Positions 1 through 64,000 of a DNA stretch of 64,000 nt are shown here, piece by piece. How positions within the stretch are numbered: the stretch's first letter is position 1; every line of letters begins with the position of its first letter. The position numbers were made by a program, and so were the translations under genes. Source of the DNA: Falsiroseomonas oryzae (GTDB taxonomy: Bacteria > Pseudomonadota > Alphaproteobacteria > Acetobacterales > Acetobacteraceae); contig NZ_JAPSMD010000002.1 in assembly GCF_027856955.1 (NCBI RefSeq), positions 1 through 64,000 of the forward strand, given 5' to 3'. The notes beneath the pieces are model-generated. The model saw nothing but the letters and a program-made list of their open reading frames with translations, ran no database searches and was not told the origin of the DNA.

Positions 1-253
1 TCCGCCCGGCCGCGCCCCTCGCCGATGCGCCCCTTGCCGACGCGCCGCTTGCCTTCCTCGTCCCGCTCGCCGTCTTGGTGCGGGTGGTCTTGGCGGCAGC
101 ACCGCCGCTGCGGCCCGCGGTGGCGCGCTTGCTGCCCGCGGCGGCGCGGCGCGTGCCCGTGCGGCGGCGCCGTGGCTGCTCCTTTTCGGGCTCGGCCGAT
201 CCGCTCTGCTGGTCGTCGCCCGTTGCCGGCATCTGCTCCGTCTCGTCGCTCAT
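1..253 (-). CDS. Basic Ala/Lys/Arg-rich protein, N-terminal part (3' end off the window)
   Basis: An open frame starts with ATG at 253 on the minus strand, seven bases after a strong GGAGGAGG ribosome site, and runs off the left edge after 84 codons. The first 25 residues are acidic and polar (MSDETEQMPATGDD...). From about residue 30 the protein is dominated by Arg, Lys, Ala, Gly, Thr and Ser, with short repeated units such as SGASARGASARG. This resembles the disordered basic tails of histone H1-like or polymer-granule-associated proteins, but no folded domain is visible, so no function is assigned. It is in the same orientation as the hexuronate operon and separated from it by about 245 noncoding bases. 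Confidence 0.6.
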   Translation of the reverse strand, partial: MSDETEQMPATGDDQQSGSAEPEKEQPRRRRTGTRRAAAGSKRATAGRSGGAAAKTTRTKTASGTRKASGASARGASARGAAGR

Positions 254-499
254 GTGCTGATCCTCCTCCGTCAGGTCGTGTTCGCCGAGGTAACGCCGCT
301 TGTCGCCAGCGTCGCCTCGTCCTGCGCGCGCCCTGCGCGTCACCGTCCCCCCGGAGTGCCGGACCCAGCGGCGTCGCCTGCTGCGAATCCGTCGGCTCCA
401 CGGTGTCGCGCGCCGGCTCGGCACGCCGCCGCGCGCTGCAATGGCGCGGGTGCCGAGGCGAACGTCACGTCGCGGCGATTGTTCCCGTGCAGGGACGCG

Positions 500-1342
500 T
501 CACTGCCAATGAATCATCAGTGAGGCGGAGAGCGTGGCGCCTGGGTCGACTACGTGCATGGCGCCATGCGCGGCGGATGCGGCCCGGTTCGGCGCATCCG
601 GTGCGTGGCTCACCGGCTCGACGGCCAGCACGGCGGCATGCGGCGGAGCGAAGACCTGGAGGTTCGCAGCCCACGCACCGGTGGCATGAAGGGTCAGCGC
701 GTAGCCGTCCGGCCAAGCGATTCGCGCGACGCCATCCCAGCCAGCGAAATGCGTGTCGAGGCCCTGCAGAGCTTCATCGCTGCCATCCACTCCGGCGCTC
801 GGGCGAGGTTCGATCGGCAGGTTGCGCTCGTCCCGACGGAAGGCGACGCGCGCTGCGGCGCTTAGCCGCGTGCCTGCTGGCCGCGGAAAATAGGGATGCC
901 AGCCCAGGCCCATCGGTGTCGGGACGCCGCCGCGGTTCGTCAGGCCCACCGAGAGATGCAGCGCGCCTGCCGAGAGGTTCGCCGCGAGCCGGGCCTCCCC
1001 GGCGAACGGCACATGGTCGAAGGTACACGCCAGCAACGCCGAACCGTCATCCGCCCGTAGGACCGTCCACGGCATGTCGCGGAGAAAACCATGGATGGCA
1101 GTGCCCTCGTCGGGCCGGTTGACAGGCAAGCGGTGCTCGGTGCCGGCCACCACGATCCGTCCCCCGTCGAGCCGGTTCGTCCAGGGCGCCATGAGGAAGG
1201 ACCCGTGGAAGCCGCGATTCGGGTCCTCCCCCGGCGGCACCGGCACCAGCAGATCGCGACCGGCGTGGCGCAGAGCGGCGAACGCGGCGCCCTGCTCGGG
1301 CAGGATGACGGCCTCGGCGCCGACGGCCCGCAGGGTGATCAT
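500..1342 (-). CDS. Aldose 1-epimerase (mutarotase) family protein
   Basis: The 280-residue product is a galactose mutarotase-type beta-sandwich enzyme, expected to interconvert sugar or uronate anomers in the cytoplasm. Family features seen are the N-terminal GAAFAALRHAGRDLL region, the NRLDGGR segment, IHGFLRD with the conserved His, LGWHPYF with the second catalytic-type His, and a late LAVEPVSHAPDAPN segment carrying the conserved Glu. A longer frame begins at 1402, but ATG 1342 overlaps the stop of the uronate dehydrogenase gene as ATGA, and the family similarity starts there (MITLRAVGAEAVIL). Being the last gene of the TRAP-uronate dehydrogenase operon, it probably supplies the pyranose anomer used by the dehydrogenase. 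Confidence 0.85.
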   Translation of the reverse strand: MITLRAVGAEAVILPEQGAAFAALRHAGRDLLVPVPPGEDPNRGFHGSFLMAPWTNRLDGGRIVVAGTEHRLPVNRPDEGTAIHGFLRDMPWTVLRADDGSALLACTFDHVPFAGEARLAANLSAGALHLSVGLTNRGGVPTPMGLGWHPYFPRPAGTRLSAAARVAFRRDERNLPIEPRPSAGVDGSDEALQGLDTHFAGWDGVARIAWPDGYALTLHATGAWAANLQVFAPPHAAVLAVEPVSHAPDAPNRAASAAHGAMHVVDPGATLSASLMIHWQ

Positions 1343-2178
1343 TCCAGGCTGAAGGGATCGCGCGGGGAGAAGCCGCTCTTCCGGGAATACTCGATCGGGC
1401 AATAGAAGCCGCCCTGATAGCGCTCCTCGACGGGGTTTCCGCTGACCACCTTTTCGATTTCGGTACGGTAGGTCTCGGCGCTGTCCTTCGGCTGCCAGCC
1501 GATGCGGTCGCGGTGGTCCTTCGCCCAGAAGCTCTGCGGATTATTGGAGGCGCCCCAAATCACGGCGTGCCCGACGCGCTCCGCCTCAATGCAGCGGATC
1601 ACGCAACTCGCCAGATCGGGGTAGGAGAGCCAAGTCGAGAGGCCGCGGGCGTTGTTCGGCTTCGGCAGGCAGGAGCCGATGCGGATGTTGACATTCTCCA
1701 ACCCGTGCTTGTCCCAGTAAAGGCGGCCCATCAGCTCGCCATAAGCCTTGGACAGGCCGTAGTAGCCGTCCGGACGGAACTGGCAGTCGAAGTCGAGCTT
1801 GCCTTCGTTGCCGCGCGGCCGCTCGTGGAAGCCGATGGTGTGGTTGGAACTGGCGAAGACCACCCGCGCGCCCTCGCGCCGCGCCGCCTCGTAGATGTGG
1901 TAGAGGCCGCGGATGTTGGGCTCGATGATGGTCTCGAAAGGCTGCTCGGTGGCGTTGCCGCCGAAATGCAGGATGGTGGAGCATCCCTCGGCCTGGCGGA
2001 CGATGGCCAGGGCCTCGTTCAGGTCGGCCCGGACGAAGCTCGCACCCTTCGGCAGCGGATCCGGGAAGGGGGCGATGTCGGTCAGGCGCAGCGTGTAGCC
2101 GGCCGCGCCCAGCTCGCGCGCCAGCATGCGGCCGAGCGCGCCGGAGGCGCCGGTCAGCAGGATCGGCTTGGTGTGCAT
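1339..2178 (-). CDS. udh: Uronate dehydrogenase (NAD-dependent, extended SDR)
   Basis: The 279-residue protein oxidises D-galacturonate or D-glucuronate to the aldarolactone, the first step of the oxidative hexuronate pathway. It has the Rossmann motif GASGALG at residues 10-16, the SSNHTIGFHE segment, the catalytic YGLSK (YxxxK) and the RIGSCLPKPNN segment. These follow the Agrobacterium Udh pattern more closely than generic NAD-dependent epimerases. The length matches the family (about 265-280). The start has a GAGGAAGG ribosome site. It lies 12 bases after dctM and overlaps the mutarotase gene by four bases. The neighbours (a TRAP transporter and mutarotase) match known hexuronate operons. 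Exact substrate preference between the two uronates is not readable. Confidence 0.9.
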   Translation of the reverse strand: MHTKPILLTGASGALGRMLARELGAAGYTLRLTDIAPFPDPLPKGASFVRADLNEALAIVRQAEGCSTILHFGGNATEQPFETIIEPNIRGLYHIYEAARREGARVVFASSNHTIGFHERPRGNEGKLDFDCQFRPDGYYGLSKAYGELMGRLYWDKHGLENVNIRIGSCLPKPNNARGLSTWLSYPDLASCVIRCIEAERVGHAVIWGASNNPQSFWAKDHRDRIGWQPKDSAETYRTEIEKVVSGNPVEERYQGGFYCPIEYSRKSGFSPRDPFSLE

Positions 2179-2190
2179 CGGTACCTTCCT

Positions 2191-3489
2191 CTATCCGCCG
2201 TAGCCCAGCAGAAGGCGCGGCAGGGTCAGCGAAACGGCAGGCACGTAGGTGGTCAAGGCGAGCGCCACCACGATCGCCCCCCAGAAGGGCCAGATGGTGC
2301 GCATCACCTGCTCGATGGATATTCGCCCGATCGCGCAGCCGACGAAGAGCACGGCGCCGACCGGCGGCGTGGTCAGGCCGAGGCCGAGATTCATCATCAT
2401 CACCATGCCGAACTGCACGGGGTCCACGCCGATGGCCACGACCACCGGCAGGAAGATCGGCGTGGTGATGAGGATCAGCGCCGCCATGTCCATCACGCAA
2501 CCCAACAGCAGCAGGCAGAGATTGATCATAAGCAGGATGACGATGGGGTTGCTGCTGATCGCCAGCATCCCCTCGGTCAGCAGGTCGGGCAGGCGATACA
2601 GCGCGAGGAGGTAGGCGAAGGCGGTCGCCGTGCCGACCAGCAGGAACACCACCGCTGAGGTCCGGACGCTGGCCGCCACCGCGACCTTGAAGCTCTCCCA
2701 GCTCAGGGCCCGGTAGACGAGGATGGTCACGACCAGCGCCCAGATCGCGCCGAAGGCGGCGCTCTCGGTCACGGTGAAGATGCCCGAGAGCACACCGCCC
2801 AGGATGATGAAGGCGGTGAACAGTCCGGGCAGCGCATCCACGAATGTCCAGCCCAGGTAGCGGAAGCCCTTCCATCCCTCCGCCGGATAGCCGCGCCGCA
2901 CCGCCATGACGTAGGCGGCGGCCGCGAGGAAAAGGCACATCATGACGCCCGGCACGATTCCGGCGATGAACAGCGCCGAGACCGAGATGCCGCCGCCCGC
3001 CGCCAGCGAATAGAGGATCATGTTGTGGCTGGGCGGGATCAGGATGCCGGCAATGGAGGAAGTGACGGTGAGGCTCACCGCGTAGTCCACCCCGTACCCC
3101 TTGGCCTTCATCGCCGGGATCAGGATGGTCCCGGTCGCGGATGTGTCGGCGACCGCCGAGCCTGAGATGCCGCCGAACAGCATGGAGGTGGACACGTCCA
3201 CCATGCCCAGCCCACCCCGCATCCAGCCGACGCAGGCGGACGCGAGCGCGACCAGCCGCCGCGCGATGCCGCCATGCAGCATCAACTCGCCGGCGAAGAT
3301 GAAGAAAGGGATCGCCAGCAGCGAGAAGATGCTCATACCCGACGTCATCTGCTGGAAGGCGACCGCGGGGTTCAGCCCCTCCCACAGGAAGCCGGCCAGC
3401 GCCGCGATGCCCAGCGTGAAGGCCACCGGGATGCCTGCAACCACGCCGAGGATGAAGACGGCGATGATCAGGAGCAGTCCGAATTCCAC
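2191..3489 (-). CDS. dctM: TRAP transporter large permease (DctM type)
   Basis: The 432-residue, highly hydrophobic protein has the length and pattern of DctM subunits, with about 12 membrane segments. Family segments include LLAIPFFIFAGELM near the N-terminus, FGGISGSAVADTSATG around residue 110, and ILIPPSHNMILY around residue 150. It forms the sodium-driven channel of a tripartite ATP-independent periplasmic transporter. The start is GTG at 3489 with GGAG eight bases upstream; the next gene in transcription, udh, follows after 12 bases. Together with dctQ and dctP it should import the uronate used by udh, which is inference from context. Confidence 0.93.
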   Translation of the reverse strand: MEFGLLLIIAVFILGVVAGIPVAFTLGIAALAGFLWEGLNPAVAFQQMTSGMSIFSLLAIPFFIFAGELMLHGGIARRLVALASACVGWMRGGLGMVDVSTSMLFGGISGSAVADTSATGTILIPAMKAKGYGVDYAVSLTVTSSIAGILIPPSHNMILYSLAAGGGISVSALFIAGIVPGVMMCLFLAAAAYVMAVRRGYPAEGWKGFRYLGWTFVDALPGLFTAFIILGGVLSGIFTVTESAAFGAIWALVVTILVYRALSWESFKVAVAASVRTSAVVFLLVGTATAFAYLLALYRLPDLLTEGMLAISSNPIVILLMINLCLLLLGCVMDMAALILITTPIFLPVVVAIGVDPVQFGMVMMMNLGLGLTTPPVGAVLFVGCAIGRISIEQVMRTIWPFWGAIVVALALTTYVPAVSLTLPRLLLGYGG

Positions 3490-3495
3490 GCGCGG

Positions 3496-4011
3496 CTACT
3501 CCAGGAAGGCGGCCTTGATGCCGCGCTGCTCGGGCCCTTCCTTGCGGAGTATGTCGAGCAGCACCTGCTCGATGGCGAAGAGCGTTATGAGACCTCCACA
3601 GACCATCAGCGGCACGTAGGTCCAGCCTTGGCTGATGCCGAGCAGCGGGATGCGGAAGTTCCAGACCATTTCCACCAGCTCCTGCGAATAGATCATCATC
3701 GCGAAGCCGAAGAGACCGACCAGTGCGTCACAGGCCACAGCGATCCAGCGCTGCGCCGCCATGGGAAGCGATTCGCGGAAGCCGAGGACCGAGAGATGGA
3801 AGCGTTCCCGGACGCCGACGGCGGCGACAGGCAAGGCGATTGAGAGAATGGCGAGCGTGGCGCCGCGTTCCACCCAGGTCGGCGTGTCGTTCAGCACGTA
3901 TCGTCCGAAGACCATCCACCCCATCATCGCCACCAGCGCCACCAATGCGGCCCCTGCGGTGATGATGACGAGGCGGCAAAAGATGTCGAGCATGCGCGAG
4001 AACAGCGCCAT
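3496..4011 (-). CDS. dctQ: TRAP transporter small permease (DctQ type)
   Basis: The 171-residue protein has four predicted membrane segments and the DctQ signature region (GRYVLNDTPTWVERGATLAI) near residue 35. DctQ subunits bind DctM and help couple the periplasmic receptor to the channel. It lies six bases before dctM and 79 bases after dctP in the same operon. A downstream Met at residue 8 is a possible alternative start. The small subunit is poorly conserved, so the assignment rests on size, topology and position between dctP and dctM. Confidence 0.88.
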   Translation of the reverse strand: MALFSRMLDIFCRLVIITAGAALVALVAMMGWMVFGRYVLNDTPTWVERGATLAILSIALPVAAVGVRERFHLSVLGFRESLPMAAQRWIAVACDALVGLFGFAMMIYSQELVEMVWNFRIPLLGISQGWTYVPLMVCGGLITLFAIEQVLLDILRKEGPEQRGIKAAFLE

Positions 4012-4090
4012 GACTGGTCTTGCTCCGGAAGGATGGGAGTTTCGCGCATGCTCTGGGCGTAGCCGCCTTGGCGGCCGCGCCCAGCCTGCA

Positions 4091-5077
4091 TCATTCCGTC
4101 TCTCGGATGCGCCGGACGAGTGCCTGGAGCTGCGGCGTCCCGGCGTGCTTGGCGTACACGCTCTCCATCAAGTTCGCGAAGGGACGGCGGTCCGTGATGT
4201 CGACGACCGTGACGCCGGCTGCGACCACGATCTCCCGCGAACGGCGCTCGCGCTCGGCCCAGAGTTGACGCTGGAAGGCCGCAGACTCACGCGCTGCATC
4301 ACGAAGGATGTTGCGCTCCTGATCGTTCAGCCGCTGCCAGCGCTGGCGAGAAACGGCGAGCACCTCCGGCACATTGGAATGCTCAGTCGTGGAATAAATC
4401 CGCGCGTGCTCGAAATGCCGCTGGCTCTCGTAGGAAGGCCAGTTGTTCTCTGCGCCGTCGATCACGCCTGACTGCAATGCGGTGTAGACCTCGCCGAAGG
4501 GAAGTGGCGTGGGGTTGGCTCCTAGGGCGCGCATCATGTCAATCCAGAGATCCGAAGTTTGAACACGGATCTTGAGGCCGCGCATATCCTCCGGCGTGCG
4601 GATCTGCCGGTCACGGGTGTAGAAGGAGCGCGCGCCGGCATCATACCAGGCTAGAGCGATGATGCCGATTGCCTCCAGATCACGAGCAAGCGCCTCGCCG
4701 ACCGGGCCATCCATCACGCGATGCAGATGCGGCACGTCGCGGAATATGAATGGCAGCGTCACGACGTTCGTCGAGGGAGCGAGATTGTTGAAGGGCGACA
4801 GATTGTAGTTGGCGAAGTCGATTGTGCCGAGACGCATCTGTTGGATTGCTTCGTCCTGCTGGCCGAGCGTCGCGTTGTGATAGGTGCGCATGCGGATGCG
4901 GTTGTTGGTGCGCTGCATGACCAGTTCGCCGAAACGGTCCATGCCCCGGCTGTTCGGATAGTCCGGAACATGGATGTTCCAACCGCGCCATTCCTGGGCC
5001 TGACTCGGGCTGCCCATCCAGGGCAACAGGACGGCGACGGCAACCGCCGCGGCACGCAGCGCGCGCTTCAAGGACAT
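4091..5077 (-). CDS. dctP: TRAP transporter periplasmic substrate-binding protein (DctP family)
   Basis: The 328-residue precursor has a clear Sec signal (MSLKRALRAAAVAVAVLLPW, then cleavage near SQAQ). DctP features follow: MDRFGELVMQRTNNRIRMRTY, LGQQDEAIQQMRLGTIDFA, the DMRGLKIRVQ segment carrying the substrate-carboxylate arginine, and GVIDGAENNWPSYES. The receptor captures an organic acid in the periplasm and delivers it to DctQM. The linked uronate dehydrogenase makes a hexuronate the likely ligand. The start has a GGGGAGGAAG ribosome site. This is the first gene of a five-gene operon, and the gap to dctQ (79 bases) is the longest inside it. Confidence 0.93.
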   Translation of the reverse strand: MSLKRALRAAAVAVAVLLPWMGSPSQAQEWRGWNIHVPDYPNSRGMDRFGELVMQRTNNRIRMRTYHNATLGQQDEAIQQMRLGTIDFANYNLSPFNNLAPSTNVVTLPFIFRDVPHLHRVMDGPVGEALARDLEAIGIIALAWYDAGARSFYTRDRQIRTPEDMRGLKIRVQTSDLWIDMMRALGANPTPLPFGEVYTALQSGVIDGAENNWPSYESQRHFEHARIYSTTEHSNVPEVLAVSRQRWQRLNDQERNILRDAARESAAFQRQLWAERERRSREIVVAAGVTVVDITDRRPFANLMESVYAKHAGTPQLQALVRRIRETE

Positions 5078-5125
5078 GTCTCTTCCTCCCCTACCGTGGC
5101 GTCTTGGCCGCCTGTGTGTGTCGCC

Positions 5126-5156
5126 ATCATACGAGCCGGTTGGGCGGCCCTGTCAA
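5126..5156 (-). promoter_or_regulatory. Candidate sigma-70-like promoter of the hexuronate operon
   Basis: On the minus strand TTGACA (5156-5151) is followed after 19 bases by TATGAT (5131-5126). Both hexamers are near consensus but the spacer is longer than the optimal 17. Transcription would start near 5118 and leave a leader of about 40 bases before dctP. Confidence 0.4.
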
Positions 5157-5224
5157 ATCGGCGCTGGCCGGGAACGATACCGTCCGTCGGACGCTTCCCT
5201 CCCCCGGGTGATGGGGGTGAGGCC

Positions 5225-5377
5225 ATGGATGCCGACGGCGAGACGCAGCGGACCGAGATGCCGGACGTGCCGCTCGTGCCGGCGGGCGCGGTGGGCTTCC
5301 TTCTGTATCCCTGGGCGGTGCAGTTGATCCTGGCGAACCCGCCGGCCAACGACGCAGGCCAGCCGTCGGCGCGCTGA
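5225..5377 (+). CDS. Possible 50-residue hypothetical protein in the dctP-amidase gap
   Basis: Between dctP and the amidase there are about 355 bases without a recognised gene. This frame is the only candidate: ATG at 5225 with GGGGGTGAGG just upstream, ending at 5377. The product has an acidic start and a hydrophobic middle (VGFLLYPWAVQLILA). No family is recognised and it may be chance. The rest of the gap holds the dctP promoter and nothing else I can support. Confidence 0.2.
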   Translation: MDADGETQRTEMPDVPLVPAGAVGFLLYPWAVQLILANPPANDAGQPSAR

Positions 5378-5434
5378 TCCGCCGCTTGCGGCCAGCGGGG
5401 GCACCGCGCAGCATCGGGCCGGTTCACGTGCCGG

Positions 5435-6793
5435 ATGCCCGAGATGCCTCTCCCGACGATTGCCCAGGCCGCAAACGACCTCGCCGATGGCCGGACCGCT
5501 TCGGTTGTCCTGGTCGAAGAAGCGTTGTCACGCATCGGCGACCCGACCGGCGAGGGTGCACGTGCCTTCGTGGAGGTGCAGGCCGGCAGCGCGATGGCTG
5601 CCGCGCGCGCCATGGACGACCTGCGGGCCGCGGGCCGCCCACCCAGCCCCTGGGCCGGAATCCCGATCTCGATCAAGGACCTCTACGACCAGACCGGCCA
5701 TGTCACGCGCGGCGGGTCCGCCGCCTTGTCCGGCGCGGATCCGGCGCTCGTCACAGCGCCATCCGTGGCCCGACTCGAGAGAGCGGGGTTCGTGGTGCTT
5801 GGCCGCACGAACATGAGCGAGTTTGCATTCTCGGGGCTCGGCGTGAATCCGCATTTCGGCACTCCACGCTCGCCTTGGGACCGTGCCACGGGACGCCTGC
5901 CCGGGGGCTCGTCATCGGGTGCGGCGGTCGCGACGGTAGACGGGATGGGCTTTGCCGGGCTTGGTTCCGATACAGGCGGATCCTGCCGCATTCCAGCGGC
6001 ACTCTGCGGGATCGTCGGGTGGAAGCCGACCGCCAGCCGTGTGCCGCTCGCCGGCACCCTTCCGCTCTCCTTCACCCTGGACAGCCTTGGCCCATTGGCG
6101 CGCTCGGTTGCGTGCTGCGCGCTGATCGACAGCCTGATGGCGGGCGAGGAGCCCTGGTCGCCAGGCCTGCCGCTTCCGGTCGCCGGGCTGAAGCTGGGCG
6201 TGTTGCAGGGCTATGTGACACAGGACTGGGACAAGGACGTCACCGCCGCTTTCGAGGCGGCGCTGTCTCGACTCTCCGCTGCTGGCGTGCGGATCGAGCG
6301 GCTCGACCTGCCCGAGCTCGCCGAGATCCCGGCCGTGAACGCCACCGGCGGCTTCGCGGCAAGCGAGGCCTGGGCATGGCACCGCGAGCTGATCGCGGCG
6401 AAGCGTGAGCACTACGATCCGCGGATCCTGCGGCGCATCATGCGGGGCGAGCGCATGTCGGCCGCCGACTACATCATCCTGACCCAGGCGCGCGCCCGGA
6501 TCATCGCGGCGATCGCGCCGCGCACCGCGCATCTCGATGCCGTCGTGACGCCCACCTGCCCCCTGGTTCCTCCCGCCATCGCCGAAGTCGAGGACGAGAC
6601 GGAGTACAACCGGATCAACCTGCTGCTGCTGCGGAACACGAGCGTGGCGAATTTCCTGGACCGCTGCGCGATCAGCCTGCCCTGCCATCGCCCGGGCGAC
6701 GCCCCCGTGGGGTTCATGCTGATGGGTGAGCGCATGGGCGATGCCCGGCTGCTCGCTGTCGCTCAGGCCGTAGAGGGCGTGCTCCGGTCCTGA
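5435..6793 (+). CDS. Amidase signature family hydrolase
   Basis: The 452-residue protein belongs to the GatA/AtzF-like amidase signature family, which hydrolyses amide bonds with a Ser-cisSer-Lys triad. The triad is visible: K81 in SIKDLYD, the serines 159-161 in PGGSSSGAA, and nucleophile S183 in DTGGSCRIPA. The length suits a stand-alone amidase; there are no GatB or GatC neighbours, so it is not read as the tRNA amidotransferase subunit. ATG 5435 is used; ATG 5444 is equally possible. It stands alone, convergent with the next gene, and its substrate is unknown. Confidence 0.88.
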   Translation: MPEMPLPTIAQAANDLADGRTASVVLVEEALSRIGDPTGEGARAFVEVQAGSAMAAARAMDDLRAAGRPPSPWAGIPISIKDLYDQTGHVTRGGSAALSGADPALVTAPSVARLERAGFVVLGRTNMSEFAFSGLGVNPHFGTPRSPWDRATGRLPGGSSSGAAVATVDGMGFAGLGSDTGGSCRIPAALCGIVGWKPTASRVPLAGTLPLSFTLDSLGPLARSVACCALIDSLMAGEEPWSPGLPLPVAGLKLGVLQGYVTQDWDKDVTAAFEAALSRLSAAGVRIERLDLPELAEIPAVNATGGFAASEAWAWHRELIAAKREHYDPRILRRIMRGERMSAADYIILTQARARIIAAIAPRTAHLDAVVTPTCPLVPPAIAEVEDETEYNRINLLLLRNTSVANFLDRCAISLPCHRPGDAPVGFMLMGERMGDARLLAVAQAVEGVLRS

Positions 6794-6863
6794 CCCGGCG
6801 GACCGCTCCGGGCGCGACGGCGGGGTTGCGACGCTTCCTACCCCTCCGCTCCGATCGCGACCT

Positions 6864-7766
6864 TCATGCCGGGTCGTCTCGGCCGGGGAGGGGGATGCCG
6901 GTCAGTGCCTGCCACACCCGGATCACGAACCCGTCGTCGGCCCGGCCATGGCCCATGGCGGACGCGGCCGTGAACAGCTGCTGCGCCTGGCTGGCCAGCG
7001 GCACGGGGTGGTCGAGTGATCGCGCCAACTCCGCGACCAGGCCAAGGTCCTTCACGAAGATGTCCACCGCCGACCGCGGCGCGTCATCACCCTCCAGCAC
7101 CCGGGCCATGCGGTTCTCGAACATCCAGGAATTGCCGGCGGCGCTGGTGACGACCTCGTAGAGCTGGCGTGGATCTGCGCCGGCCCGGATGCCCAGGGAC
7201 ATCGCCTCCGCCGCCACCGCGATATGCACGCCCGCGAGCAGTTGGTGGACGACCTTCACGGTGGCGCCGATCCCCGGCCGGTCACCCAGCCGCCAGACCT
7301 TGGTCGCAACGGCCGCCAGCACCGGCTCGGCCTTGGCGAAGGCAACGGGATCTCCCGAAGCCATGACGGTCATCTCGCCCGCGGCGGCCTTCGCGGCGCC
7401 GCCCGAAACCGGCGCGTCGAGATAGAGGAGGCCATGTCCGGCGGTCGTCTCGGCCAGCCGGGCTGCGTCCGCGGGCGACATCGTCGCGGAGGAGATCACC
7501 ACCGCTCCCGGTGCCAGACGGCCTGCGCAGCCTTCGGGGCCGAACAGGGCTGCCTCCGTCTGGGCGGCGTTGACGACCAGGAGCAGCACGGCCTCGAGGC
7601 CCGGAGGCAAGTCAGCCGGGCTGGCGCAGGCCGATCCGCCGGCCCCGGCGAACTCGGCGCGGGCGGAGTCACGCAGGTCGCATCCCGTCGTCTCCAAGCC
7701 GGCGCGCAGGCAGGACTTCGCAGCGCCCATGCCCATCGCCCCAAGCCCGATCACCCCGACGCGCAT
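6864..7766 (-). CDS. NAD-dependent 3-hydroxyacid dehydrogenase, L-threonate dehydrogenase (LtnD)-like
   Basis: The 300-residue protein is a beta-hydroxyacid dehydrogenase: MRVGVIGLGAMGMG nucleotide-binding start, DAPVSGGAAKAAAGEMT substrate loop, and GATVKVVHQLLAG with the catalytic Lys. The segments LAGVHIAVAAEAM and SAAGNSWMFENRM fit the LtnD (threonate) branch better than 3-hydroxyisobutyrate dehydrogenase. The frame extends to 7793, but ATG 7766 has GGAGGGA nine bases upstream and begins directly at the Rossmann strand. LtnD oxidises L-threonate to 2-oxo-tetronate. Its usual partners (OtnK/OtnC/OtnI) are not nearby, so the substrate is uncertain. Confidence 0.8.
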   Translation of the reverse strand: MRVGVIGLGAMGMGAAKSCLRAGLETTGCDLRDSARAEFAGAGGSACASPADLPPGLEAVLLLVVNAAQTEAALFGPEGCAGRLAPGAVVISSATMSPADAARLAETTAGHGLLYLDAPVSGGAAKAAAGEMTVMASGDPVAFAKAEPVLAAVATKVWRLGDRPGIGATVKVVHQLLAGVHIAVAAEAMSLGIRAGADPRQLYEVVTSAAGNSWMFENRMARVLEGDDAPRSAVDIFVKDLGLVAELARSLDHPVPLASQAQQLFTAASAMGHGRADDGFVIRVWQALTGIPLPGRDDPA

Positions 7767-7811
7767 CGTCCGCACTCCCTCCGGAACGCGCACCCTCGCC
7801 GGGGGAGGTCT

Positions 7812-7901
7812 TCAGCGCAAGACGAGCACCAGGATCTGCACCAGGGCGGAGACGACGAGCAGCACCAAAACGATGCGGCTCAGGGTGGACATCGGCGGCA
7901 T
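7812..7901 (-). CDS. Possible 29-residue single-span membrane peptide
   Basis: Between ltnD-like and marR a short frame encodes MPPMSTLSRIVLVLLVVSAL followed by VQILVLVLR and a TGA stop. It has one uninterrupted hydrophobic helix of about 20 residues with basic residues at both ends, as in known small membrane proteins. No strong ribosome site precedes the ATG at 7901 or 7892, so it could be chance. Confidence 0.3.
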   Translation of the reverse strand: MPPMSTLSRIVLVLLVVSALVQILVLVLR

Positions 7902-7926
7902 CGCAAAGAGATAGGGAGCGCGCGTC

Positions 7927-8376
7927 TCAATCTGGAGGGGTGATGATCTCCCGCAGCAGCGCCTTCAGCGCCGATGCGGCCTCGGCATGCCGGGCGAGAA
8001 GCTCGGTTTCGTGCCGCCGCGCCTCACGGATCAGGTCGGCCGCCAGCTGTTCGCCGTCGCCGGTCAGCTTGATGCGGGTCTGCCGCCCCTCACGCTGCCG
8101 CAGCACGATGCCGTCCTGCGCCATCCGGTCGAGGAGCTTGGTCATGGTCGGCTGCTGCATCAGGCAGGCTGTCGCGAGCCTGCCGACCGTTTCGCCGTCG
8201 GCGGCACCGTGCAGCGTGGCTACCACGCGCCATGTCGGAACTGCCACGCCGCGTCGCTTCAGGCGCGCATGGAAGCCGGCCGAAGCAGCATGCGAGGCGC
8301 GCGCGAGCAGATACAGCAGATAGTCGTCGATGAACCGCGGCGGATCGCCCATCACGACAAACATATGACTTTTCAT
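7927..8376 (-). CDS. MarR family transcriptional regulator
   Basis: The 149-residue protein has the MarR winged-helix pattern: an N-terminal dimer helix (FIDDYLLYLLARASHA), the recognition region VGRLATACLMQQPTMTKLLDRM at about residues 75-97, and the wing RQREGRQTRIKLT. It is read divergently from a NicX-like dioxygenase gene across 52 bases. In Pseudomonas putida the nic lower pathway is controlled by NicR, also a MarR protein, so local control of the adjacent operon is a reasonable inference. The start is taken at ATG 8376; Met codons at 8364 and 8352 are alternatives. The large frame upstream of it is antisense to the dioxygenase and is not coding. Confidence 0.88.
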   Translation of the reverse strand: MKSHMFVVMGDPPRFIDDYLLYLLARASHAASAGFHARLKRRGVAVPTWRVVATLHGAADGETVGRLATACLMQQPTMTKLLDRMAQDGIVLRQREGRQTRIKLTGDGEQLAADLIREARRHETELLARHAEAASALKALLREIITPPD

Positions 8377-8428
8377 GCGAGCCGCGCCAGCCCTACAATC
8401 GCCCTCAGGGGCGCTGGGAGGTTCAGGA

Positions 8429-9466
8429 ATGCGAGACGACCGCATCGAGCCGCAATGGATCGATGCCTTCGAGACCGTGCTCCGCCTGTGCAAGGCGAGA
8501 TCCGGAGAGGTCGTCTGCCTGCTGGCGGAGAGCCAGTCGCGGACCCTGAACCTCGATCTGGCAGAACTGGCCGCGCATCGTTTGGGCTGCCGCCCCTGCC
8601 GGCTGGTCTTGCCCACGCCGCCCCAGGCCACGCCCGTCCCGGTCCGCTCCACCGGGGCATCCCGGGCACTGCAGGCCCATCCTGTCGCCCTGGCGGCGCT
8701 GAAGGCCTCCACGCTGGTGCTGGATCTGACGCTCGAAGGCCTGCTGCATGCCCCGGAACTGAAGGACATCCTCGCCGCCGGCCCACGTATTCTGATGGTC
8801 AGTGACGAGCATCCCGAGGTTCTGGAACGCTTGGTGCCTCGGCCCGAGGACGAGGCGATGGTGAAGGACGCCTTGCGTCGCATGCGTTCCGCGAAACGAA
8901 TGCGCGTGACGAGCGCGGCAGGCAGCGACCTCTGCATCGATCTGGACGGAGCCCCCAGTGCCGGCGTCTGGGGCTGGACCGATCGGCCGGGGACCGTCGC
9001 GCACTGGCCGGGGGGCGTGGTCGTCGCCTTCCCGAAGGCCGGCACCGTCAATGGTACGCTTGTCCTGGCGCCCGGGGACGTCAACCTCACCTTCAAGCGC
9101 TACATCGAGACTGAGGTCCGGCTGACGCTGCAGGACGACCATATCGTTGCTTTGGGCGGCGAGGGCGTCGATGCGCGGCTGATGCGCGAACATCTTGCGG
9201 CGTGGGGCAATCAGGCTGCCTATGCGGTGAGCCATGTCGGCTGGGGGTTGAACCCGCGCGCGAGGCGCGAGGCGCTGCTCTTCCACGACAGGCGCGACGT
9301 CAACGGCACGGAGCTGCGCGCCGCGGCCGGGAACTTCCTGTTCTCCACAGGTGCGAACGAATTCGCGGGCCGCTTCACCGATGGTCATTTCGATATTCCG
9401 GTGTTCGGCTGCACCATCACGCTGGACGACGTCATCGTGGTCGACGAGGGGAGACCGGTCCGATGA
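8429..9466 (+). CDS. NicX-like 2,5-dihydroxypyridine 5,6-dioxygenase family protein
   Basis: The 345-residue protein resembles NicX, the mononuclear iron enzyme that opens 2,5-dihydroxypyridine to N-formylmaleamate in nicotinate breakdown. Aligning by eye with P. putida NicX, the metal positions are kept: H269 in SHVGWGL and H320/D322 in GHFDIPVFG, against H265, H318 and D320. AGSDLCIDL, GNFLFSTGANE and the ILMVSDEHPEVLERL segment also match. ATG 8429 follows GGGAGG; the earlier Met at 8375 lies in the marR start region. The next gene is a hydrolase overlapping by four bases, as expected for a NicX-NicD pair. Upstream ring-activating enzymes (NicAB, NicC) are absent, so the true substrate may be another N-heterocycle. 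Confidence 0.78.
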   Translation: MRDDRIEPQWIDAFETVLRLCKARSGEVVCLLAESQSRTLNLDLAELAAHRLGCRPCRLVLPTPPQATPVPVRSTGASRALQAHPVALAALKASTLVLDLTLEGLLHAPELKDILAAGPRILMVSDEHPEVLERLVPRPEDEAMVKDALRRMRSAKRMRVTSAAGSDLCIDLDGAPSAGVWGWTDRPGTVAHWPGGVVVAFPKAGTVNGTLVLAPGDVNLTFKRYIETEVRLTLQDDHIVALGGEGVDARLMREHLAAWGNQAAYAVSHVGWGLNPRARREALLFHDRRDVNGTELRAAAGNFLFSTGANEFAGRFTDGHFDIPVFGCTITLDDVIVVDEGRPVR

Positions 9467-10167
9467 GCGTGGTGCTGCTGCACGGCATCGGCGGGCCCTC
9501 CTGGGGAGAGCTGGTGCCAGGCGCGCTGGATTGGCCGATGCCGGGCTTCTGCGGGACGCCGGCGCTGCCCGCCATGACGTTCCCGGCGCTCGCGGCTGCC
9601 CTCCGCGAGGCACTGGATGCCCGAGGCATCGCACGGGTGACCCTGGTCGGCCATTCGATGGGCGGCATGTTGGCGCAGGAGTTCATCGCGACCTGGCCCG
9701 ATCGGGTCGAGAGGCTGGTGCTCTACGCGACCACGCCGGCCTTTGGTGGCCGGGACCCGGCCTTCGCCGAGGCGTTTCTGCAGGCGCGCCTCGGCCCGCT
9801 GGAGGGAGGGCGATCCATGGCGCAGGCCGCTCCGGAGATGCTGGCAGGAATGTTCGAAGCCGGGGCGGATCCTGATGCGGCGTCGCAGGCTTCGGCCGCG
9901 CTCGCGGCGATACCCGAGGCCGTGTATCGCGAAACCGTCCGCTGCCTGACGACCTTCGACCGGCGGGCCGAGCTTTCCCGCATTGGCGTACCGACGCTGC
10001 TGATCGCTGGTGAGCGTGATCAGGCGGCGCCGCTGAAGACGATGCAGCGCATGGCAACTGCGATCCCAGGATCGCGCATCGTCGTCGTTCCAGGGGCGGG
10101 CCACCTGCTTCACCTGGAGCGGCCGGTGGAGTTCCGGGCCGCGTTGCTCCCCTTCCTGTCGGAGTAA
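9463..10167 (+). CDS. Alpha/beta hydrolase, possible N-formylmaleamate deformylase (NicD-like)
   Basis: The 234-residue cytoplasmic hydrolase has the oxyanion segment LLHGIGGPSWG, the nucleophile elbow GHSMGG, an acid in LLIAGERDQAAP, and the late histidine GAGHLLHLERP. Its start overlaps the dioxygenase stop (ATGA), so the two are translationally coupled. In nicotinate pathways NicD acts directly after NicX, which fits this position. The sequence alone would also allow an enol-lactonase or general esterase. Confidence 0.75.
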   Translation: MSVVLLHGIGGPSWGELVPGALDWPMPGFCGTPALPAMTFPALAAALREALDARGIARVTLVGHSMGGMLAQEFIATWPDRVERLVLYATTPAFGGRDPAFAEAFLQARLGPLEGGRSMAQAAPEMLAGMFEAGADPDAASQASAALAAIPEAVYRETVRCLTTFDRRAELSRIGVPTLLIAGERDQAAPLKTMQRMATAIPGSRIVVVPGAGHLLHLERPVEFRAALLPFLSE

Positions 10168-10172
10168 GGCCG

Positions 10173-11441
10173 ATGGATGTCCTGCCAACGACGCACCAGG
10201 GCGACGCGCCGATCTTCGACCCCGTCGCCCTCCGGCTGACGGCACAGGAAGCGGCGCTGACGGCCAAGGCGCGCGAATTCGGCGGCCGTGTCCTGGCGCC
10301 CCGCGCGGCCCGGTGGGATCGCGACGCCGCCTTTCCGACGGACAACTACCGTGACATGCATGCCGAGGGCCTGCTTGGCATCTGCATTCCCGAAAGCGAG
10401 GGCGGGATCGGAGCGGGCTTCCGCGCCTATTGCCTCACGGCAGCGGAGCTGGGCCGCTATTGCGGTGCCACCGCGCTGACCTGGAACATGCATGTGTGCA
10501 GCACGCTGTGGACCGGCATGCTCACCGAAGACCTGGATCTGGACGCGGCCGAACGCGCCGAGCACCGCCGGCGCCGCCGCCTGCACTATGACCGGATCCT
10601 CAGGGACGGGGCCGTCTATTCGCAGCCTTTCTCCGAAGGCGGAGCCGCTGCCGCTGGCGCGACGGCCTTTGGCACCACGGCGCGCCGCGTCGCAGGGGGG
10701 TTCCTGATCAACGGGAAGAAGATCTTCGCCAGCCTTGCCGGCCATGCGGACTACTACGGCATCCTCTGCACGGAGCTGCGCGAGGGCGAGAAGCTGTCGC
10801 GGCGGGATACGCTGTATCTCGGCGTCCCCGCGGATGCGCCGGGCGTGAGTGTCGAGGGCGACTGGGACCCGCTGGGCATGCGGGGAACCGTCTCCCGCAA
10901 TCTGGTCTTTACCGACGTCTTCGTGCCGGACGACGCGGCCCTGATGCCGCCCGGGCTCTACTTCCAGGCCGCGGCGCGCTGGCCGCACATGTTCCTGACC
11001 CTCTCGCCGACCTACATGGGGCTGGCGCAGGCGGCCTATGACTTCACCATCCGCTACCTGCGCGGCGAGCAGCCAGGCACGCCGCCGGTGAAGCGGCGCA
11101 TGTATCCGACGAAGCAGATCGCCGTCGCCCAGATGAAGGTGATGCTGGAGCAGACGAAGGCGCTCTGGTTCCAGGCCATCACGGAGGCCGGACCTGACCC
11201 GTCGAAGGACCAGATGATGCGGGCCCTGGCCGCGCAGCACACGGTGATGGAGAGCGCGAACGCGATCGCGACGCTGGCGATCCGGACCTGTGGCGGTCAG
11301 TCGATGCTGAAGTCGCTGCCGCTGGAGCGGATCTATCGCGACAGCCGTTGTGGCGCGCTCATGCTGCCCTGGACCGCCGAGCTCTGCCTGGACCGGCTTG
11401 GCCGCGATTCGCTGTATGAGCGGGGCGAGACCGACGCATGA
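10173..11441 (+). CDS. Acyl-CoA dehydrogenase family flavoprotein
   Basis: The 422-residue protein has the acyl-CoA dehydrogenase layout: N-terminal helices (MHAEGLLGICIPESEGG), the mid-domain flavin region YSQPFSEGGAAAAG with GGFLINGKKIFASLAGHADYY, and a C-terminal helical domain ending CGGQSMLKSLPLERIYRDSR. It should oxidise a CoA thioester at C2-C3 using FAD. It starts five bases after the hydrolase stop with GGAGTAAGG as ribosome site and overlaps the ligase gene as ATGA. No electron-transfer flavoprotein genes are nearby. A hydroxylating role (flavin-dependent monooxygenase of the same fold) cannot be excluded, given the aromatic-degradation context. Confidence 0.85.
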   Translation: MDVLPTTHQGDAPIFDPVALRLTAQEAALTAKAREFGGRVLAPRAARWDRDAAFPTDNYRDMHAEGLLGICIPESEGGIGAGFRAYCLTAAELGRYCGATALTWNMHVCSTLWTGMLTEDLDLDAAERAEHRRRRRLHYDRILRDGAVYSQPFSEGGAAAAGATAFGTTARRVAGGFLINGKKIFASLAGHADYYGILCTELREGEKLSRRDTLYLGVPADAPGVSVEGDWDPLGMRGTVSRNLVFTDVFVPDDAALMPPGLYFQAAARWPHMFLTLSPTYMGLAQAAYDFTIRYLRGEQPGTPPVKRRMYPTKQIAVAQMKVMLEQTKALWFQAITEAGPDPSKDQMMRALAAQHTVMESANAIATLAIRTCGGQSMLKSLPLERIYRDSRCGALMLPWTAELCLDRLGRDSLYERGETDA

Positions 11442-12889
11442 TCTGGCGCTGGCTCACGCGCCATGCTGACCACAGCCCGGATCGCTGCGCGCTGCGCTGG
11501 GATGCTGGCTCGCTCGCCTACGCGGATCTCGCGCTGCGCGTCGAGGCGGTCGCCGGAGCGCTCGCGGCACGCGGCCTGGAGCGCGGCGACCGTGTGGCGT
11601 TCCTGGGCCACAACACCCCGGACCAGCTTATCCTACTGTTCGCCTGCGCGAGGATCGGCGCCATCCAGGTGCCGCTGAACTGGCGGCTCGCCGCACCCGA
11701 GTGGCGTTTCATCCTGGCCGACTCGGGGGCGCGGCTGCTGTTGGCCGAGGAGGATCTGCTCGAGAGCGCCGTTGCCGCGGCACCGGAAGGCTGCGCCGTG
11801 GCGCGGACGGCCGACCTCACGCCAGATCGCCTGCCAGCCGTCCCTGTTGGCACCGAGGAGGATCCGCTCCTTCTCGTGTACACCTCCGGCACCACCGGAC
11901 GGCCGAAGGGAGCACTGCTCGACCAGCGTGCGGTACTCTTCAACGCGCTCAATGCGCAGCACGCCTTCGGCATGACGGCACAGGACCGGATCCTCACCGT
12001 GCTGCCCATGTTCCATGTCGGCGGCCTCAACATCCAGACCACGCCGGCGCTCTACACGGGTGCCGAAGTGATCCTGCACCGCCGCTTCGATCCCGACGCC
12101 TTCTTCGATGCCATCGAACGAGAGCGACCGACCCTTTCGTTGCTGGTGCCAGCCGTGATGCAGGTGCTTGTGTCCCACCCGCGCTGGCTTGGATCGAACC
12201 TCGACTCGTTGCGTGCCGTCGGGGCGGGTTCCTCCGACGTGCCGGTGCGGCTGATCGAGGCTTTCCATGCCAAGGGCGTCGCCGTGCAGCAGATCTATGG
12301 TGCGACGGAGACCTGCCCGATCGCGCTCGTTCAGACGCGTCCAGAGGCCCTGGCGGCGCCGGGTTCCATCGGACGTCCTGCGCTGCATGTCGAGTGCCGG
12401 CTGGCAATGCCGGACGGAAGCCCCGTGATTCGCGGCGCAGCCGGGGAGATCCAGGTGCGCGGCCCGTCCGTGATGCGCGGCTACTGGGGTGGCGAGGCAG
12501 CCCTGCACGACGGCGGGTGGTTTCCGACCGGCGATGTCGGGCGTGTCGACGAGGCCGGGCGCTGGTGGTTCAAGGACCGCCTCAAGCACGTGATCATCTC
12601 GGGCGGCGAGAACATCTATCCCGCCGAGGTAGAACGAGCCCTGGCTGGCGCACCCGGCATCATCGAGGGCGCCGTCGTCGGGCGCCCGGACCCAAGATGG
12701 GGGGAGGTTCCGGTGGCCGTGGTTGTGCCGGCCCCTGGCTTCGATCCAACGCGTGTGCTGGAGCATATCGCGGCACAGATTGCGCGCTTCAAGCAGCCGC
12801 GCGCGGTCATCCCCGTACCGGCCTTGCCGCGCACCGCTCTCGGCAAGGTAGCGATCGCCGAACTCAAGGCGCTGGTCGCCCGCAACTGA
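11438..12889 (+). CDS. AMP-dependent acyl-CoA synthetase/ligase
   Basis: The 483-residue enzyme has the ANL-family motifs in order: P-loop VYTSGTTGRPKGALL near residue 150, YGATET, WFPTGDVGRVDEAGRWWFKDR with the conserved Asp and Arg, hinge GGENIYPAEVE, and the C-terminal catalytic Lys in LPRTALGKV. It activates a carboxylic acid to its CoA thioester at the cost of ATP to AMP. The start overlaps the acyl-CoA dehydrogenase stop, so ligase and dehydrogenase probably act in sequence on the same acid. The substrate is not identifiable; the operon suggests a dicarboxylic or unsaturated product of ring opening. Confidence 0.9.
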   Translation: MIWRWLTRHADHSPDRCALRWDAGSLAYADLALRVEAVAGALAARGLERGDRVAFLGHNTPDQLILLFACARIGAIQVPLNWRLAAPEWRFILADSGARLLLAEEDLLESAVAAAPEGCAVARTADLTPDRLPAVPVGTEEDPLLLVYTSGTTGRPKGALLDQRAVLFNALNAQHAFGMTAQDRILTVLPMFHVGGLNIQTTPALYTGAEVILHRRFDPDAFFDAIERERPTLSLLVPAVMQVLVSHPRWLGSNLDSLRAVGAGSSDVPVRLIEAFHAKGVAVQQIYGATETCPIALVQTRPEALAAPGSIGRPALHVECRLAMPDGSPVIRGAAGEIQVRGPSVMRGYWGGEAALHDGGWFPTGDVGRVDEAGRWWFKDRLKHVIISGGENIYPAEVERALAGAPGIIEGAVVGRPDPRWGEVPVAVVVPAPGFDPTRVLEHIAAQIARFKQPRAVIPVPALPRTALGKVAIAELKALVARN

Positions 12890-12953
12890 CGCCTTGCCGC
12901 GCCCGCCATCAGCGTGATGTATGGTCAGCCATGCCGTTGCGACGCCTGATCGA

Positions 12954-13994
12954 ATGCGCTCAGCCGCGGCCCTGATACGGGCCGCGCTCGCGGCGGCCGC
13001 GCTGGCGGTCGGTGCGGGGTGCACGCCTGTCGTCCTGCCAGCGGGCCCGCCGACCGCGGAACCCGGCCTGCGCGAGGGTGCAATCCTCGCCGCAGACGGC
13101 GCTTTGCTGCCGCTGCGCAGCTTTCCGCCCGCGGGCACGCCACGCGCGGTGCTGCTGGCGCTGCATGGCTTCAACGATCATTCTGGAAACTTCCTGACGG
13201 ACAGCTTGCCAGCGCTGAATGGTGGCGGCCTGCTTGTGTATGCTTACGACCAGCGGGGTTTCGGACGAGCGCCGAATCGCGGATTTTGGGCCGGCGCAGA
13301 GACCCTGGCCGCCGATGCCGTGGCCGCTGCGGCGCTGTTGCGTCGACGGCATCCGGATCTTCCGTTGTTCCTCCTTGGCGAGAGCATGGGGGCTTCCGTC
13401 GCTCTCGTGGCGAGTGCCGCCGAAGTGCCGCCGCCGGTGGACGGCTATGTTCTGCTGGCGCCGGCGATCTGGTCGCGGGATGCGATGAACCCGTTCATGC
13501 GCGGTGGCCTGTGGCTGGTGGCACGCACCATCCCGGTCCTCGGCGTGCAGGGAGGAGTCGGCGGCGTGGTCGCCAGCGACAACATGGATGCGCTTCGCCG
13601 CCTGGGCCGCGATCCGCTTGCCATCCGTGTGACGCGCGTGGATTCAGCTGTGGGCCTGGTGGACCTCATGGATGCAGCGGTCCTGGCGCTGCCGATGTGT
13701 TGTCGCGGGGCGGACGGACGCCGGGTGCCCACGCTCATGCTGATTGGGGCGCAGGACACGGTCGTGCCGGCGTGGGCGAGCCGCGCGGCGTTGCAGCGCC
13801 TGCCACCGGGAACCCGTCCCAGGCTCGGCATCTACGAGCGCGGCTACCACCTGCTGCTGGCAGACCGGAACCGCGACGCCGTGACCAGCGACATCCTGTC
13901 GTTCCTGGCGGACCCAGCGGCGGCATTGCCCTCCGGCGCGGACGGCGACGCGCTCGCCTGGCTCCAGGGACGCCCCCTTAGTCCAAGGTCCTGA
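12954..13994 (+). CDS. Monoacylglycerol lipase-type alpha/beta hydrolase, probable exported protein
   Basis: The 346-residue protein begins with MRSAAALIRAALAAAALAVG then AGC, which reads as an export signal ending at a candidate lipobox Cys, though the -3 residue is not the usual Leu. The hydrolase domain is of the lysophospholipase (Hydrolase_4) type: LLALHGFNDHSGNF, YDQRGFG, nucleophile GESMGAS, acid in LMLIGAQDTVVP and His in ERGYHLLLADR. It may act on lipids or esters at the membrane surface. An in-frame ATG at 12921 is an alternative start; neither has a good ribosome site. Its 3' end overlaps the convergent tartrate dehydratase gene by 17 bases. Confidence 0.75.
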   Translation: MRSAAALIRAALAAAALAVGAGCTPVVLPAGPPTAEPGLREGAILAADGALLPLRSFPPAGTPRAVLLALHGFNDHSGNFLTDSLPALNGGGLLVYAYDQRGFGRAPNRGFWAGAETLAADAVAAAALLRRRHPDLPLFLLGESMGASVALVASAAEVPPPVDGYVLLAPAIWSRDAMNPFMRGGLWLVARTIPVLGVQGGVGGVVASDNMDALRRLGRDPLAIRVTRVDSAVGLVDLMDAAVLALPMCCRGADGRRVPTLMLIGAQDTVVPAWASRAALQRLPPGTRPRLGIYERGYHLLLADRNRDAVTSDILSFLADPAAALPSGADGDALAWLQGRPLSPRS

Positions 13995-15159
13995 ACACCG
14001 CGTACAGCGCGTTCTTCGCCTCGAAGCCGATCCCCGGCACCTCCGGCATGCGCACGCGGCTGTCCATCACGGGCACGTCGTCGGCGAAGCCGCCGAAGGG
14101 GGCAAAGACCTCGGGGTAGCCCTCGTTTCCGCCAAGGCCCAGTCCGACCGCGATGTTCAGCGCGAACTGGTGGCCGCCATGCGGCACGCATCGCCGCGGG
14201 CTCCAGCCATGCTCGGCCAGCATCTGGAGAGTCCGCAGATACTCCACCAGCCCATAGGACAGGGCGGGATCGAACTGCAGCACGTCGCGGTCGGGGCGCA
14301 GCCCGCCATGCCGGATCAGGTTCCGCGCATCGAGCATGGAGAACAGGTTCTCGCCCGTTGCGATCGGAGGGCCATAATGCTCGGCCAGCGTGGCGTGGGT
14401 AGCGTAATCCAGGGGGTCGAGCGGTTCTTCGTACCAGCGCAGGTTGAAGGGCCGCAGCGCGGCGGCATAGGTCAACGCGGCATGCAGGCCGAAGCGCCCA
14501 TTCACGTCCACCGCCAAGCGGGAGCCATCGCCGCCCAGCAGCTTCAGGACGGCCTCGATCCTCGCCAGGTCCTCGGTCAGCGCGTCCTTCAGGGCCGTGC
14601 CCGGGGCGCCGCCGATCTTCATCTTCACCGTGCTGTAGCCGATGTCGAGGTAGCGCTTCATCTCCTCGACCAACTGATCCACGCCCTTGCCGGGATAGTA
14701 GTAGCCGCCGGCCGCGTAGACCCAGGCCGCCTCGTCGGCCCTGCCGCCATTGTAGCGGTCCGCCAGGAGGCGCCACAGCGGCACGCCTTCCAGCTTCGCC
14801 GCGGCGTCCCACAGCGCCATGTCCAGCACCCCGACGGCCACGCTGCGCTCGCCATGGCCGCCCGGCTTCTCGTTGCGCATCATCGCCGCCCAGGCGCCGG
14901 CGGGATCCAAACTGCCGTCAGCAGCTGTGATCTGGGCCTCACTGGCCTCAGTCAGCCGCGGCACGAACCGCTCTGCCAGCAGGCCCGGCTGGGCGTAACG
15001 GCCGTTCGAGTTGAAGCCGTAGCCTGTTGCGCGCCGACCACCCGGCGCCTCGACCGTCACGGCGACGATCGAGGCCGTCATCTTCGAGAAGTCGATATAG
15101 GCGTTGGCGATGGCGCTGCTGATCGGCGCAACACCCTGCTTCACGCTGACGATGCGCAT
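13978..15159 (-). CDS. tarD: D(-)-tartrate dehydratase (enolase superfamily, TarD type)
   Basis: The 393-residue enzyme belongs to the mandelate racemase/enolase superfamily and matches the Bradyrhizobium TarD pattern: SSAIANAYIDFSKMT, GYGFNSNGRYAQ, MMRNEKPGGHGERS, VYAAGGYYYPGKG, KMKIGG with the catalytic Lys, DVNGRF and ATGENLFS metal-ligand segments, and CVPHGGHQFALNIA with the catalytic His. It would dehydrate D-tartrate to oxaloacetate. ATG 15159 has GAGGAA upstream and starts at the conserved MRIVSV; the frame to 15261 is an extension. The next gene is divergent across 84 bases. No tartrate-specific permease is adjacent; a Bug receptor lies about 1 kb away. Confidence 0.88.
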   Translation of the reverse strand: MRIVSVKQGVAPISSAIANAYIDFSKMTASIVAVTVEAPGGRRATGYGFNSNGRYAQPGLLAERFVPRLTEASEAQITAADGSLDPAGAWAAMMRNEKPGGHGERSVAVGVLDMALWDAAAKLEGVPLWRLLADRYNGGRADEAAWVYAAGGYYYPGKGVDQLVEEMKRYLDIGYSTVKMKIGGAPGTALKDALTEDLARIEAVLKLLGGDGSRLAVDVNGRFGLHAALTYAAALRPFNLRWYEEPLDPLDYATHATLAEHYGPPIATGENLFSMLDARNLIRHGGLRPDRDVLQFDPALSYGLVEYLRTLQMLAEHGWSPRRCVPHGGHQFALNIAVGLGLGGNEGYPEVFAPFGGFADDVPVMDSRVRMPEVPGIGFEAKNALYAVFRTLD

Positions 15160-15243
15160 GCGGCTGCTTCCTCGAACCCGTCCCCCTCTTGTCGCGCCGT
15201 GCGGGCTGACTGCACAAGAGGCAGGCCAACCCGGGAGGACCAC

Positions 15244-16020
15244 ATGGCCGACATCCTGCACGAAACCCGCGGTGCGGTGGCCTGGACCACGCTCAATCGG
15301 CCGCAGGCCCGCAACGCGATGACCTTCGCGATGTACGAAGGGCTTTTCGAGCGCGCGAAGGCGATCGCCGACGATCCCGCCATCCGGGCCTGGGTGATCA
15401 CCGGCGCCGGCGGGAAGGCCTTCGCCGCCGGCACCGACATCAGCCAGTTCACCGAGTTCCGCACCGGCCAGGACGCGCTGGACTACGAGACCCGGATCGA
15501 CCGCGTGTTGTCCGCCATCGAGGACTGCCCGAAGCCGGTGATCGCCGCCATCGCCGGAGCCTGCACGGGCGGCGGCCTCGGCATCGCCGGGGTCTGCGAC
15601 CTGCGCATCGCCGCGGCCAACGCCCGCTTCGGCCTGCCGATCGCCCGTACGCTGGGCAATTGCTTGTCCATGGCCAACTACGGCCGCTTCGCCGCGCTCA
15701 TTGGCGCAGCCCGCGTCAAGGAACTTGTCTTCACCGCAAGGCTCGTCGAAGCCGAGGAGGCACTGAAGCTGGGCCTCGTCACCGAACTACTGGAGACGCC
15801 GGAGGCGCTGGAGACGCGTGCGATGGAGCTGGCGACCCATATCGCGGGCCTCGCGCCGCGCACCCTCACCGCGACGAAGTTCGCGCTCAAGCGCCTCCGT
15901 CTCGCCGCCGGCACGATCCACGGGGACGACCTCGTGACGATGTGCTTCGGCAGCGAGGACTTCCAGGAGGGGGTCCGCGCCTTCCTCGGCAAGCGCCCGC
16001 CGAACTGGACCGGACGCTGA
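15244..16020 (+). CDS. Enoyl-CoA hydratase/isomerase family protein
   Basis: The 258-residue crotonase-fold protein has the CoA-binding LNRPQARNAM, the first oxyanion segment GKAFAAGTDI, and the second PVIAAIAGACTGGGLGIAGVCD. The later glutamate typical of hydratases is not evident at the usual place (IARTLGNCLSM follows), so isomerase or hydrolase activity is possible. ATG 15244 has GGGAGGACC upstream. A Bug receptor follows after 44 bases in the same direction. Confidence 0.85.
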   Translation: MADILHETRGAVAWTTLNRPQARNAMTFAMYEGLFERAKAIADDPAIRAWVITGAGGKAFAAGTDISQFTEFRTGQDALDYETRIDRVLSAIEDCPKPVIAAIAGACTGGGLGIAGVCDLRIAAANARFGLPIARTLGNCLSMANYGRFAALIGAARVKELVFTARLVEAEEALKLGLVTELLETPEALETRAMELATHIAGLAPRTLTATKFALKRLRLAAGTIHGDDLVTMCFGSEDFQEGVRAFLGKRPPNWTGR

Positions 16021-16064
16021 CGGCGCGGCATCCTCCGCCGCCAACGACTTCCGGGAGGAACGCC

Positions 16065-17033
16065 ATGATCCCACGTCGCACCCTGCTGGCGGCCGCCGGC
16101 GCCGCGGCGCTGCCCTGGTCCGCATCGGCGCAGGCCTATCCGACGAGGCCCGTCAGCATGCTGGTCGGCTTCGCCCCTGGCGGCGGCACGGACATTATCG
16201 CCCGCCTCCTGCAGCCCGCGCTGCAGGAGGAGCTCGGCCAGCCGATCGCGATCGAGAACCGGGCCGGCGGCTCCGGCACGATCGCCGCAGCGGCGAATGC
16301 GCGCGGCCGGCCGGACGGCTACCAGATGCTGATGACGACGGTCAGCGCCTCGGCCGTTGTCCCGCCCACCATGAACCCGCCGCCCTTCGACATCATCCGC
16401 GACCAGACCGCCGTGGTGCTGGCCGGCACGGTGCCCCTGGTGGCCGTGGTCCCGCTGAACTCGCCGGCGCAGACCTTCGCGCAGTTCCTGGATCACGCGA
16501 AGGCCAATCCCGGCAAGCTGAACTACTCCTCCTCCGGCGTCGCGACGCAGCAGCACCTGGCGGCGGAGGCGCTGTCGGCCGCAGCCGGCCTGCAGATGCA
16601 GCACATTCCGTTCCGCGGCACGGGCCAGGCTGTGAACGAGATCATGGCAGGCCGCATCGACATCGCCTTCGACACGCTGCCGACCTATCTGCCGCATATC
16701 CGCAACGGCCGGGTGCGTGCCCTGGCGACCACGCTGCCGCAACGCGTGGAATGGCTGCCCGACCTGCCGACTGTCGCTGAGAGCGGCTTCCCCGACTTCG
16801 ACCAGAGCGTCTGGTACATGGTCATGGGGCCGCCCGGCCTGCCGGAGCCGATCATCGGCCGCTGGGTCGGCGCGGTGAACAAGGCGCTCGCCGATCCTGC
16901 TTTGCGTGCCCGCGTTCGCGATGCCGGCTTCATCCCGGGCGGTGGCAGCAGCGCCGATGCGGCGAACCTGCTGCGTCGCGACGCGCAGCGCTACGCCGAC
17001 CTTATCCGGCGGGCGAACATCCGCTTCGACTGA
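16065..17033 (+). CDS. Bug/TctC-family tripartite tricarboxylate transporter receptor
   Basis: The 322-residue periplasmic protein carries a signal (MIPRRTLLAAAGAAALPWSA, cleavage near ASAQA). The family start YPTRPVSMLVGFAPGGGTDI follows, with the carboxylate-binding loops, and later ENRAGGSGTIAA and VAESGFPDF. These receptors bind small carboxylates or amides. TctA and TctB membrane subunits are absent from the window, as is common for expanded Bug families in Betaproteobacteria and Acetobacteraceae. It has a GGGAGG ribosome site and is probably transcribed with the enoyl-CoA hydratase. Confidence 0.92.
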   Translation: MIPRRTLLAAAGAAALPWSASAQAYPTRPVSMLVGFAPGGGTDIIARLLQPALQEELGQPIAIENRAGGSGTIAAAANARGRPDGYQMLMTTVSASAVVPPTMNPPPFDIIRDQTAVVLAGTVPLVAVVPLNSPAQTFAQFLDHAKANPGKLNYSSSGVATQQHLAAEALSAAAGLQMQHIPFRGTGQAVNEIMAGRIDIAFDTLPTYLPHIRNGRVRALATTLPQRVEWLPDLPTVAESGFPDFDQSVWYMVMGPPGLPEPIIGRWVGAVNKALADPALRARVRDAGFIPGGGSSADAANLLRRDAQRYADLIRRANIRFD

Positions 17034-17052
17034 CCGGGGCTGGCCGCGACGC

Positions 17053-18027
17053 CTACGCGTTGCGGCCCAGCACCTCCGGGTTCACCACCACGTCGCGGTC
17101 CAGCCGACCTTCGAAGCAGGCGATCACCGCGGCCGCACTCTCCAGCGCCATTCGCCGCAGACCTTCCTGCGTGCTCGCCGCCACATGCGGCGTCATGATG
17201 AGGTTGGGTGCGGAGAACAGCGACAGCTCAGCCTCGATCGGCTCCTCCTCGAAGACGTCGAGGCCGGCCGCCACCAACTGTCCGGAGCGCAGCGCCGCTT
17301 CCACCGCCAGCTGATCGGTCAGCGTCCCACGCGCAGTGTTCACCAGCACGGCGCCGCGTTTCATGGCTGCCAGGAAACGCGCATCCACCATCCCACGCGT
17401 GTCGGCATTGGACGGGCAGTGCAGCGTGACGATGTCCGCCTGCCCGGCCGCCGCATCCAGATCGTCCACCGGCTCGTAGCCGGCACCGCGGATCGTACCC
17501 TTCGCGACGTTGGGATCGCGGACCAGCACCCGCATGCCGAAGGCGGCGCAGAGCCGGGCGACCCGCGTCCCGATCCGCCCGAACCCCACGACCAGCACCG
17601 ACTTGCCGGCCAGCTCGAAGGATGGGAGGTCGGCCTGCCCTCCCCAGACCAGGCGCCGGATGTTCGCGTCGTAGCCCGGCAGCTTGCGCATGCACGCCAG
17701 CATGAGCATCAGCGCGTGCTCCGCCACGGAGACCGCATTCGCCTCCGGCGTGATGGTCAGCGGGATGCCGCGCTCCGTTAGCGCCGGCACGTCGATGATG
17801 TCGTAGCCGACGCCATGACGCGCCAGGATGCGGAGCTTCGGGCACAGCGCCAGGAAGGCGTGGTCCACCCGGATCGTCCGCAGGATCAGCGCGTCGGCGT
17901 CCGGCAGCCGCGCTGCAAGTGTGGCCGGGCTCCTGTCCGGCAGGATCTCCAGCGTGAAGCCCGGGGTCGCGCGGATCATCGCCTGCGCGTCGGGGTGGAT
18001 GACCTGCGGACAGATCACGTGCGGCAT
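17053..18027 (-). CDS. D-isomer-specific 2-hydroxyacid dehydrogenase (SerA-like)
   Basis: The 324-residue NAD-dependent enzyme has the family order: catalytic-domain segment ILARHGVGYDIID, the Rossmann motif VVGFGRIGTRVARL near residue 150, the conserved Arg in VNTARGTLTDQ, Glu in GLDVFEEEPI and His in MTPHVAASTQEG. There is no C-terminal ACT domain, so it is not full-length serine-pathway SerA. It starts ten bases after the decarboxylase beta-like gene and closes a three-gene minus-strand operon. It may interconvert a 2-hydroxyacid with the 2-oxoacid that the adjacent decarboxylase uses; that is inference. Confidence 0.85.
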   Translation of the reverse strand: MPHVICPQVIHPDAQAMIRATPGFTLEILPDRSPATLAARLPDADALILRTIRVDHAFLALCPKLRILARHGVGYDIIDVPALTERGIPLTITPEANAVSVAEHALMLMLACMRKLPGYDANIRRLVWGGQADLPSFELAGKSVLVVGFGRIGTRVARLCAAFGMRVLVRDPNVAKGTIRGAGYEPVDDLDAAAGQADIVTLHCPSNADTRGMVDARFLAAMKRGAVLVNTARGTLTDQLAVEAALRSGQLVAAGLDVFEEEPIEAELSLFSAPNLIMTPHVAASTQEGLRRMALESAAAVIACFEGRLDRDVVVNPEVLGRNA

Positions 18028-18037
18028 GGCATCCGCC

Positions 18038-18640
18038 TCAGAGCTGGTGGTGCGCGGCGGGGCCTAGCACCGCTTCGCGGAAGCGCGCCGTCAGGAAGGC
18101 ACCTTCGCGCGGTGGCAGGACAAGCGGGTGGTTGCCCGTCGCGATCTTCACGACGGCGAAGAGCGGTGCGGTCGTGGCATGGATGGCGTTCCGTAGCGGA
18201 CCGATTTCCTGCGCGCCGTGCACGGCGCGGCAGTCGCCGATGCCGGCGCCGCGCGCGATGGCAACCAGGTCCACGCCGTGCCGCGTGGCGGTTTCCTGCC
18301 CGCCGGTCTCGCTGTAGTGCTCGTTGTCCAGCACCACGACGGCGAGGTTGGGTGGGCTCTGGACTGCGATGGTGCAGAGCGCGCCGAGCCCCATCAGCAT
18401 CTCGCCGTCCCCGGTGATGACCAGCACGCGCCGGTCGGGTTGCGCCAGGGCGAGGCCCAGCCCGATCATGGCGGCGCCGCCCATGCCACCCCAGAGCGGG
18501 AAGTTCGTGGCGCAATCGCCGGCCGCCGTGATGTCCCAGGCGGAAGCGCCGAGCCCCGCCACCACGAGCAGGTTGCCGCGATCCTCGAGCAGGCCGCGCA
18601 CCACGTCGCGGCGGTCCAGGGCGGGGATGTCGGTCGCCAT
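18038..18640 (-). CDS. ThDP-dependent decarboxylase, beta (cofactor-binding) subunit, sulfopyruvate decarboxylase-like
   Basis: The 200-residue protein is only the C-terminal, pyrophosphate-binding half of a thiamine enzyme: the GDG at GDGEMLMGLGALC and the matching VVVLDNEHYSETGGQ form the ThDP/Mg motif. FPLWGGMGGAAMIGLGLAL precedes it. Such split enzymes include sulfopyruvate decarboxylase (ComE) and phosphonopyruvate-type decarboxylases. The gene starts three bases after the alpha-like gene ends, so the two subunits are coupled. The true 2-oxoacid substrate is unknown. Confidence 0.8.
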   Translation of the reverse strand: MATDIPALDRRDVVRGLLEDRGNLLVVAGLGASAWDITAAGDCATNFPLWGGMGGAAMIGLGLALAQPDRRVLVITGDGEMLMGLGALCTIAVQSPPNLAVVVLDNEHYSETGGQETATRHGVDLVAIARGAGIGDCRAVHGAQEIGPLRNAIHATTAPLFAVVKIATGNHPLVLPPREGAFLTARFREAVLGPAAHHQL

Positions 18641-18643
18641 CGT

Positions 18644-19195
18644 TCAATCCTTGCCGAAGGTCTTGGCGCCGATCAGCCGCTGGCCCAGCAGCGCCGCGGT
18701 CGGCCGGTAGGTGTTGAAGGCGAGGCGCAGCGTGGCGTCCACCACGGGCACGACATCGCCGGGCGTGTCCGCGCGCCGCACCAGCGTGCCCATGGCTTCG
18801 AGCACCGCCTGGGTCGCGCTGCCCATCGGCACCTGTGCCGGGTTGAACTCCCCGTAGTCGCCCCGCATGGTCACGATCATCGGCAGCGGTGCGCGATGCA
18901 GCACCGGCAGGGACAGCATGTTGATGCAGTTCCCTACGCCGGAGGACTGCATCAGCAGCACGCCTTTCGCGCCGCCGAGCCAGCCACCGACCAGCATGGC
19001 GACCCCTTCTTCCTCGGTCGTCAGCGTGACGACCCGCATGGCGGGGTCCGCAAGGCATCGGCGGATCAGGCGGGCATGCCCGGCATCCGGCACCAGGGCC
19101 ACCTGCGTGACGGCTTGCGCCTTAAGCGTATCGTAGATGCGGTCCGGCCAGTCCGCCGCCGCATCGGGGCGCATTTCCAGCGCATCACGGTCCAT
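18644..19195 (-). CDS. ThDP-dependent decarboxylase, alpha subunit, sulfopyruvate decarboxylase-like
   Basis: The 183-residue protein is the N-terminal, pyrimidine-binding half of a thiamine enzyme: the activating glutamate lies in TLTTEEEGVAMLVGGWLGG, followed by GVLLMQSSGVGNCINML and the MRGDYGEFNPAQ segment typical of ComD. ATG 19195 follows GGGAGGACC; the frame to 19321 is an extension that crosses the opposite gene's start. It is divergent from eutB across 97 bases, which probably hold both promoters. Together with the next gene it forms one complete decarboxylase. Confidence 0.8.
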   Translation of the reverse strand: MDRDALEMRPDAAADWPDRIYDTLKAQAVTQVALVPDAGHARLIRRCLADPAMRVVTLTTEEEGVAMLVGGWLGGAKGVLLMQSSGVGNCINMLSLPVLHRAPLPMIVTMRGDYGEFNPAQVPMGSATQAVLEAMGTLVRRADTPGDVVPVVDATLRLAFNTYRPTAALLGQRLIGAKTFGKD

Positions 19196-19292
19196 GCCGG
19201 TCCTCCCGAAAGCGGCGGCATCCTCGGGGGACGCGTCGGCACTGGCAAGACGGCCGCGGCGCAGCCATCTTCGCCATGACAGGAGGTCCGGC

Positions 19293-20654
19293 ATGGGGTT
19301 TGCGCATACCGTCGGTGGCACCCGCTACGTGTTCGACGACCTCCGCACGCTGCTGGCACGTGCCACGCCGGCGCGCTCGGGCGATCTTCTCGCCGGGGTG
19401 GCCGCAGCCTCGTCCGCCGAGCGCGTCGCGGCGCAGCGTGCCCTGGCCGACCTGCCGCTGGGCCACTTCCTGGACGAGTCGGTGATCCCCTACGAGGCCG
19501 ACGAGGTGACCCGACTGATCGTCGATTCGCACGATCCCCGGGCCTTTGCGCCGGTGCGCCACCTGACGGTCGGCGGGTTCCGGGACTGGCTGCTGGCCGA
19601 TGCGGACGGCGCGGTACTGTCCGCACTCGCTCCGGGGCTGACGCCGGAGATGGTTGCCGCCGTCAGCAAGATCTGCCGGGTGCAGGATCTCGTCGCGATT
19701 GCCGCCAAGTGCCGCGTGGTCACGCGGTTCCGGAACACGCTCGGCCTGCCGGGCACGCTCTCGATACGGCTGCAGCCGAACGACCCGGTTGACGACCCGA
19801 AGGGCGTTGCCGCGCAGATCCTGGACGGCCTGCTGCTGGGCGCTGGAGACGCTGTGATCGGCGTGAACCCTGCGACCGACAGCCCCGACAACATCTGCCG
19901 GCTGCTGACCATGCTCGATGCGCTGCGTGAGCGCTTCGCCATCCCGACGCAGTCCTGCGTGCTGGCCCATGTCACGACAACCCTGCTCGCCATCGAGCGC
20001 GGCGCGCCGGTGGACATCGTCTTCCAGTCCATCGGCGGCACGGAGGGCGTGAACCGCAGCTTCGGTGTCTCCCTCGACCTGCTGCGGGAAGCGCGCGAGG
20101 CGGCGCTTGGCCTACGCCGCGGAACGCTGGGCGACAACGTCATGTATTTCGAGACCGGGCAGGGCAGCGCGCTCTCGGCGGAGGCTCATCACGGCTGCGA
20201 CCAGCAGACGCTGGAGGCCCGCGCCTATGCCGTGGCCCGGGCCTTCGCGCCGCTTCTGGTCAACAGCGTCGTGGGCTTCATCGGTCCCGAATACCTGTTC
20301 GACGGCAAGCAGATCCTGCGGGCGGGGCTGGAGGACCACTTCTGCGGCAAGCTGCTCGGCCTGCCGATGGGCGTGGACGTCTGCTACACGAACCACGCCG
20401 AAGCGGACCAGGACGACATGGACGCGCTGCTAACGCTGCTCGGCGTCGCCGGCGTAACCTATGTGATGGGCGTGCCGGGCGCCGACGACGTGATGCTGGC
20501 CTACCAGTCCACCTCCTTCCACGACGGCCTCTATGCCCGTGCCGTCCTCGGCAAGCGGCCCGCGCCGGAGTTCGCCGCCTGGTTGGACGCCATGGGCATC
20601 GCGCGGCGCACGCCAGAGCAGTTGCCGGCGGTCATGGCGCCGGTGCTTGCATGA
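19293..20654 (+). CDS. eutB: Ethanolamine ammonia-lyase large subunit
   Basis: The 453-residue protein is the catalytic (TIM-barrel) subunit of adenosylcobalamin-dependent ethanolamine ammonia-lyase, which makes acetaldehyde and ammonia. Family segments seen: LGHFLDESVIPYE, TVGGFRDWLL, RVVTRFRNTLGLPG, NPATDSPDN, FQSIGGTEGVNRSFG, YFETGQGSALSAEAHHG, GFIGPEYLFDGKQ and CYTNHAEADQDD. The length matches the family. ATG 19293 follows AGGAGG directly. It overlaps eutC by four bases. No microcompartment genes, eutA or an ethanolamine permease are nearby. Confidence 0.95.
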   Translation: MGFAHTVGGTRYVFDDLRTLLARATPARSGDLLAGVAAASSAERVAAQRALADLPLGHFLDESVIPYEADEVTRLIVDSHDPRAFAPVRHLTVGGFRDWLLADADGAVLSALAPGLTPEMVAAVSKICRVQDLVAIAAKCRVVTRFRNTLGLPGTLSIRLQPNDPVDDPKGVAAQILDGLLLGAGDAVIGVNPATDSPDNICRLLTMLDALRERFAIPTQSCVLAHVTTTLLAIERGAPVDIVFQSIGGTEGVNRSFGVSLDLLREAREAALGLRRGTLGDNVMYFETGQGSALSAEAHHGCDQQTLEARAYAVARAFAPLLVNSVVGFIGPEYLFDGKQILRAGLEDHFCGKLLGLPMGVDVCYTNHAEADQDDMDALLTLLGVAGVTYVMGVPGADDVMLAYQSTSFHDGLYARAVLGKRPAPEFAAWLDAMGIARRTPEQLPAVMAPVLA

Positions 20655-21469
20655 GCGGCGGGGCCGACGAACCTGGTTCAGGCCGCGCCGAGGTCGGGCC
20701 ACCGCTGCTCTGGCGCGATCTCCGGCGCTTCACCACTGCCCGAGTCGGCCTCGGGCGGGTCGGGCATGCCCAGCCCACGTCGGCGCATCTGGATTTCCAG
20801 GAAGCGCATGCGCGGGCGCGAGACGCTGTCTGGTCGGCGCTCGACAGCACCGCCCTGGCTTCATCCCTGGAGGCCTTCGGGGTCGCCACACGGCAGGTGG
20901 CGAGCGAGGCGGCGGATCGCCGGACCTATCTGCTGCGCCCCGACCTCGGCCGGCGCCTCGCGGCGGCCGACCGTGAGGTGCTCGCGGCCGATTCACGCCC
21001 GGGCTGCCTTGCTCTGGTGGTAGCGGATGGCCTCTGCGCCAGCGGCGTGCAGACCCAGGCCGCCGAACTGGTCGCGCACCTCCTTCCGGCGCTTGGGGCC
21101 TCTGGCTGGGATCTGGCGCCCGTCGTGTTGGCAAGCCAAGCGCGGGTCGCGCTCGGCGACGACGTGGGCGAGGTGCTCGGGGCGGTCGCCGTGGCTGTGA
21201 TGATCGGCGAGCGGCCGGGCCTCTCCGCTATCGACAGCGTGGGGATCTACCTGACCTGGGCGCCGCACCGCGGCAGAACGGATGCCGAGCGCAACTGCAT
21301 CAGCAACATCCGCCCGGCCGGCCTCCGACCCGCCGATGCTGCCCGGAAACTGCTTTGGCTGCTGGCGGCGGCACGACGGCTCGGTGCGACGGGCGTGGCG
21401 CTAAAGGACGACGAAAGTGTTGCCCTCGAGGGGACTGCCTCTCCGACGATCGATGCGATGCAGCGATAA
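20651..21469 (+). CDS. eutC: Ethanolamine ammonia-lyase small subunit
   Basis: The 272-residue EutC subunit completes the B12 site of the lyase. Typical segments are FTTARVGLGRVGHAQPT, HLDFQEAHARARDAVW, the VVADGLCASGVQTQA region, ERPGLSAIDSVGIYLTW and DAERNCISNIRPAGL. It starts inside the eutB stop (ATGA). The 3' end is followed by a short hairpin with a T run, suggesting the transcript ends here. Confidence 0.95.
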   Translation: MSGGADEPGSGRAEVGPPLLWRDLRRFTTARVGLGRVGHAQPTSAHLDFQEAHARARDAVWSALDSTALASSLEAFGVATRQVASEAADRRTYLLRPDLGRRLAAADREVLAADSRPGCLALVVADGLCASGVQTQAAELVAHLLPALGASGWDLAPVVLASQARVALGDDVGEVLGAVAVAVMIGERPGLSAIDSVGIYLTWAPHRGRTDAERNCISNIRPAGLRPADAARKLLWLLAAARRLGATGVALKDDESVALEGTASPTIDAMQR

Positions 21470-21480
21470 CGCCAAGAGCG

Positions 21481-21505
21481 AAACACAACCTTAGATTGTG
21501 TTTTT
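21481..21505. terminator. Candidate intrinsic terminator between convergent eutC and lacI-type gene
   Basis: AAACACAA (21481-21488) and TTGTGTTT (21496-21503) form a perfect eight-base inverted repeat with a seven-base loop, followed by further T residues. The A/T symmetry lets it work in both directions. The stem is AT-rich and therefore weak, but it is out of character for this GC-rich DNA and lies exactly between two convergent genes. Confidence 0.5.
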
Positions 21506-21538
21506 GCGCGGACGACACAACTTCCGGCTTGGCGCTGT

Positions 21539-22588
21539 CTACGCTTCCGGCGCCGCTGTGCTGTGCCGGACAACCAGCTTCGGCTGCAGCAGGATGTCCG
21601 TCCGGGATGTCGCCGGCTCCGTGATCGCCGCGAGCAGCAAGCCGGCGGCCCGTCCGCCCATCTCGGCATGCTGGATGCGAATGGTCGTCAGGGGGGGGCT
21701 GATCCGGTCCACGAAGGGCATGTCATTGAAGCCTGTGACGGAGACATCAGGGCCGACGCGTAGGCCAGCCGCCCCAAGAGCATCATAGGCGCCAAGAGCA
21801 AGCAGGTCGTTTGCCACGGCCACGGCGGTGAAGCCGCCGAGCTCGAGCAGGCGTTCCATCGCGCATCTGCCAGCCTCGATTGTGTAGGCGTCCGCGGCCA
21901 TGATCGGCATGAGGTCCGGATCGAGCCCGGCCGCGCGGACTGCGCTGCGGAAGCCGCTGCGGCGGTCAACCGCGGTCGAGATGCCCGACGGCCCCGCCAG
22001 ATGCGCGATGCGGCGGTGGCCAAGCGCAACCAGGTGCTCTACTGCCAGGGCCATGCCGTGCCGGTCGTCGTTCGTCACGGCAGAGAATTCGGCGCCAGGC
22101 AGGCGGCGATTGATAAGCACCGTTGGAATTCGCCGGCGCCTGCAGAGGTCAACGGCCTGGCTGCCCTTGGCGGCCGAGGCGAGCATCAGCCCGTCCACCA
22201 GATGGCCCGCCATGCGTTCGATCATCATCGCTTCGCGGTCCGGGTCGTTGTCGGTGTTGGCGACCAGCGTCGCGTAGCCCGCTTCGGCCAGTCGGACCTC
22301 CGCGGCATGAACGATGGGTGGGAACACAGGGTTCACGAGGTCTGGCACCAGGATGCCGATGGTACGGGACCGGCGCGTGCGCAAACCGGCCGCCAGCATG
22401 GAAGGGCGCCAACCCAGCTGTTCCGCGGCCTCCGCGACGCGTACCGCGACCGCGTCCGTGACCATGGCACGCGTATCCGGATTCAGTGCGCGGGACACCG
22501 TCGAGGGATGGACGCCTGCCGCCCGCGCGACGTCGGCGATCGTGGCGCGGGGCGGCTCAACGGACAGGGCGGGCGGGCGGCGTGGCAT
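21539..22588 (-). CDS. LacI family transcriptional regulator
   Basis: The 349-residue regulator has the N-terminal HTH and hinge (TIADVARAAGVHPSTVSRAL, residues 16-35, then LGWRPSMLAAGLRTRRS) and a periplasmic-binding-protein-like effector domain (IGILVPDLVNPVFPPIV onward, VTGFNDMPFVDRISPPLTT). ATG 22588 has AAGGTGA upstream; the much longer frame is antisense to the next gene. It is divergent from a catabolic operon, and the intergenic region holds a textbook LacI-type operator. It therefore probably represses that operon until a pathway metabolite binds. Confidence 0.92.
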   Translation of the reverse strand: MPRRPPALSVEPPRATIADVARAAGVHPSTVSRALNPDTRAMVTDAVAVRVAEAAEQLGWRPSMLAAGLRTRRSRTIGILVPDLVNPVFPPIVHAAEVRLAEAGYATLVANTDNDPDREAMMIERMAGHLVDGLMLASAAKGSQAVDLCRRRRIPTVLINRRLPGAEFSAVTNDDRHGMALAVEHLVALGHRRIAHLAGPSGISTAVDRRSGFRSAVRAAGLDPDLMPIMAADAYTIEAGRCAMERLLELGGFTAVAVANDLLALGAYDALGAAGLRVGPDVSVTGFNDMPFVDRISPPLTTIRIQHAEMGGRAAGLLLAAITEPATSRTDILLQPKLVVRHSTAAPEA

Positions 22589-22722
22589 CGGGCCTGTCAC
22601 CTTAACCGCAGATCGCCGTTCCTGTGCATGCCGCCTCGAGCATGCGGGTTGGGACGCAACGGGACGATGCGCGCGGGCACGTCGGCAGCTCGCGACGGCG
22701 CCTCGACCGTGCGCTGGCGCGC

Positions 22723-22742
22723 TTCTGCAATCGTTTGCAGAA
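22723..22742. promoter_or_regulatory. LacI-family operator between the regulator and the dioxygenase operon
   Basis: The core TGCAATCGTTTGCA (22726-22739) matches the LacI/GalR-family consensus TGNAANCGNTTNCA at every fixed position. The symmetry continues outward to eight bases per arm (TTCTGCAA / TTGCAGAA) around a central CG step. It lies 66 bases upstream of the start used for the quinone oxidoreductase gene and 135 bases upstream of the regulator. Confidence 0.8.
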
Positions 22743-22807
22743 TTCGCTTGACCGGGTGGCCTGGAGGCGCCTAGGTGGCGTCCAAGACGCCGGAGCAACG
22801 TCCAGCC

Positions 22808-23833
22808 ATGACAGATGCCGCCATGTCCAACGCTGTCTCCGCCTGGCCGACCGAGGCGCTGGCGCTGCGCTTCTCGGCGTTCGGCGGCCCCGACGTGTTG
22901 TCGGTGAGCCGTCTGCAGGTGCTGGCGCCGGAGCCCGGCGAGGCGCTGGTCGCGGTGCGCGCCGCCTCGATCAATCCGTCCGACGTGAAGAATGTCGCCG
23001 GCCGGATGAAGCAGACCGTACCGCCGCGAACCCCGGGCCGCGACTTTGCCGGGGTCGTCGTGGCAGGTCCGCCCGAATGGCTCGGTGTCGAGGTCTGGGG
23101 CACTGGCGGGGACGTCGGATTTACGCGCGACGGCAGCCATGCCGCGTTCCTGCGGCTGCCCGTCGCTGCCTTGTCCCGCAAGCCGGCAAACCTGTCCTTC
23201 GCCGCCGCCGCAGCCGTCGGCGTCAACTACGTGACGGCGCTGATCGGCCTCGACTACGCGGGCCTGGCCAATGGCGAGACCCTGCTGGTGATCGGCGCCA
23301 CAGGGGGCGTCGGTGGCGCAGCCTGCGGCATCGCGGCCGCCCGCGGCGCGCGCGTCATCGCGGCGAGCCGCGGCGCGCCTGATGCGGCGTCTCCGGCATG
23401 TCGCGCCACGCGCGAGTTCGTCGATCTCGACGCAGGGGACCTGGCTGCTGCGGTCGCCGATCTCACCGGCGGGCGCGGTGTCGATGTGGTTTACGACTGC
23501 GTCGGTCGTCCCGACCTGACCGAGGCCGCCGTTGCCAGCCTGGGCTTCCGCGGCCGCCTCATCGCGATCGCCGGCACGCCGGGGGAGCATGTACGCCTGG
23601 AACTGATCCCCTTCTATCGGCGTGAATGCCGGCTGCTGGGCGTGGACAGCCTGAAGCGGAAGGCCACCGATTGCGCGCCGATGATGGACACGTTGCGCGA
23701 TGGCTTTGAGTCCGGCGCCTATCCTGCCCCGGCCATTGCGGCCAGCTACCCGCTGGAGCGCGGGGCAGAGGGCTATGCCGCGGTCGCGCGCGGCACCCGT
23801 GGACGCATCGTCCTGACGATGCACGAAGGCTGA
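22808..23833 (+). CDS. Quinone oxidoreductase-like medium-chain dehydrogenase/reductase
   Basis: The 341-residue NADPH-dependent MDR protein has ASINPSDVKNVAG, TPGRDFAGVVV, the nucleotide motif VIGATGGVGGAACGIAAA and a late DVVYDCVGRPDL segment. The zinc-ligand pattern of true alcohol dehydrogenases is missing, which fits the quinone oxidoreductase branch. The start is ambiguous: ATG 22808 is used, with 22775 and 22823 as alternatives. It is the first gene of the LacI-controlled operon; the dioxygenase gene follows after 13 bases. Confidence 0.8.
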   Translation: MTDAAMSNAVSAWPTEALALRFSAFGGPDVLSVSRLQVLAPEPGEALVAVRAASINPSDVKNVAGRMKQTVPPRTPGRDFAGVVVAGPPEWLGVEVWGTGGDVGFTRDGSHAAFLRLPVAALSRKPANLSFAAAAAVGVNYVTALIGLDYAGLANGETLLVIGATGGVGGAACGIAAARGARVIAASRGAPDAASPACRATREFVDLDAGDLAAAVADLTGGRGVDVVYDCVGRPDLTEAAVASLGFRGRLIAIAGTPGEHVRLELIPFYRRECRLLGVDSLKRKATDCAPMMDTLRDGFESGAYPAPAIAASYPLERGAEGYAAVARGTRGRIVLTMHEG

Positions 23834-23846
23834 GGAGGACATCGCC

Positions 23847-24695
23847 ATGGCTGACGGCCACGTCACCTACACGAGCGAAAACCTTACCGAGGCGGTGCTG
23901 GAGCGCATCCGCCCGGATGCGGACCCGCGCATCCAGAAGGTGATGACGGCGCTGATCCGTCACGTCCACGACTTCGTCCGGGAGGTCGAGCTGACTCCGG
24001 AGGAATGGGAGCAGGGTGTGGCCTTTCTCTCCGAGCTCGGCCGTTGGTGCGACGACAAGCGGCAGGAAGTGATCCTGCTGTCGGACATCCTCGGTGTGTC
24101 GATGCTCGTCGATGCCATCGCCCATCGCACGCATGCCAGCGTCAGCGAGACGACGGTGCTTGGGCCCTTCCATCGCGAGAATCCGCCGCCGATGGTCAAC
24201 GGGCAGAACATGTCGCCAGGTGTCGAGGGCGAGCCGCTCGAGGTCGAAGTCAGGATCTGTGACGAGGCGGGCAATCCACTGGAAGGCGCGCAAGTTGATG
24301 CCTGGCACACCTCGCCTGAGGGCTACTACGACAGCCAGCTGGGCGACGCGCACAACATGCGCGGGCGCTTCGTGACCGGGAAGGACGGCATCGTCGCGTT
24401 CCCGACCGTGATGCCCGCCAGCTATCCGGTTCCGCATGACGGTCCTGTCGGCCGCGTGCTGGCCGCCATGGGCCGTGGCCCGATGCGCCCGACCCATGTC
24501 CACTTCTGGATCAAGAAGCCGGGCTACCGCGACCTGATCACGCACATCTTCCGCGACGGCGACCCGTATCTGCACGAGGACGCGGTGTTCGGCGTGAAGG
24601 CGAGCCTCGTTACCGACTGGGATGCGCCGAAGAAGGACGGCAAGCCCGCCAGGCTGACCTACGAGTTCCGTATCCCCAAGCTGGACAACGCCTGA
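23847..24695 (+). CDS. Intradiol ring-cleavage dioxygenase (catechol/hydroxyquinol 1,2-dioxygenase type)
   Basis: The 282-residue enzyme has the N-terminal helical dimer domain of catechol 1,2-dioxygenases (residues 1-105) and the catalytic beta-sandwich. Fe(III) ligands fit Tyr in DAWHTSPEGYYD, Tyr in MPASYPVPHDGP, and the two His in RPTHVHFWI. The first-sphere arrangement and length agree best with hydroxyquinol 1,2-dioxygenase. ATG follows GAGGAGG. The stop overlaps the YciI gene by one base (TGATG). It should open a catechol-type ring between the hydroxyls, giving a muconate or maleylacetate. Confidence 0.9.
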   Translation: MADGHVTYTSENLTEAVLERIRPDADPRIQKVMTALIRHVHDFVREVELTPEEWEQGVAFLSELGRWCDDKRQEVILLSDILGVSMLVDAIAHRTHASVSETTVLGPFHRENPPPMVNGQNMSPGVEGEPLEVEVRICDEAGNPLEGAQVDAWHTSPEGYYDSQLGDAHNMRGRFVTGKDGIVAFPTVMPASYPVPHDGPVGRVLAAMGRGPMRPTHVHFWIKKPGYRDLITHIFRDGDPYLHEDAVFGVKASLVTDWDAPKKDGKPARLTYEFRIPKLDNA

Positions 24696-25003
24696 TGCTG
24701 TTCCTCATCCACTGCACGCAACGCCCGGACGGCCAGGCCATCCGCGACAAGCACTACGACGCGCATCGCGCCTACCTGCAGAACAGCCCGGTGGACATCA
24801 AGCTGGCCGGACCGATGGTGGAGGACGATGGTGGCAAGCGGATCGGATCCGTCTTCATCGTGGACGTGCCCGACCGCGCGGCGGCGGAGGCCTTCTCGGC
24901 CGCCGACCCGTTCAGCCAGAACGGCCTGTTCGAGCGCGTGATCATCACGCGCTTCCTCGACATCACGCGTGGCAAGCCGGCCTTCGGGCCGCCGAAGGAT
25001 TAA
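24695..25003 (+). CDS. YciI family protein
   Basis: The 102-residue ferredoxin-like protein has the YciI features: N-terminal LFLIHCTQRPDG, the HRAYLQ segment with conserved His, the central GSVFIVDVPDRAAAEAF, and ADPFSQNGLFE. Family members in aromatic operons often act after ring cleavage as lactone isomerases or dehydrochlorinases. Coupled directly to the dioxygenase gene, it probably handles the cleavage product; that is inference. Confidence 0.85.
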   Translation: MLFLIHCTQRPDGQAIRDKHYDAHRAYLQNSPVDIKLAGPMVEDDGGKRIGSVFIVDVPDRAAAEAFSAADPFSQNGLFERVIITRFLDITRGKPAFGPPKD

Positions 25004-25007
25004 GCGC

Positions 25008-25898
25008 ATGCGCCGGAAATACATCCTCACCTGCGCGGTGACCGGGAACATCACGACGCCCGAGCAGACGCCGTATCTGCCGATCACGCCGGAGCAGATC
25101 GCCAATGCGGCGATCGACGCCGCAAAGGCGGGCGCGGCCGTCGCCCACATCCATGTGCGCGATCCCGAGACGGGCAGGCCGAGCATGTCGCTCGACCTCT
25201 ACAAGGACGTGATGGACCGCGTCCGCAGCAGCGGTACCGACGTGGTGATCAACTTCACCACCGGGCCTGGCGGCCGCTTCGTGCCGGATCGCGAGAACCC
25301 GCGAAACGCTGCGCCCGGCAGCACGCTGCTTCCGCCGGACAAGCGCGTCGAGCACATCGTCGCGCTGAAGCCGGAGATCGCGACGCTGGACCTGAACACG
25401 ATGTGGTCGGGTTCGGCTGTCGTCATCAACGCACCCTGGTCGGTGACGCGCATGGCGGAGCTCATCTACGCCGCAGGTGCAATCCCCGAGCTCGAGGTCT
25501 TCGACTCCGGCGACATCGGATTGGCGAAGCACCTGATGGCAGAGGGTGTGCTGAAGGGCCCCTGCCTGTTCCAGGTCTGCATGGGGATCCGCTGGGGCTT
25601 CGATTGGAACCCGGAGACCCTGAACTACGCGAAGTCCATCCTGCCCGCCGGCAGCCCCTGGGCCGCCTTCGCCATCGGGCGCATGGAATTCCCGATGCTC
25701 GTGCAGGCCTGGCTGCTCGGCGGCCATGTGCGGGTGGGGCTGGAGGACAACATCTACCTCAACAAGGGCGAACTCGCGACGAGCAACACCGTGCTGGTCG
25801 AGCGCGCGGTGCGCATCCTGCGCGAGTTCGGCGCTGAGCCCATGACGGCGGCGGAAGCGCGCGCCGAACTGGCGCAGGTAGGCGGGTGGAGCCGATGA
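25008..25898 (+). CDS. BKACE family beta-keto acid cleavage enzyme (Kce-like)
   Basis: The 296-residue TIM-barrel protein belongs to the former DUF849 family, which cleaves a beta-keto acid with acetyl-CoA, giving a CoA ester and acetoacetate. Family marks are ILTCAVTGNITTPEQTPYLP, the zinc-binding AHIHVRDPETGRPS, NFTTGPGG, the GSTLLPPDKR segment, and late GLEDNIYLNKGELATSN. It starts four bases after the yciI stop and overlaps the SDR gene by four. The beta-keto acid is unknown; in this operon it could come from the cleaved ring. Confidence 0.88.
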   Translation: MRRKYILTCAVTGNITTPEQTPYLPITPEQIANAAIDAAKAGAAVAHIHVRDPETGRPSMSLDLYKDVMDRVRSSGTDVVINFTTGPGGRFVPDRENPRNAAPGSTLLPPDKRVEHIVALKPEIATLDLNTMWSGSAVVINAPWSVTRMAELIYAAGAIPELEVFDSGDIGLAKHLMAEGVLKGPCLFQVCMGIRWGFDWNPETLNYAKSILPAGSPWAAFAIGRMEFPMLVQAWLLGGHVRVGLEDNIYLNKGELATSNTVLVERAVRILREFGAEPMTAAEARAELAQVGGWSR

Positions 25899-26638
25899 CC
25901 CGTGGCGTCCTGGTCGTCACCGGGGCAGGCCGCGGCATCGGTGCGGCCATCGCCAAGGCGGCCGCCGCAGATGGCTGGTACGTCGCGGTGAACTTTGCGC
26001 GCGACGCCGACAGCGCGGCTCGGACCGTCGCCGCCATTGAAGCGGTCGGCGGCAGGGCGAAGGCGATCCAGGCCGACGTCACGACGGAGCAGGGAATCGT
26101 CGCCCTCTTCCAGGCTGCCGATGCCATGGGGCCTGTACGGGGTCTCGTGAACAATGCGGGCGGCAGCGCGGAAGCGAGGATCTCCGACATCACGCAGGCC
26201 GACTATGACCGCATGATGGACGGCAATCTGCGCACGACCGTGTTCTGCTCGCGCGAGGCCGTACGCCGCATGGCGACCGACCGTGGTGGCGAAGGCGGAG
26301 TGATCGTGAACATCGGCAGCCGCGCCAGCGTGCTGGGTGGGCAGCCCGGACGCGTAATGTATGCCGCGGCCAAGGGTGCGGTGGACGGCTTCTCGGTTGG
26401 GCTTGCCAACGAAGTTGGCAAGCTCGGCATCCGGGTGTGCTGCATCCGGCCCGGCGTGATCCGCACGGAGAGTCACGAAGCGCGCGCGGGCGCCGATCGG
26501 CTGCGCCAGATCACTGCGCCCATCGCGCTCGGCCGTCCGGGCGAGCCGGAAGAGGTTGCGGCGGTTGCGGTATTCCTGCTCTCGCCTGCCGCGTCCTACA
26601 TGACAGGGGCACTGGTCGATATCGGCGGCGGGCGCTAG
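25895..26638 (+). CDS. SDR family oxidoreductase
   Basis: The 247-residue short-chain dehydrogenase has VVTGAGRGIGAAIA (cofactor loop), LVNNAGGSAEA, the catalytic Ser in GSRASVLGG, YAAAKGAVDG (YxxxK) and RPGVIRTE. The C-terminal SYMTGALVDIGGG is typical of classical 3-oxoacyl-reductase-like SDRs. ATG 25895 overlaps the BKACE stop; an in-frame ATG at 25886 is less likely. It probably oxidises or reduces an intermediate of the same pathway. Confidence 0.88.
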   Translation: MTRGVLVVTGAGRGIGAAIAKAAAADGWYVAVNFARDADSAARTVAAIEAVGGRAKAIQADVTTEQGIVALFQAADAMGPVRGLVNNAGGSAEARISDITQADYDRMMDGNLRTTVFCSREAVRRMATDRGGEGGVIVNIGSRASVLGGQPGRVMYAAAKGAVDGFSVGLANEVGKLGIRVCCIRPGVIRTESHEARAGADRLRQITAPIALGRPGEPEEVAAVAVFLLSPAASYMTGALVDIGGGR

Positions 26639-26670
26639 GACCCCAGCAAGACAACGGAGGAGAGCGATCC

Positions 26671-27654
26671 ATGCGGTTTGTTCGTCGCGCGCTGCTTGCG
26701 GCTGCGCTTTCGGTGCCTTACCTCGCGGCCGGAGCCGCGGCTGCGCAGGGCTTTCCGACCCAGCCGATCACCATGATCATCCCCTTCGCGCCGGGCGGGC
26801 CGACCGATGTTGTTGGACGCATGCTGGGCGAGGTGATGAGCCGCGAACTCGGCCAGCCTGTCCTGGTCCAGAATGTCGGCGGCGGCGGCGGCACCATCGG
26901 TGTGAACCGCGTGGTCCAGGCCCGCAACGACGGGCATACCATCCTCTACACCAATATCGGCATCGCGACGCAGCCGACCCTGTACAGGCGGCTGCCCTAC
27001 AATCCACTGACCGACCTTGAGACAATCGGGTTGGTGACGCCGACGCCGATGGTGATTTCCCTGCGGCCCAACTTCCCGGGTACGACGCTGGCGGATTTCA
27101 TCGCCTATGCGCGGCAGCGCCGCGATGGCGTGAACCTGGCCAATGCCGGCCTCGGTTCGGCAAGCCAGCTGTGCGGGACGCTGCTGCAGGCCGCTCTCGG
27201 GATCAACTTCACGACGGTGTCCTACACCGGATCCGGCCCGATCTTTCCCGAGTTGATGGCCGGCCGCATCGACGTCTACTGCGATCAGACGACGTCCTCC
27301 CTGCCGTTCGTTCGGGACAATCGTATCCGCGGCGTCGCGATGGCCACGGCCTCCCGCCTGCCACAGGCGTCCGAGATCCCCACTGCCGCCGAAGCGGGCC
27401 TTCCGAACTTCGAGGTCAGCATCTGGCACGGGTTCTACGCGCCGCGCGGCACCCCGCGGCCGGTGATTGACCGACTCAACGCTGCCCTGCGGGTGGCCAT
27501 TCAGGATCCAGCCGTCGTCGCCCGTCTGAACGATCTGGCCAGCCCGCCCGAGCCGCTGGACCGCGTGACGCCCGAAGCTCATCGCGCCTTCCTGGAGGCC
27601 GAGATCAACCGCTGGCGGCCCATTCTGCAGGCCGCGGGGCAGTTTGCGGACTGA
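26671..27654 (+). CDS. Bug/TctC-family tripartite tricarboxylate transporter receptor
   Basis: The 327-residue precursor has a signal (MRFVRRALLAAALSVPYLAA, cleavage near AAAAQ) and the Bug pattern FPTQPITMIIPFAPGGPTDV, then VQNVGGGGGTIGVN and a CDQTTSSLPFV segment. It is the last gene of the LacI-controlled operon and probably brings in the compound degraded by it. It has a GGAGGAGAG ribosome site. No TctA/TctB subunit is in the window. Confidence 0.92.
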   Translation: MRFVRRALLAAALSVPYLAAGAAAAQGFPTQPITMIIPFAPGGPTDVVGRMLGEVMSRELGQPVLVQNVGGGGGTIGVNRVVQARNDGHTILYTNIGIATQPTLYRRLPYNPLTDLETIGLVTPTPMVISLRPNFPGTTLADFIAYARQRRDGVNLANAGLGSASQLCGTLLQAALGINFTTVSYTGSGPIFPELMAGRIDVYCDQTTSSLPFVRDNRIRGVAMATASRLPQASEIPTAAEAGLPNFEVSIWHGFYAPRGTPRPVIDRLNAALRVAIQDPAVVARLNDLASPPEPLDRVTPEAHRAFLEAEINRWRPILQAAGQFAD

Positions 27655-27755
27655 CCGCTGGTCCGAACCGTCGGAGCACACCCACCGCGGACAGGGAGGT
27701 TTGCAGCGGAGACGTGCTCCGCGTCCTCGCTACGGATCAATGGTAGCCCTGTGCG

Positions 27756-27803
27756 GCCTTGATCGCAGGCAGGCCTGACCGGGCGATCGCCTGCGGCCAA
27801 GGC
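27756..27803. terminator. GC-rich hairpin in the Bug-hemC intergenic region
   Basis: The 294 bases between the convergent Bug receptor gene and hemC hold no gene I can support. GCCTTGATCGCAGGC (27756-27770) pairs with GCCTGCGGCCAAGGC (27789-27803) with 13 of 15 positions matched around an 18-base loop. There is no T run, so a factor-independent role is unproven; position between convergent genes is the main argument. Confidence 0.3.
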
Positions 27804-27948
27804 GGTCCGGCGGCGGACACGGCATGGTCGGGCAAGGCGGGGTCGTCAGGCGCCCACGCCCTACCGCGTCCACGCCACGGCGACACTAGGCCACCTCACG
27901 TGAACGTTGTAGGGCTGCGCCGCTGGTGGACCAAGCATCGCCTACGTT

Positions 27949-28983
27949 TCAGCCGAATACGTCCGCGGGAGAATCCGACCGCAGACTGGCACCAAGCTCC
28001 TGCCCCAGCCGCGCGGCATCAGCCGCGCTTCCGCACAGGCGGCGCTTGAGCAGGAAGGAGCCGTCCGCGCGTGCGACGAGACCGGTCAGTTCCAGGCTGC
28101 CATCTCGCTGAAGTCGTGCATGGCCACCGATCGGCGTACGGCAGGACCCGTCCAGTTCGGCCAGCAGCATACGCTCAGCCCGGCTAGTGACTGCAGATTC
28201 CCGGTCGTCGATTGCTGAGAGGAGTTCGCGCAGCTCGACGTCATCTGCGCGTACCGTAACGCCCACGATCCCCTGGCATGCAGCCGGAACCATCGTATCT
28301 GGGTCCAGCACCAGGCCGACCTCATGCTCCAGTTCCAAGCGCCGCAGGCCAGCCAAGGCGAGCAAAGATGCTTGTGGCCCGTCCACCGCACGGACCTTCG
28401 CCAGACGCGAGCCCACATTGCCGCGGATGATCTCGACCTGCAGGTCCGGGCGCGCGTGCAGAAGCTGGCTCTGCCGCCGCACCGAAGCCGTGCCGACAAG
28501 GGCGCCTCGCGGGAGGCAAGCGTACGGATCGGTGTTCTCCGGCGCACCGCAATCCGGGCCCAGGATGATTGCGTCGCGCGCGTCTTCACGACGGAGCGTG
28601 CAGGCGAGGACGATACCAGGCGGGAGCTCGGTCTCGAGGTCCTTGAGACTGTGCACGGCGAAGTCCACGCGCCCATCCGCCAATGCCTCATGGATCTCCT
28701 TGGCGAACAGCCCCTTCCCACCAATGTCGGCGAGCCGCTTGTCCTGGATCCGATCCCCCGCCGTGGAGATCACATGCTCCTCGAACGCGTTGACCTCCCG
28801 GAGCAGCGGACAGACTCGCGTGATCAGCGACAGGAAGTGCCGTGTTTGCCAGAGTGCCAGGGGGGACCCGCGGGTGCCGACCTTCAGCGGCAGAGCACGC
28901 GACGTGCCGCGCCGGTGCGGGCTGCCAGCGTAGCCCGTGGCCCGCAGGTCATGTAGCGGCGAGTCAAGGGAAGAAAGCTTCAT
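27949..28983 (-). CDS. hemC: Hydroxymethylbilane synthase (porphobilinogen deaminase)
   Basis: The 344-residue enzyme joins four porphobilinogens into hydroxymethylbilane, a shared step to haem and bacteriochlorophyll. Motifs: VGTRGSPLALWQT, STAGDRIQDKRLADIGGKGLF, DFAVHSLKDLETELP, GTASVRRQSQLL, and the dipyrromethane-cofactor cysteine C281 in GSCRTPIGGHA. The frame extends to 29076 over the bchP end, but ATG 28983 with GGAG upstream is chosen. Even so, about 37 residues precede the conserved start, longer than usual. It is the last gene of the aerR-ppsR-bchG-pucC-like-bchP unit, an uncommon but not unknown place for hemC. Confidence 0.93.
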   Translation of the reverse strand: MKLSSLDSPLHDLRATGYAGSPHRRGTSRALPLKVGTRGSPLALWQTRHFLSLITRVCPLLREVNAFEEHVISTAGDRIQDKRLADIGGKGLFAKEIHEALADGRVDFAVHSLKDLETELPPGIVLACTLRREDARDAIILGPDCGAPENTDPYACLPRGALVGTASVRRQSQLLHARPDLQVEIIRGNVGSRLAKVRAVDGPQASLLALAGLRRLELEHEVGLVLDPDTMVPAACQGIVGVTVRADDVELRELLSAIDDRESAVTSRAERMLLAELDGSCRTPIGGHARLQRDGSLELTGLVARADGSFLLKRRLCGSAADAARLGQELGASLRSDSPADVFG

Positions 28984-29020
28984 TGGGCGTAAGCTCCGCG
29001 ACGGTTGGCGCAGGGGGACG

Positions 29021-30220
29021 TCATGCCCGTGCAAAGCCGAACAGGTGCGCCAAATCCTTGAAGAAGATCCGCACATGCGCCAGCGGATCGCGGCGCACGA
29101 GTTCCTTGTTCATGTAACTCTGCCAGGTCAGGCGCTGCACATCCTTGTCCTCGCAGATCTTCACGAATTTCTCGCGCCGCTTGTCGGACGAGTACCAGAA
29201 GTACTGCATGATCCCGAGGATCCAGAAGACACGGCCGTGCTGCTTCATGAAGCGCTTCCGGGCCAGGGCGAGGGACGCGGGATTCCCGGTGGCGTAGAAT
29301 GCCTCCGCGGCCTCTGCTGCCAGCCGCCCGCCGAGCATCGCGTAGTAGATCCCCTCGCCCGAGGCAGGCGCCACGACGCCTGCCGCGTCGCCAGCAAGCA
29401 GGACGTCGCGTCCGTTGTCCCACTTCTTCAACGGCTTCAGCGGTATCGGCGCGCCCTCGTGCCGGATGGTACGAACGCGGTCGAACCCGGTCGCCTTGCG
29501 CAATTCTGCTACGGAACCCCGCAGTGAGAAACCCTTCTGCATCGAGCCAGTCCCGATGCTGACCGTATCTCCGTGCGGAAAGATCCAGGCGTAGAAGTCC
29601 GGCGAGAGCTTTCCCTGATAGTACACGTCGCAGCGCTGGTCGTCGTACTTCGGGACCTGACCTCGCGGTGCCTCGACGATCTCGTGGTATGCGAAGACGC
29701 ACTTCACATTCTCAGCGCCAGGGATGGCTTGACGACCGACTTGGCTGCGCGCGCCATCGGCACCAATGACGAGGCGCGCCCGCACTCTTTGCAGCGGTGC
29801 GTCGCTGGAATCGCCTTTGGTCCTGTACTCGACCACCGCCGCACCGTCAGCGTCTCTCGACAGTTGCTCGAAGCTTCCGGTTGCGCGGACAGCGCCGGCC
29901 GAAGCAGCACGCTCACGCAGGAACTCATCGAAGACATCGCGATCGACCATACCGACGTAACCGCCGGGGTCGATCGGCATATCGACTTCCTTGTCGGCCG
30001 GCGAAACCATGCGTGCCGACGTGATTCGCGCCACCAGAAGGTGTTGGGGAATCTCGAAGTCACGGATCAGTCTGGGCGGAATTGCCCCGCCGCACGGCTT
30101 GATGCGACCAGCCTTGTCGAGCAGCAGGACCGACCGCCCGTTGCGTGCTAGGTCGTTCGCTGCCGTGGCTCCCGAGGGACCGCCGCCCACAACAACGACA
30201 TCGAAGGTTTCGGTCGCCAT
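29021..30220 (-). CDS. bchP: Geranylgeranyl reductase of bacteriochlorophyll synthesis
   Basis: The 399-residue FAD protein reduces the geranylgeranyl tail of bacteriochlorophyll to phytyl in three NADPH steps. It starts with the dinucleotide motif VVVVGGGPSGATAANDLA, followed by KPCGGAIPPRLI, VIGADGARSQVGRQ, and the second FAD motif LLAGDAAGVVAPASGEGIYYAM, all diagnostic for BchP/ChlP. ATG 30220 has AGAGAAGG upstream. It lies between the PucC-like transporter and hemC on the minus strand. Confidence 0.96.
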   Translation of the reverse strand: MATETFDVVVVGGGPSGATAANDLARNGRSVLLLDKAGRIKPCGGAIPPRLIRDFEIPQHLLVARITSARMVSPADKEVDMPIDPGGYVGMVDRDVFDEFLRERAASAGAVRATGSFEQLSRDADGAAVVEYRTKGDSSDAPLQRVRARLVIGADGARSQVGRQAIPGAENVKCVFAYHEIVEAPRGQVPKYDDQRCDVYYQGKLSPDFYAWIFPHGDTVSIGTGSMQKGFSLRGSVAELRKATGFDRVRTIRHEGAPIPLKPLKKWDNGRDVLLAGDAAGVVAPASGEGIYYAMLGGRLAAEAAEAFYATGNPASLALARKRFMKQHGRVFWILGIMQYFWYSSDKRREKFVKICEDKDVQRLTWQSYMNKELVRRDPLAHVRIFFKDLAHLFGFARA

Positions 30221-30238
30221 GTCGTCTGCCCGCCTTCT

Positions 30239-31558
30239 CTAAGGTGCCGCCGGCGCGGCCCGGCCGAAGCCGGGGCGCCCTGCGCCGGACGCTTGTCCGA
30301 TGCGCAGTGCCAGCAGCGCCGATGCTAGGAACAACGCCGCATCCACCAGGAACACGACGCTGTAGCCGCCGGTGACGCTTCCCGTGATGAGGCGGCCGAC
30401 GTCGAGGACGATCGTGCCAAGGAAGCCGCCTACACCGAAGGCGATCGCCTGCGCCGCACCGAACATGCCCATGCGCACGCCTTCGCGGCCCTGACGCCCG
30501 TTGCCGACAAGCTGCATCATCGTGGCGATGGCCGCCGCAGCGAAGGCGCCATTCGCGACGCCGAGGGCGAAGAAGGCGCTGCCGAGCGGGAATTCAGACC
30601 CAGACATATGGGCGAAGGCCAAGGTGATGAGCACGCCGAATGCCATGAGGCAGCCGCCGACAATCCAGCCACGCAGCACATGTGTGCCGCCCCTTGTCAC
30701 ACTGCCGACGATGGCGATCAGGATCATGCCTGCCAGAACCCCGCCATGCTGGACGGAGGACAGCTGCGTCGACTCCCCGAGGCTCATGCCGAAAACAGCA
30801 CCCGCAAACGGCTCGAGAATCAGGTCCTGCGCGCTGTAGGCGAGCATCGACACGAACACGAACAGCGTGAAGTGCCTTGCCACCGGCTCATCCCAGACTT
30901 CACGCAAGGCGTCCTTGAAACGGGACGGAACGGGCGGTGCGCGGTCGTTGGACGCGGTAGCGCCTTCGACACCGGCAACGGCGAGCACGCTGACGATGAA
31001 GGCAATCAGGGCGACGGCGGCTGTGACAGTGACCAGGCGCTCCCCGGAATATGGATCCAGCAATCGTCCGGTGATTGCCGTTGTCACGACAAAGCCGGCA
31101 ATCATCATGATCCAGACGATAGATGCGGATGCTGGCTTGCGGGCTGGGGCGACCCGGGCCGCGAGGAGCACCAGAAGCGAGGTCCCTGCCGCGCCGACCC
31201 CAAGTCCGACCAGAAGAAAGGCGACGACCGCCAGCAGAAGCCCTGGGAGCGGCGCCGTTCCCATCCACGCCGTCGCCGCGGCCGCCAGCACACCGCCCAC
31301 GCCCAGCACAGCCATCCCACCGATAATCCACGGCGTCCTTCGTCCGCCCTGATCCGAGCCGTGGCCAAGCCTTGGACGCAGCATCTGCACCGCATAGTGC
31401 AGGGCTACGAGCGCACCAGGCACGGTCGCCGGCAAGGCATGTTCCACGACCATCACCCGGTTCAGCGCCGCCGTTGTCAGGACGACGACGGCTCCCAGCG
31501 CTGTCTGGACCAAACCGAGACGCAAGATGCCAAGCCAGCCAAGCATGCGCTCGCTCAT
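30239..31558 (-). CDS. PucC-family (BCD) major facilitator protein next to bchG
   Basis: The 439-residue protein has 12 predicted membrane segments and the family marks LRLGLVQTALGAVVVLTTAALNRVM split across helix 1, RPRLGHGSDQGGRRTPWI, and a later QDLILEPFAGAVFGMS. Such proteins (Bch2/ORF428, PucC, LhaA) are thought to deliver bacteriochlorophyll or assemble light-harvesting complexes. The gene corresponds in position to the orf between bchG and bchP in Rhodobacter. ATG 31558 overlaps the bchG stop. The window contains a second member, lhaA. Confidence 0.9.
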   Translation of the reverse strand: MSERMLGWLGILRLGLVQTALGAVVVLTTAALNRVMVVEHALPATVPGALVALHYAVQMLRPRLGHGSDQGGRRTPWIIGGMAVLGVGGVLAAAATAWMGTAPLPGLLLAVVAFLLVGLGVGAAGTSLLVLLAARVAPARKPASASIVWIMMIAGFVVTTAITGRLLDPYSGERLVTVTAAVALIAFIVSVLAVAGVEGATASNDRAPPVPSRFKDALREVWDEPVARHFTLFVFVSMLAYSAQDLILEPFAGAVFGMSLGESTQLSSVQHGGVLAGMILIAIVGSVTRGGTHVLRGWIVGGCLMAFGVLITLAFAHMSGSEFPLGSAFFALGVANGAFAAAAIATMMQLVGNGRQGREGVRMGMFGAAQAIAFGVGGFLGTIVLDVGRLITGSVTGGYSVVFLVDAALFLASALLALRIGQASGAGRPGFGRAAPAAP

Positions 31559-32472
31559 GGTGCGCCTCCCGGAGCAAGGGCAACTGCACTGGCCATCATG
31601 CCGGCAACAAAGAGCGTGACCCCGGCGCCGTTGTACCAAGGAGCGAGACCGCGCGGATCGCGCAGCCACTTCTTCATCGACAGCCCCTGCAGCCCCAGGA
31701 CGACCGCAACGATCAGCGCTGCTGTGGGCATGCCCCAACTCAGCAGCAGCGCGCCGACCACCACCTGGGGGGCCGCCATGACGATGCAGGCCACAATCGC
31801 CGCGCGCTCAGGGCCCAGCATGACCGGCAGAGAGTTCACACCGAAGCGCCTGTCACCCTCGATCGACTTGAAGTCGTTCAACGTCATGATGCCGTGCGCC
31901 CCAAGACCATACAGAAGGGCGACGACGACGACGCGCGGATCCGGCGCGCTGCCCGAGAGCACGGCGGCCCCTGTGATCCACGGCAGGGCTTCGTAGGAGA
32001 GGCCACAAGCAAGGTTTCCCCACCACCCGTTCTGCTTAAGCCGCAACGGCGGAGCGCTGTAGGCCCAGGCGAGGACCACGGCGAGCACTGTCGCTGCAAA
32101 GCCCCAGGGGCCCAGAAGCGCGCCAACTGCCAGGGACACAACCGTCCAGCCGATTGCGACGTAGAGCCCCCAGAAACCTGGCATCCGCCCGGAGGGGATC
32201 GGCCTCCGCGGCTCGTTGATCGCATCGACATGCCGGTCGAACCAGTCGTTCACGGCCTGGCTCATCCCGCATACGAGTGGCCCGGCCAGCAGAATGCCGA
32301 GGAAGGCGATAGGCCAGCGTTCTGCGAGGGAGGCGCCGGACGCGGCGATGCCGCATCCGAAAGCCCACATCGGCGGGAACCAGGTGATCGGCTTCAGAAG
32401 TTCGAGCACCACGGCCGGCGTGGGTCGCGCAGCGCTGCCTTCGGGCGTGGCAAGGGGTGCGAAGTTGGCCAT
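31555..32472 (-). CDS. bchG: Bacteriochlorophyll synthase (geranylgeranyl transferase)
   Basis: The 305-residue membrane prenyltransferase attaches geranylgeranyl to bacteriochlorophyllide a. The UbiA-family aspartate motifs are present: NDWFDRHVDAINEPRRPIPSG near residue 75 and NDFKSIEGDRRFGVNSLP near residue 205. KPITWFPPMWAFGCG and WAYSAPPLRLKQNGWWGN are typical of BchG. The gene starts eight bases after the ppsR stop and overlaps the PucC-like gene by four bases. Confidence 0.96.
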   Translation of the reverse strand: MANFAPLATPEGSAARPTPAVVLELLKPITWFPPMWAFGCGIAASGASLAERWPIAFLGILLAGPLVCGMSQAVNDWFDRHVDAINEPRRPIPSGRMPGFWGLYVAIGWTVVSLAVGALLGPWGFAATVLAVVLAWAYSAPPLRLKQNGWWGNLACGLSYEALPWITGAAVLSGSAPDPRVVVVALLYGLGAHGIMTLNDFKSIEGDRRFGVNSLPVMLGPERAAIVACIVMAAPQVVVGALLLSWGMPTAALIVAVVLGLQGLSMKKWLRDPRGLAPWYNGAGVTLFVAGMMASAVALAPGGAP

Positions 32473-32480
32473 GCGACGCC

Positions 32481-33908
32481 TCAGTCTTCTCCGCCGTCTT
32501 CGGCGCCGAGATCGCCCAGACCGTAGCGACGCAGCTTGACGTAGAGACTCTGCCGGCTCAGGCCGAGCATCTCCGCCGCGGATGCACGATTGTCGCCGGT
32601 CAGGTCCAGAGCAGCCTCGATGCAGAGACGTTCGATCGCATCGGTCGCCTCGCGGACAAGATCCTTGAGGGGAACGCGGCCGATCAATTCCGTCAGCTGC
32701 TCCACAGAGCGGGTTGCCCCATTGCCGGTGCGGGTGGGTGGACGCACCCGCGGGCCGACGTCCCGGATCGAGAAGCCGAAGCATTGCTGGCCGGCGTGCA
32801 GAACCGATACGCCGGAGATCTCGACATCGGTCAGCGAGCCAAGCTCGCCACGCAGTGTGCTGCCGTAGAGCCGCACGGCGCCGCGGCTGCGCAGCGTTGC
32901 AACAAGGACTTCGAACTCAACGCTTTGCCGCCCCAGCCATCGATCCAGAGGCGCTCCCCGCAACTGGTCCTCAGCCGTGAGCTGAACCATGTCGAGGAAG
33001 GCAGAATTCGCCGAGATGATGCCGCCGTCCGCGTCTGTCACGACGAAGGCGTCGGGCACGCCATCCAATACCTTGAGCAGTCTGGCGCGCGAATCGGGAA
33101 GGGACTCGGCGTTCTGCGTCGCATCTGCGATCTCGAGCCGCACCAGCAACAGCAGCCCGCCCTCCTGACGGAAGGTGGACGCCGAGACGATGACCTCCGG
33201 CCCGTCGTCTGCCAGACGCACCCTCAACTCATCGGCACGGCCCGCGCTCCGAAGTGTCGCAAGCAGCGTCTGCAGTGTCGGCCGATCTTCCGGTGCGAAT
33301 GCCTCCGGCAAAGGGCGACCGGGCAAGCGGCGTACGCTGCGCATGAACAGCTTCTGCGCCGGCGGGTTCGCCTCAAGCACGCGCAGCGACTCGGCGTCGA
33401 GGACCAGCAGCGGGTCCACTGACATCTGGAACAGCAGTCGGTAGCGGGTCTCGGCTTGGCGGAGGCGAGAGTAGTCGCGCTCCATCGACTGCTGGACTTC
33501 GACCAGGCGCTGCTGCAGTTGCGACAACGGGCGAAGGTCGCGGCCGAACACCACCCGCCGTCCCGCGCGCCCGAGCGGTGCGACGGAACACAGGATGGGT
33601 AGCGATGCACCCTCTAGGGCCACATGGTTGACATGGCGCCAGCGCGGGGCGTCGCTCTGCGCGACGCCAAGAAGTGCCTCGACCTTACTGCGGCTATCGC
33701 GGCTGACAGTATCGATCCAAGGACGCCCGACCCAACCGTCAGCGACACTGAGGTCATGGGCAAGTTCGTTGCTGCCGAAGCCGACATCCCGGATGGAGCC
33801 TGCCTCGTCAAGCACGAGGGCAAGATCCGCCGATGCGACGACAAGCCCGGCTGCAGCCTCTGCATCGAGGTGTCCAAGCGACGTCTTGGGGGATCTGAAC
33901 AATTTCAC
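32481..33908 (-). CDS. ppsR: PpsR/CrtJ transcriptional repressor of photosynthesis genes
   Basis: The 475-residue regulator has an N-terminal PAS region, a coiled-coil (LQQRLVEVQQSMERDYSRLR), two further PAS domains and a C-terminal Fis-type HTH (ASAAEMLGLSRQSLYVKLRR). PpsR binds TGT-N12-ACA palindromes and represses bch, crt and puc genes under oxygen. Only three Cys are present (C107, C376, C429). C429 sits just before the HTH like the redox Cys424 of Rhodobacter sphaeroides PpsR; a counterpart of its Cys251 is not seen. The start is GTG 33908 with AGGA six bases upstream. It lies after aerR and before bchG. Matching operators occur at 35026, 55659, 58972 and 61100. Confidence 0.95.
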   Translation of the reverse strand: MKLFRSPKTSLGHLDAEAAAGLVVASADLALVLDEAGSIRDVGFGSNELAHDLSVADGWVGRPWIDTVSRDSRSKVEALLGVAQSDAPRWRHVNHVALEGASLPILCSVAPLGRAGRRVVFGRDLRPLSQLQQRLVEVQQSMERDYSRLRQAETRYRLLFQMSVDPLLVLDAESLRVLEANPPAQKLFMRSVRRLPGRPLPEAFAPEDRPTLQTLLATLRSAGRADELRVRLADDGPEVIVSASTFRQEGGLLLLVRLEIADATQNAESLPDSRARLLKVLDGVPDAFVVTDADGGIISANSAFLDMVQLTAEDQLRGAPLDRWLGRQSVEFEVLVATLRSRGAVRLYGSTLRGELGSLTDVEISGVSVLHAGQQCFGFSIRDVGPRVRPPTRTGNGATRSVEQLTELIGRVPLKDLVREATDAIERLCIEAALDLTGDNRASAAEMLGLSRQSLYVKLRRYGLGDLGAEDGGED

Positions 33909-34008
33909 GCGGCATCCTGTCCTTCATGCCGGGGAACCCCTTCCCAAAACCGCCCTCCAGCTCGCCAGTCTCAAACCTCGAAGTCAGCATCATCCGGGGC
34001 GGAGGTCC

Positions 34009-34968
34009 TCAGTCCTCCTGCAGAAGCAATGCAAGCAGCGTCTCCGCCTTCAGCACGGCCTGCTGGCCGTCGCTCGCGGTCGCATCGGCGCCGACAAGTG
34101 CAGCCAGCTCAGGACGTTCGGTGAAGACCTGGCCGCCCACAAGCACGCCGAGATGCGGATTGCGTGTGGCACGACGTATGTCGCGGATGAGGCCTGAAAG
34201 GGCGTCGAGGCGGCTTTCGCCGGCGAGCGAGAAGCCGACCACGCTGAACCACTGCTTGCGCGCCAGCGCCACGAGCTCGCGCGCCGGTGCACCTGTCGCG
34301 CTATGGACGTCCCAGCCCTGCCGCCGAAAGAACTCCCCGACCATGAGAAGGCCGAAGCTGTGCTGCTCGCCAGGCGTGGCGGCAAGGAGAATGCGCCGAT
34401 CGGCATCTCTCCGGCCGGGCCGGGGGCCGAAGGCATGGCTATTCTCGAGGACAAGCTGCTGAAGGCAGCAGAGACCGACCGTCACGCTCGTGAAATCGCA
34501 CCGGTCCTCGGACCAGAGATCGCCGAGGTGCCTGGCGACAGGCGCCAGAAGTTCCAGGTAGATCCTCTCCAGCGGTAGCTGCCGGGCATGCATGCTTGTC
34601 ATGAAGGTCTGCGCCGCGGCGAGATCGCCCTGCATGACAATGGAGGCGAGCGCCTCGACATCGCCAGAACTCGGACCCGATGCAGCCGCCGCATCGGGAT
34701 GCTCCCAGACTGCCCTTTCGGCACGCGAAAGGAGGAGCCTCGGCAGCACCTGTGCCTCAAGCGTTTTCGCGAGGAGCGAGATCTGGCGTTGCTGAGCGGC
34801 GCGCTGACGTGACATGGCCGGCCCGAACGGGGCCTCCATCGCCTCCGGTCTTGCGCGCGCCAATACGCGGCTCGGCATCGGGCCCGGAGGGAGCGCGGCC
34901 ACATCGTGATGTCCATGTTCGCTCATCTCGACCAGTGGCGCTCCCGCACTCATCGGTTTCGAGGCCAT
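34009..34968 (-). CDS. ppaA: AerR/PpaA cobalamin-binding antirepressor
   Basis: The 319-residue protein has the layout of AerR/PpaA: a variable N-terminus (residues 1-75), a helical B12-cap region (VMQGDLAAAQTFMTSMHAR, ERIYLELLAPVARHLGDLW), and a Rossmann-like cobalamin domain (ATPGEQHSFGLLMVG onward, VVGFSLAGESRLDAL, VLVGGQVFTERPEL). The classical DxHxxG is replaced by a sequence that keeps the His (EQHSFG), as is usual for this family. It modulates PpsR in response to light and B12. ATG 34968 has GGAG six bases upstream; a GTG directly before it is less likely. It is divergent from bchF and precedes ppsR by 100 bases. Confidence 0.92.
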   Translation of the reverse strand: MASKPMSAGAPLVEMSEHGHHDVAALPPGPMPSRVLARARPEAMEAPFGPAMSRQRAAQQRQISLLAKTLEAQVLPRLLLSRAERAVWEHPDAAAASGPSSGDVEALASIVMQGDLAAAQTFMTSMHARQLPLERIYLELLAPVARHLGDLWSEDRCDFTSVTVGLCCLQQLVLENSHAFGPRPGRRDADRRILLAATPGEQHSFGLLMVGEFFRRQGWDVHSATGAPARELVALARKQWFSVVGFSLAGESRLDALSGLIRDIRRATRNPHLGVLVGGQVFTERPELAALVGADATASDGQQAVLKAETLLALLLQED

Positions 34969-35009
34969 CACCCTCTCCCATCCGCGACTGTCATGTCCCG
35001 CGCCGGATC

Positions 35010-35043
35010 TGTCAATCCCGATTTACGTCAATGACGCTTGACA
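35010..35043. promoter_or_regulatory. Candidate PpsR operators and -35 element in the aerR-bchF divergent region
   Basis: CGTCAATGACGCTTGACA (35026-35043) matches TGTCA-N8-TGACA with one mismatch, and its right arm is the -35 hexamer TTGACA (35038-35043). A poorer site, TGTCA-N8-TTACG (35010-35027), abuts it on the left. With a 17-base spacer, transcription would begin near 35073, just before the bchF ATG at 35096. Confidence 0.55.
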
Positions 35044-35095
35044 CTCGCTGCGCTCGTTCTCTAGCGTTCACTCCGAGGCGCAGACGGGGAGCGAC

Positions 35096-37086
<1,991 letters not shown>

Positions 37087-37088
37087 CG

Positions 37089-38655
37089 ATGCAGCTTGCC
37101 GTCTGGACATACGAAGGGCCTCCGCACATCGGTGCAATGCGCGTCGCGACCGCGATGCGCGGCGTCCACTATGTGCTGCATGCGCCCCAAGGCGATACCT
37201 ACGCCGACCTGCTGTTCACCATGATCGAGCGGCGCGCGGAAAGGCCCCCCGTCACCTACACGACCTTCCAAGCGCGCGACCTTGGCGGCGATACGGCCGA
37301 GCTTTTCAAGGCGTCCGTTCGCGATGCCTATGAGCGCTTCCGGCCGGAAGCGATGCTTGTCGGCGCATCCTGCACTGCGGAGCTCATCCAGGACGACCCC
37401 GGGGGCTTGGCCAGGACACTCGGCCTGCCAATTCCGGTGGTTCCGCTCGAACTGCCCGCCTACCAACGCAAGGAGAATTGGGGCGCCGCCGAGACCTTCT
37501 ACCAACTCGTCCGTGCCATGGCAGGACCACACGCGTTGCCGCCCGGCATGAAGCGGCCGCCGCGCGCATCCGGCCGTGCCCCGAGTTGCAATCTGCTCGG
37601 CCCAACTGCGCTTGGCTTCCGACATCGCGACGATGTTGCAGAAGTCCGGGGCCTGCTCGAGACAATGGGCATTGAGGTCCTGATCGTGGCGCCGCTGGGC
37701 GCAACGCCCGCCGATCTCGCGCGGCTCGGGGAAGCCGACTTCAATGTGGTGATGTACCCCGAGGTCGCGGGCCAGGCCGCCGCATGGCTGAAGCGCAGCT
37801 TTGGGCAGCCTGCGACGACGGTGGTTCCGATCGGGCTGGATGCGACGCGGCGCTTCGTGGCCGAGGTTGCGGCGCTTGCTGGCGTTCAAGCCGCTGCCGA
37901 GGAAACTGCGTCGCGCATGGCGTGGTACTCGCGCTCAGTGGACAGCACCTATCTCACGGGCAAGCGCGTCTTCATCTTCGGAGATGCGACGCATGCCGTG
38001 GCCGCGGCTCACGTCGCGCAGCACGAGCTCGCGTTCGAGGTTGTCGGCATCGGCACATATAGTCGCGAGTTCGCTCGCGAGATCCGGGAAGCAGCGAAGT
38101 CCTACGGCGTCGAGCCGCTGATCAGCGATGACTACCTGGACGTCGAACAGGCTATCATCGCCCTGCAGCCGGAACTCGTGCTGGGCACCCAGATGGAGCG
38201 CCACATCGCAAAGAGGCTCGGTATTCCTTGCGCGGTGATCTCGGCCCCTGTGCATGTTCAGGACTTCCCGGCCCGGCACTCACCGCAGATGGGGGCCGAA
38301 GGTGCAAACGTACTCTTCGATACCTGGGTTCACCCCCTCATGATGGGCCTGGAGGAGCATCTGCTGACGATGTTCCGCGAGGACTTCGAATTCCATGACG
38401 GCGCCGCGCCGTCCCACCTCGGTGGCAAGCACGCGGCGTCAGAGCTGGGCATCGGGGGGGCGCCCGCCGCGCCGCCCTTGCCCGCGCCCGCAGCGGTGAC
38501 TCCCCACGCCGCTGCGGGCGATCCTGTGTCCTGGGGCTCGGACGCGGAGAGGGAGCTCAGAAAGATTCCGTTCTTCGTACGTGGGAAGGCGCGACGGAAC
38601 ACGGAGCGATACGCTGCCGAACGGGGGATCGCGACCATCACGCTCGAGACATTGT

Positions 38656-38684
<29 letters not shown>
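37089..38684 (+). CDS. bchB: Dark-operative protochlorophyllide reductase subunit B
   Basis: The 531-residue subunit supplies the fourth ligand of the NB cluster, D36 in [10 protein letters not shown], at exactly the R. capsulatus position. Other BchB marks are [16 protein letters not shown], the [14 protein letters not shown] segment, [13 protein letters not shown] and [20 protein letters not shown]. After a variable linker rich in Ala and Pro (residues 445-480) the C-terminal protochlorophyllide-reductase tail ([17 protein letters not shown]) closes the protein. The last 29 bases overlap bchH, whose ATG lies inside this gene. Confidence 0.97.
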
Positions 38685-43198
<4,514 letters not shown>

Positions 43199-43199
<1 letters not shown>

Positions 43200-43900
43200 T
43201 GCCGACAGCCACCTATCTCACGCGCCGTGGCGAGCTGCACGAATACTTTGATCGCACCGCGCTGCCTGCATGGGAGCGCCTGACGTCCGATGCTCCTGTG
43301 TCGGGAATTCGCGCAACAGTCAGGGCCGGGCGCGACGCGATGCGCGCAACGCTGCTTTCCTGGCTGCCTGGCGACCTGACTGGCAAAAGGGTGCTGGATG
43401 GCGGATGCGGGACGGGGGCACTGGCGCTCGAAGCGGCAAGGCGAGGGGCGCACGTCGTCGCCGTCGACATCGCGCCGGGGCTGATCGAGATCGCCAAGCA
43501 GCGGACAGGCATCATTGCCGGTCCTGGCCGTATCGATTTCCTGGCGGGCGACATGTTCGATCCGGGACTTGGGCGCTTCGACCATGTCGTCGCGATGGAC
43601 AGTCTGATCCACTACCAGCCCAGGGACACGGTCCACGTTCTGACCGGGCTGGCAGAGCGGACCGGGTGTTCGATCACATTCACCTTCGCGCCACGCACGC
43701 CCCTGCTGACGGCCATGCATGCCGTGGGTCGCTGCTTTCCCCGCGGCGACCGGGCACCCTCTATCGTACCTGTCGGAGAGGCGCAGTTGCGTCGACTGAT
43801 CGCGCGGGAGCCTGGTCTGACTGGGTTCTCGGCAGGTCGGCACCGCCGGATCGCTTCTGGCTTCTACACGTCCCACGCGTTGGAGCTGTGCCGTCGATGA
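43199..43900 (+). CDS. bchM: Mg-protoporphyrin IX O-methyltransferase
   Basis: The 233-residue SAM-dependent enzyme methylates the C13 propionate of Mg-protoporphyrin IX. It has motif I VLDGGCGTGALALEAARRGA, a following acidic residue in VVAVDIAPGLIE, and HVVAMDSLIHYQPRD. The N-terminal YLTRRGELHEYFDRTALPAWERL is specific to BchM/ChlM. The gene starts in the bchL stop and overlaps lhaA by four bases. Confidence 0.96.
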
Positions 43901-45336
43901 ATCGCATCGAGGCTCGAATGGCGCGTATCTGGACCCGGGTGGGCAGCGATCTGCTACCTTTTGCGGACGCGACATCAAGAGAGCTCCCGTGGTCGCGCCT
44001 GCTGCGCCTGTCACTCTTCCAGATTTCCTGCGGCATGATGGCGGTGCTGCTGATCGGCACGCTCAACCGGGTCATGATCGTGGAGCTCAAGGTGCCGGCG
44101 GGACTGGTGGCAAGCATGCTTGCGCTTCCTCTGGTCTTCGCGCCCTTGCGTGCTTTGATCGGTTTCAAGTCCGACAACTACCGGTCGCTACTGGGCTGGC
44201 GGCGCGTGCCGTACATATGGCTCGGCAGCATCGCGCAGTTTTCAGGGCTCGCCATGATGCCGTTTGCGCTGATCGTGCTGTCGGGTGACACCTGGGCGCC
44301 GCCTTGGGCTGCGCAGTTGTCGGCAGCCATCGCCTTCCTCTGTGTCGGCGCCGGCATGCACACCGTGCAGACGGTCGGTCTCGCATTGGCGACCGATCTG
44401 GCGCCGGAGAAGTCGCAGCCGAACGTGGTTGCCGTGTTGTCGCTCATGTTGCTACTCGGCATGGTCGTGTCGGCGCTGCTGTTTGGCGTGCTGCTGGCGG
44501 AGTTTAGCCAACTCCGGCTGATCCAGGTCATTCAGGGCTGCGCGGCTGCGACGCTTATCTTGAACTTCATCGCGATGTGGAAGCAGGAACCGCGCAATCC
44601 CGATCGCACGCAGGGCGCGCGGGATGGCGATCCGGGATTCCTCGAGAGCTTCAGGACCCTGCGCGCGAGCGGCCCGTGGAACCGTCGGCTGTTCGCAGCG
44701 GCTCTCGGCTTCGCCGGCTTCGCGATGCAGGACGTGTTGCTGGAGCCCTACGGGGGGCAGATTCTCGGCTTGAGCGTAGGCGCGACGACGGGCCTGACTG
44801 CACTTCTGGCAGGCGGCAGTGCGCTCGGCTTCATCGCTGGCGCTCGATGGCTGTCGCGCGGGGCCGACGCGCATCGTCTGGCTGCCTACGGATCGCTCAT
44901 GGGCATCTTCGCCTTTGCGATGGTGATCCTGTCCGGTGTGATGGAGTACACCCCGCTCTTTGCACTTGGCTCCCTCTGCATCGGGCTGGGAGGTGGGCTC
45001 TTCGCGCATGCCACCTTGACATCCTGCATGCGGGTCGCACCGCAGAACCAGATCGGCCTCGCACTTGGCGTTTGGGGAGCGGTGCAGGCAACGGCGGCTG
45101 GACTCGCCATCGCGACGGGCGGTGTCGTGCGCGATGTGCTCAGCGGCCTTGCAGAGCAAGGATCGCTTGGGGAGGCGATGTCCGGCCCCGCGACCGGCTA
45201 TCTCGTCGTCTATGCAGCGGAGATCGCGCTGCTCTTCTTCACCCTGGCCGTGGTCGGACCGCTCGTGCGAGGCACGGGTGCACCCCGTTCGCGACCGCAA
45301 CCGGGATCCGGCATCGCCGGGTCCGCCCACGTCTGA
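43897..45336 (+). CDS. lhaA: Light-harvesting complex 1 assembly protein LhaA (PucC family)
   Basis: The 479-residue BCD-family major facilitator has 12 predicted helices with LSLFQISCGMMAVLLIGTLN, RALIGFKSDNYRSLLGWRRVPYI between helices 2 and 3, and MQDVLLEPYGGQILGLSVG in the second half. The position directly before puhA is the classic one for LhaA (ORF477/G115), which helps LH1 assembly. The polar C-terminus (residues 460-479) is variable. It overlaps bchM as ATGA; puhA follows after 21 bases with its own GGAGG ribosome site. Confidence 0.93.
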   Translation: MNRIEARMARIWTRVGSDLLPFADATSRELPWSRLLRLSLFQISCGMMAVLLIGTLNRVMIVELKVPAGLVASMLALPLVFAPLRALIGFKSDNYRSLLGWRRVPYIWLGSIAQFSGLAMMPFALIVLSGDTWAPPWAAQLSAAIAFLCVGAGMHTVQTVGLALATDLAPEKSQPNVVAVLSLMLLLGMVVSALLFGVLLAEFSQLRLIQVIQGCAAATLILNFIAMWKQEPRNPDRTQGARDGDPGFLESFRTLRASGPWNRRLFAAALGFAGFAMQDVLLEPYGGQILGLSVGATTGLTALLAGGSALGFIAGARWLSRGADAHRLAAYGSLMGIFAFAMVILSGVMEYTPLFALGSLCIGLGGGLFAHATLTSCMRVAPQNQIGLALGVWGAVQATAAGLAIATGGVVRDVLSGLAEQGSLGEAMSGPATGYLVVYAAEIALLFFTLAVVGPLVRGTGAPRSRPQPGSGIAGSAHV

Positions 45337-45357
45337 AGGGTCATACGGAGGTCCGCC

Positions 45358-46143
45358 ATGACGTCAGCCCCAACTTCGGTCTTCCAGGACCTGGCAGCGC
45401 TGTCGCTCTACCTATTCTATGCGTTCTTTCTCGGTCTTGTGCTGTGGCTGCACCGGGAGGGGAAGCGAGAAGGCTACCCGCTGATTTCCGATCGTGAGGG
45501 GCGCGAGTTGCGTGCCCCCATCGAAGGCTTTCCAGCGACGCCCGAGCCCAAGACCTTCCGTCTCGCGCACGGGCACGGCGCGGTCATGGCGCCTGGCCCA
45601 CGCGCCGAGCGCGACATGAGCTCCTTGTTGAAGGCCTACGATCCGTTCCCGGGTGCGTCACAGGTTCCCACCGGCGATCCCATGCAGACGGGCGTGGGTG
45701 CGGCCTCCTACTCCCTGCGCGCGGATACGCCCGACCTGACGTGGGATGAGGCGGAGGCGAAGATCGTGCCCCTGCGGGCGGCGCCGGGCTGGTACGTTCC
45801 AGAAGGTGACCCGGAGATCCGTGGTCGGCCGATCTTCGGTACCGACAAGAAGATCGCCGGCACGGTCGTGGACCTGTGGGTGGACAAGTCCGATGTGCTC
45901 CTCCGCTACGTCGAGGTCGAAGTCGTTGGAAGTGGCAAGCGCGTGCTGATTCCCCTGGGCCTCGTTCACTGGAGTGGCGACGGTCCGGTGAAGTGCGACA
46001 CTGCCTCGTCGGCCCAGATCGCCGCCGCTCCGGTGACGGCGCACCCCGAGCGGGTGACACTCCGCGAGGAGGATCGCATTAGCGGCTACTTCGGTGGCGG
46101 CGAGCTGCACGGTGAGCCGGGTGCGAGCGAGCCGTTCCTATGA
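45358..46143 (+). CDS. puhA: Photosynthetic reaction centre H subunit
   Basis: The 261-residue H subunit caps the L-M core on the cytoplasmic side. The single membrane helix is at residues 11-32 (LAALSLYLFYAFFLGLVLWL), then EGKREGYPLISDREGR. The globular domain shows DPMQTGVGAASYSLRADTPDL, FGTDKKIAGTVVDLWVDKSD and the acidic surface segment EVEVVGSGKRVLIPL, as in other purple bacteria. The length (about 255-262) is normal. It is followed by puhB with ATGA overlap. Confidence 0.97.
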   Translation: MTSAPTSVFQDLAALSLYLFYAFFLGLVLWLHREGKREGYPLISDREGRELRAPIEGFPATPEPKTFRLAHGHGAVMAPGPRAERDMSSLLKAYDPFPGASQVPTGDPMQTGVGAASYSLRADTPDLTWDEAEAKIVPLRAAPGWYVPEGDPEIRGRPIFGTDKKIAGTVVDLWVDKSDVLLRYVEVEVVGSGKRVLIPLGLVHWSGDGPVKCDTASSAQIAAAPVTAHPERVTLREEDRISGYFGGGELHGEPGASEPFL

Positions 46144-46814
46144 GCGAGCCCAGTCGTCCGGTCTTCAGCGAGCACGACACGGAGCCAGTGCCCGGCCTGC
46201 CCGGGCCACTGCCAGCCGGGGAAGTGATCCTTTGGCAGGGTGCGCCTGGCTTTGGTGGTCTGGCCCGGCGAGCCCTGCATCTGCGCTGGCTGTCCATCTA
46301 CTTCCTGGCACTCGCTTTGTGGCGTGCGGTTGCGGTTAACGCGGCTGGCGGGGATGGCCTGGACGTGGCGCAGGCCGTGGCTCTCGTGCTGCTGCTCGGG
46401 GCGGTCCCGGTCGGCCTGCTGGCGCTTTATGGCTGGGCGACGGCCAGGCACACGCTCTACACGATCACGTCGCGCCGCGTCGTGATCCGGACCGGGGTGG
46501 CCTTGCCGCTGACCGTCAATGTTCCGTTCGCCCTGATCGGACGTGCCGGCCTCGCAAAGCATGCCGATGGAACAGGCGATATCGCGCTCGAGGTGATGGC
46601 GCCCCACCGGGTATCCTGGATTGCGCTCTGGCCCCACACGCGTTCCTGGCACGTGTCGAAGCCACAGCCGACCTTGCGTGCCCTGCCCGAGCCCGAGAAG
46701 GTCGCGCAGATACTCGGCAGGGCGCTGGCGTTGGCGGCTGCGCTACCCGTTAGGCCCGTCAGCGCCCGGGTCGAGGACCGGTCGGCGCAGCCGACCGCCG
46801 AAGCAATGGCGTGA
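46140..46814 (+). CDS. puhB: Photosynthetic complex assembly protein PuhB
   Basis: The 224-residue protein has an N-terminal GEVILWQGAPGF element, two central membrane helices (LRWLSIYFLALALWRAVA; ALVLLLGAVPVGLLALYG) and a PH-like domain beginning YTITSRRVVIRTGVALPLT. PuhB aids reaction-centre assembly. Position after puhA and before puhC is conserved across purple bacteria. It overlaps both neighbours or lies within a few bases of them. Confidence 0.94.
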   Translation: MSEPSRPVFSEHDTEPVPGLPGPLPAGEVILWQGAPGFGGLARRALHLRWLSIYFLALALWRAVAVNAAGGDGLDVAQAVALVLLLGAVPVGLLALYGWATARHTLYTITSRRVVIRTGVALPLTVNVPFALIGRAGLAKHADGTGDIALEVMAPHRVSWIALWPHTRSWHVSKPQPTLRALPEPEKVAQILGRALALAAALPVRPVSARVEDRSAQPTAEAMA

Positions 46815-46825
46815 AGGAGCGACCG

Positions 46826-47275
46826 ATGGGGAGCGCGCTTCTTCGGACCGGACGTCTGCCTCGCGGCATGGTCCTCGGTACGGGCCTGGTGGTCGCCGGC
46901 ACGTTCATGCTGGCGACCCTGGGTCACAGGGCACCGCTGGATCCTGCCGTCAGCGGCATGCTGCCGACGGCGACTCGAGAGCTTCGATTCGCGGATCGGG
47001 CGGACGGTGCCGTGGTGGTGACTGATGCCCGGACCGGGCGTCAAGTCGAAGTCGTGGAGCCTGGCACGGAGGGATTCGTACGCGGCGCCATGCGCGGGCT
47101 CGGGCGGCAGCGGCGCATCTCCGATGTCGGCCCTGACGTGCCATTCCGCTTGAGTGTCTGGCCCGACGGCCGGATCACCCTGCATGACATCGCCAACGGA
47201 AACACGATGGAACTGCACGCTTTCGGTCGGACGAATGCCGAAGCCTTCCTGCGTCTCTTGGCAACAGAGGAGTGA
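46826..47275 (+). CDS. puhC: Photosynthetic complex assembly protein PuhC
   Basis: The 149-residue protein has one N-terminal helix (MVLGTGLVVAGTFMLATLG) and a periplasmic domain with RELRFADRADGAVVVTD, EPGTEGFVRGAMRGLGRQRR and ITLHDIANGNTMELHAFG, which are the PuhC hallmarks. A GTG at 46811 overlapping the puhB stop is possible, but ATG 46826 has AAGGAG at ideal distance and is preferred. PuhC influences reaction-centre and LH1 levels. It is followed by a small orf after seven bases. Confidence 0.93.
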   Translation: MGSALLRTGRLPRGMVLGTGLVVAGTFMLATLGHRAPLDPAVSGMLPTATRELRFADRADGAVVVTDARTGRQVEVVEPGTEGFVRGAMRGLGRQRRISDVGPDVPFRLSVWPDGRITLHDIANGNTMELHAFGRTNAEAFLRLLATEE

Positions 47276-47282
47276 GGACGCC

Positions 47283-47600
47283 ATGACGGACCACTGGGGA
47301 GTGGGCCGGGCGATCTTCGGCGGTCGAACCGTCGAGGTGCCCTGCACAGTGGAAATCGAGAGGACTGCCGAGTTCCTGTATGCGAACGCGATCCCGGAGG
47401 GAATCGACCTTCGGCCTGGCGACCGCGTCCTGGTGCACGGTGCGCCCGACCATATCGACTTCGGCGAGCGCATCTCTTTCGCGACGACCGCGACGGTCTA
47501 CAGGGCCGGTCCGATCGAGCGGTTCTGGACCCAGTGGTCCGCGCTGTTCGAACTGACCGAGCTCTATCACTGCGGCTTCGAGCCGAAGGAGGTTGCATGA
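47283..47600 (+). CDS. Small hypothetical protein between puhC and acsF
   Basis: A 105-residue product with no signal or membrane helix. It begins [20 protein letters not shown] and contains [22 protein letters not shown], a short beta-rich segment, and an aromatic C-terminal part ([22 protein letters not shown]). Genes of this size occur at this spot in other purple-bacterial PGCs, but I know no function. Its stop overlaps the acsF start (ATGA), so it is co-translated with the oxidative cyclase. A role as cyclase accessory or assembly factor is a guess. Confidence 0.75.
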
Positions 47601-48673
47601 ACGCGGTGACGCCGGCCGGGCGGCCTTCCTCCTCGTCGGAAAGCACCAAGCTCGCCATGACGGAGACTGTGCTTTCCCCGAGGTTCTACACGACCGATTT
47701 CGCTGCGATGGACTCGATCAGCGTCGAGAGCGTCCGCGAGCAGTGGGACAAGCTTATGGCGGAGTTCCACGCCGACCCGAACAAGGGCCACTTCATTCGG
47801 ACCGAAGAGTTCGATGCCTTCGACCTCAACACCCTGCCCGAGCCGCTGCAGAAGGAGTTTCTGGAATTTCTCGTCAGCAGCGTGACGGCGGAGTTCTCGG
47901 GTTGTGTGCTCTACGCCGAGATCAAGAAGCGCGTGAAGAATCCGGACATGAAGGATCTGTTCGGCGTCATGGCGCGCGATGAATCCCGGCATGCCGGCTT
48001 CATCAACGACACGCTGAAGGACATGAATGTCGGTGTGGATCTGGGATTTCTGACTAGGGCAAAGAAGTATCATTACTTCCAGCCAAAATTCATCTTCTAT
48101 GCTACTTATCTTTCCGAGAAGATCGGTTATGCGCGCTATATCACTATTTTCCGTCAGTTCGAGCGGCATCCAGAACTGCGCTTCCATCCGATCTTCAAGT
48201 GGTTCGAGAAGTGGTGCAACGACGAGTTCCGGCATGGCGAGGCGTTCGCGTTGCTGATGCGTGCCAACCCTGATCTCGTGAAGGGCGTGAACCGCTACTG
48301 GGCGCGGTTCTTCCAGCTTGCCGTCTTCGCGACAATGTACGTGCGTGACCATGCACGGCCGGAGTTCCACAAGGCTCTTGGGATGGACGCGACGGACTAC
48401 GACATGCGCGTCTTCCGCATCACCGAGGAGATCTGCCGGCAAGCGTTCCCGGATACGCTCGACATCGACAACCCCGCCTTCCTCCGGAACCTCGAACGGC
48501 TGAATGCCATTGCGGAGGCGATGAACCGGGCCAAGGCTCAAGGTGGCGTGGTGGGCAAGGCGAAGCGGGTCGGCTTGTCGGCAATGGCAGCCGCTGTGTT
48601 CGGAAGGCTCTTCCTGCTGCGTCCGCGCCGCCACGCTCTGCCGGACGACGCCCGTCTGTCGCCGGCCTGGTAG
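47597..48673 (+). CDS. acsF: Mg-protoporphyrin IX monomethyl ester oxidative cyclase (aerobic)
   Basis: The 358-residue diiron enzyme forms ring E of bacteriochlorophyll using O2. The ferritin-like ligands are visible: the first Glu in [14 protein letters not shown] in RDESRHAGF, and the second EXXH in [12 protein letters not shown]. The upstream frame to 47534 is an extension; ATG 47597 overlaps the previous stop. A stretch of about 100 bases within the gene (48061-48160) is markedly AT-rich, with 38 G/C by my count, and uses TAT, ACT and CTT codons rare in its neighbours, though the reading frame and motifs are intact. The oxygen-independent counterpart bchE is also present. Confidence 0.96.
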
Positions 48674-48686
48674 GGACGAGCGCAGC

Positions 48687-49490
48687 ATGGCCGACTACGG
48701 GCTTCCCGCCGTCTTCACGCTCCTGGTGTGGTGGTTCAGCACGGGACTGATCATCTACCTGGATGGGCTGCGGCGGGAGACCTTCCGCTGGACGATGCTG
48801 GGTGCGACCACGCTGTTGCTGGTCGGGCTATTCGGCCTGCACGCCTTGGCCTGGGACACCAGTGCCGCCGGCGCGTGGCTCGGCTTCGTTTGCGGGGTGC
48901 TGTGCTGGGCCTGGATCGAGATCGCCTTCCTTACTGGCCTGGTCACCGGCCCGCGGCGCACGCCGATTTCCTCGACGCTGCGAGGATGGCCGCGCCTGCG
49001 CGCTGCGCTCGCCGCGATCCTCTGGCATGAGCTTGCCATCATCGCGATGGCCGGGGCGATCGTTCTACTGACGTGGGACGCACCCAACAGGATCGGCACT
49101 TGGACATTCCTCGCCTTCTGGGCCATGCGACAGAGCGCCAAGCTCAACGTCTTCCTGGGCGTGCGAAACCTGTCCGAAGCCTTCCTTCCGGACCACCTGC
49201 GGTATCTCGAGAGTTTCTTTGCGCGGCGGCCGATGAATGCCCTTTTCCCGGTGTCGGTGCTCGCTGGCGCAACCGCCTGCGTCCTGCTGGCGCTGGCGGC
49301 ACTGTCACCCGATGCGACACGGCATGAGGCCGTCGGGTTCACGCTGCTTGCCACCTTGGTCGCGCTGGGGCTGCTGGAGCATGTCTTCATGGTGCTCCCG
49401 TTCTCGGCGGATGCGCTCTGGAAATGGGGCCTCGCCGCGCGTCCTGACGTGAAGCAGAAGAGCCGGCCGCAGCCGTCGAGTGCGGCCTGA
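48687..49490 (+). CDS. puhE: Photosynthetic complex assembly protein PuhE
   Basis: The 267-residue integral membrane protein has about seven helices and PuhE marks: [17 protein letters not shown] at the start, [29 protein letters not shown], and [20 protein letters not shown] with [13 protein letters not shown]. PuhE modulates reaction-centre and bacteriochlorophyll production in Rhodobacter. ATG 48687 is chosen at the conserved start; the frame extends upstream into acsF. It ends the puh-acsF unit; the next gene is hemA with its own FNR-type promoter. Confidence 0.92.
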
Positions 49491-49501
49491 TGACGATCCG
49501 A

Positions 49502-49515
49502 TTGATCACGATCAA
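49502..49515. promoter_or_regulatory. Perfect FNR/FnrL box upstream of hemA
   Basis: TTGATCACGATCAA matches TTGAT-N4-ATCAA at every position. Its centre is about 103 bases before the hemA ATG at 49612. In Rhodobacter hemA is a known FnrL target. Class II spacing would place the start of transcription near 49550. Confidence 0.8.
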
Positions 49516-49611
49516 ACCTATCCACCTGGCGACCTGCGAGACTGCGCATCGTGCCTTGCCGCCGCGAGAAGGTCGGCGTCAGGTGGCGCCAACATGGAAG
49601 TGGGGACCGAC

Positions 49612-50823
49612 ATGAACTACGAGAGCTTCTTCCGGGCGCAACTCGACGGGCTGCGGCGCGAGGGACGCTATCGCGTGTTCGCCGATATTGAACGCCAAGC
49701 AGGCGCATTCCCGCGTGCGGTCCGCCACGATGCCGGGAAGACTCGGGAAGTAACAGTGTGGTGCTCCAACGACTATCTAGGCATGGGGCAGCATCCGAAG
49801 GTTCTCTCGGCCATGCACGAAGCGCTCGACCGCTACGGCGCCGGGGCCGGCGGCACGCGCAACATCTCCGGCACGAACCACGCGCATGTCCTGCTGGAAC
49901 GCGAGTTGGCCGATTTGCATGGCACAGAGGCCGCGTTGCTGTTCAATTCGGGCTACATGTCCAACTGGGCGACGCTCTCGACCCTGGCGTCGCGCATGCC
50001 GGGCTGCGTGATCATCTCGGACGAGATGAATCACGCCTCGATGATTGAGGGCATGCGCCACAGCCGGGCAGAGCGGCGCCTGTTCCGCCACAACGACGTC
50101 GCGGATCTCCGGCGCGTGCTCTCCGAGGTGCCAGCCGATGCGCCGAAGCTGGTCGCCTTCGAGAGCGTCTACTCCATGGATGGCGATGTCGCCCCGATTG
50201 CCGCGATCTGCGATGCCGCGGACGAGTTCGGCGCGATGACCTACTGCGACGAGGTGCACGCCACGGGCCTCTACGGTCCGCGGGGCGGCGGCATCACCGA
50301 GCGTGACGGCGTCGCCCATCGTGTGACCGTTATCGAAGGCACGCTCGCCAAGGCGTTCGGCGTCATCGGCGGATACATCGCAGGGTCCGCGGCGATGGTG
50401 GATTTTGTCCGCAGCTACGCCTCCGGCTTCATCTTCTCCACGGCCTTGCCGCCAGCCGTCGCCGCGGGCGCCCGTGCTGCCATCCAGCACCTCAAACAGA
50501 GCACGACGGAGCGTGATGCGCTGCAGGAACGCGCCCGGACCCTGCGGCGCCGACTTGACGAGATCCACGTTCCACATCTGGAGAACCCGAGCCACATCGT
50601 GCCGGTCATGGTCTACGACCCCGTACAGTGCAAGCGGATCAGCGACATCCTGCTCGACAGCTACGGCGTCTATGTGCAGCCGATCAACTATCCCACCGTG
50701 CCCCGCGGTACCGAACGTCTGCGCATCACGCCTGGTCCAGTGCACACCGATGCCGACATGGACCATCTTGTCACGAGCCTTGAGGCAGTGTGGTCCCAGT
50801 TCAGCCTTAGGCGGGCCGCCTGA
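49612..50823 (+). CDS. hemA: 5-aminolevulinate synthase
   Basis: The 403-residue PLP enzyme condenses glycine and succinyl-CoA to 5-aminolevulinate, the entry to all tetrapyrroles. It shows [41 protein letters not shown], the phosphate-binding [15 protein letters not shown] and the cofactor lysine K247 in [14 protein letters not shown]. The Met at 49612 ([20 protein letters not shown]) matches the start of other ALA synthases and has GTGGGGA upstream; ATG 49594 is possible. bchI begins at its stop (TGATG). An FNR box lies upstream, so expression should rise when oxygen drops. Confidence 0.97.
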
Positions 50824-51938
50824 TGGACGCCACGGGCCCTAGGGGAGGGGCCGTGGCGAACGAAGGCGGTTCGATCGCAGCGGCACAGAGCAGGACGGGA
50901 CGAAAGGCGCCGGCGCGACCGAGCCGCCTTGTCTTCCCGTTCTCGGCCATCGTCGGCCAGGACGAGATGAAGCTCGCGCTGCTGATCTCGGCCGTCGATC
51001 CGTCGGTCGGCGGCGTCCTGGTCTTCGGCGATCGCGGTACAGGCAAGTCGACGACTGTGCGGGCGCTGGCAGCCCTGCTGCCGCCGATGCAGGCCGTCGC
51101 GGGGTGTCCCTTCGCCTGCGATCCGGCGAAGCCCGGCGATCTTTGCGAGGCCTGCCGCACGGCTGCGCGCCGCGTTGCCATCAGCGTACCGGTTCCGGTC
51201 GTCGACTTGCCGCTCGGCGCCACGGAGGATCGTGTGACCGGTGCGCTGGATATCGAGCGCGCGCTGGCGGAGGGGGTGAAGGCTTTCGAGCCCGGTCTGC
51301 TCGCTCGGGCCCATCGGGGCTTCCTCTATATCGACGAGGTGAACCTCCTTGAGGACCACATTGTTGACCTCCTGCTCGACGTGGCGGCTTCCGGCGAGAA
51401 CGTGGTCGAGCGCGAAGGCATCTCCGTCCGGCATCCTGCCCGCTTCGTGCTGATCGGCAGCGGCAATCCCGAAGAGGGCGAGTTGCGCCCCCAGCTCACG
51501 GACCGCTTCGGCTTGGCCGTCGAGGTGCGAACGCCGCGAGACCTCCCGACTCGCATCGAGGTGGTACGACGCCGGGACCTCTTCGACCGGGATCCGAAGC
51601 GCTTCACCGCCGCCTGGGCGAAGGAGGAAGCAGCGACGCGCACGCGTATCCTCGCGGCGCGCCGCCTTCTGCCAAAGGTCTCCGTGCCCGATGCTGCTCT
51701 TGAGGCCGCGGCCCGGCTATGTCTCGCCCTCGGTACGGACGGCCTGCGGGGCGAACTGACGCTGATGCGCACGGCGCGTGCGCTGGCGGCGCTCGAGGGG
51801 GATCGCGAGGTGACGGTTGCGCACTTGCGGCGCGTTGCCGCACCGGCGCTGCGCCATCGTCTGCGCCGCGATCCGCTTGACGAGGCCGTGGCTGGCACGC
51901 GGGTGGAGCGCGCCCTGGCCGAGGTCCTGCCACCGTGA
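50823..51938 (+). CDS. bchI: Magnesium chelatase ATPase subunit I
   Basis: The 371-residue AAA+ protein forms the hexameric motor of Mg chelatase. Walker A is VFGDRGTGKSTTVRAL at about residue 73 and Walker B is GFLYIDEVNLLEDH at about residue 165. LIGSGNPEEGELRPQLTDRFGL supplies sensor 1 and the arginine finger. FPFSAIVGQDEMKLAL marks the start of the conserved region. The first 35 residues are a variable extension. It overlaps hemA by one base and bchD by four. Confidence 0.97.
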   Translation: MDATGPRGGAVANEGGSIAAAQSRTGRKAPARPSRLVFPFSAIVGQDEMKLALLISAVDPSVGGVLVFGDRGTGKSTTVRALAALLPPMQAVAGCPFACDPAKPGDLCEACRTAARRVAISVPVPVVDLPLGATEDRVTGALDIERALAEGVKAFEPGLLARAHRGFLYIDEVNLLEDHIVDLLLDVAASGENVVEREGISVRHPARFVLIGSGNPEEGELRPQLTDRFGLAVEVRTPRDLPTRIEVVRRRDLFDRDPKRFTAAWAKEEAATRTRILAARRLLPKVSVPDAALEAAARLCLALGTDGLRGELTLMRTARALAALEGDREVTVAHLRRVAAPALRHRLRRDPLDEAVAGTRVERALAEVLPP

Positions 51939-53674
51939 GCACAGAGGCGGGCCCTCAGCCCGCAGATGATGCTGTGCAGGCCGCCCTGCTGCTAGCGGTA
52001 GATCCGGTCGGTCTGGGCGGTGCCGTGCTGCGTGCCCCCGCAGGGCCTGCCCGCGATGCATGGCTGGCGGTGCTGCGCGCAGGCCTGCCAGCGGCGTCGC
52101 CCTGGCGGCGGCTGCCGCTTGGCGTGCCGGACAGCCGGTTGCTGGGCGGCCTCGATCTCTCGGCGACGCTTGCGGCCGGACGTCCCGTGGCCGAGCGTGG
52201 CATCCTGGCAGAGGCGGATCGCGGCATCATTGTCGCCGCCATGGCGGAGCGCCTCGAAGCTGCCACCGCGGCCCGCATCGCCGCCGTCATGGACTCCGGT
52301 CAGGTCGCCGTGCAGCGCGATGGTCTATCGGACAACCTGCCATCGCGCTTCGCCCTCGTCGCGCTGGACGAGGGCGTCGCGCCCGAGGAGGTGGCGCCTG
52401 CATCGCTACGGGCACGGCTGGCGTTCCATCTGGACCTGACAGGACTCCGTCTGCCGGCACTGGCCGCTGAACCCATCCTGGCCGCGCGTGCTCTCCTGCC
52501 CGATGTCGAGGCCGGGGACGACCTCCCTGAGGCGATGTGCGGGGCCGCTGCGTCGCTCGGCATAGACGATCTGCGAGCACCTCTTCTCGCATTGCGCGCG
52601 GCACGCGCCGCGGCCGCACTGGCGGGCCGTGCGAGGGTTACGAAGGAGGATGCGGAGCTGGCCGCCCGGCTGGTGCTGGCGCCGCGCGCCACCATGGTGC
52701 CGACCGAGGAGTCGGCCGAGCCGCCGCCCGAGCCGCCGCCCCCGCCGGATGACCAAAGCGAGCAGAAGGAGCCGGACCGCGGGCCCGATCCCAAGGAGCT
52801 GCAGGAAATGCTGGTCGCCGCAGCGCAGGCTGCGCTGCCTTCCGGACTGCTCGAGGCCCTGCAGTTGAGGGAGGCGGCACGGCGTCGATCGGCTACCGAT
52901 GGCAAGGCGGGCGCGCGGCGCAACGCGGCGCGGCGCGGCCGTCCGGTGGGCACGCGTGCCGGGCAGCTCCGATCCGGTGATCGGCTCGCGCTGGTGGAGA
53001 CCTTGCGGAACGCCGCACCCTGGCAGGCCGTCAGGCGTCGCGAGAACCCTCACGGTCCTCCCATTCGCGTCCGCAAGGAGGACATCCGCCTCCGTCGCTT
53101 CCGTCACAAGGCCGGCACGACGGCGATCTTCGTCGTGGACGCATCCGGCTCCTCCGCGTTGCACCGGCTGGCAGAGGCGAAGGGCGCGGTGGAGATGCTG
53201 CTGGCCGACTGCTACGTGCGCCGTGACCAGGTGGCGGTTGTCGCATTCCGCGGCAGGGGCGCCGACGTGCTGCTGCCGCCGACGCCGTCGCTCGTGCGGG
53301 CGAAGCGCAGCCTCGCCGGTCTGCCGGGCGGCGGCCCTACACCGCTGGCCGCCGGCATCGATGCCGCCGCCGCCATCGCGACGGAGGCGGCGCGGCGCGG
53401 ACGGACGCCCTTACTGGTGCTGCTGACCGATGGCCGTGCGAACATCGCGCGGGACGGCACGCCAGGGCGGCCCGCCGCCGAGGAGGACGCGCTCAGCGCT
53501 GCGGTCCCGATCCGGAATGCAGGCATCCCCGCGTTGCTGGTCGATACTGCGCCACGTCCGCACCCCTTCGCCAAGCGCATCGCCGAGGCGATGGGCGCGC
53601 GCTACGTACCGCTTCCCGCAGCCGATGCCGGGCGGCTTTCCACTGCCGTCGCGGCGGCTCGGCCAGCAGGTTGA
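51935..53674 (+). CDS. bchD: Magnesium chelatase subunit D
   Basis: The 579-residue subunit has a degenerate AAA+ domain (residues 1-240) lacking an intact Walker A, an acidic proline-rich linker (EESAEPPPEPPPPPDDQ at about residue 255), and a C-terminal von Willebrand A domain with the metal site DASGSSAL and LTDGRANIA. It bridges BchI and BchH. The start is GTG 51935 overlapping the bchI stop. The final RYVPLPAADAGRLS is typical. bchO follows after three bases. Confidence 0.96.
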   Translation: MSTEAGPQPADDAVQAALLLAVDPVGLGGAVLRAPAGPARDAWLAVLRAGLPAASPWRRLPLGVPDSRLLGGLDLSATLAAGRPVAERGILAEADRGIIVAAMAERLEAATAARIAAVMDSGQVAVQRDGLSDNLPSRFALVALDEGVAPEEVAPASLRARLAFHLDLTGLRLPALAAEPILAARALLPDVEAGDDLPEAMCGAAASLGIDDLRAPLLALRAARAAAALAGRARVTKEDAELAARLVLAPRATMVPTEESAEPPPEPPPPPDDQSEQKEPDRGPDPKELQEMLVAAAQAALPSGLLEALQLREAARRRSATDGKAGARRNAARRGRPVGTRAGQLRSGDRLALVETLRNAAPWQAVRRRENPHGPPIRVRKEDIRLRRFRHKAGTTAIFVVDASGSSALHRLAEAKGAVEMLLADCYVRRDQVAVVAFRGRGADVLLPPTPSLVRAKRSLAGLPGGGPTPLAAGIDAAAAIATEAARRGRTPLLVLLTDGRANIARDGTPGRPAAEEDALSAAVPIRNAGIPALLVDTAPRPHPFAKRIAEAMGARYVPLPAADAGRLSTAVAAARPAG

Positions 53675-53677
53675 GCG

Positions 53678-54607
53678 ATGGTGGATCGTCCTTCCTGGGA
53701 GCATGACGGTCGCGACTGGCCGAACCGTGACGCCAGTCGCTTCGTGACGGCCGGCGGCCTGCGCTGGCACGTCCAGGTCATGGGGGATGGGCCGGTATTG
53801 CTGCTGGTGCACGGCACCGCGGCGGCCACGCATTCCTGGCGCGATCTCATGCCGATCCTCGCCACGCGGTTTCGCGTGGTGGCACCGGACCTGCCGGGGC
53901 ATGGCTTCACCGACCTGCCCGCGCAGGCGCGGCTGTCACTCCCGGGGATGGCAGGGGCGCTCGCCGCATTGCTGCATGCCATCGATGCGCGCCCTGTGCT
54001 GGCGGCCGGTCATTCTGCCGGCGCGGCCGTGGTGCTCAGGCTCGCGCTCGACAACCGGATCGCGCCGGCCGTGATCGTCAGCCTCAATGGCGCGCTGCTC
54101 CCGCTCGGCGAGAAGCACGCGGCATTCTTCACGCGGGCAGCGCGGATGCTGGTCGGTCTGCCTTTCGTGCCAAGCCTCTTCGCGTGGCGCGCCTCGAACC
54201 GCGCCGTGGCGGAGAGGCTCCTGCGCGACACCGGCAGTCGCATCGACGCCCGCGGGGTGGATCTTTATGCGCGGCTCTTCCGCCACGCGAGCCACGTCTC
54301 CGCGGCTCTCGGCATGATGGCGAACTGGGACCTGCTGCCGCTGCTGCAGGATCTGCCGCGCCTGAAGACCAGACTAGTGCTGGCCGTCGGAGCGAATGAC
54401 AGGTCCATCCCCCCGGCCCAGGCCGAGCGGGTCCGCAGCCGTCTTCCGACCGCCGAGATCGCAAGCTTTCCCGGCCTCGGTCACCTCGCGCATGAGGAGA
54501 AGCCGCGAGAAGTGGCGGAGCTGCTGTTCCGGTTGCTGGCGGTCGCGCCGGCGAACGGAATGGGCTCGCTCTCCGTGTCAGACCTGCCTTACAGTCGGGC
54601 TGGTTGA
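53678..54607 (+). CDS. bchO: Magnesium chelatase-associated alpha/beta hydrolase BchO
   Basis: The 309-residue protein starts with the BchO pattern (DGRDWPNRDASRFVTAGGLRWH) and has LLLVHGTAAATHSWRDL (oxyanion), the nucleophile elbow GHSAGAAVVLRLAL, a late LVLAVGANDRSIP and His in PGLGHLAHEEKP. Its reaction is unknown; it is constantly found beside bchID. The stop overlaps a TTG in the crtB frame. Confidence 0.92.
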   Translation: MVDRPSWEHDGRDWPNRDASRFVTAGGLRWHVQVMGDGPVLLLVHGTAAATHSWRDLMPILATRFRVVAPDLPGHGFTDLPAQARLSLPGMAGALAALLHAIDARPVLAAGHSAGAAVVLRLALDNRIAPAVIVSLNGALLPLGEKHAAFFTRAARMLVGLPFVPSLFAWRASNRAVAERLLRDTGSRIDARGVDLYARLFRHASHVSAALGMMANWDLLPLLQDLPRLKTRLVLAVGANDRSIPPAQAERVRSRLPTAEIASFPGLGHLAHEEKPREVAELLFRLLAVAPANGMGSLSVSDLPYSRAG

Positions 54608-54621
54608 GTACGGATCCGCCC

Positions 54622-55674
54622 ATGCCGCCAGCGACGCCCGAAACCGTGCATGCCGATCTCGCGGCCTGCCGGGCGATGCTGTCGGGTGGCTCCAAGTCCT
54701 TCGCCGCGGCCGCCAGGCTGCTGCCTCGTCGAGTTGCCGAGCCGGCGACGGCACTCTACGCCTTCTGCCGCGTGGCCGACGACCTGATCGATGAAGGCGG
54801 CGGGCCCGCTGCCCTGGCCGAGCTGCGTGGCAGGCTCGATGGGATCTATGGCGGCCAGCCTTTTCCTCACCCCGCAGACCGCGCCTTTGCGCGCGTCGTG
54901 GCGCGCTTTGCCATCCCGCGTCCGTTGCCTGAGGCTTTGCTGGAGGGCCTGGCCTGGGATGCGGAGGGGCGCCAGTGTCCTGATGCGGCGGCGCTCGAGG
55001 CCTACTCGGCTCGTGTTGCAGCGGCCGTAGGTGCCATCATGACGCTGCTGATGGGCGTGCGGGATGCCACCGCGATCGCGCGGGCCTGCGACCTGGGCGT
55101 GGCGATGCAGATGACGAATATCGCCCGCGACGTCGGAGAGGACGCCCGCAACGGCAGGCTCTACCTGCCGCATGACTGGCTGCGACAGGAAGGGATAGAG
55201 CCGGCCGCCTTCCTCGACGCGCCAGACTTCACGCCCGCATTGGCGCGTGTCGTCGCACGCCTGCTCCGAACGGCCGACGCACTCTATGCGCGATCGGAGG
55301 CCGGGATTGCCTGCCTGCCGCGCGACTGTCGCTCCGGTATTGCCGCCGCCCGCTTCGTCTACGCCGAGATTGGGCGGCAGGTGGAACGGCAGGGCCTGGA
55401 CTCCGTCTCCCGCCGTGCTGTCGTCCCCGGACATCGCAAGCTGCGACTGATGGCGCGTAGCCTGAGCCTGCTGGCGCATCGCCCCGCCGACCTTATCGCG
55501 CCGCCGCTGCCTGGCACCGCCTTCCTGGTCGACGCCGTGGCAGACATGCCCGCGGCCGGCGAAGCCCTTCCTCCGGCTCCGGCCTTCAGGGACCGCTTGC
55601 TCTGGGCCGTCGAACTGTTCGATCGCCTCGACCAGCTCGATCGCGGCGCCGCCGGATCTGTCAGGGCAGCTTGA
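54622..55674 (+). CDS. crtB: Phytoene synthase
   Basis: The 350-residue trans-isoprenyl synthase joins two geranylgeranyl diphosphates to phytoene. Both Asp-rich motifs are intact: ADDLID near residue 58 and NIARDVGEDARNGRLYLP near residue 170. SGGSKSFAAAARLLP is the family start. ATG 54622 is used; a TTG at 54604 overlapping the bchO stop is an alternative. Its usual partner crtI is not adjacent and not in the window; instead crtB sits between bchO and bchE. The last codons carry a PpsR operator and the stop overlaps an FNR-like box belonging to bchE. Confidence 0.93.
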   Translation: MPPATPETVHADLAACRAMLSGGSKSFAAAARLLPRRVAEPATALYAFCRVADDLIDEGGGPAALAELRGRLDGIYGGQPFPHPADRAFARVVARFAIPRPLPEALLEGLAWDAEGRQCPDAAALEAYSARVAAAVGAIMTLLMGVRDATAIARACDLGVAMQMTNIARDVGEDARNGRLYLPHDWLRQEGIEPAAFLDAPDFTPALARVVARLLRTADALYARSEAGIACLPRDCRSGIAAARFVYAEIGRQVERQGLDSVSRRAVVPGHRKLRLMARSLSLLAHRPADLIAPPLPGTAFLVDAVADMPAAGEALPPAPAFRDRLLWAVELFDRLDQLDRGAAGSVRAA

Positions 55675-55702
55675 CACACATCAAGGTCAATTTACGCGGA
55701 CA
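55659..55702. promoter_or_regulatory. Tandem PpsR operators upstream of bchE
   Basis: TGTCAGGGCAGCTTGACA (55659-55676) is a perfect TGTCA-N8-TGACA. After exactly eight bases a second site follows, GGTCAATTTACGCGGACA (55685-55702), with two mismatches. The eight-base spacing is that of cooperative PpsR/CrtJ pairs such as at bchC of Rhodobacter. The right arm of site 1 contains TTGACA, a possible -35, and the site overlaps the end of crtB. Confidence 0.75.
55671..55684. promoter_or_regulatory. FNR-like box upstream of bchE
   Basis: TTGACACACATCAA differs from TTGAT-N4-ATCAA at one position. Its left arm is shared with the right arm of PpsR site 1 and its right arm fills the spacer to site 2. 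The centre is 72 bases before the bchE ATG; class II spacing would put the transcription start near 55719. Confidence 0.65.
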
Positions 55703-55749
55703 GGGGTGATCCTGTTCCCGGCCGGCACCGGGCCGGCGGGAGCGTCCCG

Positions 55750-57453
55750 ATGCGTATCGTCCTGATCCATCCCAACTACCATTCCGGCGGTGCGGAGATC
55801 GCGGGCAACTGGCCGCCCGCCTGGGCGGCCTACCTGACCGGCTACCTGAAGGCCGAGGGCTACACCGACATCACCTTCATCGACGCCATGACGAACCACC
55901 TGAGCCACGATCAGGTGCGCAATCGTCTGCTGGAGCTGAAGCCCGACCTGATCGGCGCCACCGCCATCACGCCTGCGATCTACGAGGCGGAGGCACTCCT
56001 CAAGCTGGCCAAGGAAACCTGCCCCGATGCCGTGACGGTGCTCGGCGGGATCCATGGCACCTTCATGTATCCGCAGGTGCTGACCGAAGCCCCCTGGATC
56101 GACGTGGTGGTGCGTGGCGAAGGCGAGCAGGTGCTGCTCGACCTCGTGCGCTGCATCGACGATGGGCACTGGCCCGCCGAACGCGATGCCGTCAAGGGCA
56201 TCGCCTATGCGAAGGATGGGCAGATCGTCGCAAATGCCGCGGCGCCGCCCATCGCGGATCTGGACAGGATCACGCCGGACTGGGGCGTCCTGGATTGGTC
56301 CAAATACATCTACATCCCGATGAACACGCGCGTCGCCATTCCGAACCTGGCGCGCGGCTGCCCGTTCACCTGTTCCTTCTGCAGCCAGTGGAAGTTCTGG
56401 CGCGACTACCGCGTGCGGGACCCGAAGAAGGTGGTGGACGAGATCGAGGATCTCGTGCGCAACCACGGCGTCGGTTTCTTCATCCTGGCGGACGAGGAGC
56501 CCACCATCCACAAGAAGAAGTTCGTGGAGTTCTGCGAGCGGCTGATCGAACGCAACCTGCCGGTGCTCTGGGGCATCAACACGCGCGTGACGGACATCCT
56601 GCGCGACGAGGCGCTGCTGCCGATGTACCGCAAGGCTGGCCTCATCCACGTCTCACTTGGCACGGAAGCGGCGGCGCAGCTGAAGCTCGACCGCTTCAAC
56701 AAGGAGACCACGGTCGCGCAGAACAAGAAGGCCATCCAGCTCCTGCGCCAGAACGGCATCGTTGCCGAGGCGCAGTTCATCGTCGGGCTCGAGAACGAGA
56801 CGCCGGAGACGCTGGAAGAGACCTACCGCATGGCGCTCGACTGGGACCCGGACATGGCGAACTGGGCCATGTACACGCCCTGGCCGTTCAACGACCTTTT
56901 CAAGGAGCTCGGCGACAAGGTCGAGGTGTTCGACTTCTCGAAATACAACTTCGTCACGCCGATCATGAAGCCTGACGCCATGGATCGCGCCACGCTGCTC
57001 GACCGGACGATGCACAACTACCGCCGCTTCTACCTGCGCAAGACGTTCCTCGGCTACCCCTGGATCAAGGACAAGGTGCGCCGGAAATACATGCTCGGCT
57101 GTCTCTGGGCCTTCGCGAAGTCCGGCTTCCAGCGCACCTTCTACGATCTGGGCAAGGTGGGCTACTGGGGGCCGCAGTCGAAGAAGAGCGTGGACTTCCA
57201 TTTCGACACCTCGCGTACGCTGGAAGCTCAGGCCGCGCGTGCGCCGCACAATGCGCTGTGGAAGACGATGCATCGGCCGAAGGCGAAGCTGCCCGCGGCC
57301 AATGCTGCGGCTGCGGCAAAGGCCTGTGGCGGCGGTACGGAGCAGCTGGTGGAGGATGACGAGACCGCCCGCATGGAGCCGGGGGTCGTCAAGGCGTGCG
57401 GCGGCGGGACGCAGCAGCTGCCCGAATCCGTGAACACGCCGGCTCGGGACTGA
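55750..57453 (+). CDS. bchE: Mg-protoporphyrin IX monomethyl ester anaerobic cyclase
   Basis: The 567-residue radical-SAM enzyme forms ring E without oxygen, taking the oxygen atom from water. The cobalamin-binding N-terminal domain ([28 protein letters not shown]) is followed by the [4Fe-4S]-SAM motif CPFTCSFC (CxxxCxxC) at about residue 205 and the TIM-barrel half with [11 protein letters not shown] and HVSLGTEAA. The C-terminus is unusual: [10 protein letters not shown] (from residue 524) and [10 protein letters not shown] (from residue 548) are near-identical repeats 24 residues apart. PpsR and FNR-like sites lie upstream. bchJ follows after four bases. Confidence 0.96.
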
Positions 57454-57457
57454 GGCG

Positions 57458-58132
57458 ATGGACGGCGGCATGGTTGCCGCTGGCCGCATTGGGCCGAACG
57501 CTATCACGCGACTTGCGGAGGCGCTCGGCCCGGATCTGGCACGCCAGGTCTTCGCGGCGGCCGGGCTGGAGCGACGCCTGGCAGAGCCACCGGGCCGGAT
57601 GGTGCCGGAAGGCGAGGTGATCGCGCTGCACCGGGCGGCACGCACGATCATGGGTGAGACCGCCGCCGATGCCGCATCCCGCGAGGCCGGGCGGCTGACG
57701 GCGCTCTACCTGCTTGCCCATCGCATCCCGCGACCATTGCAGTGGATCCTGAGAGTGCTGCCTGCTCCGATCGCGGCGCAGGTGCTGCTCGGCGCGATCG
57801 GCCGGCACGCCTGGACCTTCGCGGGCAGCGGCGCGTTTCGCGTGCGGCCAGGGCGCCCGCTCCGTCTCGAGATCGCGGGCGCGCCCATCGCTCGCGCCGC
57901 AGCAGCCGATCACCCGGTCTGCGGCTATTACGCGGCAACCTTCGAGACGCTGTTCCGCGCCCTGGTGAGCCCCCGCACACGCGTGCAGGAGACGGCGTGC
58001 GAGGCGATGGGCGCGGAAGCCTGCGTCTTCGAGGTGCGTTGGCAGCTACCGGACGATGAGGCGGTAGAGATGCCAGGTCGCGTGGCCCAGGACCGGCAAC
58101 ACCACCGCCAGCCCCACGAAGAGCGGAATTGA
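57458..58132 (+). CDS. bchJ: BchJ, 4-vinyl reductase domain protein
   Basis: The 224-residue protein has the BchJ/V4R layout: IGPNAITRLAEALGP, VPEGEVIALHRAAR, AARTIMGETAADAASREAGR, then LLAHRIPRPLQWILRVLP and the V4R domain with HPVCGYYAATFETLFRALV and CEAMGAEACVFEVRW. BchJ supports 8-vinyl reduction or substrate delivery in bacteriochlorophyll synthesis; its own catalytic role is doubtful. The last 29 codons lie antisense to the end of the DUF2189 gene and encode a low-complexity polar tail outside the conserved domain. Confidence 0.9.
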   Translation: MDGGMVAAGRIGPNAITRLAEALGPDLARQVFAAAGLERRLAEPPGRMVPEGEVIALHRAARTIMGETAADAASREAGRLTALYLLAHRIPRPLQWILRVLPAPIAAQVLLGAIGRHAWTFAGSGAFRVRPGRPLRLEIAGAPIARAAAADHPVCGYYAATFETLFRALVSPRTRVQETACEAMGAEACVFEVRWQLPDDEAVEMPGRVAQDRQHHRQPHEERN

Positions 58133-58831
58133 GCCGAGCAGCAGGAGCAGCGCGACGATCAGGCCCCAGGCGGCCATCGGGACCGGGTTCACCACGAAGG
58201 CGCGCACCGAGGTGGCCACGGCGCGCCTGACGCCGCCATCCCGGTCGAGCAGCATGGGGAAGGACAGCGCAGTCAGGACCAGCACGGCGGCGGCGAACAG
58301 GAAGCCGACCGCGTTGCCGACCAGGATCATCCGCCACCCCTCGGATGTGCCGAACAGCGCCTGCATGGCATCCGTTCCCGCCGGAAGCCGGCCGAGCGTG
58401 GCTGCGTAGATGGCATCCGCCGCCCACAGCCAAGCCATGAAGATCGCCAGCAGCAGGACGCCGAGCGCGAAGATCGACCCGATCGCCGGAGAGCGCAGCA
58501 CGTCGAACACGTTCACCCAACTTGCCGGCATCCCGCGCTCGCGCCGGCGGCTGATCTCGTAGAGGCCCAGGGCCGCGACCGGCCCGACCAGCGCGAAGCC
58601 GGCCGCCATCGGGTAGAACAGGTGCATCGCGTTACCACCCGCCGCCAGCGTCGCGGCGATCAGCCCGATCAGCGGATAGAGCACGCACAGGAAGATCAGC
58701 TGCGTCGGAGTCTCGAGGAAATCGGCCCAGCCGCGGCGCAGCGCCAGGGAGAGGTCGCCCAGACTGATGCGCCTCACTTCCGGCTCGGCCGCTGTCGCCG
58801 GCGCGGCCGGTGTTGTCCAGACCTCAGCCAT
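58046..58831 (-). CDS. DUF2189 family integral membrane protein
   Basis: The 261-residue protein has about six hydrophobic helices and the DUF2189 pattern: VRRISLGDLSLALRRGWADF at the start, QLIFLCVLYPLIGLIAA, LYEISRRRERG, and the C-terminal LPVLGHATWHLYRLIV that closes family members. ATG 58831 follows GAGGAGG; the frame to 58963 is an extension into the promoter region. Function is unknown. It is the only minus-strand gene in the 35-64 kb part of the PGC and overlaps bchJ by 87 bases. Confidence 0.85.
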   Translation of the reverse strand: MAEVWTTPAAPATAAEPEVRRISLGDLSLALRRGWADFLETPTQLIFLCVLYPLIGLIAATLAAGGNAMHLFYPMAAGFALVGPVAALGLYEISRRRERGMPASWVNVFDVLRSPAIGSIFALGVLLLAIFMAWLWAADAIYAATLGRLPAGTDAMQALFGTSEGWRMILVGNAVGFLFAAAVLVLTALSFPMLLDRDGGVRRAVATSVRAFVVNPVPMAAWGLIVALLLLLGSIPLFVGLAVVLPVLGHATWHLYRLIVR

Positions 58832-58971
58832 GCACGCCTCCTCGAACCCTGGATGGCGGGATGCCTGCCGACGGCGGCCGGCGAGCCCCGCAGCATGCGA
58901 CATGGCACCGGCGCGGCGAGGAGCACGCTCACAAGCGTGCGAAGGCCGGCTGCGGAAAGCCATTGACTGAG

Positions 58972-58989
58972 TGTCAAGAAAGACTGACA
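58972..58989. promoter_or_regulatory. PpsR operator upstream of crtE
   Basis: TGTCAAGAAAGACTGACA is a perfect TGTCA-N8-TGACA. A degenerate second copy (CGACA-N8-TGACG, 58998-59015) follows at the eight-base spacing. The site lies in the 239-base divergent region between the DUF2189 gene and crtE, 82 bases before the crtE ATG. Confidence 0.75.
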
Positions 58990-59070
58990 GTCATTGGCGA
59001 CAGGACTGCCTGACGGTTCCTCTTGCCATGCGTCGGCGCCGATCGCGGTGGGCCGGCGCGGAGACTGCGC

Positions 59071-59940
59071 ATGGACGTCGCCACGCGGATCGAGGCCAGC
59101 CTGGCCGATGCGGTTCTTCTGGCCGAGGCCACGGGCGCGCCACCACGCCTCGCCGCGGCAATGCGGCATGCCGTATTCCCGAAGGGCGCACGCATTCGCC
59201 CGCGGCTCACGCTCGCCGTCGCCGGGGCGTGCGGGGATGACCGTCCGGCACTGGCCTCCGCTGCAGCTGCCGCGGTGGAACTGCTGCACTGCGCCAGCCT
59301 CGTGCATGACGACATGCCGTGCTTCGACAATGCCGAGACCCGGCGCGGCAAGCCGAGCGTGCACCGGGCCTTCGGCGAGCCGCTGGCCGTGCTTGCTGGC
59401 GATGCGCTGATTATCCTGGCTTTCCAGACCCTGGCCCGCGTCGCACCCGCTGCGCCCGAGCGGCTCGGCGCCGTCCTCGCGGCCGTGGGCGACGGTGTAG
59501 GCGTGCCCTTCGGCATCGTCGCCGGCCAGGCCTGGGAATGCGAGCCGGCCGTCGATCTGTCCGAGTACCAGCGCCAGAAGACCGGCGCCCTGTTTGCCGC
59601 CGCCTGTGTTGCCGGCGCCGCGGCGGCGGGCCACGCGGAGCCCGAGGCCTGGCGCCTTCTCGGCGACCGTCTCGGGGAGGCCTATCAGGTTGCGGACGAC
59701 CTCCGCGACGCCGTGGAGACCGAGGCCACGCTCGGCAAGCCGGTCGGTCGCGATGCCGCGCTCGGCCGGCCAAGTGCGGTTGCCAGCTTCGGGCTCGGCG
59801 GCGCGGTCACACGTCTGCGCAATCTGAGCGAGGCAGCCGTCGGCGCGATCCCGCACTGTCCGGGCCAGGCGGCACTTCGCGCCCTGATGTTGCAGGAAGC
59901 CCAGCGCCTGGTCCCCGGCAAGCTCGCCGCAGCGGCATGA
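59071..59940 (+). CDS. crtE: Geranylgeranyl diphosphate synthase
   Basis: The 289-residue prenyltransferase makes the C20 precursor for both carotenoids and the bacteriochlorophyll tail. It has the first Asp-rich motif LVHDDMPCFDN (DDxxxxD, long form) and the second in AYQVADDLRD, plus FPKGARIRPRLTLAVA and YQRQKTGALFAAA. ATG 59071 starts at MDVATRIEASLADAV; the frame to 59023 is an extension. It overlaps crtF as ATGA and is preceded by a PpsR operator. Confidence 0.94.
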   Translation: MDVATRIEASLADAVLLAEATGAPPRLAAAMRHAVFPKGARIRPRLTLAVAGACGDDRPALASAAAAAVELLHCASLVHDDMPCFDNAETRRGKPSVHRAFGEPLAVLAGDALIILAFQTLARVAPAAPERLGAVLAAVGDGVGVPFGIVAGQAWECEPAVDLSEYQRQKTGALFAAACVAGAAAAGHAEPEAWRLLGDRLGEAYQVADDLRDAVETEATLGKPVGRDAALGRPSAVASFGLGGAVTRLRNLSEAAVGAIPHCPGQAALRALMLQEAQRLVPGKLAAAA

Positions 59941-61091
59941 GCGCCTCCGCCGGTCTGGAGGTGCCGGTGGCGCCGAGTCTACGGGACCGGTTCCGCGCCT
60001 GGCGGGAAGGCCTGACCGCGTCGCCGGGATTCCGGCGCTGGGCGGCCGGCTTCCCGCTGACCCGTCCCTTCGCGCGCCGCCGGGCCCGTGCGTTGTTCGA
60101 TCTGTGCGCGGGCTTCGTCTATTCCCAGGTCCTGCTCGCCTGCGTCAGGCTTCGGCTGTTCGACATGCTGGAGCACGGGCCGGTGGACGAGGCGGAACTG
60201 GCCCGTCGGCTCGACCTGCCGCCAGAGGGTGCGCTGCGGCTGCTGCGTGCCGCGGCGGCGCTCGGCCTGACCATGCAGCGCGATGACCGGCGCTGGGCGC
60301 TCGGCCCCCTCGGCGCGGCCATGATCGGCAACCCCGGCATCGCGGCGATGGTCGAGCATCACGCCATGCTCTACGCGGACCTGGCGGATCCTGTCGCGCT
60401 GCTGCGCCGGCCGCGCGGCGGGAATGCGCTGTCGGGCTACTGGGCCTATGCCGGAGCGGCGGCGCCGGGCTCACTCGGCCGGGAACGGACCGGCGACTAC
60501 ACCGCCCTGATGGCGGCGTCCCAGCCCATGGTCGCGGAAGAGGTCATCGCCACCTACGACTTTCGCCGCCACCGCTGCCTGCTGGACATAGGCGGCGGCA
60601 GCGGTGCCTTCCTGGCGGCGGTTGCCGCCGCCGCACCCGAGCTGCGCGTGATGCTGTTCGACCTGCCGGCCGTCGCCGCGCAGGCGCGCGAACGCTTCGC
60701 GCGGTTGCGCCTGGAGGGCAGAGCCACGGCGCATGGCGGTGACTTCGCTGTCGACGCGCTGCCGGCCGGCGCGGACATCGTGTCCCTGGTCCGCGTGCTG
60801 CACGACCACGACGACGACGTGGTCATGGCGCTGCTGAGGCGCGTGCACGCTGCGCTGCCGCCTGGGGGCCGCCTGCTGGTGGCCGAGCCGATGTCCGGCA
60901 CCCCCGGCGCGGAGCCGGCCGGCGACGCCTACTTCGGCTTCTACCTTCTCGCCATGGGCCGTGGCCGCCCGCGCAAGCCGGACGAGTTGCAGGCGATGGC
61001 GCGGGCAGCGGGCTTCGCCACCGCTCGCCTGCTGCCCACACGCACGCCTCTGCTGGCGCGCGTGCTGGTCGCCGATGTCGCGTCGGCCTGA
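59937..61091 (+). CDS. crtF: Hydroxyneurosporene/demethylspheroidene O-methyltransferase
   Basis: The 384-residue SAM-dependent enzyme methylates the C1 hydroxyl of acyclic carotenoids in the spheroidene or spirilloxanthin pathway. It has a dimerisation region (FDLCAGFVYSQVLLACVRL), the SAM motif LLDIGGGSGAFLAAVAA at about residue 215, VMLFDLPAVA, LVRVLHDHDDD with the catalytic-type His, and GGRLLVAEPM. It overlaps crtE; bchC follows after an operator-bearing gap of 76 bases. Confidence 0.92.
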   Translation: MSASAGLEVPVAPSLRDRFRAWREGLTASPGFRRWAAGFPLTRPFARRRARALFDLCAGFVYSQVLLACVRLRLFDMLEHGPVDEAELARRLDLPPEGALRLLRAAAALGLTMQRDDRRWALGPLGAAMIGNPGIAAMVEHHAMLYADLADPVALLRRPRGGNALSGYWAYAGAAAPGSLGRERTGDYTALMAASQPMVAEEVIATYDFRRHRCLLDIGGGSGAFLAAVAAAAPELRVMLFDLPAVAAQARERFARLRLEGRATAHGGDFAVDALPAGADIVSLVRVLHDHDDDVVMALLRRVHAALPPGGRLLVAEPMSGTPGAEPAGDAYFGFYLLAMGRGRPRKPDELQAMARAAGFATARLLPTRTPLLARVLVADVASA

Positions 61092-61099
61092 CGAATGAG

Positions 61100-61143
61100 T
61101 GTCAGTTTATCTTGACAGATTTGACTGTCAGGCTAGGGTGACG
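61100..61143. promoter_or_regulatory. Tandem PpsR operators and promoter of bchC
   Basis: TGTCAGTTTATCTTGACA (61100-61117) is a perfect TGTCA-N8-TGACA. Eight bases later TGTCAGGCTAGGGTGACG (61126-61143) matches with one mismatch. TTGACA (61112-61117) and TAGGGT (61134-61139) with a 16-base spacer form a candidate promoter entirely covered by the two sites. Confidence 0.82.
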
Positions 61144-61167
61144 CTCTGGAGACACTTTGGAAGAACC

Positions 61168-62106
61168 GTGGACACTCTCGCTGTAGTCCTGGAAGCGCCT
61201 GAAAAGCTTGCACTCAGTCGCCTCGACCTCGTCGAGCCCGGCGAAGACGACGTCGTCGTCAACGTCGAGTGGAGCGGGATCAGCACGGGCACCGAACGCC
61301 TGCTGTTCACCGGTCGCATGCCGCCCTTCCCGGGCATGGGGTATCCGCTGGTTCCGGGATACGAATCGGTGGGCCGCATCGCGTCGGCAGGACCGAATGC
61401 GAAGCGGCGCGTTGGTGAACGCGTCTTTGTCCCCGGCGCGCGCTGCTTCGGGCCGGTGCGCGGCCTGTTTGGCGGTGCAGCGCGTCGGCTCGTCGTCACC
61501 GCAGCCAAGGCCATTCCGATCGACGAGTCGCTCGGCGCGGACGGCGTGCTGCTTGCGCTGGCTGCCACCGCGCAGCACGCGATCGCACCCGGCGCGATGC
61601 CGCCGGACCTCATCATCGGCCACGGCGTACTCGGGCGCCTCATCGCCCGGATCGTCGTCGCAATGGGGGCTCCGGCGCCCGTCGTGTGGGAACTGAACCC
61701 GGAGCGTGCCGAGGGCGGGCGCGGCTACCAGGTGCTGTCGCCGGACGCCGATTCGCGTCGCGACTATCGATGCATCTGCGATGTCAGCGGCGATTCGAAC
61801 CTGCTCGATACCCTGGTGCAGCGCCTCGCACCCGGCGGTGAAATCGTCCTGGCCGGCTTCTACAGCGCCCCGCTCTCCTTCGCCTTTCCGCCTGCCTTCA
61901 TGCGCGAGGCGCGGATCCGCATCGCCGCCGAATGGCGCGAACCCGACCTCGCCGTCGTGCGCGCCTTGATCGCAGAGGGACGCCTGCCGCTGGACGGCCT
62001 CGTCACGCATCAGCGCGACTTCGCTTCTGCCCCGGAGGCCTACCGGACCGCCTTCGAAGATCCGGGATGTCTCAAGATGGTTCTCGACTGGAGGGACTGC
62101 CAATGA
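61168..62106 (+). CDS. bchC: 3-hydroxyethyl bacteriochlorophyllide a dehydrogenase
   Basis: The 312-residue MDR enzyme oxidises the C3 hydroxyethyl group to acetyl. Diagnostic stretches are VEWSGISTGTERLLFTGRMP, FPGMGYPLVPGYESVG, FVPGARCFGPVRGLFGGAA and LIIGHGVLGRLIARI. The start is GTG 61168 (GTG GAC ACT CTC), with GGAAG upstream. The ATG at 61099 is rejected because it would put both PpsR operators and the promoter inside the coding region, and because the known BchC start corresponds to DTLAVVLEAPEKLAL. It overlaps bchX as ATGA. Confidence 0.95.
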   Translation: MDTLAVVLEAPEKLALSRLDLVEPGEDDVVVNVEWSGISTGTERLLFTGRMPPFPGMGYPLVPGYESVGRIASAGPNAKRRVGERVFVPGARCFGPVRGLFGGAARRLVVTAAKAIPIDESLGADGVLLALAATAQHAIAPGAMPPDLIIGHGVLGRLIARIVVAMGAPAPVVWELNPERAEGGRGYQVLSPDADSRRDYRCICDVSGDSNLLDTLVQRLAPGGEIVLAGFYSAPLSFAFPPAFMREARIRIAAEWREPDLAVVRALIAEGRLPLDGLVTHQRDFASAPEAYRTAFEDPGCLKMVLDWRDCQ

Positions 62107-63122
62107 ATGCGCCCGCCGGATTCCAGCCGAACCGAGATCCGCAAGCGAGCATGACCGAGCAACTGCGGCAGGAAGCCGCGGAAGGCCCGGATCCCGTGCC
62201 CAGCGATCCGCCGAAGAAGCAGACGCAGATCATCGCGATCTACGGCAAGGGCGGCATCGGCAAGTCGTTCACGCTCGCCAATCTCAGCTACATGATGGCG
62301 CAGCAGGGCAAGCGCGTGCTTCTCATTGGCTGCGATCCGAAGAGCGACACGACGAGCCTGCTCTTCGGGGGCAAGGCCTGCCCGACGATCATCGAGACGA
62401 GCTCGAAGAAGAAGGCGGCCGGCGAGCCGGTAGTCATCGGCGACGTCTGCTTCAAGCGCGACGGTGTCTTCGCGATGGAGCTCGGCGGGCCGGAAGTGGG
62501 CCGCGGCTGTGGCGGCCGCGGCATCATCCATGGCTTCGAGCTGCTCGAGAAGCTGGGCTTCCACGAGTGGGACTTCGACTTCGTCCTGCTCGACTTCCTG
62601 GGTGACGTGGTCTGCGGCGGCTTCGGCCTCCCGATCGCGCGCGACATGTGCCAGAAGGTCATCATCGTCGGCTCGAACGACCTGCAGTCGCTCTACGTCG
62701 CCAACAACGTCTGCTCGGCGGTGGAGTATTTCCGCAAGCTCGGCGGCAATGTCGGCGTCGCCGGCCTGGTGGTGAACAAGGACGACGGCACCGGAGAGGC
62801 GCACGCCTTCGCGCAGTCCGTCGGCATCCCCGTGCTCGCCGCGATCCCCGCGAACGAGGATATCCGGCGCAAGAGCGCGAATTACGAGATCGTCGGCCGG
62901 CCCGACGGGGAATGGGGGCCGCTGTTCCAGGCCCTGGGCGTCCAGGTGGCCGAGGCGCCGCCGCTTCGCCCGACGCCGCTGACCCAGGAAGGCCTGCTCG
63001 GTCTGTTCAAGGGCGATGTGGTCGGCCGCAACGTGGTGCTGCAGCCTGCCTCACAGGAGGACATGCGCGCCGCCGGCGTGGTCGCGAAGCCGTCCCTCGA
63101 AGTGGTCTACGAGGGCGCCTGA
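62103..63122 (+). CDS. bchX: Chlorophyllide a oxidoreductase iron protein subunit X
   Basis: The 339-residue nitrogenase-reductase-like protein donates electrons to BchYZ for the C7-C8 reduction. It has the P-loop [15 protein letters not shown] at about residue 48, IGCDPKSDTTSLLFGGK, and bridging-cluster Cys in VGRGCGGRGI and [12 protein letters not shown] in the P-loop and the GKACPTIIETSSKKK segment separate it from BchL. It has a 40-residue polar N-terminal extension typical of BchX. The start overlaps bchC. Confidence 0.97.
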   Translation: MNAPAGFQPNRDPQASMTEQLRQEAAEGPDPVPSDPPKKQTQIIAIYGKGGIGKSFTLANLSYMMAQQGKRVLLIGCDPKSDTTSLLFGGKACPTIIETSSKKKAAGEPVVIGDVCFKRDGVFAMELGGPEVGRGCGGRGIIHGFELLEKLGFHEWDFDFVLLDFLGDVVCGGFGLPIARDMCQKVIIVGSNDLQSLYVANNVCSAVEYFRKLGGNVGVAGLVVNKDDGTGEAHAFAQSVGIPVLAAIPANEDIRRKSANYEIVGRPDGEWGPLFQALGVQVAEAPPLRPTPLTQEGLLGLFKGDVVGRNVVLQPASQEDMRAAGVVAKPSLEVVYEGA

Positions 63123-63125
63123 GCC

Positions 63126-64000
63126 GTGGACACGCTTCCTCCCTCCAGCGCGCCGCCTGTCGAAGGCTCCGGCTGCCATGGCGGCCGGGAGACGATGGAG
63201 TCCGCGGCACGCGCTGCCGGCAAGAGCGAGACGATGGACCGCCTCGCCAAGGACTATCCGCGCGGACCGCACGACCAGCCGCAAAGCATGTGTCCGGCCT
63301 TCGGGTCCTTGCGTGTCGGCCTGCGCATGCGGCGCGTGGCGACGATCCTCTCGGGCAGCGCCTGCTGCGTCTATGGCCTGACCTTCACCAGCCACTTCTA
63401 CGGGGCCCGGCGCAGCGTGGGCTACGTGCCCTTCAACTCCGAGACGCTGGTGACGGGCAAGCTGTTCGAGGACATCCGCGACGCCGTGCATGCGACGGCG
63501 AAGCCGGAGGAGTACGACGCCGTCATCGTGACCAATCTCTGCGTGCCGACCGCCTCCGGAGTGCCGCTCGAACTGCTGCCGAAGGTTATCGACGGCGTGC
63601 GGATCATCGGCATCGACGTGCCTGGCTTTGGCGTGCCGACCCACGCAGAGGCGAAGGACGTGCTGTCCGGCGCGATGCTGCGCTACGCGCGGCTGGAAGC
63701 CGAGGCCGGTCCGGTCGCCCGCCCCCGCAACCTGGTGGAAGGCGAGCGCACCATCGCCCTGATCGGCGAGCTTTTCCCCGCCGATCCGATGGGCATCGGC
63801 GCGCTGCTGGCACCGATGGGTCTCGGCCTCGCGCCGCAGACGCCGGCGCGGGAATGGCGCGATCTCTATGCCGCGCTGGATGCGGTGGCGGTCGCCGCTG
63901 TGCACCCCTTCTACACCGCGTCCATCCGGGAATTCCGCGCGGCGGGCAGGCCGATCGTGGGCTCGGGCCCCGTCGGCGTCGAAGGCACCGCCGCCTGGCT
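63126..64000 (+). CDS. bchY: Chlorophyllide a oxidoreductase subunit Y (3' end off the window)
   Basis: The frame starts at GTG 63126, three bases after the bchX stop, and stays open for 291 codons to the right edge. Conserved BchY sequence starts at CHGGRETMESAARAAGKSET. The three cluster ligands of R. capsulatus BchY (C62, C87, C145) are matched by C56 (SMCPAFG), C81 (SACCVYG) and C139 (NLCVPTASG), a constant shift of six. The remaining part and bchZ should lie just beyond the window. Confidence 0.95.
   Translation, partial: MDTLPPSSAPPVEGSGCHGGRETMESAARAAGKSETMDRLAKDYPRGPHDQPQSMCPAFGSLRVGLRMRRVATILSGSACCVYGLTFTSHFYGARRSVGYVPFNSETLVTGKLFEDIRDAVHATAKPEEYDAVIVTNLCVPTASGVPLELLPKVIDGVRIIGIDVPGFGVPTHAEAKDVLSGAMLRYARLEAEAGPVARPRNLVEGERTIALIGELFPADPMGIGALLAPMGLGLAPQTPAREWRDLYAALDAVAVAAVHPFYTASIREFRAAGRPIVGSGPVGVEGTAAW

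Follow-up and report, generated by a model that had tools for sequence, protein, structure and literature searches.

Bacterial photosynthesis has two classic oxygen regulators, PpsR/CrtJ and FNR/FnrL, which are usually described at separate sites. FNR is inactive in oxygen. At class II FNR promoters with overlapping repressor operators, the activator sits at −41.5 and is occluded by the repressor. In Rhodobacter sphaeroides, FnrL occupies TTGACatgcATCAA in vivo upstream of bchEJGP (PMC2908626), and mutation of the T of TCAA lowers FnrL-driven bchE activity by ∼90% (PMC4263372). In R. capsulatus, tandem CrtJ/PpsR operators lie 8 bp apart at bchC, and the CrtJ motifs of bchEJGP are 45–500 bp apart (PMC6199135). 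CrtJ acts as a repressor or an activator (PMC9144470). Control by FnrL at bchE, like CrtJ operators in tandem, is already known. We found no description of a half-site common to FNR and PpsR in the open literature searched.

The window analyzed here, a 64,000-nucleotide stretch of Falsiroseomonas oryzae DNA, carries upstream of bchE a composite element in which such a half-site occurs (Table 1). Operator 1 shows no mismatch to either TGT-N12-ACA or the extended TGTCA-N8-TGACA motif, and the FNR box differs from TTGAT-N4-ATCAA at one position. The right arm of operator 1 contains the FNR left arm, with six bases in common, and the FNR right arm falls within the 8-bp spacer between operators 1 and 2. 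The original prediction had placed a perfect PpsR site, a weaker second one and an FNR-like box here, interleaved in this way, and its coordinates agree with ours. As at R. sphaeroides bchEJGP, a TTGAC left arm lies upstream of bchE, and the direct FnrL activation seen there, with the TCAA arm needed, agrees with the architecture predicted here. A shared-arm PpsR operator is not described in the R. sphaeroides work (PMC2908626, PMC4263372), and is the addition of this locus. When compared to R. capsulatus bchEJGP, with its CrtJ motifs 45–500 bp apart, the operator is here fused to the FNR box and its partner is weak and unconserved.

Table 1. Features of the bchE control region and of the regulator and cyclase genes considered
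Feature	Position	Strand	Remarks
PpsR/CrtJ operator 1, TGTCAGGGCAGCTTGACA	55659..55676	.	perfect; same register in 34/127 bchE upstream regions
FNR/FixK-type box, TTGACACACATCAA	55671..55684	+	one mismatch; 55671-55676 common with operator 1
26-bp composite, TGTCA-N7-TTGACA-N4-TCAA	55659..55684	.	single exact match in genome
Weak PpsR operator 2, GGTCAATTTACGCGGACA	55685..55702	.	8 bp after operator 1; poorly conserved
Predicted −10 element, GATCCT (or TGATCC one base left)	55708..55713	+	23 nt after FNR box
crtB	54622..55674	+	stop TGA 55672-55674 within shared arm
bchE	55750..57453	+	
ppsR, first copy	32481..33908	-	TIGR02040 over cut-off, match 32517-33839
ppsR, second copy	C2:79464-80762		outside window; TIGR02040 over cut-off
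acsF, aerobic cyclase	47534..48673	+	TIGR02029 over cut-off, match 47639-48628

Exactly 10 bp, or one helical turn, separates the dyad center of operator 1 from that of the FNR box. Judged from this geometry, PpsR and FNR would approach the same face of the DNA and read the same TGAC bases. The claim that a repressor and an activator could not bind together is thus upheld as far as sterics go: simultaneous binding is implausible because the centers are 10 bp apart and six bases are shared, binding itself being inferred. What sets the element apart from generic class II FNR promoters is that the two proteins would recognize one half-site in common, and that the composite is found repeatedly, in two mirror orientations, at one and the same gene. 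With such a half-site in front of the gene for the oxygen-labile cyclase, repression and activation would become direct competition.

We consider it likely that the bchE promoter is activated by FNR and that PpsR occludes the activator site, so that the promoter operates as an AND-NOT gate. An FNR-family oxygen-sensing activator would bind 55671–55684, at ∼ −41.5 from a start near 55719, and would bring in RNA polymerase at a promoter whose −10 is poor and which lacks a separate −35. The binding sites of PpsR would be 55659–55676 and, with weak and cooperative binding, 55685–55702. With the PpsR right half-site being the FNR left half-site, binding would be mutually exclusive, and PpsR would repress by occluding the activator. 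Expression of bchE would then require active FNR, in the absence of oxygen, together with inactive PpsR, either reduced or antagonized by AerR- or phytochrome-type partners. The prediction of an exclusive oxygen switch is plausible as to exclusion, but too simple as to oxygen. Since oxygen alone would already silence FNR, PpsR most plausibly adds another input, an AND-NOT condition set by redox, light or B12 through AppA/AerR/BphP-type partners. It also counts against the gate that, with FNR off in oxygen, the exclusion may be of consequence only when oxygen is intermediate or under light.

We collected bchE upstream regions from named genome contigs, family genomes, a class-wide genome draw (which contributed only six bchE loci) and plasmids; the only Rhodobacteraceae are two plasmid records, of which L162 has separate sites and L163 shares the right arm. 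An FNR-type box was defined as TTG[AC]-N6-[TG]CAA, or ≤1 mismatch to TTGAY-N4-RTCAA, upstream of the start codon, and a PpsR site as ≤1 mismatch to TGTCA-N8-TGACA. The survey comprised 127 distinct bchE upstream regions, and in 111 of them an FNR-type box stood at a similar position. A PpsR operator lay on the left arm of the box, as in the window, in 34 of the 127, on the right arm in 15, and apart from the box in 29; in a further 33 the box stood without any PpsR site. Reverse complementation converts the right-arm arrangement into the left-arm one; a single 26-bp module thus occurs in both orientations. These ∼50 natural variants in two orientations offer a means of asking whether site overlap is selected or incidental.

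When reduced to 87 non-redundant promoters, 36 had a shared arm (24 left-arm and 12 right-arm), against 0.66 expected by chance and a maximum of 4 in 2000 shuffles of the flanks with the box fixed; these promoters are related, and the survey counts are not independent, which weighs against the gate as well. The closest loci were those of Falsiroseomonas and Roseomonas relatives. Among congeners, the motif columns agreed in a mean of 6.8 of 7 sequences, vs. 4.6 downstream and 4.1 upstream of the element. Conservation of the arms in close relatives, on which the original prediction had staked itself, holds for operator 1 and the FNR box, both among congeners and at much greater distance. In seven bchE upstream regions (L005–L007, L012, L087, L089 and L091), the FNR right arm reads CGCAA in place of ATCAA, with the spacing and the PpsR operator kept. 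Regulator specificity may have changed in this group, since the T-to-G substitution resembles one that weakens the R. sphaeroides site; several Roseomonas-type shared-arm relatives with TTGAC-N4-CGCAA are a further point against the gate.

Alignment of the left-arm class on the box revealed A at +37 (22/30) and T at +41 (20/30) as the sole downstream information peaks. Counted from the box start in these 30 shared-left-arm promoters, they correspond to a −10 hexamer 22–23 nt after the box, the spacing of an FNR class II promoter, and the box would be centered at ∼ −41.5 from a start that is itself a prediction. For F. oryzae, the conserved −10 predicts that bchE transcription starts near 55719–55720. 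Given this start, operator 1 would span ∼ −60 to −43 and operator 2 ∼ −34 to −17.

The same alignment bears on another reading of TTGACA, namely that it is a plain sigma-70 −35 hexamer lying under PpsR, with a fortuitous likeness to FNR. TTGACA does match the −35 consensus, and −35 regions often lie under PpsR/CrtJ operators. We nevertheless rejected this reading, which we regard as very improbable: there is no information peak 16–18 bp past TTGACA, where its −10 would be required, and the sole downstream peak is at class II FNR spacing. Moreover, FNR-type boxes stand alone in the 33 promoters without a PpsR site, and a KCAA right arm is kept at the PpsR sites of bchE and not at other PpsR sites.

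We then consider whether the composite could be a chance resemblance in one genome. The motifs are short, their spacers are loose, and PpsR-like sites are fairly common (11 in the window vs. 4.5 expected). However, the 6.45-Mb genome holds one exact copy of TGTCA-N7-TTGACA-N4-TCAA and no other at 0 or 1 mismatch. When 35 genomes (this one and 34 relatives) were searched with a right arm of TCAA or GCAA allowed, all eight exact copies lay at bchE (8/8, compared by coordinates), and the reversed-pattern control gave 0 matches. Among PpsR sites defined without reference to FNR, those at −115 to −60 of bchE had the FNR partner arm at the exact spacing in 43/53 cases, vs. 1/61 for sites elsewhere in the same loci (Fisher p ∼1e-20, which ignores relatedness and is given for effect size only). 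Genome-wide uniqueness and conservation leave chance with a negligible likelihood, and rule it out for operator 1 and the FNR box, though not fully for operator 2. Many purple bacteria have the shared-arm fusion or an exact mirror image of it, which makes a sequence accident very unlikely. A near-copy at C2:79203-79228 proved to be an ordinary PpsR-like site adjoining a crtD-like gene, in which the FNR arm failed.

A tree of BchE proteins (104 rows, FastTree) required at least 18 changes between shared-arm and other promoters, at least 13 for the left-arm and at least 9 for the right-arm state, counts that are rough given the low support of several deep branches and the horizontal transfer of bchE. 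Right-arm modules are nested in left-arm groups, in Paracraurococcus (L010/L011) and in Burkholderiales (L025/L035 and L018). Because of this nesting, the register has flipped while arm-sharing was retained. We tentatively propose, as an idea slightly more apt to fail than to hold, that control of bchE through a mutually exclusive PpsR/FNR half-site is widespread and selected in Proteobacteria, and that exclusion itself, and not where the repressor sits relative to the promoter, is conserved through repeated inversions of the 26-bp module.

Arm-sharing might instead be the cheapest way to place a PpsR site beside an FNR box, exclusivity not being what selection keeps. Since TGAC is common to both motifs, a PpsR half-site comes ready-made with an FNR box, and new PpsR sites would form with least effort in the two registers that share an arm. 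In line with this, the overlaps fall almost entirely in the two arm-reusing offsets, −12 and +8, with other overlapping offsets hardly seen, and the 29 promoters with separate sites often carry theirs at +33. Against it stand the survival of arm-sharing through register flips and the excess over the box-fixed shuffles, which omit selection for a PpsR site somewhere in the promoter. Such economy is possible as the whole account, although we lean against it, and arm-sharing may partly reflect it. Right-arm modules often carry a further PpsR site 25 bp downstream, at offset +33, as in L018, L058, L149 and L154. The +33 site falls over the predicted −10 and start, and it occurs alone in many separate-site promoters.

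Operator 2, which the original prediction had set exactly eight bases after operator 1, is present at that spacing and non-random in this genome, but lies outside the conserved element. It has 1 mismatch to TGT-N12-ACA and 2/10 to the extended motif. The probability of ≤2 mismatches at the fixed 8-bp spacing is 5e-5 with bchE upstream regions away from the box as background, and 2e-4 by local shuffle. Partners spaced by 8 bp also occur at the two other strong PpsR sites of the window, at 58972 (3 mismatches) and 61100 (1 mismatch). Operator 2 is thus probably a real, weak partner of operator 1 in F. oryzae. A conserved tandem was rejected: mismatches rise to 3 in the nearest relative (L003), 5 in L004, 6 in L086 and 7 in L009, L095 and L097. 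This lack of conservation is a further point against the gate as drawn above, with its cooperative second operator. Some left-arm relatives have an upstream partner at −38 (≤2 mismatches in 4/34, ≤3 in 7/34), which is absent from this genome (8 mismatches).

The TGT-N12-ACA palindromes with an 8-bp spacer known from R. capsulatus bchC have their counterpart at bchC here, and weakly at bchE: strong tandem PpsR operators, TGTCAGTTTATCTTGACA and TGTCAGGCTAGGGTGACG, separated by 8 bp, occupy 61100–61143 at the 5′-end of a bchC-like ORF. At 58972–59015, upstream of a crtE-like ORF at 59023, a perfect PpsR site is followed 8 bp on by the degenerate partner.

The element had also been described as lying inside the end of crtB and as constraining its coding sequence. 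Of its 44 bases, crtB covers only the first 16 (55659–55674), over which the operator writes the last crtB codons. Ten loci, counting the window, have the TGA stop of crtB placed exactly within the shared TTGAC arm. In L009, L095 and L097, crtB ends upstream of the operator and the element is still there; in Betaproteobacteria the element is present and no crtB-like reading frame was found adjoining bchE. Because the element persists where crtB stops earlier or is absent, we rejected crtB coding constraint as the cause of conservation, and the overlap reads as an incidental consequence of the element.

The genome encodes both cyclases, AcsF and BchE, and the AND-NOT logic is open to test in organisms that carry the aerobic enzyme as well. 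Two TIGR02040 matches over cut-off provide a cognate PpsR. The best FNR candidate, L117, has C-X2-C-X7-C near the N terminus and a central Cys that aligns to a Cys of FNR of known structure, four cysteines in all, together with an ETVSR recognition helix of the E-xx-SR type. The models closest to it are those of FixK, FnrL and Fnr, and it scores under the NCBI FnrL and FixK equivalog cut-offs. This shortfall weakens the case for the FNR-activated gate, as does L118, another of the several Crp/Fnr proteins encoded, which has a compatible ETLSR helix and no N-terminal cysteines and could bind the box instead of L117.

Other proteins may be at work, either a DNR/FixK-like Crp/Fnr protein on the box or one PpsR paralogue that activates bchE. 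The several Crp/Fnr proteins, of which at least one more (L118) has a suitable helix, and the two ppsR genes, the second beside a bacteriophytochrome gene, are compatible with such an arrangement; that some PpsR proteins are activators, as CrtJ can be (PMC9144470), also detracts from the gate. Given the FNR cysteine pattern and alignment of L117, and that bchE is an FnrL target in R. sphaeroides, we judge it unlikely.

In L166 15446-18990 (G000:C2:79446-82990), the second ppsR is followed directly by a bacteriophytochrome-like gene (named from its sequence), a pair that recalls the paired PpsR proteins of photosynthetic Bradyrhizobium. The first ppsR adjoins an ORF at 34009–34971 (minus strand) that resembles the B12-binding antirepressor AerR/PpaA, and PpsR-like sites at 35010–35043 lie between this ORF and the next rightward one. 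At 49502–49515 a perfect FNR box, TTGATCACGATCAA, precedes a hemA-like gene; in R. sphaeroides, hemA is described as one of the FnrL targets. Finally, five genomes of the genus share a conserved PpsR-like site, TGTCAACCATNNTTGACA (L161 1501-1526, that is G000:C30:3219-3244, and L190–L193). Its position in L161, the 5′-end of an xseB-ispA-like gene pair, would link isoprenoid supply to PpsR.
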